IMG/VR virus record: IMGVR_UViG_3300030020_000070
Location: 1 to 31,019 of that record
Length of the DNA stretch: 31,019 nucleotides
Direction: 5' to 3' (one strand)
From: a virus
This document shows positions 1 to 31,019 of this stretch, one piece after another. Position numbers and translations under genes: made by a program. The notes beneath the pieces are model-generated. The model searched no databases and was not told where the DNA came from. It saw only the letters and a list, made by a program, of their open reading frames with translations. Numbering within the stretch: position 1 is the stretch's first letter; every line of letters begins with the position of its first letter.

Positions 1-60
1 GAGTGGTAAGCGAGAGCGAGTGGTCAGTGGTAAGCGAGAGCGAGTGGTAAGTGGTAAGGG
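1..60. repeat. GTGGTAA-type short tandem repeat tract (copy 1)
   Basis: Two near-identical blocks built from GTGGTAAGCGAGAGCGA fill the first 60 bases. The same word family returns at 11508-11613 and 15774-15967, so this is a dispersed simple-repeat family and not a gene. The left end is cut by the window edge. No ORF with a plausible start uses it. Confidence 0.75.
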
Positions 61-62
61 AA

Positions 63-102
63 GCACCTGAGCACCTGAGCACCTGAGCACCTAAGAACCT
101 TC
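63..102. repeat. octamer direct repeats upstream of parA (candidate partition site or operator)
   Basis: Five head-to-tail 8-bp units are visible: GCACCTGA three times, then GCACCTAA and the degenerate GAACCTTC. They end just before the parA start. Two related octamers (GCACTTAG, GCGCTTAG) lie at 1063-1078, at the end of the partner gene. Centromeres and operators bound by ribbon-helix-helix partition proteins are usually arrays of short direct repeats, so a partition-site or autoregulation role is a reasonable inference. No binding evidence is available from sequence alone. Confidence 0.5.
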
Positions 103-123
103 GGAATGGGGAGCGTGAGCACG

Positions 124-777
124 ATGATCATCACCGTAGCGAGCTACAAAGGCGGCGTGGGCAAGACAACCACCGCGGTGCACCTGGCCGCATACCTGGA
201 GACGCTGGCGCCGACGCTGCTGCTGGATGGCGACCAGACACGCAACGCGACCGCGTGGGCGCAACGTGGCGACGGCTTCCCTTTCCGCGTGGCGACGATC
301 GACCAGGCGGCGAAGCTGGCGCGCAGTTACAACCACATCGTGATCGACACCGGCCAGCGCCCCAGCGGCGACGACCTGAAGGCCGCGGCCGAGGGATGCG
401 ACCTGCTGGTGGTGCCCACGGTGCCGGCGGCGCTGGAGACCGATGGCCTGGGCCAGACCATCCGCGCGCTGCAGGGCATCGACGCCGCCTTCCGGGTGCT
501 GCTGACCTCGGTGCCTGCATACGCCGCCAAGGAGTCCGCCGAGCTGCGCGCGCTGCTGGCCGCGGCCCGTGCGCCGGTGTTCGCGCAGGAGATTCCGCGG
601 CTGGAAGCCTTCAAGAAAGCGGCGGCGGCGGGCTGCATCGTCGACAAGGCCGAGGACCGCAACGCCGCGCGGGCGTGGGCAGCATACGTCGCCGTCGGAG
701 GTGAACTTCGTTCCGTTCTCGACGCTGCGCGTGAAAGATCGAAAGACAGCGACCAACGCATGGAGGCCCACGCATGA
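124..777 (+). CDS. parA: ParA-family partition ATPase
   Basis: This encodes a short (217-residue) ParA/MinD-type P-loop ATPase. The deviant Walker A motif KGGVGKTTT lies at residues 9-17, the switch-like segment LLLDGDQ follows near residue 38, and the Walker B strand HIVIDTG lies near residue 80. It has no N-terminal helix-turn-helix, as in small type Ib plasmid ParA proteins that act with a separate DNA-binding partner. I chose ATG 124 because the GGGGAG at 108-113 is suitably spaced and the family starts directly with the first beta strand. ATG 106 would add six residues and lacks a good ribosome site. Its stop overlaps the start of the next gene by four bases. Expected role: ATP-driven positioning of plasmid or phage-plasmid DNA over the nucleoid. 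A chromosomal or cargo-positioning ParA is the alternative. Confidence 0.88.
   Translation: MIITVASYKGGVGKTTTAVHLAAYLETLAPTLLLDGDQTRNATAWAQRGDGFPFRVATIDQAAKLARSYNHIVIDTGQRPSGDDLKAAAEGCDLLVVPTVPAALETDGLGQTIRALQGIDAAFRVLLTSVPAYAAKESAELRALLAAARAPVFAQEIPRLEAFKKAAAAGCIVDKAEDRNAARAWAAYVAVGGELRSVLDAARERSKDSDQRMEAHA
706..722. repeat. dispersed CTTCG-CCGTTCTCGA motif, copy inside parA
   Basis: The 17-mer CTTCGTTCCGTTCTCGA lies in the last part of parA and is followed by GCGCGTGAAAG. Close copies occur at 9691-9707, 14750-14766 and 15488-15504, all at gene ends. This copy is read as protein (LRSVLDAARERSKD), so the parA 3' end may incorporate a repeat element. Confidence 0.5.
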
Positions 778-1070
778 GCACGCCGAAGAGCACACTCGCC
801 TCCGCATTCGCGGGCATCAAGGCAGCGCAGTCACCCGAAGCCGGTAGTGACCCCCGACGTAAAAGCGCGCAAGAGGCGCCGCATCTGGTGGCGAAGCCGC
901 CGGCAGCAGCCGGCAAGAGCGCGAAGAGCACCAACCCGGACTTTGAGCCGGTGAAGATCTACATCCGCAAGGACACGCGCAAAGCGGCCGCGCGGTTGTG
1001 GGAGGATCGCGACGGCGGCGACTTCTCCGAACTGGTTGAGCATCTGCTGAGCGAGTACCTGGGCACTTAG
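774..1070 (+). CDS. ribbon-helix-helix partition partner (ParG/ParB-like small protein)
   Basis: A 98-residue protein whose start codon overlaps the parA stop (ATGA). GGAGG at 762-766 lies seven bases upstream of the ATG. The first ~55 residues are Ala/Lys/Pro-rich and look disordered. The last ~40 residues (VKIYIRKDTRKAAARLW onward) have the strand-helix-helix pattern of MetJ/Arc or CopG-type DNA-binding domains. A flexible N-terminus plus a C-terminal RHH domain, directly downstream of a small ParA, is the layout of ParG-type centromere-binding proteins, which bind the partition site, stimulate ParA and repress the operon. The octamer repeats at 63-102 and 1063-1078 are candidate targets. 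The RHH call comes from pattern reading only; a CopG-like regulator without partition function is possible. Confidence 0.65.
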   Translation: MSTPKSTLASAFAGIKAAQSPEAGSDPRRKSAQEAPHLVAKPPAAAGKSAKSTNPDFEPVKIYIRKDTRKAAARLWEDRDGGDFSELVEHLLSEYLGT

Positions 1071-1095
1071 GCGCTTAGGCGCTGGAGGTTGACCG

Positions 1096-1437
1096 ATGAC
1101 TGAGAAGGGAATCGAGAGTGAACTCGCCGGGGCCGACCACGGGCTGATTCGTTGGTGTAAATGCGCGGAGATGTACTACCGCAACAACCACGACGGGACG
1201 CGCGACTACACCATCAAAGGCGTTTCGTCATGCCCTATGTGCCATGGGTCTGGGTACGTGGCCCGATGTGTGGATTGCAGCGGCGCTGGCGTGGTGCGGA
1301 ACGCAAGGTGCGCCGCGTGCGGTGGGTGTGGAGTCAGGAGCAAGGAGGCACCCTGGAGGCCGCTTGGCCCGCTCGCCGATGTGATGGACCGCAGCCCGAT
1401 CGGCACACCCTATGGAGCGGAGGAGCCAACACGATGA
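1096..1437 (+). CDS. DnaJ-type zinc-finger-like small protein
   Basis: A 113-residue protein with a good GGAGG site (about 1083-1087) upstream. The middle holds consecutive CxxCxGxG-like knuckles, CPMCHGSGYV, CVDCSGAGVV and CAACGGCGV, preceded by CKC. This is the cysteine-rich zinc-binding pattern of the DnaJ central domain, but no J domain or substrate-binding domain is present. Similar stand-alone zinc knuckles are frequent in phage early regions and are presumed to mediate protein or nucleic-acid contacts. It is the first of four cysteine-rich genes in this coupled cluster. The function is not recognised beyond probable zinc binding. Confidence 0.75.
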   Translation: MTEKGIESELAGADHGLIRWCKCAEMYYRNNHDGTRDYTIKGVSSCPMCHGSGYVARCVDCSGAGVVRNARCAACGGCGVRSKEAPWRPLGPLADVMDRSPIGTPYGAEEPTR

Positions 1438-1670
1438 GCGAGGCAGAAACAAGGTGGATTCGGATTTTGATGACCGCGTTGGAAGAGTCGGTGAAGCTGC
1501 AGAGCCACTACGCCGAGCTTTTAAATATGCACGATGGTGGAGAACGCAGGACGTTCCCGCACGCGACAGATTGGCTCGAACGTCTGCTGGTCACCGAAAT
1601 TATCCCATTGTCCGAGGTTAACGGAATTCTTAATTCGCTTGCCCAATCGGCAGCCGAGCTCAAGCCATGA
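1434..1670 (+). CDS. small hypothetical protein
   Basis: A 78-residue protein starting at the ATG that overlaps the upstream stop (ATGA, 1434-1437), with GGAGG about 15 bases upstream. It has no cysteines and reads as a helical, mixed-charge protein (ETRWIRILMTALEESVKLQ near the start, then WLERLLVTEIIPLSEVNGIL). It ends in another four-base ATGA overlap with the next gene, so it is almost certainly translated as part of the chain. No family is recognised. An upstream in-frame extension exists but would run through the coding sequence of the preceding gene in a different frame, so I reject it. Confidence 0.65.
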   Translation: MSEAETRWIRILMTALEESVKLQSHYAELLNMHDGGERRTFPHATDWLERLLVTEIIPLSEVNGILNSLAQSAAELKP

Positions 1671-2149
1671 GAACGATTGGGATAGCGCCGGGGGATGCAG
1701 TGTTGCTGGTCGAGCGGCGCGGCGCGCAGCAGATCGTCCACAACGCGCTGGTGTGCTCGCTGTCGATGGATGCCGCGCAGGCGGGTACGCTGGGCGAGAC
1801 CATGATCGACGCGGCGTTTGTGAGCGCAATTGCGGGCTTTGCCGAGGGCTTACCGCGGAAGATGCGGCCGGATGCCGACCTGGACTGGCCGCATGGGATG
1901 GTCCACGCGCGCGACGTCGTCCACATCAGCCACCGCGACTGGATCGAAGGCCGCGCCGGGTTGGCGTACGAGGAGTTGCCAGGGCCGACGCCGGGCATGT
2001 GCCGCTACTGCCGATGCACCGAACAGCGCGCGTGTGCGGCGGGTTGCTGGTGGCTCTACCCCGACGACCGGACGGTCTGCAGCAGCCCGGAGTGCGAGGC
2101 GAAGTGGGTGCGGGACAACAAACTGCGGGCAGGAGGGCGGGCGATATGA
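1667..2149 (+). CDS. cysteine-rich zinc-binding phage-type hypothetical protein
   Basis: A 160-residue protein, coupled at both ends through ATGA overlaps. The first ~105 residues resemble an unassigned alpha/beta domain. The C-terminus carries CRYCRCTEQRACAAGCWW followed by CSSPEC, a pattern (CxxC-x5-C-x3-C-W...C-x4-C) often seen at the ends of hypothetical phage proteins and consistent with a structural zinc site. The first half contains a GDAVLLVERRGAQQIVHNAL stretch with no family I can name. The role is unknown; the neighbours suggest early or accessory phage function. Confidence 0.7.
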   Translation: MRTIGIAPGDAVLLVERRGAQQIVHNALVCSLSMDAAQAGTLGETMIDAAFVSAIAGFAEGLPRKMRPDADLDWPHGMVHARDVVHISHRDWIEGRAGLAYEELPGPTPGMCRYCRCTEQRACAAGCWWLYPDDRTVCSSPECEAKWVRDNKLRAGGRAI

Positions 2150-2328
2150 CCCAGCACTATCCCAAGGGGACGATCAGCATTCGGAAGTGGTGCAACACCT
2201 GCGGCAGGGAGACGGAGCACTCGGTCAGCGACGGCAGGGTAGGCCGCTGCGTCCAGGACCACCATCCGCCCAGCCAGCCGAAGCCGGCAAAGCCCGCGAA
2301 AGCAGAACAGGGGGGATTGTTTCCATGA
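2146..2328 (+). CDS. small zinc-ribbon protein with possible clamp-binding tail
   Basis: A 60-residue protein starting at the ATG that overlaps the preceding stop. It has a CNTCGRETEHSVSDGRVGRC zinc-ribbon half followed by a Pro/Lys linker (PPSQPKPAKPAKAE) and the terminal residues QGGLFP. The end resembles the QL[SD]LF-type peptide that binds the bacterial sliding clamp DnaN, placed on a flexible tail as in known clamp-binding proteins; this is an inference from a five-residue match. Its stop overlaps the start of the next gene. Confidence 0.65.
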   Translation: MTQHYPKGTISIRKWCNTCGRETEHSVSDGRVGRCVQDHHPPSQPKPAKPAKAEQGGLFP

Positions 2329-2528
2329 AGATCAAGAGCACGGAGATTACGGTGAACGGCGCGACCTGGAACACGAACCAGCGGCGCCGGGACATTGCCT
2401 GCACGGTCTGCGAGGTGTCGACCAAGGGCCGGCTGAACGGCAAGCCGTACTGCCTCGATTGCGGAATGAAGGAGCTGCTGAAGCCGCTCTCCGAGGTTAA
2501 GGATTTTCTGGGGGGTTTGTTCGCATGA
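2325..2528 (+). CDS. small zinc-ribbon hypothetical protein
   Basis: A 67-residue protein, again linked by ATGA overlaps on both sides. A CTVC...CLDCG pair separated by about 16 residues makes a zinc ribbon in the centre. The C-terminal 25 residues form a short amphipathic helix ending FLGGLFA. The GLF-containing end echoes the preceding protein but lacks the Gln expected of a clamp-binding peptide. No specific function is recognised. Confidence 0.65.
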   Translation: MKIKSTEITVNGATWNTNQRRRDIACTVCEVSTKGRLNGKPYCLDCGMKELLKPLSEVKDFLGGLFA

Positions 2529-3142
2529 GGCCGGCGAAGGTGGTGGTGCTGGCGTGCAGCGATGAAGGGAAGCTGAGTGTGCGCCGGTTTCTATTCCGCA
2601 CGCGGGGCTATCGCGTGGCCTCGGCAGCGACCGCGGAAGAAGCGCTGGCCATCCTCGGGATCGGGGTCGGCGGCCTGGGCAAGGCGGGCCCGGATGCCGA
2701 AATGCAGCAGGTGGATCTGCTGCTGGTCGAATTGCCGCTGCAGGGCTTCGGCGCGGAGGTCCTGCGCCAGGCCAAGCGGCTGCTCCCGAGTTTGCGCACG
2801 CTGCTGCTCTGCCACCATACCGAAGTAGAGTACGACCGCGAGATCGCCGATGTCATCCTGCCGCCGGAGGCGGGGCGGGCGGAGCTGCTGGAGCGCGCCA
2901 AGATTCTATGCATACGCAAACGCGGCCCGACGAAGAAGCCGCCGGCGAGGGCGCTGCCACCATTCGGCAGCAAGAGCGACGGCGTGCATCTCTCCGACCT
3001 GCGCGCGGCGCGGGAAAGGCACGGCGCGACCGACCCGAGCTACTGGAAGATGGTCAACGGGGAGCGCGTTCACTTCGACCCAAATGTGACCATGGGCGCG
3101 GAGTTTCTGGAGTACGGGCCGAAGAAGAAGGGAGCAGCATGA
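2525..3142 (+). CDS. degenerate response-regulator receiver protein
   Basis: A 205-residue protein whose first ~120 residues follow the CheY/receiver fold: a VVVLACSDE first strand, a helix and GYRVASAATAEEAL second strand, then VDLLLVELPLQGFG where the phospho-acceptor strand should be. The acceptor Asp is replaced by Glu69, and the usual Lys-Pro near the end of the fifth strand is replaced by Pro-Pro (ILPPEA). It therefore looks like a pseudo-receiver locked in one state, not a phosphorylatable regulator. Residues 130-205 form a basic, Pro-rich linker and a short unassigned domain (LSDLRAARERHGATDPSYW). No DNA-binding output domain is visible. It is part of the coupled chain and may act by protein-protein contact. 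Confidence 0.65.
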   Translation: MRPAKVVVLACSDEGKLSVRRFLFRTRGYRVASAATAEEALAILGIGVGGLGKAGPDAEMQQVDLLLVELPLQGFGAEVLRQAKRLLPSLRTLLLCHHTEVEYDREIADVILPPEAGRAELLERAKILCIRKRGPTKKPPARALPPFGSKSDGVHLSDLRAARERHGATDPSYWKMVNGERVHFDPNVTMGAEFLEYGPKKKGAA

Positions 3143-3152
3143 GCGATTATTC

Positions 3153-3171
3153 AAAGGAGGACCCACCGATG
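3153..3171 (+). promoter_or_regulatory. strong Shine-Dalgarno deciding the start at 3169
   Basis: AAAGGAGG at 3153-3160 lies eight bases upstream of ATG 3169. It is the best ribosome site in the left region. An alternative ATG at 3139 overlaps the previous stop (ATGA) and is in frame, so both starts could be used, giving products of 284 and 274 residues. Confidence 0.6.
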
Positions 3172-3993
3172 GACAACGAACTGGAGAACGGCAAGGCGAA
3201 GGCTTCGCCAGCACTGGCGGACCGCCTCGCGAAATACTTCGACAAGGCAGTCATCGACCAAAACACCGAAGTTCAAACGCGGCCGAACCTGCACGCGGTC
3301 GCCGTCAATGCAACCGAGATGAAAGAGTCCAATGCGCAGATCGGCGAGTACCTGCGCGCGAAGCTGGAGGCGCTGGAGGCCGAGCACGCCGAGATTCAGA
3401 GCGCGGTGGACATTGCGACTGAGAACAAGTGGGCATCAGATGCCCTGGTCAATGTGGGCAAGCGACTCGAACGCCAGGTGACGTATTACGGGAAGCTGCT
3501 GCTGGCCGTCGACGCGGGCTTTACGATCGTGCCCAACATGCCCTGCGATCAATTCGCCATCCGGACGTCGCGGGCGAGGCCGCTGCGCCAGGAGAGAATC
3601 GAGAGCCACTTCTACAAAATGACCCCGAGGGTGCCCGACGAGAAAGCGCAGATTTTACAGCCAGGCGAAGGCCGGAACGAGTCCCCAGTCCAGCGGGTGC
3701 TCAAACAAGTCACCCTGGAGAAGATGCCGGACCAAGACAGGATCACCGTCCGCGCCTGGGCGGACGACTGGACACCGATCGAGTTTCCGTTTGCCGCCGC
3801 GCGGCCGGTGGTGATGACCGCGACGCAGGCCGCGATGGCGCTGAAGCTGTTCGACCGCATCGGCCTGGTGCCGCAAAGTGTAAGGAACGACGCGGACCCG
3901 ATCGTGCTCGGGCAGATTGTTTTGCGAGAGAGCGGTTGGGAGCGTATGACGAGCTTCCTGATCGCATGGCATCTGGACCTGCGGACGCTCTGA
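3169..3993 (+). CDS. hypothetical protein (unknown, conserved-looking)
   Basis: A 274-residue protein from ATG 3169. After an acidic, Lys-rich start there is a helical stretch likely to be a coiled coil (GEYLRAKLEALEAEHAEIQS, residues ~60-80). A mixed alpha/beta region then contains LLAVDAGFTIVPNMPCDQFA and RITVRAWADDWTPIEFPFAA, and the end is amphipathic helical (FLIAWHLDLRTL). There is no signal peptide, membrane segment or recognisable catalytic motif. Codon usage and GC content match the neighbours. It closes the coupled chain; the next gene starts 17 bases downstream without overlap. The function is unknown. Confidence 0.7.
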   Translation: MDNELENGKAKASPALADRLAKYFDKAVIDQNTEVQTRPNLHAVAVNATEMKESNAQIGEYLRAKLEALEAEHAEIQSAVDIATENKWASDALVNVGKRLERQVTYYGKLLLAVDAGFTIVPNMPCDQFAIRTSRARPLRQERIESHFYKMTPRVPDEKAQILQPGEGRNESPVQRVLKQVTLEKMPDQDRITVRAWADDWTPIEFPFAAARPVVMTATQAAMALKLFDRIGLVPQSVRNDADPIVLGQIVLRESGWERMTSFLIAWHLDLRTL

Positions 3994-4010
3994 CCGGCGT
4001 CTAATGAATC

Positions 4011-4712
4011 ATGTTCAAGAACACGGTGCTGAAGGCGCTGGGCGACGACGTGATCGAGCGGCTGAAGTTGCGGCCGGTGACCTTCGCGGTTCAGCACGAG
4101 TTGGAATATCCAGGCACGCCCATCGACAAAATCTACTTCGTCGAAGAGGGCATGGCGTCGATGACCGTCACCTTCTACGACGGGACACAGGTCGAAGTGG
4201 GGATGTTTGGCTGCGAGTCGATTATCGGGATATCGGCGTTGATGGGGACGAAACAAAGCCTGAACCGCGCCTACACGCAAATCGCCGGCAAAGGCTATAG
4301 CTCGCCGGTGGAGCAGGCGCGGCGGGAGTTCGCGCGCGGCGAAGTATTCCAAATGCTGGCGCTGCGCTACGTGCAGGTCCAGCTTGTCCAGTCGATGCAA
4401 TCGGCCGCCTGCAACGCGCGCCACAACTTTGAGCAGCGCCTGGCTCGGTGGCTGCTGATCTGCGCGGACCGCGCGCATAGTGAAACCTTCGAGATGTCGC
4501 AGGAGTATATGGCGCAGATGCTGGGCACGACGCGATCGACAATTTCAATCGCGGCGGGGAAGTTGAAGGAGTTGCGGCTGGTCGAATACACGCGCGGCGT
4601 GGTGCGAATCATCAATCCAGCGGGACTCGAAAACGTGGCGTGCGAGTGCTACCGGGTCATCAAATACCACCTGGACAACTATGACGGGTTTGACAGCCGG
4701 GTTGTTTCTTAG
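4011..4712 (+). CDS. Crp/Fnr-family transcriptional regulator
   Basis: A 233-residue regulator with the two-domain Crp/Fnr layout. Residues ~15-120 form a cyclic-nucleotide-binding-type beta roll (IYFVEEGMASMTVTFYDGTQVEVGMFGCESIIGI). A long dimer helix follows (LALRYVQVQLVQSMQSAACN), and a winged helix-turn-helix lies at ~165-210 (MSQEYMAQMLGTTRSTISIA then LVEYTRGVVRIIN). The classical cAMP-contacting Arg-Ser pair is not evident in the beta roll, so the effector, if any, is unknown. There is no good Shine-Dalgarno before ATG 4011. Such regulators are usually host genes; here it sits between the phage-like early cluster and the packaging genes, so it may be a captured regulator or may mark host DNA. 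Confidence 0.88.
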   Translation: MFKNTVLKALGDDVIERLKLRPVTFAVQHELEYPGTPIDKIYFVEEGMASMTVTFYDGTQVEVGMFGCESIIGISALMGTKQSLNRAYTQIAGKGYSSPVEQARREFARGEVFQMLALRYVQVQLVQSMQSAACNARHNFEQRLARWLLICADRAHSETFEMSQEYMAQMLGTTRSTISIAAGKLKELRLVEYTRGVVRIINPAGLENVACECYRVIKYHLDNYDGFDSRVVS

Positions 4713-4724
4713 ACAGGAGCACCA

Positions 4725-5048
4725 ATGGAAACGAATCGCAGAAGGTTCATCACATCCACGGCTGCAGCAGCGTTGGCGCTGGCGGTCATGCCGCGTGCAT
4801 TCGGTTACTCGAAAGCTGGAGAAGAGTATCGCGCGGTCTACATTTTGCGAGAGAACGCGTGGGCGAGGGCCGACTTTGAGGAGTTGCGCAAAGGCGACTG
4901 GTTTCTGTTGTGGGATATGCCGACAGGGATTGAAACGGGTGAGGCGATTTACGAGGCCACTTCTGAGATAACACCGGGGCGCGTGGACGGAATTGAAGCC
5001 AAGACGGTGAAGGTCTGGCTGGATGGCGCCTGGATCGGAAAAGCCTAG
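4725..5048 (+). CDS. small Tat-exported protein of unknown function
   Basis: A 107-residue protein with AGGAG five bases upstream of its ATG. The N-terminus METNRRRFITSTAAAALALA is a typical twin-arginine signal (RRRFI, then a hydrophobic stretch), with likely cleavage after the Ala-rich segment near residue 28. The mature ~80 residues (FEELRKGDWFLLWD... ATSEITPGRVDGIEAKTV) look like a small beta-rich domain. The Crp/Fnr gene ends 12 bases upstream, so the two could be co-transcribed. Its TAG stop overlaps the stop of the convergent next gene in one shared CTAG. The function is unknown; folded export is inferred from the signal. Confidence 0.65.
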   Translation: METNRRRFITSTAAAALALAVMPRAFGYSKAGEEYRAVYILRENAWARADFEELRKGDWFLLWDMPTGIETGEAIYEATSEITPGRVDGIEAKTVKVWLDGAWIGKA

Positions 5049-5599
5049 TCGCGCTGCGGCCAAACCGAAGCATAGGCGCTGAGCGGGACGACTGGATCGA
5101 GCGGCTCAAGCTCGGCAAACATGTCCGGCTTCTCGACGCCGGCGACTTCATCGTAGGTCGAAAGCGAAGCCAAAGGGAGAAAGAACTGTTTTGCGATCGC
5201 GGTGGGAACGCCGGAGCAGGTGAGCACCATCGCGCGGCGCGTGTAAGTCAGCAAATACCACGCCTGCATCCAATCGCCCTGCAGGCTGAGATCAATCTCA
5301 GAGAGAAGACGTTTGCGCTCGGCGATCGGGTCAAGGTCGAGCCAGTGACATGCGCATTCAAAGCTGCGCTCCCACTCATCCTTATCGCTCTGCAGCGGTC
5401 GCAGATCGGAGATCCACCAACGGGCCAGGATGGCGAGGTCGGTGGGTAGACCACCGCTTGTCTTCATCGCTTCATCAACAGCTTGATCCAACACCCGACG
5501 CCAAAACAGCAACGGTGGATCGGAACGCATGCGACGAACAAGTTGCGGCTGGCGCATGTAATGACGCTTGCTTTTGACTGTGGAGAGGGTGAGTGCCAT
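5045..5599 (-). CDS. hypothetical protein, reverse strand
   Basis: A 184-residue protein on the opposite strand, convergent with the preceding gene. The region around residues 60-100 (ARWWISDLRP, then WERSFECACHWLDLDPIAER) has the look of small unassigned phage-associated proteins whose helical core ends in a W-L-x-LDP motif. It contains no catalytic, membrane or signal features. The start is uncertain: ATG at 5599 lacks a clear ribosome site, and an internal Met (MRQPQ, residue 15) has none either. The function is unknown. Confidence 0.6.
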   Translation of the reverse strand: MALTLSTVKSKRHYMRQPQLVRRMRSDPPLLFWRRVLDQAVDEAMKTSGGLPTDLAILARWWISDLRPLQSDKDEWERSFECACHWLDLDPIAERKRLLSEIDLSLQGDWMQAWYLLTYTRRAMVLTCSGVPTAIAKQFFLPLASLSTYDEVAGVEKPDMFAELEPLDPVVPLSAYASVWPQRD

Positions 5600-5991
5600 C
5601 AGATTGCGTCCGCAACGTGCGGGGGGAAGGTGCGCATGAGTACCGAGCTTAGGGCTGAGAATCGCCGGCGTCTGTCAGGCTGCTCACTGTGCGGCTTCGC
5701 ACTTAGGAGGTGGTGGCGCATGACCCTAGACGTACGCGCCAGGCCAATGGAATTGAAACTCCACTTCTGGGTGAGGACGAACACCGCACAGTTGACGGGA
5801 TCGAGCAGCGCACGGCATAACCTACACGGCGCGAGTCTCGGCGCCAAGCCAGCAGCTCTGTATGCAAGGAAGGGCCTCAGTACCCCGCAACCTCAACGGG
5901 TCCTTCCCAGACATCGCTCGCTGCGGGTGACGCGCTACCGCGAGCCCGGCCTAGCACCATTTTTATTTTTTTTAGTTTTCCGTTTCCGCCG
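5600..5991. other. non-coding gap upstream of the small terminase (candidate cos region)
   Basis: About 390 bases without a convincing gene. It includes AGGAGG ahead of an ATG at 5720, but that frame runs 178 bases into the terminase gene and encodes basic, low-complexity sequence. It also holds a GC-rich stretch with partial dyads (GCGGGTGACGCGCTACCGC near 5925-5945) and the T-rich tract at about 5960-5980, close to the terminase start. In lambda-type phages the cos site lies just upstream of nu1, so this is the natural place to look for cosN and terminase-binding sites. I cannot identify the cut site from sequence alone. Confidence 0.35.
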
Positions 5992-6594
5992 ATGCCGAAG
6001 ATCAAACAGCCCGCGAAGCACGATGCCCTGGCGATCGACGACGTTGCGGCCCTCCTTTTTGTCACCGACCGCACCATTCGCAACTGGCTCAAAGAGCGTG
6101 ACATGCCCTCTGTCGCCGACGAGCGCGGGCGGCGCTTCATCTGGTCGGACGTGCTGCCCTGGTACGTGAAAATGAGGGCCGACGATGACGGAAATGCACG
6201 GAAGCGAGCCGTCTCCTGGCCGCCCACAGCACCGGTCGGTGAGCCGACAGGTCCTGATGCCGGTTGGTCGGAGCTGCAGAAGCTCCAGGAGCGCAAGAAT
6301 GAGCTACGCGAGGCTGGCGCCGAGGCGGTCCTGCGCAATGCGATCGCGTCGGCGGATCTCCGCGAGCTCGAGCTGGCGGAGCGCCGCGGCCAGGTAGTCG
6401 CCGTCGACGACGTCGCCCGCACCATGCAGGACACCGCAAAAAACCTTCAGACCAAGATCCTCGGCTGGCCCACGCTGATGATCGGCCGTGTCTTCGGGCT
6501 CCGCGATCGCAACCAGCTCTTCGGCGTACTGACCAGCTCCGCGCGCGACCTCTGCGCCGACCTGGCCAGCGGGAGTAAGGCGCCCGATGCCTAG
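5992..6594 (+). CDS. terminase small subunit (Nu1-like)
   Basis: A 200-residue DNA-packaging protein. The N-terminus (DALAIDDVAALLFVTDRTIR and on to WSDVLPWYV) is a winged helix-turn-helix of the excisionase/Nu1 type, which recognises the cos site. The middle is a long helical segment (ELQKLQERKNELREAGAEAV) for oligomerisation, and the C-terminus contacts the large subunit. It overlaps the large terminase start by eight bases, as expected for a packaging pair. No Shine-Dalgarno is visible: only T-rich sequence and CCGTTTCCGCCG precede the ATG, so a short-leader or leaderless start is possible. Confidence 0.85.
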   Translation: MPKIKQPAKHDALAIDDVAALLFVTDRTIRNWLKERDMPSVADERGRRFIWSDVLPWYVKMRADDDGNARKRAVSWPPTAPVGEPTGPDAGWSELQKLQERKNELREAGAEAVLRNAIASADLRELELAERRGQVVAVDDVARTMQDTAKNLQTKILGWPTLMIGRVFGLRDRNQLFGVLTSSARDLCADLASGSKAPDA

Positions 6595-8623
6595 CTTCCA
6601 GTCCAGCGCCGATTCACTCGCTGCCCTGCAGCGCGCCGTCGTTCTCTCTCTCGCGCTCCTGACCCCGCCGGCGGAGCTCACCGTCTCCGAGTGGGCAGAC
6701 CTCAATGCGCGCCTCCCGCCCGAGGGCGCCTCCGAGCCTGGCCAGTGGTCCACCGACCGCGCACCCTACCAGCGCGGCATGATGGACGTCGCCAACGAGC
6801 CCGGCATTGAAACCGCGGTTTACATGATCGCCGCGCAGTGCGGCAAGACCGCCTCGATGCTGAACACGCTCTTTTACTTCGTTTCGCACGCGCCCAGCCC
6901 GATCCTCTGGGTGATGCCGACCAAAACCCTCGCCGAGGATCTCTCGAAAGAGCGCATCGACACCGCGATCCGCGACACGCCGGCCCTCGCACCGCTCTTC
7001 GGCAAGAGTAAAACCCGGTCCAGCGGCGCCACCATTCTCAAAAAGAAGTTCCCCGGCGGCTTCATGGCCCTGGCGGGAGCCAACGCACCCAGCACCCTGG
7101 CCAGCCGGCCGGCGCGGGTGCTGATCTGCGACGAGGTTGACGACTTCCCGGCCAGCTCCGGGACCAAGGGCGACCCCATCACCATCGCCGACGCGAGAAC
7201 CACGAACTTCTGGAATCGTTTCAAGGTCTATGCCTCCACGCCCAGCATCAAGGGCGCCAGCCGCATCGAGAAGCTGCTCGCCAACTCCGACATGCGCGTC
7301 TACATGGTCGCCTGCCCTCACTGCCACACCTACCAGGAGCTGGTGTGGGAGTCGCTGAAGTGGCCTGGCCCCAACAGCAACAGCGGCGCGACCAGGCATG
7401 AGCCGAGCCGGTGTTACTACGTGTGCGTCCAGGGCTGCGAGATCCTCGAGGCCGATAAGCCGGACATGCTGCGCGACCGCGACGTCGAGTTTCCCGCGTA
7501 CTGGCACAAGACCAACCCGGGTGGCGGCGACGGCCACACCGCTGGCTTTACGCTCAGCGTTCTCTACTCGCCCTGGAAGACGTGGGAGTCGCTGATCGGC
7601 GACTGGCTGAAGGCGTACAAAAATCCGCAACAGCGCAAGGCCTTCATCAACACCCGGCTGGCGCGCACCTATGAGGCCTTCGGCGAGACCGTCGACGACA
7701 CGGCCCTGATGAAGCGCCGCGGCATCTACGAGGCCGAAGTACCGGCCGGCGCCCTGGTCCTGACCCTCGGCGTCGACGTCCAGGCCGATCGCATCGAGGC
7801 GGAGCTGGTTGGCTGGGGCGCGGATGGCCAGTCCTGGTCCATCGACTACTTCATTCTTCGCGGCAACCCGGCGATGGCCGAGGCCTGGCTGCCGGTCGAC
7901 GAGCTGCTCCAGCGCACCTGGCTGCACGCCTCGGGCGCGCGCCTGCGCATCGCGTGCGCCTTCATCGATTCTGGGTATCACACCGCCCAGGTCTATAAGT
8001 TCTGCCGTCCGCGCCAGGTGCGCCGCGTCTTCGCTTCCAAGGGCATGGCTGGCCCGGCGGTCCCGCTCACCCGGCCCAGGGCACAGCGCGCCCACAAATC
8101 GCGGGTGGAGCTGCGCATCGTCGGCATCGACACGGCCAAGGAGGCGCTCTACGCCAATCTGAAGGTCGAGGAGATCGGGCCGAGCTACTGCCACTTTCCT
8201 TCGGCGTACAAAAACGAGCAGGGCACCGTCGTCCCGCGCAACACCTACGACCGCGATTACTTCGCGCAGCTCACGGCCGAGAAGCTGGTCAGCGAAATGG
8301 ACGGCATGACGCCGGTCCGCAAGTGGGTCAAAAAGCAGGAGCGCAATGAGGCCCTCGACTGCCGCGTCTACGCGATGGCCGCGCTCGACGATCTCAATAT
8401 CCGCGATTGGACCAAGCTGGCGGCGAACCTGCAGCAGATGGCTGCACATTTCAAACAGACGCCGCCGGCCGGAGATCCGCGGAGCGTGCCTGACGCCCCT
8501 CCCGAAGCGATCACGCAAACCCCGGAGATCTCCGCCGGCGACATCCCCATCCTGACAGGCGCAAAGAAGAAGGGCGCCAGGCTCGCCGCGAAGACGAGCT
8601 GGGCCGGGGAGTGGGACCGTTAG
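6587..8623 (+). CDS. terminase large subunit, GpA family
   Basis: A 678-residue packaging motor and nuclease close in length to lambda gpA (~640). Walker A is AAQCGKTA at 82-89, Walker B is VLICDEVD at 178-185 with catalytic Glu183, and the coupling motif is STPS near 218. A Cys cluster (C243, C246, C276, C280, C284) probably forms a zinc site. The C-terminal RNase H-like nuclease starts with LGVDVQADRIE (Asp397) and ends near NEALDCRVYAMAAL, a conserved GpA segment. It would hydrolyse ATP to translocate DNA into the prohead and cut at cos. It pairs with the Nu1-like gene upstream and the gpW/portal genes downstream. All key residues look intact. Confidence 0.95.
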   Translation: MPSFQSSADSLAALQRAVVLSLALLTPPAELTVSEWADLNARLPPEGASEPGQWSTDRAPYQRGMMDVANEPGIETAVYMIAAQCGKTASMLNTLFYFVSHAPSPILWVMPTKTLAEDLSKERIDTAIRDTPALAPLFGKSKTRSSGATILKKKFPGGFMALAGANAPSTLASRPARVLICDEVDDFPASSGTKGDPITIADARTTNFWNRFKVYASTPSIKGASRIEKLLANSDMRVYMVACPHCHTYQELVWESLKWPGPNSNSGATRHEPSRCYYVCVQGCEILEADKPDMLRDRDVEFPAYWHKTNPGGGDGHTAGFTLSVLYSPWKTWESLIGDWLKAYKNPQQRKAFINTRLARTYEAFGETVDDTALMKRRGIYEAEVPAGALVLTLGVDVQADRIEAELVGWGADGQSWSIDYFILRGNPAMAEAWLPVDELLQRTWLHASGARLRIACAFIDSGYHTAQVYKFCRPRQVRRVFASKGMAGPAVPLTRPRAQRAHKSRVELRIVGIDTAKEALYANLKVEEIGPSYCHFPSAYKNEQGTVVPRNTYDRDYFAQLTAEKLVSEMDGMTPVRKWVKKQERNEALDCRVYAMAALDDLNIRDWTKLAANLQQMAAHFKQTPPAGDPRSVPDAPPEAITQTPEISAGDIPILTGAKKKGARLAAKTSWAGEWDR

Positions 8624-8639
8624 CCGGGTGGCCCCCGGC
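8623..8639. terminator. perfect stem-loop at the end of the terminase gene
   Basis: GCCGGG-TGGCC-CCCGGC forms a 6-bp GC stem with a 5-base loop, beginning at the last base of the terminase stop. It sits between two convergent genes, so it could act on both strands. It lacks a T-run, so efficient intrinsic termination is uncertain. Confidence 0.4.
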
Positions 8640-8641
8640 CG

Positions 8642-8953
8642 CTAGGCTTCAACTTGGCTGCGCGCGCCCGTCTCGGCCCGGATCGGCGCCTCGGTCGGAG
8701 TCAGCGTGCAGGCAAAGTATCCACGCTTGGCCAGCTCCGTCCACTGTTCCGGACTGGTGATGGTGAGCTGGAGGATCCCGATCGGCTTGGCGGTCGAGGC
8801 GTGGCTGGTGCCGGGTTCGGTCGCCGTCATCTTGACCAGCGACAGGTTGCGGTCCCACTCGGCAGTGGTGAGGTCGGTGACCAGGAAATTGCAGTTGACC
8901 TGGCCTGCGATGGGGGCGTTGCGGTGGTTCTGGCTTGCCTGGGTGCCTTCCAT
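8642..8953 (-). CDS. small reverse-strand hypothetical protein within the packaging region
   Basis: A 103-residue protein from ATG at 8953, chosen because GGGAGA lies seven to eight bases upstream on that strand. A longer in-frame start (139 residues) would add a very basic, unlikely N-terminus. The core reads as a beta-rich domain (AGQVNCNFLVTDLTTAEWDR, KPIGILQLTITSPEQW, LAKRGYFACTLTP). No family is recognised. It lies opposite to all structural genes between the large terminase and the connector, convergent with the terminase and divergent from the 9068 gene, the usual situation of an independently expressed accessory (moron) gene. Confidence 0.55.
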   Translation of the reverse strand: MEGTQASQNHRNAPIAGQVNCNFLVTDLTTAEWDRNLSLVKMTATEPGTSHASTAKPIGILQLTITSPEQWTELAKRGYFACTLTPTEAPIRAETGARSQVEA

Positions 8954-8983
8954 GGTTGTATCTCCCTTGCGCGCAATCCTACG

Positions 8984-8996
8984 CCGTTTTCTTCGG
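8984..8996. promoter_or_regulatory. CCG-TTTT-CGG dyad between divergent genes
   Basis: CCGTTTTCTTCGG is a short dyad about 50 bases upstream of the similar CCGTTTTTCACGG inside the promoter at 9031. A matched pair in a divergent intergenic region could be operator half-sites. Support is limited to resemblance. Confidence 0.3.
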
Positions 8997-9030
8997 TTTT
9001 TGCCGATCTTCATGCCTAAATCGCCCATCT

Positions 9031-9067
9031 TTGACCGTTTTTCACGGTTGCATTTACACACTCAGGC
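9031..9067 (+). promoter_or_regulatory. promoter-like module A (leaderless start for the 9068 gene)
   Basis: TTGACC (9031-9036), a 17-base spacer beginning GTTTTT and containing a CCG...CGG dyad, then TTACAC (9054-9059). The ATG lies eight bases after the -10, so transcription would begin at or next to the start codon. No Shine-Dalgarno is present. Matching modules precede the 11735 and 26890 genes. Confidence 0.6.
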
Positions 9068-9685
9068 ATGTCGATCGGGGACTTTCCTTACAACATCGAG
9101 TTCGTGGACGCCCCCAAAGAGCCCGAGCCGCACAACCTCATCGCCGGCGATACGCTGGCCTGGTCGCGCAGCTTTGAGGCCTATCCCGCCACCGCGGGCT
9201 GGGTGCTCGCCTACGTGCTCAACTCACCCACCGGCCGCATCGTCGTCAACTCCGCGGACATCACCGCGACCGGCGATCAGTTCAATATCGCGGTGCCGTC
9301 GGCCGAGACCAAGCTCTGGGCGCCCGGCGCCTATCAGTGGACCGCCGTGGTCGCGCTCGCCGCTTCCGGCCCGGTACCGGCGCAGCGCTTCACCGTTGCC
9401 CTCGGCCGCGTCGTCATCGCCATCGACCTGCTGGATGCGACAGCGCCGCAGGATACCCGCTCCAACGCCGAGAAGGCGCTGGACAACATCCACCTGATGC
9501 TGGCCGGCCGCGGCGGCGACGGCGTGCAGGAGTACACCATCAACGGCCGCATGTTGCGCCGCTACTCCATCACCGAGCTGCTGCAGCTCCGCTCCGTCTA
9601 CACCTCCATCGTCAAGATCGAAAGGATCAACCGCGGCGAGTACATGCTGCCCACCACGGTTGCGGTGCATTTCCGTGGCGAGTAG
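9068..9685 (+). CDS. head-tail connector with gpW-like C-terminus
   Basis: A 205-residue protein placed between terminase and portal, where lambda has gpW. The first ~125 residues are a beta-rich domain of the type seen in phage proteins (NLIAGDTLAWSRSF, AGWVLAYVL, GRVVIAIDLL). The last ~65 residues (DVQ-type linker, YTINGRMLRRYSITELLQLR, SVYTSIVKIERIN) resemble gpW, the small protein that completes the filled head and provides the tail attachment surface. Lambda gpW is only 68 residues, so this appears to be gpW fused to an extra domain. Translation probably starts leaderlessly from module A. The gpW assignment combines position with a short pattern match. Confidence 0.65.
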   Translation: MSIGDFPYNIEFVDAPKEPEPHNLIAGDTLAWSRSFEAYPATAGWVLAYVLNSPTGRIVVNSADITATGDQFNIAVPSAETKLWAPGAYQWTAVVALAASGPVPAQRFTVALGRVVIAIDLLDATAPQDTRSNAEKALDNIHLMLAGRGGDGVQEYTINGRMLRRYSITELLQLRSVYTSIVKIERINRGEYMLPTTVAVHFRGE

Positions 9686-9690
9686 GTGCG

Positions 9691-9720
9691 CTTCGCACCG
9701 TTCTCGAAGGCTTTGCGTGA
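9691..9720. repeat. dispersed CTTCG-CCGTTCTCGA motif, copy before the portal gene
   Basis: CTTCGCACCGTTCTCGA at 9691-9707 is followed by AGGCTTTGCGTGA, filling most of the 41-base gap between connector and portal genes. The same 17-mer recurs exactly at 14750-14766, and variants occur at 706 and 15488. Confidence 0.6.
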
Positions 9721-9726
9721 AAACCT

Positions 9727-11301
9727 ATGAATGAGATTTTTAGCCTCGACCTTTCCGAAGCCAAGCTGGCCGTCATGGACTCGCGCGCTACCACCCAGGC
9801 CGCAACCCTCGCCCGCACCGCGGCAGAGTCCCGCAAGCGCGACCTCAACTTCCGCGCCGGCCGGGTCACCCGCACCACTGAAGACTGGGGCACGTCCAAC
9901 AGTTCGGCCGACCTCGATCTCTGGGCCAATTTGTATGGGCTCCGGGGTCGCGCCCGACGCCTCAGCACCAATAATCCCATCATCCGCAAATACCTCCGCA
10001 TGTGCCAGAAGAACATCGCCGGCGACAAGGGGATTCAGTTGCAGATGAAGGTGCCCATGAAAAAGGGCAAGAAAATCAACAAAAAGCTGTCGATGGAGAT
10101 CGAGGCAGCGTGGAAGCGCTGGACTGCCCGCGAGTTCTGCACCGTCACCGGCAAAATGAGCTTTGCCGAAGCGCAGCGCTTCGCCATCGAGCAGTGGAAG
10201 CGCGACGGCGAGTGTCTGTGCCGCATGGTCACCTACGACCGCGGCAACCCGTACAACTTCGCGCTGCAGTTCTTCGATCCCGACCAGCTCGACCTCAACT
10301 ACTTCATGTATCAGATGCCCAACGGGAACCAGATCCGCATGAGTGTGGAGACCGATGCCTACGGCAAGCCGGTCAACTTCCACCTGTGGAAGCGCCACCC
10401 GGCCGAGTACTCCACCGCGCCGCAGTTCCGCGTCGTGGTGCCCGCCCAGGAGATGGTCCACCTCTTCTTCGCGCAGCGTGTCGGCCAGACCCGCGGTTAT
10501 CCGGAGATGGCGCCGTCGATGATCGGCATCCACATGATCGGCAAGTACTCGGAGTCGGAGGCCATCGCCGCGCGCACCGCCGCGGAGAAGCAAGGCTTCT
10601 TTGAGTCCGCCGCCGCCACCGACGAGAGCTACACCGGCCCGCGCGACGAAGAGAACATGCTCAGCATGAAGTCGGAGCCGGGGATGTTGGAGCAGCTCCC
10701 CGCCGGGGTGCAGTTCAAGGCGTGGGACGCCAACCATCCGACCCAGGCCTTTCCGTTCTTTATGAAGTCGCTCACCCGGCTCGCCGGAGCGGGCCTCGAC
10801 GTCAGCTATGAGTCGCTGGCCAACGATCGCGAGGGTGTGAACTACTCCAGCATCCGCGCCGGGCTGCTCGATGAGCGCGATACCTGGCGCGTCGAGCAGG
10901 ATGTCTTCAAGGCCGGCTTCATGCGGCCCATCTTCGAGGCGTGGCTGCAGAACGCCTGGCTCGCCGGCGAGATCAAGCTCGACGGCCTGCCCAGCGACTA
11001 CTTTGAGTTCGCCAGCTTCCATGCGCGAGGCTGGCCGTGGGTGGATCCGCTCAAGGATGCGCAGAGCGCGGTCCTCCAGGTCGAGAACGGATACGAGGCG
11101 CAGTCCGACCAGATGGCTGAGGCGGGCCACGACTTCGAGAGCACCATCGACCGCATCAAGTACGAGCAGGATTACATCCTGGCCTCGGGCGTGAAGCTGG
11201 GCACCGACACCAAGGGCATCGCCGACACCGCGACCGACACCGAGGCCGATGAAGCCGCGGCCGACAGCGGCGGCAAGAAACCGGAAACAGGAGGCAACTG
11301 A
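9727..11301 (+). CDS. portal protein, lambda gpB type
   Basis: A 524-residue portal protein, equal in size to lambda gpB (533). Family signatures include NPIIRKYLRMCQKNIAGDKG near residues 84-103, FAIEQWKRDGECLCRMV near 157-173, the FFDPDQLDLNY stretch, VVPAQEMVHLFF, and the late GVNYSSIRAGLLDERDTWR segment near residue 375. The C-terminus is Asp/Glu/Lys-rich. Twelve copies form the DNA channel at the capsid vertex, where terminase docks and the tail later joins. Start ATG 9727 has no strong ribosome site; the gene ends with a one-base overlap with the next ATG (TGATG). Confidence 0.95.
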   Translation: MNEIFSLDLSEAKLAVMDSRATTQAATLARTAAESRKRDLNFRAGRVTRTTEDWGTSNSSADLDLWANLYGLRGRARRLSTNNPIIRKYLRMCQKNIAGDKGIQLQMKVPMKKGKKINKKLSMEIEAAWKRWTAREFCTVTGKMSFAEAQRFAIEQWKRDGECLCRMVTYDRGNPYNFALQFFDPDQLDLNYFMYQMPNGNQIRMSVETDAYGKPVNFHLWKRHPAEYSTAPQFRVVVPAQEMVHLFFAQRVGQTRGYPEMAPSMIGIHMIGKYSESEAIAARTAAEKQGFFESAAATDESYTGPRDEENMLSMKSEPGMLEQLPAGVQFKAWDANHPTQAFPFFMKSLTRLAGAGLDVSYESLANDREGVNYSSIRAGLLDERDTWRVEQDVFKAGFMRPIFEAWLQNAWLAGEIKLDGLPSDYFEFASFHARGWPWVDPLKDAQSAVLQVENGYEAQSDQMAEAGHDFESTIDRIKYEQDYILASGVKLGTDTKGIADTATDTEADEAAADSGGKKPETGGN

Positions 11302-11501
11302 TGGACACCGCGCATGCCGATGGCCGCTTTCAAAAGATGGCGTACTTCTACGCAAAAGAAAACTTGCCGGCGAGCGTTGTTGCTCCTGGCTTCCAAAAGT
11401 TCACCAACATCGGTGGGCGAATCTACCTGGTGAAGGACGGTCGCAATTACCGGTTGGATCGCCTCGTGAAGACCGGGCGCGCCAGACTCGTCGCCGCCTG
11501 A
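11301..11501 (+). CDS. small hypothetical protein after portal
   Basis: A 66-residue protein starting in the portal stop (TGATG) with AGGAGG in the portal 3' end, so it is well placed for coupled translation. It is basic and has a beta-hairpin-like core (FTNIGGRIYLVKDGRNYRLD). It occupies the position between portal and protease genes. No family is recognised. It ends just before the repeat tract at 11508. Confidence 0.6.
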   Translation: MDTAHADGRFQKMAYFYAKENLPASVVAPGFQKFTNIGGRIYLVKDGRNYRLDRLVKTGRARLVAA

Positions 11502-11507
11502 CAATTT

Positions 11508-11613
11508 GGTAAGTGGTAAGTCAGTGCAGCGCGCGCCTTTTTTGCTTTTGCTGACCACTTACCACTGATCACTTACCACTTTTACCACTTACCCCTCGCT
11601 CTCACTCACCACT
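11508..11613. repeat. GGTAAGTGG-type inverted repeat tract (copy 2)
   Basis: The left arm GGTAAGTGGTAAGTCAGTGC is followed by a GC-rich core with T-runs. The right arm (GCTGACCACTTACCACTGAT, continuing CACTTACC repeats) is largely complementary to the left. The tract ends with the complement of the GAGAGCGAGGGGTAA unit. The arms could form a long hairpin; the core CAGTGCAGCGCG...TTTTTTG is shared with the 15774 tract. It fills the gap between the portal cluster and the capsid promoter. Confidence 0.75.
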
Positions 11614-11694
11614 GCCGTTTTCGCCGTGCTATCCCATCACCGCTTTCGCGGCAGCGCCTTGTAGGGCTTCCTGCGCGTTGATTTTCCCGCACAT

Positions 11695-11734
11695 TTGACC
11701 GTTTTCGCGGATTGCCCCTAAACATCGTTGCGAC
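11695..11734 (+). promoter_or_regulatory. promoter-like module B (capsid gene)
   Basis: TTGACC (11695-11700), a 17-base spacer starting GTTTTCGCGG, then CTAAAC (11718-11723); the ATG follows eleven bases later. No Shine-Dalgarno lies before ATG 11735. The -35, spacer start and spacing match modules A (9031) and C (26853). A related CCGTTTTCGCCG lies at about 11615, in the same gap. Confidence 0.6.
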
Positions 11735-13717
11735 ATGGCAGAACTCGCAGCGGCACAGAAGATCACCAAGCAGCTCCCCCCCGTCAAGCTCCCCATGCAG
11801 AGCCGGGCCTTCAGCGTGCGCGCAGCCGCGCCGGCCGAAGGCGCGGACGACAATGTCGTGCCCATCACGTTCTCCTCGGCGAATCCCGTCAAGCGGATGA
11901 CCTGGGGCGGCATGTGGTGGAACGAGGTGCTGAAGCACTCTGGCGGCGCGGTAAAAACTGACCGCCTCACCCAGGGCCTGGCGGTGCTGGTCAATCACGA
12001 CGCCAACCAGCGCGCCGGGATTTTGCAGGATGGAGCCATCCATGACCAGACCGGCAGCGGCAATATCCGCTTCAACACTACTCAATTCGGGAAGGACGTT
12101 GCTACCGAGGTGCGCGAGGGAACTCTCCCGTATATCTCCGTTGGCTACATCGTCCACAGCGAAGCCCGCGCTGAAGACATCGACCCAGCCGACGACGAGG
12201 ACCCGAACTATCTAGGCACCTTCGAAGCCGACTCATGGGAGCCGATCGAAGTTTCCCTCGTCGCCATCCCCGCCGACCCCAGCGTCGGCGTCGGGCGCGG
12301 CCTTTCAGACCTTCCGCTTTATCCGGTGCGCTTTGCAGGCATGCCGGCAGATCCGCCGGCAGCAGCCGGACGCAGCACCCAGGAGCCTCACATGCCCGAA
12401 GCAGTCATCGCCGTCGTCTCTGACAATACCGTCGCCCTCAAGGCAGAGCGCGAGCGTTGCGCGCAGATCGCTCTCCTGCAGCGCCAGTTCCCCGAAGTCC
12501 TTACCCGCGAGCTGGCCGACACCGCCATCAACGAGGGCCACACCCGCGATGCAGTCGCGTCCATGGTGCTCGATAAGAAGCGCGAGAAGGAAGCCACCCT
12601 CAACGCCGGCGCATCGGCCGTCACGCTCAGTGCCAAGGAAGCCCGCGCATACGACTTCCTCGCCGTGATGCGCGGCGATCGCAGCGTCGAGCAGCCCAGC
12701 CTGGAGAAGGAAATTTCCGACACGCTGACCAAGACGCTCGGCCGCGCCACCGGCAACATCTTCATCCCCACCAACCAGCCCATCTTCCGGATGACCAGTG
12801 ACGAGCGCGCAGCGCGCACCCGCGCCGGCCTCTACACCGGCACCTCGGGCGCAGGCGGCGCCACCGTGGCCACCGAGCTGATCAGCTTCCTCGACTTCCT
12901 CCGCCCGGCGCTTCGGCTGCCGGGTATGGGCGCGGAGTTCATGGGCGGCTGCACCAGCAACTTCGCACTGCCCAAGATGACCGGCGACGCCGGCTTCAAC
13001 TGGGTGGGCGAGAATCCGGGCGCGGACAACACCGACGTCGACCCTACCTTCGGCCAGGTCTACTTCAGCCCGCTGCAGGCGATCGGCTCCACCAGTTGGT
13101 CGCGCCAGTTGCTGGTGCAGTCCACCATCGACATCGAGGCCAAGGTGCGCAACGCGCTGGTATTGCGCGCGGCCATCGGCATCGAGACGGCGGCGCTTGC
13201 CGGCACCGGCGGAACCCAGCCCACCGGCCTGCTCACCACCACCGGCGTCCATGTGGTCGCGCTCGGGACCAACGGCGCCACCCCCACCAAGCAGAACTAC
13301 ATCGACATGTTGACCGCGTGCTTCGTGGCCAACGCCGCCCTGGGCGAGCAGAAGTATCTGCTCACTCCGGAGATCGCGGGCTACCTGGCCGGGCTGCCGG
13401 AACTCGGCAACACCATCGCGCTGCCCACCTTCACCTACGCGGCGGATGGCAAGGGCCGCATCAACGGGCACGAAGCTGCCTGGTCGAACCTGCTGCCGAA
13501 GACGCTCGTCAAGGGCATCTCGGGCGCGGTTTGTCACGCGGCCATCGGTGGCAGCTTCAACGCATTGACGATCGCCGAGTGGGGCGCGATGGAGATCATC
13601 CTCGACCCCTACACGCTGGCCCGCCAGGGAATGATCAAGATCATCGCGCAGTTCCTGGTGGACTCCAACCTCACCTATCCGCAGGCCTTCTCTGTGGCCC
13701 TGGACCAGCTCGTCTAG
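11735..13717 (+). CDS. prohead protease / HK97-fold major capsid fusion protein
   Basis: A 660-residue polyprotein. Residues ~20-190 are an HK97-type (S78) prohead protease: strand SRAFSV, catalytic His88 in LVNHD, catalytic Ser135 in PYISVGY, then WEPIEVSLVAIPADPSVGVG. Residues ~220-350 are a helical, charged scaffold-like delta region (ALKAERERCAQIALLQ). From about 360 comes the HK97-fold major capsid protein (TVATELISFLDFLRPALRLP... WGAMEIILDPYTLARQGMIK). Such protease-capsid fusions are a known arrangement in which the protease frees the capsid subunit during maturation. An internal start at M220 could make scaffold-capsid alone. No separate decoration protein gene of gpD type is recognised. 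Confidence 0.93.
   Translation: MAELAAAQKITKQLPPVKLPMQSRAFSVRAAAPAEGADDNVVPITFSSANPVKRMTWGGMWWNEVLKHSGGAVKTDRLTQGLAVLVNHDANQRAGILQDGAIHDQTGSGNIRFNTTQFGKDVATEVREGTLPYISVGYIVHSEARAEDIDPADDEDPNYLGTFEADSWEPIEVSLVAIPADPSVGVGRGLSDLPLYPVRFAGMPADPPAAAGRSTQEPHMPEAVIAVVSDNTVALKAERERCAQIALLQRQFPEVLTRELADTAINEGHTRDAVASMVLDKKREKEATLNAGASAVTLSAKEARAYDFLAVMRGDRSVEQPSLEKEISDTLTKTLGRATGNIFIPTNQPIFRMTSDERAARTRAGLYTGTSGAGGATVATELISFLDFLRPALRLPGMGAEFMGGCTSNFALPKMTGDAGFNWVGENPGADNTDVDPTFGQVYFSPLQAIGSTSWSRQLLVQSTIDIEAKVRNALVLRAAIGIETAALAGTGGTQPTGLLTTTGVHVVALGTNGATPTKQNYIDMLTACFVANAALGEQKYLLTPEIAGYLAGLPELGNTIALPTFTYAADGKGRINGHEAAWSNLLPKTLVKGISGAVCHAAIGGSFNALTIAEWGAMEIILDPYTLARQGMIKIIAQFLVDSNLTYPQAFSVALDQLV
12380..12394 (+). 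promoter_or_regulatory. internal ribosome site and start in the protease-capsid gene
   Basis: CAGGAG at 12380-12385 lies six bases before an in-frame ATG at 12392 (Met220), exactly at the junction of the protease and scaffold regions. Initiation here would yield a 441-residue scaffold-capsid product without protease, analogous to lambda Nu3 starting inside gene C. The long gene itself has no Shine-Dalgarno, so the internal site may be the stronger one. Confidence 0.5.
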
Positions 13718-13724
13718 ATCCTTC

Positions 13725-13777
13725 GGGTGGCGTGGAGAAACTGCCTCGCCGCCCGCGCACCACCTCACCTTTTTTTT
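13725..13777 (+). terminator. possible terminator after the capsid gene
   Basis: GGGTGGCG (13725-13732) pairs with CGCCGCCC (13747-13754), one pair being U-G, across a 14-base loop. Eight Ts follow at 13770-13777, but 15 bases separate stem and T-run, which is longer than in a standard intrinsic terminator. It may attenuate transcription between capsid and tail-connector genes. Confidence 0.35.
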
Positions 13778-13803
13778 GATTCGCACCACGGAGATCCCCA
13801 GTT

Positions 13804-14001
13804 ATGGCAATCACTACCGTCCAGCCAGGCAGCAGCAAACTCAAAACCGTCAATGTCACCGCCAAGGCCGTTCTCGGTCCCGGCGGCGTGGTCCTCACCA
13901 AGGGCCAGACCGTCCGCGTTCCCGAGGCCGATGCGCACACGCTGGTCTCCGGCGGGCAGGCACAGTTCGTGACGGCCGAAGAGCAGCCGGTAAAGAAGTA
14001 G
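13804..14001 (+). CDS. small hypothetical head protein
   Basis: A 65-residue protein with GGAG eleven bases upstream of ATG 13804. It is a small beta-rich protein (LKTVNVTAKAVLGPGGVVLT, then QTVRVPEADAHTLVSGGQAQ) with a charged C-terminus. In lambda synteny it sits between the capsid gene and FII, the place of FI or a head-associated protein. No sequence family is recognised, so a virion or assembly role is inferred from position only. Confidence 0.6.
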   Translation: MAITTVQPGSSKLKTVNVTAKAVLGPGGVVLTKGQTVRVPEADAHTLVSGGQAQFVTAEEQPVKK

Positions 14002-14004
14002 GCC

Positions 14005-14316
14005 ATGTACGGCGACGCCGATCTGCCCACGTTCTTCGCGGACTTCGGCGTCGCTGTGAATTTTCAGGGCGTCGCGTCGAAGGGTAACTTTGACCGCCCG
14101 GTCGACGTGAAGCTCTCCGAGCAGGGCTTCGGCGGCGCCATCATTGCGACCCCCGCGGTCCGGATGCCGTACAACGCCTTTCGGCCGATGCCGAAGACGG
14201 GAGATGCAGTGACTGTCGACGGCATGGACTACACGGTCAGCGAGCCCACCGCGGAAGCCGACGGCGCCGTCGTGTGCTACGAGCTGAAGAAGGTCGCGCT
14301 GGGGTGCAGAGCATGA
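14005..14316 (+). CDS. head-tail joining protein (gpFII-like)
   Basis: A 103-residue protein with the pattern of lambda gpFII and related head-tail connectors: an N-terminal DLPTFFADFGVAVNFQG segment, then a beta sandwich with a conserved GDAVTVDGMDYTVSEPTAEA stretch near the C-terminus (the 'value-property' strand pair). It is close in size to FII (117). It is expected to form the ring joining the portal-gpW stack to the tail terminator. It starts three bases after the previous stop and ends in an ATGA overlap with the next gene. Confidence 0.75.
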   Translation: MYGDADLPTFFADFGVAVNFQGVASKGNFDRPVDVKLSEQGFGGAIIATPAVRMPYNAFRPMPKTGDAVTVDGMDYTVSEPTAEADGAVVCYELKKVALGCRA

Positions 14317-14747
14317 CCGCGCCCAGCATCCAGTCGCAGGTCATGGCCAAGGTAGTCGCCACCGTCAACATGCCTGGGGTCGCGCTGGCCTGGCGCTCGC
14401 GCATGTCCGCCTTCAACGCCGGCGAGCTGCCCGCCATCAATGTGCTGCCGGAAGAGGGCGACGCCGAGTACCTCGACACCGATTCGATCGACCGCAAGTT
14501 CACTTTCCGCGTCCGCCACATCACCGCGTCCGTGGATGAGTGCGACGCGGCCATCGATCCAGTTTATGTAGCAGCCCAGAAGCTGCTCTTCGCCGACCCC
14601 ACGCTCGGCGGCCTCGTGCGCTTTACCCGCGAGAACAGCCAGAAGTGGGAGTTTGAAAAGGGCGAGCTGGATACCGTCGCCCTGGTTGTGACGTATCAAG
14701 CGGAATTTTCCACGACCCGGAGCGATCCGAGCGTGGCCTGCGGCTAG
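14313..14747 (+). CDS. tail terminator / minor tail protein U-like
   Basis: A 144-residue protein from the ATG overlapping the FII-like stop (14313-14316). It lies between the FII-like and tail-tube genes, where lambda has Z and U. The pattern of an N-terminal helix followed by mixed strands (PGVALAWRSRMSAF, INVLPEEGDAEY, RKFTFRVRHITASV, LDTVALVVTYQAEF) is that of tail-terminator proteins that cap the tube and set its end. Because a Z-like gene is found on the other strand at 19903, U is the better match here. The assignment is from position and fold-like pattern. Confidence 0.6.
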   Translation: MTAPSIQSQVMAKVVATVNMPGVALAWRSRMSAFNAGELPAINVLPEEGDAEYLDTDSIDRKFTFRVRHITASVDECDAAIDPVYVAAQKLLFADPTLGGLVRFTRENSQKWEFEKGELDTVALVVTYQAEFSTTRSDPSVACG

Positions 14748-14749
14748 TG

Positions 14750-14793
14750 CTTCGCACCGTTCTCGATACTTCGCGCTAGAACAAAGCGCGAAG
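14750..14793. repeat. dispersed motif plus hairpin before the tail-tube gene
   Basis: CTTCGCACCGTTCTCGA (14750-14766) is identical to the copy at 9691. It is followed by the perfect 8-bp stem CTTCGCGC / GCGCGAAG around a nine-base loop (14769-14793). The unit occupies the gap between the U-like and tail-tube genes and looks like a REP-type palindromic element. No T-run follows. Confidence 0.55.
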
Positions 14794-14818
14794 CGTGAAA
14801 GACAAAAGGAGTTACACC

Positions 14819-15484
14819 ATGTTCAAGAAACTCACCGGCGACCTCGCCCAGACCAGCGTAGGCTCCAACGTCACCTTCACGGCCACCACTGCCACCGGCA
14901 GCCCGACCCTCACCGCCCTTTCTAGCGGCGCGCTCGGCCAGTTGGCAATCGGGCAGGTCCTCACCGGCGCCGGCATTCCGGCCAACACCACCATCATTGG
15001 CTTCGGCGGCGGCGTTACCATGTCGGCCAACGCCACCGCAACCGGCGTAGCGACTGTGATCGCCGCGGCTGAGGTCCAGGTGGTCGGTCTCAACGAGTGG
15101 TCGATCGACTGGAAGCGCAAGACGGTCGACGCCACCACCACCGACGACTCCGCCTATGAATCCTCGCTCGGCTCGACCGCGAGCTGGACCGCCAAGGCGA
15201 AGTACATCTTCTACGATGGCGAGGCCTCGCAGCTCGACTTCATCCTGGCCGCGATCATGTCGCCGCAGGCGCCGCAGAAGTGGAACTTCTTCCCCGACTA
15301 CGCCAACTCGGACATCGTATGGACCGGCCTGGCGTTCGTCGACGGCATCCCGATCACCGCCGGCGTCGGTAAGATTGTCGGGCTCGACGTGAGTCTCAAG
15401 GGCACCGGGCCGCTGACCATCGGCAGCCAGTCTGCTCCGATCGCCAACCCGAACACGATCACCGGCGAGCAGGCGGAGGTATAA
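14819..15484 (+). CDS. major tail tube protein (gpV-like)
   Basis: A 221-residue protein, close to lambda gpV (246), starting at ATG 14819 behind AAAAGGAG. An upstream GTG at 14795 would add eight residues and is less likely. The C-terminal two thirds follow the tail-tube pattern (EWSIDWKRKTVDATTTDDSA, SWTAKAKYIFYDG, GKIVGLDVSLKGTGPL). Residues ~18-85 are unusual: a Thr/Gly-rich module (VLTGAGIPANTTIIGFGGG) that also occurs in the I-J tip protein and the 26890 appendage protein. It probably projects from the tube surface. Position before G and tape measure supports the call. Confidence 0.85.
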   Translation: MFKKLTGDLAQTSVGSNVTFTATTATGSPTLTALSSGALGQLAIGQVLTGAGIPANTTIIGFGGGVTMSANATATGVATVIAAAEVQVVGLNEWSIDWKRKTVDATTTDDSAYESSLGSTASWTAKAKYIFYDGEASQLDFILAAIMSPQAPQKWNFFPDYANSDIVWTGLAFVDGIPITAGVGKIVGLDVSLKGTGPLTIGSQSAPIANPNTITGEQAEV

Positions 15485-15487
15485 GGA

Positions 15488-15525
15488 CTTCGTGCCGTTC
15501 TCGAACGCCAGGACGGGGCGAAGCA
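15488..15525. repeat. dispersed motif, inverted-repeat copy after the tail-tube gene
   Basis: CTTCGTGCCGTTCTCGA (15488-15504) is followed by CCAGGACGGGGCGAAG, which can pair back with it as an imperfect stem of about 16 bp. The right arm is the reverse complement of a 19-mer at about 20811-20829 (GTGCTTCGCCCCGTCCTGG), linking two distant intergenic regions. Confidence 0.5.
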
Positions 15526-15611
15526 CCGGCGATGGGCGAGGTTGTTTTTAGCCGTGTTCCCCCACGCAAGGACGGCCAGCCCGTCGCCGTGAAAACGCAA
15601 TGAGGAACCCG

Positions 15612-15791
15612 ATGAAAATGCTGTGGATATTGCCGCTGCTTCTGTTGGCTGGATGCGGGTTGCCAGCCGCGCCGGTCGCGCCCGTGCCGGCGCCTGGGGT
15701 TTATCAGGTCCAAGTCATCGCGCGGGATGCGGCAGGGAACCAGCAGAGCAAGACGCTCACCGTCACCATCGTTGGGGTAAGTGGTAAGTGA
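15612..15791 (+). CDS. small lipoprotein
   Basis: A 59-residue precursor from ATG 15612, with GAGG eight bases upstream; ATG 15600 would add four residues. The N-terminus MKMLWILPLLLLAGCG is a lipoprotein signal with lipobox LAGC, so the mature protein begins at Cys and should be membrane anchored. The mature part is Pro/Ala-rich followed by one Ig-like strand pattern (GVYQVQVIARDAAGNQQSKT). The last codons and stop are supplied by the 24-bp tandem repeat starting at 15774, so the gene may be truncated by the repeat. It lies between tail-tube and chaperone genes and could be a lysogeny-expressed or exclusion-type accessory gene; that is conjecture. Confidence 0.6.
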   Translation: MKMLWILPLLLLAGCGLPAAPVAPVPAPGVYQVQVIARDAAGNQQSKTLTVTIVGVSGK

Positions 15792-15967
15792 GAGCGAGGG
15801 GTAAGTGGTAAGTAAGAGCGAGGGGTAAGTTGTAAGTGAGAGCGAGGGGTAAGTTGTAAGTCAGTGCAGCGCGTCGCCTTTTTTGTTTTTGCTGACCTTT
15901 TTTGTTTTTGCTGACCACTTACCACTGATCACTTACCACCGGTCACTTACCACTGATCACTTACCAC
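15774..15967. repeat. 24-bp tandem repeats with inverted complement (copy 3)
   Basis: Three full and one partial direct copies of a 24-base unit (GGGGTAAGTGGTAAGTGAGA plus GCGA) begin at 15774, 15798, 15822 and 15846. A core CAGTGCAGCGCGTCGCC, a duplicated CTTTTTTGTTTTTGCTGAC and then five CACTTACCAC-type units complementary to the left arm follow. The structure parallels 11508-11613 and the left edge. The unit length is a multiple of three, so reading frames pass through without shift. Confidence 0.8.
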
Positions 15968-15987
15968 CGAGTTTTTGAAAGGGTTAC

Positions 15988-16437
15988 ATGAAGATTTCCG
16001 CAGCCCGCGGCGCCATTGCCATCACGCTCGACCGCCCGCGCATTCTCTTCTTTGACATGGCAGCCACCTGGATGCTGGTGCAGCGCTACGGCGCCGGCTT
16101 CGTCCGCGAGCTGTACATCCTGGAAGGCATGGGGCTCAACCGCAAGGTCAAGCTCAAACATCCGGACGCGCTGCGCTTCTTTCTGTGGGCCGGCCTGCAG
16201 GCGGAGATCTCCGACACCGGCGAGACGCTGACCGAGGAAGACGCCGCCGCGCTGATCCACCCGTGGACCTTCGAGCCCATCTTCAACGCGCTGGTCATGG
16301 CGATCACTGGCGCAATTTCAACGCCGGCGCCGCCGGGAAAACTCGAGGCCCCGCCGGCGCCGCCGCCAAGCCCGGCCGGAAAAAGAAAACCGGCTTCGAC
16401 TTCCGCGAAGCGCAGCGCTTCGCCTGTGGCGGACTAG
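15988..16437 (+). CDS. tail assembly chaperone G-like
   Basis: A 149-residue protein directly before the tape measure, with AAAGGG four bases upstream of its ATG. The first ~105 residues are helical (FFDMAATWMLVQRYGAGFVR, LRFFLWAGLQAEI, LTEEDAAALIHPW); the remainder is a Pro/Ala/Lys linker. In lambda-like phages the G protein and its frameshifted G-T form coat the tape measure protein during tail assembly and are absent from the finished tail. The slippery heptamer at 16335-16341 and the -1 reading frame that continues to 16811 confirm the type. Confidence 0.8.
   Translation: MKISAARGAIAITLDRPRILFFDMAATWMLVQRYGAGFVRELYILEGMGLNRKVKLKHPDALRFFLWAGLQAEISDTGETLTEEDAAALIHPWTFEPIFNALVMAITGAISTPAPPGKLEAPPAPPPSPAGKRKPASTSAKRSASPVAD
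16335..16341 (+). promoter_or_regulatory. -1 ribosomal frameshift site GGGAAAA
   Basis: In the zero frame the codons read ccG GGA AAA, a textbook X_XXY_YYZ slippery heptamer; lambda uses GGGAAAG. The following 40 bases are very GC-rich (GGCCCCGCCGGCGCCGCC and on) and could form a stimulatory stem. Slippage moves the ribosome into the frame that stays open to 16811. Confidence 0.85.
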
Positions 16438-16811
16438 GCCAGACCGCAACTGAATTCTGGGCCAGCACCCTGCGCGAGTACAACCTGGCGCGCCAGGGCT
16501 ACGACCGCGTCCTCAGCGATCGCCGGCGCCGCGAGGGGGAGTGGATGGCGATGCTGCTCAACTCCCAGTACTCCGAGGCCCGCCTCACCGCCGACGTGCT
16601 GCTGGGCGAGGAGCTCCCCGACGCCGGCGGGATCCAGGCGGACCTGAAAAAGCTCAACGCGCTGGTTGCCAGCCGCAAGGCGACGGGCGGACGCGCCATC
16701 ACCCCGGCGGATCTGGTGGGCGACGGACGTGGCCGGGGCGACCTGGGCGACGTTGCGGCCGCAGACCGGAGACTGACCAAGCTGCTGGCGAGCCGGGGTA
16801 AGCGCCGGTAG
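16341..16811 (+). CDS. T extension of the tail assembly chaperone (G-T by -1 frameshift)
   Basis: This frame has no convincing start of its own and is reached by -1 slippage at 16335-16341, giving a G-T fusion of about 274 residues (118 from G plus 156 here). It begins with the linker (TRGPAGAAAKPGRKKKTG) and then a helical domain, FDFREAQRFACGGLGQTATE through YDRVLSDRRRREGEWM, resembling the T domain that recruits tail-tube subunits to the tape measure-chaperone complex. It ends in basic sequence. The following 148 bases to the tape measure hold a short GGGG/CCCC stem and GGCGGTTTCGCC but no gene. Confidence 0.75.
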   Translation, partial: TRGPAGAAAKPGRKKKTGFDFREAQRFACGGLGQTATEFWASTLREYNLARQGYDRVLSDRRRREGEWMAMLLNSQYSEARLTADVLLGEELPDAGGIQADLKKLNALVASRKATGGRAITPADLVGDGRGRGDLGDVAAADRRLTKLLASRGKRR

Positions 16812-16959
16812 GCCGTTTTTGGGGATGCTACCCCCCACCGGATCGCCAGCGGCGCGCTGTGGAGGCTGCCGTGGGCCGGGCGACCCCGAATTTTGGCGGT
16901 TTCGCCGGATCGGGCGGCTCCGTGGCAGTATCTCCATGGAACCGGGGACAGAGGGGTAA

Positions 16960-19281
16960 ATGGCAACCAAGGGCGTAGTCATCCAGATCACCGGCGATGG
17001 GGCCAGCGCAGCCAAGGCGCTGGAGATGGTCGATGCCCACCTTAAGCAGACGGCCGAAGAGGCCAAGAGCTCGGGCTCGTCGATCTCGTCCGCGCTGGGC
17101 GGCATACAGAACGCGCTGGGCACGCTCGGGATCTCGGTGGGTATCGGCGCGGCCATCTCCGAGCTGAAACAGATGATTAGCACCAGCGTCGACCTCGGTG
17201 TCGAGATTGGCCATCTCTCGCAGAAGACCGGCATCGGCACCGAGACCCTCTCCGGGCTGAAGTATGTCTCCGACGTGACCGGGGTCAGCTTTGAATCCTT
17301 GCAGCGGGCGAGCAAGAAACTTTCCACCGAGATGCTGGATGCGGAAGAGGGCAAGAAAGCGGCGATCCAGAGCTTCGGCCTGCTCGGCATCAGTGTGGAG
17401 CAGGTTCGCGCCCACTCCAACGATCTCTACGGGATGCTGGAGATCCTCGCCGATAAATTTCAGACGATGCCCGACGGTCCGCAGAAGCTGGCCATCGCCA
17501 CTCAACTGCTGGGCAAGACCGGTCTGGACCTGATCCCGATCCTCGACCAGGGAAGCGCCGGGCTGGCAAAGTTCAAGGCGGAGGCCGAATCGCTCGGCTT
17601 GGTGCTGGATGCCGCCGGTATCGCCAAGTTGGAGGCGATGCATGCGGCCGAGGTAAAGCTCGATGGAGCAACTCAGGGGCTGGCTCTATCGTTGACCAGC
17701 GCACTGAGCCCGGCACTTACCGATATGGCCAGCGCTGCTGAAAAAGGTATTGAAAAACTTCGTCAACTGATGGTAGCGTCCGGCAATGCCGGTATGGAAA
17801 ATTTCAGTAGCTACCGGACCGTAAAGACAGCCACAGACTACAAGCAATATGTTCCGCAGAGCGTGACGGCGATCAGTGAGTCGAACCTGGTTCCAACCGC
17901 TATGGCGGCGCAGAAAGCTGCCGACGCTGCCCAGGCGCAGGCGGTGGCACTCGACGCGAAACACAGCAAAGGCCTCGTGTCGAAGAAGGAATATGAGAAG
18001 CAGAAGCTCGCGGTGCAGCAGGAATACTATAGCCAGTCGCAGGCCGCCGCGGCCGCCTATTATCTACGTGAACAGTCCCTTCACGATGCTGCCCTCAAAT
18101 CTGGAAACGAGGCTGATCGGGCTACTTATCATACGATGATGCTCCGCCACGGTGCCGTTATGGAGCACGACACCGAGATGCTGGCGCAGCTAGCACCAAA
18201 GGCACCGGCGCTCAACATTTCCGGGGACGACGACGGCGGCAAAGGTACCGCGGCGGTGCAGGCGGCTGCGGTCCCGATCGATAAGTCGGTGGCCGCGCTG
18301 GTGGCTGCGCGCCAGAAGGCCGCGATCGATGCGCTGCACCAGATGCAGGAGCTGGCCCGCGAAGCGCCTCCGGCCGCCGTCGATGTCTCTTCGATGGCGG
18401 GGATCGAGAAACAGAAGCAGCAGGATGCGGCGCTGGCGGCGCTCGACCTGAAACGCACAGCCATGCAGCGCGAGTCCGGGCTGGTGGAGACCCAGGTGCA
18501 GCAGCAGGCGCTGGCCGGGACCCTGAGCCAGCAGGCCGCGCTGAAGGACCTGGACGCCGAACATGCAGCGGAGATCGTTCGCCTGCAGGCGCTGGCGGCC
18601 GAGTATGCCGCGTTCGGCGATGCCGGCCGCGCCGCCTACGCGGAGATCGAGGAAGAGATCACGCGCGAGATGGAGGCGGAGAAAAAAGAGGATAAGAAGT
18701 CCTCGGGCGTCGAGGCGGCCAAGCAGCTCGGCGACGGCATGACGTCGATGGCCGAGAAGATGGCGCGCGCCACCGGCACCGGCCGCGAAGGCTTCCACAA
18801 GATGTGCATGAGCATGGAGCAGGACCTGGTCGAACTGGCGGCGAAGTTCGCGATCAACGCGTTCCTCAAGCCGTTTATGACCGGGCTGGGCGCGGGAATG
18901 TCCGGCGGCGGGGGTGGCGGCGGCGTTGGCGGTGGGGGCGACGGCACCGACCTGGCCGCGCTGATCGGCAACGGGCATGCCGGCGGCGGCGACATGAACT
19001 CGCCAGGGATCGTTGGCGAGGAGGGCCCCGAACTGTTCTTCCCCGAAGGCCCCGGCACGGTGATGCCCAACGATGCGCTGCAGAACCTCAGCAAGAGCAG
19101 CGGCGGCGGCGGCGCGCCCAGCATGACCATGAACGTTACCAACGCCAGCAGCCAGCCGGTGACGGCGCGCCAGACCGGCAGCAGCTTCGACGCCGACACG
19201 CGCAGCTACATGACCCATGTGATTCTGGAGGACCTGAGCCAGAACGGTCCCATCTCCACTGCGATGCGCGCCGGCGCCTAG
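16960..19281 (+). CDS. tail tape measure protein
   Basis: A 773-residue protein with AGAGGGG just upstream of the ATG. The N-terminal third has the conserved tape-measure pattern (IGHLSQKTGIGTETLSGLKY, FESLQRASKKLS) after an Ala/Gly hydrophobic segment (residues ~47-70). The middle is Ala/Gln-rich helical. Near residue 645 there is a poly-Gly tract, then GEEGPELFFPEGPGTVMPND, a signature seen near tape-measure C-termini. At about 0.15 nm per residue it predicts a tail near 115 nm. It acts as ruler during tail polymerisation and is ejected with the DNA. Its TAG stop shares a CTAG with the convergent brnA gene. Confidence 0.92.
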   Translation: MATKGVVIQITGDGASAAKALEMVDAHLKQTAEEAKSSGSSISSALGGIQNALGTLGISVGIGAAISELKQMISTSVDLGVEIGHLSQKTGIGTETLSGLKYVSDVTGVSFESLQRASKKLSTEMLDAEEGKKAAIQSFGLLGISVEQVRAHSNDLYGMLEILADKFQTMPDGPQKLAIATQLLGKTGLDLIPILDQGSAGLAKFKAEAESLGLVLDAAGIAKLEAMHAAEVKLDGATQGLALSLTSALSPALTDMASAAEKGIEKLRQLMVASGNAGMENFSSYRTVKTATDYKQYVPQSVTAISESNLVPTAMAAQKAADAAQAQAVALDAKHSKGLVSKKEYEKQKLAVQQEYYSQSQAAAAAYYLREQSLHDAALKSGNEADRATYHTMMLRHGAVMEHDTEMLAQLAPKAPALNISGDDDGGKGTAAVQAAAVPIDKSVAALVAARQKAAIDALHQMQELAREAPPAAVDVSSMAGIEKQKQQDAALAALDLKRTAMQRESGLVETQVQQQALAGTLSQQAALKDLDAEHAAEIVRLQALAAEYAAFGDAGRAAYAEIEEEITREMEAEKKEDKKSSGVEAAKQLGDGMTSMAEKMARATGTGREGFHKMCMSMEQDLVELAAKFAINAFLKPFMTGLGAGMSGGGGGGGVGGGGDGTDLAALIGNGHAGGGDMNSPGIVGEEGPELFFPEGPGTVMPNDALQNLSKSSGGGGAPSMTMNVTNASSQPVTARQTGSSFDADTRSYMTHVILEDLSQNGPISTAMRAGA

Positions 19282-19592
19282 GAGCCTACGCCTCTCGACT
19301 TCTTGACAAACTGACGGCGCAAGGTTGCGTCCACAGTGGACTGCCAGCCTCTACCGGTGGCTCTCAATGCGTCGATTACGTCGGACGATAAACGTATCGA
19401 GGTAAGGACCTTCGTGGGCGCCTTCTGCAGGCCGCGCCTCTTCCGGGATGCTTTCTGAATCGCTGAAAGTTTAGCCTGAAGGCTCGCGGGGAGATCCTCG
19501 AAACGCTTCGATCGGTCGAACATTTCTTTCGTCCACTCGGGGTTCTCGGCATCAGGAATCCCATCCTGCACTGGCTCTTTAGTTTTGGGCAT
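19278..19592 (-). CDS. brnA: BrnA-like antitoxin
   Basis: A 104-residue antitoxin on the reverse strand. The start Met (MPKTKEPVQDG) is inside the 3' end of brnT, giving a 14-base overlap and translational coupling. The N-terminal ~55 residues are the charged toxin-binding arm; the C-terminus (KVLTSIRLSSDVIDALRATG, RGWQSTVDATLRRQF) is the ribbon-helix-helix domain of BrnA, with the typical 'SIRLssDVidalratGrGwQ' pattern. BrnA neutralises BrnT and binds the operon promoter to repress it. A longer in-frame start at 19661 is rejected because it would overlap deeply with the toxin and lacks family similarity. Confidence 0.88.
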   Translation of the reverse strand: MPKTKEPVQDGIPDAENPEWTKEMFDRSKRFEDLPASLQAKLSAIQKASRKRRGLQKAPTKVLTSIRLSSDVIDALRATGRGWQSTVDATLRRQFVKKSRGVGS

Positions 19593-19851
19593 ATTGATTT
19601 CTCTCCTGTGCGTTTGCTTTGCGGAGGCTGATTGCGCGGATCGTATTCGGGGCGTCTTCATCGCGGAAGATGAGGGTGTAGAGCAGGGCGTCGAGCCAGC
19701 TAATGGCGATCACCCGGATTTCCCCATAGTCCTGCGAGTCGTCGTCAACGTAGTAGGCGGTGTCGAAATCGAAGTCTTCGGCCCGAGCCAACGAGATGCC
19801 ATGCTTTCTGATGTTCTCGGCATCTTTTGCGGGGTCAAAGGTGACTTCCAT
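19579..19851 (-). CDS. brnT: BrnT-like ribonuclease toxin
   Basis: A 90-residue protein with the BrnT pattern: VTFDPAKDAENIRKHGISLA at the start, then FDFDTAYYVDD, GEIRVIAISWLDALLYTLIF and a terminal IRAISLRKANAQERNQYAQ. BrnT toxins are RelE-fold RNases that stop translation; the His/Lys-rich start and the terminal R-KA--ER--Y segment match the family. Toxin precedes antitoxin, as usual for brnTA. The promoter at 19859-19887 places the transcript start at or next to ATG 19851, with no ribosome site. The pair probably stabilises the prophage or acts in phage defence. Confidence 0.9.
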   Translation of the reverse strand: MEVTFDPAKDAENIRKHGISLARAEDFDFDTAYYVDDDSQDYGEIRVIAISWLDALLYTLIFRDEDAPNTIRAISLRKANAQERNQYAQN

Positions 19852-19858
19852 GTATCTA

Positions 19859-19887
19859 ATTGTATCGACAATAAACTAAGATGACAA
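19859..19887 (-). promoter_or_regulatory. brnTA promoter
   Basis: On the reverse strand TTGTCA (19887-19882), a 17-base spacer and TACAAT (19864-19859) match five of six bases at each consensus hexamer. The -10 is seven bases from the brnT ATG, predicting a leaderless message. The region is locally AT-rich compared with its surroundings. Confidence 0.7.
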
Positions 19888-19902
19888 GCGAAATATCGAA
19901 GA

Positions 19903-20688
19903 TTAGAACTTCACGGAGAGGCCGGTGCCGCGCAGGGCATCGTTGACGGCCACCTCGGTGGCGGCGCGGGTGAAGTTGGCATCAAACTTCGCCCCCACCG
20001 TCTTCTCGACAAGTTCGGTCATCGGGAAGACCCCCTTCACATGTCCGTGACTGATGAGGAGGTACCAGGGCTCCGCATCTCTCGATCCGCCGTGCCAGCT
20101 CATCCCGCCGTGACGCACAAAGATGCACTGAATTCCCGACTTGGCCTTCTGGACGAAGGCGACAAACTCGGCTGTTCCCAACTTCTTCAGCGTCTTCTTG
20201 CCGATCACTCGCTTGACGGCACCGGCGCCCGAGCTGAAGCTGCCCTCATAGCTTTCCCCAAACTGCGCGTTTGCGGGCAACAGGGCCCGAGGACGGAGGT
20301 TGTCCGGGATCACACGTTTGCGGCTGGTGTATTTGAAGAGGTAATCGGTCGGGATCGCCAGCCAGCGGTGGCCGCCGACGGGAACCTTTTCGCCGCCATC
20401 CTGCTGCCGCGGCAGATAGTCGGGATGGCTTGCGTTGCCGGTGTCGGTGTAGACCTCGGCCATCATCTTCTCCTTGGTCGCCGGCGTGATCTTGGTATTC
20501 CGGACCGTCCAGTCGTTGCGGATATTGAACACGCCACCCTTCTCAAACTGGCGTACGACGGTCTGGGCGTCCTGGGCGGTCATGGTGAGGGACCGCGCGA
20601 TGACGAAGGGGAGCGACTGGTCGCGGAGGGCTCGGATGCCTCGCAGCGGTCCGTCGACGTCCACACTCACTTTGACCAGGTCGCCCAT
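19903..20688 (-). CDS. minor tail protein Z-like, reverse strand
   Basis: A 261-residue protein from ATG 20688, chosen because GGGAG is eight bases upstream; a longer frame to 20724 exists. The pattern LRGIRALRDQSLPFVIARSL near the N-terminus, VFNIRNDWTVRNTKITPATK near residue 55, the lavP-type segment RWLAIPTDY, RPRALLPANAQF and FDANFTRAATEVAVNDALRG at the end recalls gpZ-type tail proteins, which help join or finish the tail. In lambda the Z gene is co-directional and lies between FII and U. Here it lies on the opposite strand beside brnTA, about 5 kb downstream of its expected place. The family assignment is tentative. Confidence 0.55.
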   Translation of the reverse strand: MGDLVKVSVDVDGPLRGIRALRDQSLPFVIARSLTMTAQDAQTVVRQFEKGGVFNIRNDWTVRNTKITPATKEKMMAEVYTDTGNASHPDYLPRQQDGGEKVPVGGHRWLAIPTDYLFKYTSRKRVIPDNLRPRALLPANAQFGESYEGSFSSGAGAVKRVIGKKTLKKLGTAEFVAFVQKAKSGIQCIFVRHGGMSWHGGSRDAEPWYLLISHGHVKGVFPMTELVEKTVGAKFDANFTRAATEVAVNDALRGTGLSVKF

Positions 20689-20925
20689 GCGGCCATTCTC
20701 CCGGCCTTTGCTAGTGTCGGGCAAGATGGCGCATAACTGGGGTGCGGCGGCGTGGACTCAGCACAGTCCCGGGCTTCGCCCCCAGTGTCATCTCCGGCGC
20801 CGCTGCAACGTGCTTCGCCCCGTCCTGGACCGCTTCCGCGGTGCTTTCACGCGCGTGAGCGCGTTGAGGACCGCACGAAGTGCCGGTTTTTGCACGATTC
20901 TGACAGAAGGCCTCAGAATCCCCGC

Positions 20926-21297
20926 GTGAGCAACCCAGCATTTCCGGAGCTGAGCCGCGCGCCCTCGCTGCGGACCAAGACCGCCACCATCGACCCCACG
21001 CTGCGCGATCCCATGGAGAACGGGATGCAGAGCACCCGCGCCAAGTTCACCCGGCGGCGGCGCAAGTGGCAGGTCACCATCGATTTTCTGACCAATGACG
21101 ACTGGACCAGGCTCGAGACCTTCGTCCAGCAGGACGCAGTTTACGGCGCGCAGATCTTCACCTTCCAGGACAACCGCGATCCGCGCAACCCGGTGACGCT
21201 GCTGGTCCGCTTCGACCCCGTTCCCACCTACACCGACGCCGGCTATGTCGGCGCCGAGTTCCGCCAGAACGCCAGCTTCGGGATCTCGGAGGTCTGA
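20926..21297 (+). CDS. minor tail protein M-like
   Basis: A 123-residue protein from GTG 20926; the upstream in-frame sequence is repeat-like (GTGCTTCGCCCC) and unlikely to be coding. It follows the pattern of lambda gpM (109 residues): RAKFTRRRRKWQVTIDFLTN, then WTRLETFVQQDAVYGAQIFT, and the characteristic DNRDPRNPVTLLVRFD. The next gene, gpL-like, begins at the last base of its stop (TGATG). gpM is needed at the tail-tip initiator complex. A 237-base gap precedes it, partly filled by the dispersed motif and a GTGC...GCAC dyad near 20880. Confidence 0.75.
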   Translation: MSNPAFPELSRAPSLRTKTATIDPTLRDPMENGMQSTRAKFTRRRRKWQVTIDFLTNDDWTRLETFVQQDAVYGAQIFTFQDNRDPRNPVTLLVRFDPVPTYTDAGYVGAEFRQNASFGISEV

Positions 21298-22040
21298 TGT
21301 CTACCCGGCCGCCGTTCTCCCTGCTCTCCGTCGTCGCCAACATCGAGCGCCACAAGCTCGCGTCCTCGGAGCCGTGGCTGCTGCTGATGGATCTCGCATG
21401 GCCTGGCACCGACCCGCTGACCGACACCCACCTGCGCCTGGTGCGCGACCTGAACCCCTGCACCTTCGACGCCAACGATGGCAACGGCCCGCAGACCTAC
21501 ACGCCGTTCAACTTCCAGATGGGCGACCTCAGCGTCAGCTCCAACGGCAGCGTGCCCGACTGCGAGGTCCAGGCCTCGAACGTGATGCGCGCGTTGCAGC
21601 AGACCATTGAGCAGTACGCCGGCGTCGTGGGCGCGGCGCTCGATCTCTACGCCGTCAACACCGCCAACCCCGCCGGCGAGCCCGACCTCACGCTGAGCTT
21701 CACCGTCAAACAGACCATCAGCGACGCCAAGCTGATCCACTTCAAACTGGGAGCTTCCAGCCCGCTGCGGAGATTGTTCCCGATCCACATGTACCGGCCG
21801 AACTTCTGCATCTGGCAGTACAACTCGCCAGACCTGCAGGCGCTTACCGCCGCGGCGATCACGGCCGGCCACCCGCTGGTGGATCCGCTGGGCGCGCAGT
21901 GCGGGTACATCGGCGCGCTGACCACCTGCAGCCACACCATCGACGGCGCCACCGGCTGCATCGCGCACAACAACCTGATCCGGATCGGGACGTTTCCCGG
22001 GATCGACACCAACGGCGCGGCCGTGGCGAGTGTCGCATGA
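21297..22040 (+). CDS. minor tail protein L-like (probable iron-sulfur protein)
   Basis: A 247-residue protein the size of lambda gpL (232). The N-terminal half is beta-rich and forms the tail-tip ring (MGDLSVSSNGSVPDCEVQAS, LDLYAVNTANPAGEPDLTLS). The C-terminal part holds four cysteines, C171, C202, C211 and C221 (FCIWQY, QCGYIG, TTCSHTIDGATGC), then HNN and GTFPGID. Lambda gpL binds an iron-sulfur cluster through conserved C-terminal cysteines, so these are the likely ligands here. It starts in the M-like stop and ends with an ATGA overlap to the K-like gene, matching lambda M-L-K order. Confidence 0.88.
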   Translation: MSTRPPFSLLSVVANIERHKLASSEPWLLLMDLAWPGTDPLTDTHLRLVRDLNPCTFDANDGNGPQTYTPFNFQMGDLSVSSNGSVPDCEVQASNVMRALQQTIEQYAGVVGAALDLYAVNTANPAGEPDLTLSFTVKQTISDAKLIHFKLGASSPLRRLFPIHMYRPNFCIWQYNSPDLQALTAAAITAGHPLVDPLGAQCGYIGALTTCSHTIDGATGCIAHNNLIRIGTFPGIDTNGAAVASVA

Positions 22041-22564
22041 GGAACCCCTGCTATCAGGACTTCAGCGACTATGCGGCCGAGGTCGCGAAGTGCCTACCGG
22101 CGCGGCTGTACGCGGACCTGGTTGGCAAGCCCTTTGCCGCGGGCGGACGCGGCCCGGATGTTTTCGACTGCGTCGGCCTGGCGGCGGAGATCCAGCGACG
22201 TCGCGGGCTGGCCGTTCCGGAGTTCTATTCGAGCGAGGCCGAGCTCCACCGCCAGATCGCGGCGGGCGGATTCCTCGCCGACTGCCAGCGCGTGCGCAAG
22301 CCGGAGCCGGGCTGCGTTGCGCTGCTCAAGATGGGTCTGCATGAGCATCACCTCGGCACGATGGTATCGCAGCACCGCATCCTCCACACCACGGCACAGA
22401 CCCGCGGCGTGGTGGTCGAGTCCATCCTCGGGCCGCTGTTCAAAAACCGCATCCTCGGCTTTTATCTGCTGGCCAGCGAGCCGGCAAGTCAGCGAGTCAG
22501 CGAAAAACGCTTCGCGCCAGGCCTCGGCGCGTATTCCAACGGCGACGAGGGCGCCCGCCCATGA
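22037..22564 (+). CDS. NlpC/P60-type tail protein K-like
   Basis: A 175-residue protein, coupled at both ends by ATGA overlaps. FDCVGLA near residue 45 supplies the catalytic Cys of an NlpC/P60 peptidase and the HEHHLG/TMV segment near residue 105 supplies the His, in the usual order. Lambda gpK has this fold with an additional N-terminal JAB domain; here only the NlpC/P60 part is present. The enzyme would cleave peptidoglycan peptides during DNA entry or act in tail-tip assembly. The final ~25 residues are low-complexity. Confidence 0.85.
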   Translation: MRNPCYQDFSDYAAEVAKCLPARLYADLVGKPFAAGGRGPDVFDCVGLAAEIQRRRGLAVPEFYSSEAELHRQIAAGGFLADCQRVRKPEPGCVALLKMGLHEHHLGTMVSQHRILHTTAQTRGVVVESILGPLFKNRILGFYLLASEPASQRVSEKRFAPGLGAYSNGDEGARP

Positions 22565-25500
22565 TCACCATCGTCGAAGTCAAGAATCCGCTGCAGCCCT
22601 CGGCCGGCCGCACCACGCGGGAGATGGACTGGCACGGCGGCGAGCGCCTGGACAGCTTTCTGGTCCGGTGCGTCAGTCCGCGATCGGAGTTCGATCACAT
22701 CACGGTCTCGCTCAACGGCCGCGTGTGGGAGCGCTCGCTGTGGGGCGAGCTGACTTTGAAGGACGGCGACTGCGTCGTCTGCGCGCCCCGGCTGGCGGGC
22801 GGAAGCCTGCTGCGCACGCTGGCCCAGGTTGGGGTGATGGCGGCCGCGGTGGCCGTGGGCGCAATTACCGGCGGCGCGGGCTTCGCTTTGATGGGACTCA
22901 CCAGCGCGGCTACCGCGAGCCTGCTGGCCGGCGCGGTCTCGGTCGCGGGCAACCTGCTGATCTCCGCGTTCCTCAACAATCCCAGCAAAAAGTCCAGCTC
23001 GCCCAGCTACGCCTTCGATGGGCCGCAGTCGCTCGCGCAGTCGGGCACCGTCATCCCCAAAGGCTATGGGACGTTCCTCTCCGGCGGCAACATCGTCTCC
23101 AGCTTCGTCGACGTCGAGGGCGCCGATCAGTACATCAACGCGCTGGTGTGCTACGGCTACGGCCCGGCGCGCTCGATCACCGGGCTGCAGATCCAGGGCA
23201 AAGACATCGCCGAGTACGGGAACGTGAGCTACTACACCCGCCTCGGCAGCAATACTCAGACGCCCATCCCCGGCTTCAATCGCATTGTCAACGGCTACCC
23301 GCAGGACGCGCAGTGCCTCGCCGGCGTGCCTGTGATCGTGCCCGGCACCGGCGACCTTACCCAGGAGCTCCAGGTGGACGTCGTCTTCCCCGACGGCCTT
23401 TGGGTGCTGACCAATGACAACAACCTGATCCCCGCGACCATGACCTATCTGGTGGAGTATGCGCTCAACGGATCGACACCCGGCCCCTTTCCCGGCAACA
23501 CCACAGCCGGGAGCACAACCGTCACGGGGGTCAACACCTTGCTGCTCACCGCCGGTCAGCCCATCTCGGGGGCGGGAATCCCGTCCGGGACGACGATTGC
23601 CCACGTCGGCACCGGCATAGGGATAGGCGCGGGTCCTTATGGCCCTTATGGGACGCTCATCCTCTCGGCTGCCGCCACCGTCACGGGAACCCCGAATTTG
23701 ACCTGTACAGGGTATCCGGGCGGCCGGGAGGACTGGCAGCCGGCGCTCTACCCCGCCTCCACCGAGGACGTGGTCACCTACCACCTCGATGGGTCGCCCT
23801 ATCCCTATCCCACCTGGTGCGCGATGGCCACCGACCTGGCGCCAGGCCTGGGCGTGGTCTACGCCACCGACAGCGGCTCGCATTATCCCGGCGAACCCTA
23901 CGCCACCAGCGAGGGCGTTGAGGTCCTGAATCCGGATGGCACCACCTGGACCTACTCAAAGAACTGCACCGGCGAGTGGCAGCTCACCGTGCCCAACATC
24001 AACCTGGTCCTGGTGACCGGCTGGACCGCCGGCTACCAGAGCGCGACCTTCTGCCAGCAGACCGCGTGCTATCAGCGCACCACCATCTACATGCCGGCGG
24101 CGGGCAAATATGACGTGCGCATCACCAAGTACGGGTCCGCGCGCTGGGGCAGCCCTGGCGACATCTCGCCGGGGGACAACTGGTCGCCGCAAATCGGCCA
24201 GGACATCTGGGTGCACAACGTCAACGAGATCAGCCTGCTGGATCTCGCCTACCCCAATATGGTCCTGATTGGCGTGCGCGCACTGGCCACCGGGCAGATC
24301 TCCGGCGCCAACCTCAGCATCACCGCGCTGATTGAGTACGGCCTGCGGACGCTGGATAACAATGTGCTACCGGGAGCGTTACAAGCCTTCGAAGAGGACA
24401 ACCCCGCCTGCGTCGCCGCGGACATGATGCTGGACGGCCTCTATGGCGGCGGCCAGTGGCCCGGCATCGTCGCCGCCAACATCGACCGCTTTATCGATGA
24501 GTGGGTCGCGTGGGCGGAGCTGAACGACGAGCTGGTCGACGACGGCAACGGCGGCAGCATCCGGCGCCACGTCTTCAACGGCGTCTTCGACAACGAGTCG
24601 AACCTGTGGGACCAGCTCAACGTGGTGGGGCGCATGTCGCGCGCGCAGCTCATCCCGCTGGGCCGCGACTACGGCGTCTTCCTCGACCAGGCCGATGTGC
24701 CGGTGCAGATCTTCACCATGGGCAACATCCTCGACGACAGCTTTAACGAGACCTGGATGGACATCGACGCGCGCGCCAACCAGGTCGAGATCCAGTTCGC
24801 CGACTCCACCCGCTACTACCGGCAGGATAACCCGCTGGTCTACATGGACCCAGCCAACCAGGATGCCGGCGTCGTCATCAAGAACGTGCGCGTCGACGGC
24901 AAGGGAATTACCGTGCCCGCGCAGGCCTGGCACCTGGCTCGCTTCAAAGAACGCTGCAACCAGTTTCTGCTGCGCACGGGCACGATCAAGTGCGACGTGG
25001 ATGCGATCGCTTCGCGGCCCGGCAATGTCGTGATCCTGCAGCATGACGTGCCTGAATGGGGTTGGGGCGGCCGAACGTTGCCGGGTTCGACCGCTGCTTC
25101 CGTGCTGGTCGACCGCGACGATCTCCCCTTCGTCACTGGGACCAGCTACTCGCTGATTGTGCTCCTCGCCTCGGTGCAACGCTACGCCGGCACGGTGACC
25201 GCGGTCGCGCCAGTGATTGACGCCACCGGCGCCAACACCGGCACCCAGCTCACGCTCTCGAGCTTTGACAACGCCAACCGCGTCACCCGCGCCGTGGTTA
25301 CGGCCGGCGCTGCCAGCTTCGACTCCCCGATCGTCAGTACAGGAGTGGGCCTGGTTGTCATCCAGCCGGTCGCGGGCTTTACGGCGGCGCCGGGCCAGAG
25401 CTATGAGCTCTTCGACACCGACGTGCTCGAAACCGCTACGGTGACCGGCATCTCGGCATCGGCTGGCCTTTCCGGTACGGGTGGCCTCAGCGTTGAACTC

Positions 25501-26817
25501 GGCACCCCGTTGTCGCAGGCGCCTGCAGACTATTCCACTTACTTTTATGGCCCGGCCGGCTCGCAGAAGCTGGTCCGCATCTTGACCATCCGCAAGGCTT
25601 CGGAGTTCCGCGCGAACATCGAGTGGATCGATTACAACCCGGACGTGTACGTGGATGCAACCCCCATCATCGGCGAAACCAGCGCGCAGAGCAGCAGCAA
25701 CCCCGGCGTCACCAAGCTGACCGGCTTGCTGGTGCCGCAGTTGTCTGGGGGGGCTTTTATCCCCTTCGCCGCGCTGGCCTGGCAGAACGGGCCGGACACG
25801 GTCGGCGTGGGCATCTACGCGACCTACCTGAACCCCACCACCGGCGCGCCGGCCGGCAACCCGCAGATGGTCGCCCGGCTGAAGAGCAGCCCTACCTCCT
25901 GGCAGCAGCAGATGCAGGCGGGAACGGTGGTGGAGTATACGGTGGTCGGTTTCGACGTGAATAACGACTACGCGGGCTTCAACTCCGCGCCCACCGTCAC
26001 CATCAGCGCAGTCGCGGCCGTGGTGGCCTCGCCCCAGGCCGGCACCCTCTACCCCATTGGCACCGGCTCGCTGACCCAGGTGGCGTACCCGTCCGGCACG
26101 GCGACCATCATCTGCAACCCGTTTACCGCGCAGGTCGGGCAGCTCTCGCTTTCCATCTTTCCCGGCGGGGCAGTCTCCATCCCCAGCCTGCTGCAGCAGA
26201 CCACCTACTACGTCTATTACATCGACTTTGCCAACGCGGGCGGAAACGTCACGCCCATCGCCACCACCAACATCGCGGACTTCCTGGGCAAGCCTGGCTA
26301 TTGGCTCATCGATTCGATCGTCACCGGCTACGCCAGCGCCACGGCGCGCTACGTTCCCACCGTGCGCAGCATCAACGGCGGGGCCTACGTCTCCGCGTCG
26401 CCGGTTGGCAGTTATGTTGCGGCCATCGGTTCGGTCGCGGGCACCAGCGTCTATCCGCAGACGGCGACCTCCTCGACCAGCGCCAAAGAGACATGGTCAG
26501 GCTTCCCGAGCCTCACCCTCGCCAGCGCTGTCACCCTCTACGTGGGTGCGGCCTATGGGATCACCCCGATCCCTTATGTCGCCGGAGGATCGGCGATGCC
26601 CGCCAGCATCGTGTGCAGCATCGGGGGGACGCCCACCACGCTCTTCAGCAGCAGCTCGGTCACGGGTCCGGCGACTTATACGGCGTCGGTGCCCGCAGGC
26701 ACCAATCTGGACACCGTCAGCGTCACCTCGACGGTGTCGGGCGCCGGCGGCACCATCACGGCCGGCGCAACTGAGATCATCGGCGCCCTCTCGGTCACTC
26801 CGATTTACATCCAGTAG
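22561..26817 (+). CDS. tail tip protein, fused gpI-gpJ type
   Basis: A 1418-residue protein. Residues 1-80 form a small beta-grasp-like domain (DCVVCAPRLAGG at its end) and 85-140 are strongly hydrophobic Ala/Gly helices (GVMAAAVAVGAITGGAGFAL), the features of lambda gpI. From ~148 (KGYGTFLSGGNIVSSFVDVE) the central-tail-hub domains of gpJ follow, including residues 590-720 (ADMMLDGLYGGGQWP, FDNESNLWDQLNVVGRMSRA). An extra Thr/Gly module with GAGIPSGTTI is inserted at about 310-385. The C-terminal ~350 residues are repetitive beta structure and probably bind the receptor. Lambda gpJ is 1132 residues. It overlaps the K-like gene by ATGA. Confidence 0.92.
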   Translation: MITIVEVKNPLQPSAGRTTREMDWHGGERLDSFLVRCVSPRSEFDHITVSLNGRVWERSLWGELTLKDGDCVVCAPRLAGGSLLRTLAQVGVMAAAVAVGAITGGAGFALMGLTSAATASLLAGAVSVAGNLLISAFLNNPSKKSSSPSYAFDGPQSLAQSGTVIPKGYGTFLSGGNIVSSFVDVEGADQYINALVCYGYGPARSITGLQIQGKDIAEYGNVSYYTRLGSNTQTPIPGFNRIVNGYPQDAQCLAGVPVIVPGTGDLTQELQVDVVFPDGLWVLTNDNNLIPATMTYLVEYALNGSTPGPFPGNTTAGSTTVTGVNTLLLTAGQPISGAGIPSGTTIAHVGTGIGIGAGPYGPYGTLILSAAATVTGTPNLTCTGYPGGREDWQPALYPASTEDVVTYHLDGSPYPYPTWCAMATDLAPGLGVVYATDSGSHYPGEPYATSEGVEVLNPDGTTWTYSKNCTGEWQLTVPNINLVLVTGWTAGYQSATFCQQTACYQRTTIYMPAAGKYDVRITKYGSARWGSPGDISPGDNWSPQIGQDIWVHNVNEISLLDLAYPNMVLIGVRALATGQISGANLSITALIEYGLRTLDNNVLPGALQAFEEDNPACVAADMMLDGLYGGGQWPGIVAANIDRFIDEWVAWAELNDELVDDGNGGSIRRHVFNGVFDNESNLWDQLNVVGRMSRAQLIPLGRDYGVFLDQADVPVQIFTMGNILDDSFNETWMDIDARANQVEIQFADSTRYYRQDNPLVYMDPANQDAGVVIKNVRVDGKGITVPAQAWHLARFKERCNQFLLRTGTIKCDVDAIASRPGNVVILQHDVPEWGWGGRTLPGSTAASVLVDRDDLPFVTGTSYSLIVLLASVQRYAGTVTAVAPVIDATGANTGTQLTLSSFDNANRVTRAVVTAGAASFDSPIVSTGVGLVVIQPVAGFTAAPGQSYELFDTDVLETATVTGISASAGLSGTGGLSVELGTPLSQAPADYSTYFYGPAGSQKLVRILTIRKASEFRANIEWIDYNPDVYVDATPIIGETSAQSSSNPGVTKLTGLLVPQLSGGAFIPFAALAWQNGPDTVGVGIYATYLNPTTGAPAGNPQMVARLKSSPTSWQQQMQAGTVVEYTVVGFDVNNDYAGFNSAPTVTISAVAAVVASPQAGTLYPIGTGSLTQVAYPSGTATIICNPFTAQVGQLSLSIFPGGAVSIPSLLQQTTYYVYYIDFANAGGNVTPIATTNIADFLGKPGYWLIDSIVTGYASATARYVPTVRSINGGAYVSASPVGSYVAAIGSVAGTSVYPQTATSSTSAKETWSGFPSLTLASAVTLYVGAAYGITPIPYVAGGSAMPASIVCSIGGTPTTLFSSSSVTGPATYTASVPAGTNLDTVSVTSTVSGAGGTITAGATEIIGALSVTPIYIQ

Positions 26818-26852
26818 ACCGCTTCGCGGCGAGTGCCGAAAGTACCGCTGCT

Positions 26853-26889
26853 TTGACGGTTTTCCCCGAATGCCGCTATCACCTTGGGC
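26853..26889 (+). promoter_or_regulatory. promoter-like module C (appendage protein gene)
   Basis: TTGACG (26853-26858), a 17-base spacer starting GTTTTCCCCG, then CTATCA (26876-26881). The ATG at 26890 is eight bases after the -10, the same offset as module A. There is no Shine-Dalgarno. The dyad in the spacer is CGG...CCG here but CCG...CGG in modules A and B, a paired change. Confidence 0.6.
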
Positions 26890-27762
26890 ATGTCCACGCC
26901 GATCACCCTTACCGGCACCACCACTGTCGCCAGCACTACCGTCTCGGCGCTTTCCAGCACCAGGCGCCTTTTCCCGGGCCAGACGATCGCCGGCGCGGGC
27001 ATCCCGGGCGGCACGACCATCGTCTCCGTTTCCGGGGCCTCTCTCGTCCTCTCGGCCGCCGCCACGGCCGCCGCCACGGTCACGCTTACCGTCGCCCTGG
27101 TCGGCTTCACCGCATTCGTCGCCAACAACATTCAGGACGCCTCCGGACTTCCGCTGGCGGCGGGATCGCTGCTGGTGCAGCCGACGGACAACAACAACCT
27201 CCCCATCACCGCCAGCTCCGGCGGCGCGGGCGGCCAGATGGTGGTGGCGGCGGCAACCTTCCCGGTCGCGGCCGGGTCCATCGGCGCGGGCAATGTGGTT
27301 GCGGATACGGCGCTGACATTGCCAGCCAACATCTCGTTTCGCATCACGGTCCTCGACCCGCAAAGCCGCGTGCTGGCGGTTTACAAGGGCGTGCAGCCCA
27401 CCGGCGCGACCTTCAACTTCGACACCTACACGCCCAACGTCCCGGCCCAGGCGCCGTATACCGTCGGGCTGCAAGGCGCGGCTGGATCGCCCGGATCGCC
27501 GGTCTTCGTCGACACAATCTCCGCGCTCACTTACCGGCTGGCTGTGGTCAGCGGCGCGCTCGGCCTGGTCCCGGCCAACGTGCTCGCAGACACGGTGACC
27601 GGCGATTGCTATGCCCTTGAAATTGTCAGCGGCGCCGCGACGCTCGTCTCCGTCGGGGCCACGCCTGGCGCTGCTTCCTCGCTCGGCTTCATCGATTCCG
27701 TCACCGGCCAACCCTACGCGCTCAGCGTGGTCAGCGGCGCCGAAACACTCACTTTGCTCTAG
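26890..27762 (+). CDS. tail appendage / fibre protein with tandem repeats
   Basis: A 290-residue protein with no catalytic motif. Residues ~1-68 are the GAGIP module (TVASTTVSALSSTRRLFPGQ, IAGAGIPGGTTIVSVSG, LVLSAAATAAATVT) shared with the tail tube and tip proteins. A beta-rich central domain (FRITVLDPQSRVLAVYKGVQ) follows, then a short collagen-like GLQGAAGSPGSP. The end holds three imperfect repeats of about 25 residues: TYRLAVVSGALGLV, CYALEIVSGAATLV and PYALSVVSGAETLT. Such repeats are typical of fibre or decoration proteins that contact host surfaces. It is expressed from module C, separately from the tip gene. The next gene follows 11 bases later. Confidence 0.7.
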   Translation: MSTPITLTGTTTVASTTVSALSSTRRLFPGQTIAGAGIPGGTTIVSVSGASLVLSAAATAAATVTLTVALVGFTAFVANNIQDASGLPLAAGSLLVQPTDNNNLPITASSGGAGGQMVVAAATFPVAAGSIGAGNVVADTALTLPANISFRITVLDPQSRVLAVYKGVQPTGATFNFDTYTPNVPAQAPYTVGLQGAAGSPGSPVFVDTISALTYRLAVVSGALGLVPANVLADTVTGDCYALEIVSGAATLVSVGATPGAASSLGFIDSVTGQPYALSVVSGAETLTLL

Positions 27763-27773
27763 GAGACAAAAAC

Positions 27774-29255
27774 ATGAAGTTCCGCACCCTGTTGGCAGCA
27801 GCTTCACTTGCCCTGGCTTTATTCTTCGCGCCCGCAAACGCGCCGGCGCAGACGCGCACCTTTGTGACGCTGCCGAGCGTGCTGACATACTATGGCTCGA
27901 CCTACTACAACGTGGGCGACCTGGTGACTTCGAGCAGCGTGACGTACATCTCGCTGGTGGCGAACAACCATGGCAACACACCGGCCTCGAGCCCGTCCGA
28001 CTGGGCCGCGATCGGTGGCAGCGGCGGGGGCGGCGGCGGCGGCATCTCCCTGAGCGGAGACATTGGCGGAACCGACGCCACTCCGCTGGTGACTGGATTG
28101 CAAGGCCATGCGGTCTCCTCGACCGCGCCCGCAGCGGGTCAGTCTCCTCTCTGGAATGGCACTGCCTATGCGCCCACCAGCGTCCCCACGCTGGACTCCA
28201 ATGGCCGCATCATCTACGCTGCCAGCCGGTACGGCGGTGTGCTGGGCAACGACAGTTCCGGCTACAATTTTGGCCCGGCAATATTCAGCAACGGCAACCA
28301 GATTCTCACTTTCAATGACGGCGGCGGGAGCGAGCCCGCGCTGATTATCGGCAATCCCCAACCTTCCAATGGAGCGGCGGTGAAGCTGGTGGGCGATGGT
28401 CTTTGTCAGTGGGCCAGTTGGAGTGCCGACTGGGGCGATGGGGCACTGAATAAGAACGCAGGAGGCTGCAACAATCCGAACGCCGCGCTCATGATGCAAG
28501 AGAACAACCAGACCATCATGGACTTCGAGCCGGACTACCACCCGAAGTTCCACGATAATGCGGGCAACCCGACCGTCTCCCCGATCTTCACCGGAGGGGC
28601 GGGCGGATCGAACTGCGGCACGGGTGCGACCTTCGATAAGGGTAGCAACGATGGGGCGGGAAGGATTGTGGTGGGCGCTTCGCCGCCGAGCGTCTGCCGA
28701 GTGACCTGGACCTTCCAATATGCCAATGCTCTTCCGGGGTGGGAGAATGCCGCTCCCCATTGCTCGGTGGAGAATGAAGGCCATCGGGCGACCGGCACCA
28801 TTACCCTCAACACGAATCCCAACAGCGGCGACACGGTCACCATCCAGGGAACGGTGGTGACCTTCGGCAGTGACGTGCCGATCGGTTCGACTGCGGCCCT
28901 TACCGCGGCCAACCTGCCGAACTTCGTGGCAGGGTCTGGTCCCGCAGGCGCCGTCGTGCCAGGGACGGCTCCGGGAACCAATCCCACGCTGGCTCAATTC
29001 GATTACTCGCTCTCCGGTTCGGCCATCACCCTCACCTATACGTACATGGACGGCGTGACCGGGAACAGCGCAACCCTGGCGACCACGTCCGGCGGACGCA
29101 TCAGCGTCTCCGGCTCTACGCTGAGCGGCGGCGCGCTGCCGTCCAACCGCTATGTCGTGGCGCAGAGCGGGACCGGTGGCATGGCGATCTCGGCTCCGGG
29201 CGGTACGTTGAACACCGGAGACGTGCTCACCTACACGTGTATCGCATATTGGTAG
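27774..29255 (+). CDS. secreted fibre-like protein with carbohydrate-binding module
   Basis: A 493-residue protein with AGGAG upstream. It starts with a Sec signal peptide: MKFRTLLAAASLALALFFAP, with likely cleavage after Ala25 (ANAPA-QT). Residues ~40-82 (YYNVGDLVTSSSVTYISL, NNHGNTPASSPSDWAAI) follow the Y..GD.V....YI...NN.GN.P..SP..W pattern of chitin-binding-like CBM5/12 modules common in tail fibres. A Gly linker, the fibre phrase SLSGDIGGTDATPLVTGLQG and then a long beta-rich body (ITLNTNPNSGDTVTIQGTVV) follow. The content is of tail-fibre type, but a signal peptide is unexpected for a virion part. It could be a secreted or surface adhesin. Six Cys residues may form disulfides. Confidence 0.75.
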   Translation: MKFRTLLAAASLALALFFAPANAPAQTRTFVTLPSVLTYYGSTYYNVGDLVTSSSVTYISLVANNHGNTPASSPSDWAAIGGSGGGGGGGISLSGDIGGTDATPLVTGLQGHAVSSTAPAAGQSPLWNGTAYAPTSVPTLDSNGRIIYAASRYGGVLGNDSSGYNFGPAIFSNGNQILTFNDGGGSEPALIIGNPQPSNGAAVKLVGDGLCQWASWSADWGDGALNKNAGGCNNPNAALMMQENNQTIMDFEPDYHPKFHDNAGNPTVSPIFTGGAGGSNCGTGATFDKGSNDGAGRIVVGASPPSVCRVTWTFQYANALPGWENAAPHCSVENEGHRATGTITLNTNPNSGDTVTIQGTVVTFGSDVPIGSTAALTAANLPNFVAGSGPAGAVVPGTAPGTNPTLAQFDYSLSGSAITLTYTYMDGVTGNSATLATTSGGRISVSGSTLSGGALPSNRYVVAQSGTGGMAISAPGGTLNTGDVLTYTCIAYW

Positions 29256-30820
29256 CCTCCGGTGACGCAGAATCCGGCCAATGGTCCGATTCCGAGGATG
29301 AGGAGAAAGACCGCAGGGATGAGACCGGCGAGCCGGACTACGATCTTCCTGGCCTGCTGCGACTCGGTAAGACCCTCGATAGGCTGCCGGATCCCAAGGG
29401 AAACAGCATCCGGCTGGCACACCGGCTGCTGACGATCCGGGACCGTGCCGGGCGCATGAGTGCCCTGGACGCGAACCCGGTCCAGGCCAGGTTCGAGCGC
29501 GACCGCGGGCTGCGCAACATCGTGGTCAAGGCACGGCAGATGGGCATGACCACCTGGGTGGCAGGCCGCTTCTTCCTCAAGACCATCACCGCGTGCGGGG
29601 TGCTGACCGTTCAGGTCGCCCACACCCGCGAAGCAGCAGAAGGGATCTTCCGCATAGTGCAGCGGTTCTGGGAGTGTCTTCCCGAGTACCTGCGCAAGGG
29701 ATGCCTGCGCCGCAGCCGCGCCAACGTCAGGCAGATGGTCTTTCCCAACCTGGACAGTGAGTTCCGTGTGCTCAGCGCTTCGGATGAGAATGCCGGCCGC
29801 AGCCTGACCGTGCAGAACATGCACTTGAGCGAGGTGTCGCGCTGGCCGGGCGACGCCGCGGCAACCTTGGCCGGGTTGCGCGCCGCGCTGGTGCCGGGCG
29901 GAGAGCTGGTGCTGGAGAGCACGCCGAACGGGGCCTGCGGATGCTTCTATGAAGAGTGGCAGCAGGCGGAGGAGAATGGGACGGTCCGGCACTTCTTCCC
30001 CTGGTGGATGGAGAGCACGTACGTATCGGCGGAGGTTACAGACCTGCGCGACGACGAGATCGCATTGGTGCGCGACCATGGCTTGACCCTGGCCCAGATC
30101 GGCTTTCGCCGAGACCTGGAGGCAAGCTATCGCGGCCTGCGGGCCCAGGAGTTCGCCGAGAACGCGGAGCTCTGCTTCCGCTCCACCGGCGAGTGCTGCT
30201 TCGATATGGATGCGCTGGAGCAACGCCTGAAGCTGGTCGAAGACCCCATCGGCATGCGCCGAGGGAAAAAGCTGCATATCTTTCTCCCGGCGCAGCCGGG
30301 CAAGGACTACATCGTGGCCCTCGATCCGGCCGGCGGCGGTTCCCAGGGCGATTACGCCGCCTTGCAGGTGATCGAGATGGAGACCGGCCTGCAGTGCGCG
30401 GAGTTGCAGCAGCGGCTTGGCCCTCTGGAGCTGGCCCGCGTCGCCGGTGAGCTGGCGCGCGAGTACAGCACCCCCGGACAGCCGGCCCTGATGGTGGTGG
30501 AGCGCAACAATCACGGCCACGCCGTCATCGCCCACATGCAGGAAGGGGAGAAGTATGAACGGGTCTACGACCACAAGGGCGTGCCTGGATGGCTCACCAC
30601 CGGCTCCTCCAAGCCGGAGATCGTGGGCGACCTGGGCGCGCTTCTGGTAAGCCATCCGGAGCGGTTCCGCAGCCGGCGCCTGCTCGAGGAGTGCCGCACC
30701 TTCGTCACCCACGCCAACGGACGCACCGGCGCGGTCAGCGGAGGACACGACGACTGCGTGATGGCCTTTGCTATCGCCCAGGCGGTGCGCAAGGAACTGC
30801 GGAGTGGAGCGCGGCGATGA
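29237..30820 (+). CDS. second terminase large subunit (different family)
   Basis: A 527-residue terminase with all expected motifs, unrelated to the GpA protein. Walker A-like VVKARQMGMTT lies at 96-106 (the K/RxxQxGxTT type), Walker B HLSEV at 196-200, and the coupling motif STPNG at 228-232. The nuclease acidic residues are Asp363 (ALDPAGGGSQGDYAA), Glu422 (MVVERNNHG) and Asp505/506 (GGHDDCVMAFAIA). The start is uncertain: GTG 29237 overlaps the previous gene by 19 bases, and TTG 29249 is possible. No small subunit, portal or capsid genes follow. It probably belongs to an adjacent or degraded element, or is a host-borne terminase copy. Reading frame and motifs are intact. Confidence 0.85.
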   Translation: MYRILVASGDAESGQWSDSEDEEKDRRDETGEPDYDLPGLLRLGKTLDRLPDPKGNSIRLAHRLLTIRDRAGRMSALDANPVQARFERDRGLRNIVVKARQMGMTTWVAGRFFLKTITACGVLTVQVAHTREAAEGIFRIVQRFWECLPEYLRKGCLRRSRANVRQMVFPNLDSEFRVLSASDENAGRSLTVQNMHLSEVSRWPGDAAATLAGLRAALVPGGELVLESTPNGACGCFYEEWQQAEENGTVRHFFPWWMESTYVSAEVTDLRDDEIALVRDHGLTLAQIGFRRDLEASYRGLRAQEFAENAELCFRSTGECCFDMDALEQRLKLVEDPIGMRRGKKLHIFLPAQPGKDYIVALDPAGGGSQGDYAALQVIEMETGLQCAELQQRLGPLELARVAGELAREYSTPGQPALMVVERNNHGHAVIAHMQEGEKYERVYDHKGVPGWLTTGSSKPEIVGDLGALLVSHPERFRSRRLLEECRTFVTHANGRTGAVSGGHDDCVMAFAIAQAVRKELRSGARR

Positions 30821-30921
30821 AGGCGTTGTATGTTGGGCGGCTTCGGCCACGTGACCTCACGGTGAACGTAGAACGGAGCACGGTCAACGCTCCTCGTGAA
30901 GTATCCTTTGGAACGGGGTAG
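30817..30921 (+). CDS. possible 34-residue peptide
   Basis: An ATG overlapping the second terminase stop (ATGA) opens a short frame, MKALYVGRLRPRDLTVNVER and 14 further residues. The overlap is the only support; there is no recognised family. The same bases may instead be the leader and promoter of the following gene. I give it low weight. Confidence 0.25.
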   Translation: MKALYVGRLRPRDLTVNVERSTVNAPREVSFGTG

Positions 30922-30925
30922 GTTC

Positions 30926-31019
30926 GTGGCGGTCCTTGCGGTGCAGGCCATTCGACGGATGCGGGGCGGAGCGCAGAGCCAGTTGATGCTGGGCGCGGAC
31001 GACAAGCTGTGGGTCGTCA
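30926..31019 (+). CDS. start of a HipA-like kinase family protein (cut by the window edge)
   Basis: GTG 30926 with a G-rich site (GGGGTAGG) about four bases upstream opens a frame that stays open to the end: VAVLAVQAIRRMRGGAQSQL followed by MLGADDKLWVV. The R-R-M-R-G-G-A-Q-S phrase matches, from memory, the N-terminus of small HipA-type kinases found in Acidobacteriota. Only 31 residues are visible, so the kinase assignment is an inference. It is probably host DNA or the cargo of the neighbouring element. Confidence 0.5.
   Translation, partial: MAVLAVQAIRRMRGGAQSQLMLGADDKLWVV

Follow-up and report, generated by a model that had tools for sequence, protein, structure and literature searches.

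A putative Sec signal peptide on a fibre-type phage protein encoded behind a J-like tail gene

We describe a phage protein of fibre or spike type that begins with a Sec signal peptide, one that is very probably real and used. The gene lies at 27774-29255 of the window, by which we mean the whole stretch of DNA analysed, a single viral record in IMG/VR, 31,019 bases long; related loci compared with it are labelled L002 to L114. In the mechanism that we propose, the protein would be translated in a late operon right behind an adaptor, exported by the host Sec machinery and cut after APA. The mature fibre would fold outside the cytoplasm, where disulfides can form, and would join progeny virions there, either in the periplasm as virions leave or in the lysate. 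This account as a whole is advanced tentatively, at a little under even chances, and its parts differ in strength. The window protein is in all likelihood of fibre type and its export is nearly as probable; docking on virions outside the cytoplasm, once export is granted, is about an even bet. For the window itself, the chance of docking outside after export is lower, because its signalled protein is without an A (adaptor) domain. Use and cleavage of the signal, and above all the arrival of the exported protein on the virion, are what we infer from the evidence below.

Textbook tailed phages complete their fibres inside the cytoplasm, and we agree with the preliminary description of this DNA that export is unexpected for a fibre-type protein. 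In-vitro complementation of phages T4 and P22 is an old support for late fibre attachment outside cells. A literature search, conducted mostly without full texts, found no description of Sec-signalled tail fibres. If the account is true, tailed-virion assembly is not wholly cytoplasmic, and fibres could gain toughness against harsh soil and be swapped between virions in the lysate. The recurrent signal, shown by a dozen related phages from soil, and the paired cysteines of a docking-type domain suggest that some virions may be assembled in part outside the cytoplasm, and late, exchangeable fibre attachment would become directly testable. Exporting a fibre might benefit a phage by allowing disulfides to form and by keeping enzyme action out of the cytoplasm. 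The broader proposition, that a group of soil tailed phages makes fibres or spikes in the periplasm by Sec export, a disulfide lock and virion pick-up via an exported A-type domain, is plausible and falls clearly short of an even chance.

The signal-bearing gene and its operon

Three genes follow one another on the plus strand of the window in what appears to be one operon. The first encodes a J-like central tail fibre/tip protein of 1418 aa (22561..26817; PHROG 31 'central tail fiber J', E 7.4e-71). The second encodes an unsignalled adaptor (A) protein of about 290 aa (26890..27762), assigned by homology to a modelled A-domain family; it has a single Cys in all and, by eye, three repeats of about 30 aa at its C-terminus. 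The third is the signal-bearing gene (27774..29255), which encodes 493 aa from an ATG start. Its Shine-Dalgarno sequence GGAG (27762..27765) lies 8 nt upstream of the ATG at 27774 and overlaps the stop codon of the adaptor gene, from which the fibre gene is separated by 11 nt. Because of this spacing and overlap, the gene looks like part of the late operon; it occupies a tail-fibre position, in a late tail operon behind J, and the earlier suggestion that the protein is made by the lysogen is less supported.

The N-terminus, MKFRTLLAAASLALALFFAPANAPA followed by QT, conforms to the Sec type I pattern of a positive n-region, an uncharged h-region and a small-x-small motif. K2 and R4 precede an uncharged hydrophobic stretch from residue 5 to about 21, which leads to A23-P24-A25 and then Q26; many relatives likewise have a type I site ahead of Gln. 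The putative signal peptide thus spans residues 1-25 (27774..27848), with the cut between APA and QT read by eye, the n/h/c scoring rule described below having itself given an earlier A-x-A. The open reading frame, the signal and the APA site were all found as the preliminary description had them when it noted a clean Sec signal with Ala-x-Ala on a fibre-type protein. A lipoprotein signal was dropped since there is no Cys near the cut, as was a Tat signal, whose consensus is absent by eye. An internal restart behind the signal was also dropped, no Shine-Dalgarno being seen by eye before the GTG at 27879.

The CBM-type module reported earlier stands as a resemblance and fails as a family assignment. 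Residues 42-77 (27897..28004) matched Pfam CBM_5_12 at 10.9 bits in a search of the full library and at 15.9 bits when that family was searched alone, under the curated cut-off of 26.2 bits; the corresponding score for L020 was 23.2 bits. Downstream come a Gly-rich linker, SLSGDIGGTDATP (residues 92-104; 28047..28085) and fibre-like sequence, and six Cys lie downstream of the signal. Beyond the weak CBM matches, Pfam showed nothing in the window fibre, and in particular no outer-membrane beta-barrel family. Since the protein has no A domain of its own (A being the separate ORF 26890-27762), no match to a tail PHROG and no usable model (pLDDT 28.8), its tie to the virion is argued by position and likeness only.

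We scanned 13 signalled proteins (those of the window, L016, L017, L020, L044, L046, L047, L048, L051, L053, L075a, L075b and L093), and seven matched a PHROG of class 'tail' at E <= 0.01, the window being among the six that did not. The best match was that of L051 to a tail spike (1.4e-29), followed by L016 (3.4e-19), L075b (5.4e-15), L093 (1.4e-6), L020 (9e-6), L046 (0.0018) and L044 (0.0095). By Pfam, L051 and L075a carry GDSL hydrolase domains and L075b collagen, and L044 and L047 have beta-helix matches that fall below the cut-off.

The window gene recurs in L002, L003 and L004 at 99.8-99.9% identity from 22774 to 29143 or beyond. In L007/L012 the DNA is the same as in the window to 28025 (residue 84) and then runs into another body, giving 1037 aa in all; because the window DNA is kept only to that point, the signal and CBM-like module are a constant part to which exchanged bodies are joined. 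The last 81 bases of the window-type gene recur at L007 8363-8443 (also L012 10572-10652), behind the body stop at 8114, a remnant that reads as a trace of body exchange.

Recurrence of the signal among related phages

Twenty-five loci encoding the J protein were found in IMG/VR. We dropped five near-copies of the window phage (L035, L036, L037, L012 and L013), L045, which ends inside J, L050, a copy of L043, and L054, which is on the same contig as L051; the remaining 17 loci and the window make 18 distinct J-sharing phages. A Sec-type signal was present on the fibre-slot protein behind J in 12 of the 18 (the window, L016, L017, L020, L043, L044, L046, L047, L048, L049, L051 and L053). The six unsignalled phages are L038, L039, L040, L041, L042 and L052, among which the fibre of L052 runs off the contig and L042 has three ORFs before the contig end. 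L040 has an unsignalled 672-aa fibre (PHROG tail fiber, 5.6e-9), and its signalled neighbour was not counted as a fibre. That neighbour, at L040 15329-16039 behind the fibre, is a 236-aa protein of no known family.

Signals were called with a home-made n/h/c rule, not SignalP. Applied to shuffled fibre N-termini, the rule gave a positive call in 554 of 10000; among other ORFs of >= 150 aa it did so at 10 of 143, with any start allowed in the first 45 aa. By reading, these ten comprise four membrane proteins, three exported-looking proteins, two large signal-bearing L078 proteins and one copy of a listed fibre. The rule accepts every one of the 25 listed fibres, but that list was chosen for signals, with starts picked by hand, and 12 of 18 is the less biased figure. 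Some starts of signalled genes are uncertain, because a clear Shine-Dalgarno sequence precedes only 15 of the 25.

On a J tree of 22 rows without L075, signal presence requires at least three changes, and the signalled window is the sister of its closest relative, the unsignalled L038, whose A is 80% identical to the window A and is fused straight to the body. The N-terminal 200 aa are close in two pairs, L043/L044 (83%) and L046/L049 (80%). A leader of about 25-50 nt stands before the gene right behind J in 13 cases, signalled and unsignalled alike; the signalled genes therefore occupy the slot used by unsignalled fibres elsewhere. This leader (e.g. in L041, L047, L020, L044 and L051) often contains a TTTTGAC-like motif and mostly lacks a Shine-Dalgarno sequence.

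Signalled fibre-like genes were also found by their N-terminus and not by J, in L024-L028, L078, L079, L082, L090 and L093, and further ones occur in L074 and L075. The CBM5/12-like module is conserved among the relatives compared (A2, A5). It occurs together with a signal in L024-L028, L078, L079 and L082 (the last on the same contig as L026), and in L093 a single protein combines signal, A and CBM-like module; the module stands without a signal in, for example, L029-L031, L033, L034, L091, L094-L101 and L104-L111. At L078 1522-12192 three large signal-bearing proteins follow in a row (1436, 630 and 1232 aa).

Relatives preserve the n-h-c pattern, and the small residue ahead of Gln, although their letters diverge. 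Estimates of pN/pS for signal against mature protein, each from few sites, were similar in L043/L044 (0.37 vs 0.29) and L025/L027 (0.66 vs 0.64), indicated stronger constraint on the signal in L048/L053 (0.32 vs 0.57) and weaker constraint in L046/L049 (0.86 vs 0.15). Two scans of genome contigs, one with the fibre and one with the J alignment, returned no relative. A tblastn search with the window fibre, and with the N-terminal parts of L093 and L051, gave no match in 50,697 phage records. The full L051 protein matched these records, among the matches listed, in its repeat part (query 372-719), and J matched known phages only at < 60% identity (340 records).

The A domain, its arrangement and its cysteines

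Three layouts were seen. In the window, L020 and L047, a separate unsignalled A is followed by signal and body, and in L018/L047 and L020 the signalled gene is directly behind A, as in the window. In a second layout the signalled protein has its own A domain, in one chain of signal, A and body (L016, L017, L043, L044, L046, L048, L049, L051, L053, L074, L075 and L093). In the third, A and body form one chain without a signal (L038, L041 and L052).

The same six Cys are present in 8 of 13 signalled A domains, four in L075a and L093 and two in L048 and L053; L075b has none of the six at these places, although a reading of neighbouring columns puts a Cys near position 2. Among six unsignalled A domains, none of the six Cys is found in the window, L038, L052 and L020, and one in L041 and L047. 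Presence agrees within the pairs 1-2, 3-4 and 5-6 in 39 of 39 cells, a count in which the Cys-less L075b is scored as agreement and only four rows (L075a, L093, L048 and L053) are informative; this is the best of 15 pairings, the next best reaching 37. L048 and L053, in which four Cys positions were lost in one deletion, are sisters on the J tree.

An AlphaFold model of the A domain was obtained for the L051 homologue (pLDDT 79.6), not for the window A protein. From its strand list, not from coordinates, C81/C101 and C113/C122 are placed on paired strands of two hairpins, with C25 and C55 on two further strands, so that the losses in signalled A domains occur in pairs fitting the strand pairs of the model. 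The six Cys probably form disulfides in pairs. Since paired Cys are found in signalled A domains and are nearly absent from unsignalled ones, the pattern suggests that the signals work and that folding takes place in an oxidising compartment. The signalled A domains belong to unlike phages, with L074, L075 and L093 outside the main J clade; shared descent within that clade remains a confounder. In pooled counts, Cys make up 328 of 20,009 residues in 25 signalled fibres (1.64%) and 46 of 5,707 in 12 unsignalled slot proteins (0.81%). The unsignalled L038, at 1.75%, is an exception, and Cys richness is not exclusive to signalled proteins. The paired Cys and the signalled relatives in unlike phages both support export, the natural reading of the signal.

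The A model resembles virion-anchored parts of known phages. In a VIA-align comparison, whose scope was Foldseek's own top 1000 chains, the best hit was residues 1-104 of the cyanophage A-1(L) tail fibre 8kec (Z 9.7, rmsd 3.0, 96 aligned). The next phage chains were the A-1(L) neck fibre 8keg (Z 7.4), the Bxb1 tail tip 9d93 (Z 7.0) and the XM1 neck 7kjk (Z 6.5), for all of which Z lies below 8 and, as the tool warns, may reflect a common arrangement. Four of the first six rows were phage virion chains; pilin, transthyretin and C2 chains, which scored Z 5 to 6, were set aside as common arrangement. Foldseek of the model against the PDB gave no match below E 0.001. Against viral models the best match was the N-terminal part of a phage pectate lyase (E 2.7e-4), followed by minor tail proteins of Gordonia and Arthrobacter phages (E 0.018 to 0.054), and PHROG 6614 'minor tail protein' weakly covers the A of L046 (0.0018). 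The A-1(L) paper places residues 2-110 of the short tail fibre in a ring around the baseplate wedges and has residues 1-125 of gp82 attached to the neck; chain b of 8kec is probably that short fibre. Phages with signal, A and body in one chain would thus export a virion-docking type domain itself together with the fibre.

Fate of the exported protein

In their place behind J, their fibre-type modules and their swapped bodies after a constant N-terminus, the proteins studied here resemble the tail fibres and tailspikes of tailed phages, and the A domain resembles the virion-anchored N-terminal domains of the A-1(L) short tail fibre and gp82 neck fibre. Known fibres differ in that they start with a docking domain or stem (the A-1(L) range runs from residue 1), whereas the present proteins start with a Sec signal and their signalled A domains bear paired Cys. 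Phage lambda Lom is an exported outer-membrane beta-barrel encoded just behind J. The window protein shares with it a place right behind J in the broad sense and predicted export, but belongs to no Pfam barrel family. Lys44 of Oenococcus phage fOg44 is described as an endolysin exported by the host Sec machinery with cleavage of its signal (PMC6116005). Both are late phage proteins with Sec export, predicted here for ours; Lys44 is a lysis enzyme, whereas the window protein is fibre-type and outside the lysis group. Cellular diversity-generating retroelements (DGRs), according to two papers (PMC6199706, PMC8144416), encode surface-displayed variable proteins with a signal peptide and a ligand-binding body, the same combination in a cellular setting. 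The phage DGR proteins surveyed in PMC6199706 lack signal peptides, as that paper states, and that lack was counted as support for phage origin. Our proteins caution that the presence of a signal is unsafe for sorting phage fibres from host adhesins.

The strongest competitor, possible though rather doubtful, is that the protein is exported and never sits on the virion, serving instead as a secreted sugar binder or cutter (a free depolymerase or esterase, a receptor mask or decoy, or a lysogen adhesin). The window suits it in part: the signalled protein has no docking A, which is separate and unsignalled here, in L020 and in L047, and this layout gives no clue how the signalled protein would bind a virion, which is why a secreted role retains a sizeable minority of the probability. 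The CBM-like module, together with the hydrolase or helix bodies of relatives, would fit a free glycan binder or enzyme, and the exported lom gene adjoining J in lambda is a precedent. Further in its favour are the tandem signalled A-domain proteins of L075, which are followed by an O-acyltransferase gene (PF01757), a typical lysogenic-conversion gene. We observed this arrangement, two fibre-like proteins and then an acyltransferase 3 gene, at L075 6941-13527, on a contig named like an isolate genome. However, the 11-nt spacing and the GGAG on the A stop codon speak against an independent moron, as does the signalled gene directly behind A in L018/L047 and L020. Furthermore, at least nine J-sharing phages as well as L074, L075 and L093 export an A-type domain, which would have little use off virions. 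Because some relatives would thus export a virion-docking type domain with the fibre, docking on the virion outside the cytoplasm is favoured, and we lean towards a fibre attached at or after lysis over a secreted decoy or adhesin.

It is unlikely that the N-terminal stretch stays uncut and acts as a hydrophobic anchor or packing segment in a fibre that is put together in the cytoplasm. Tails are normally assembled there, and 6 of the 18 J-sharing phages manage without a signal; however, the n-h-c pattern with its small residue before Gln is kept despite divergence of the letters, the paired Cys of the signalled A domains would be useless in the cytoplasm, and the signal is absent where A is fused directly to the body (L038, L041 and L052).

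An artefact, either a wrong start or a chimeric fibre, is very improbable. At the stop codon of the fibre gene the contig does switch partner (the window's 29256-31019 is not downstream in L004 and L005), two large terminases lie on one contig and the last about 25 fibre bases differ from L004. Against this, GGAG stands ahead of the ATG, the switch falls at the 3' end, well away from the signal, and the signalled gene recurs independently in L002, L003 and L004 at 99.8-99.9%, which largely refutes this reading for the signal.

Downstream of 29255 the window no longer follows L004/L005, which continue differently, with a Tlde1/L,D-transpeptidase-domain gene (domain found in L004). The stretch 29256..31019, on the plus strand, holds a second terminase-like ORF (29237-30820; PHROG 2, 2.5e-24) and the start of a HipA-like ORF and, by comparison with relatives, lies outside the system; the window already has a terminase at 6587-8623. 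L112, L113 and L114 have the second terminase flanked by a fibre-like ORF and a HipA-like ORF (PF20613 in L113). We rejected it as part of the window phage, since in L112-L114, which represent a different kind of phage, it accompanies a HipA-like kinase and DUF3037. The 3' end of the fibre gene is likely the site of a chimeric join or of recombination, which leaves the signal untouched.

Two minor observations concern other parts of these loci. The J C-termini of L043/L050, L044, L046 and L051 carry an extension of about 130 aa that starts with C-T-x-R-G-T, ends with T-H-N and is intein/HINT-like by eye; HINT-mediated joining of J and fibre was considered and dropped, as a Pfam search of the L051 and L044 ends gave no such domain. 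Between genes, the window also has repeats of about 30-50 bases, both direct and inverted, at 22-58, 11508-11614 and 15774-15967.
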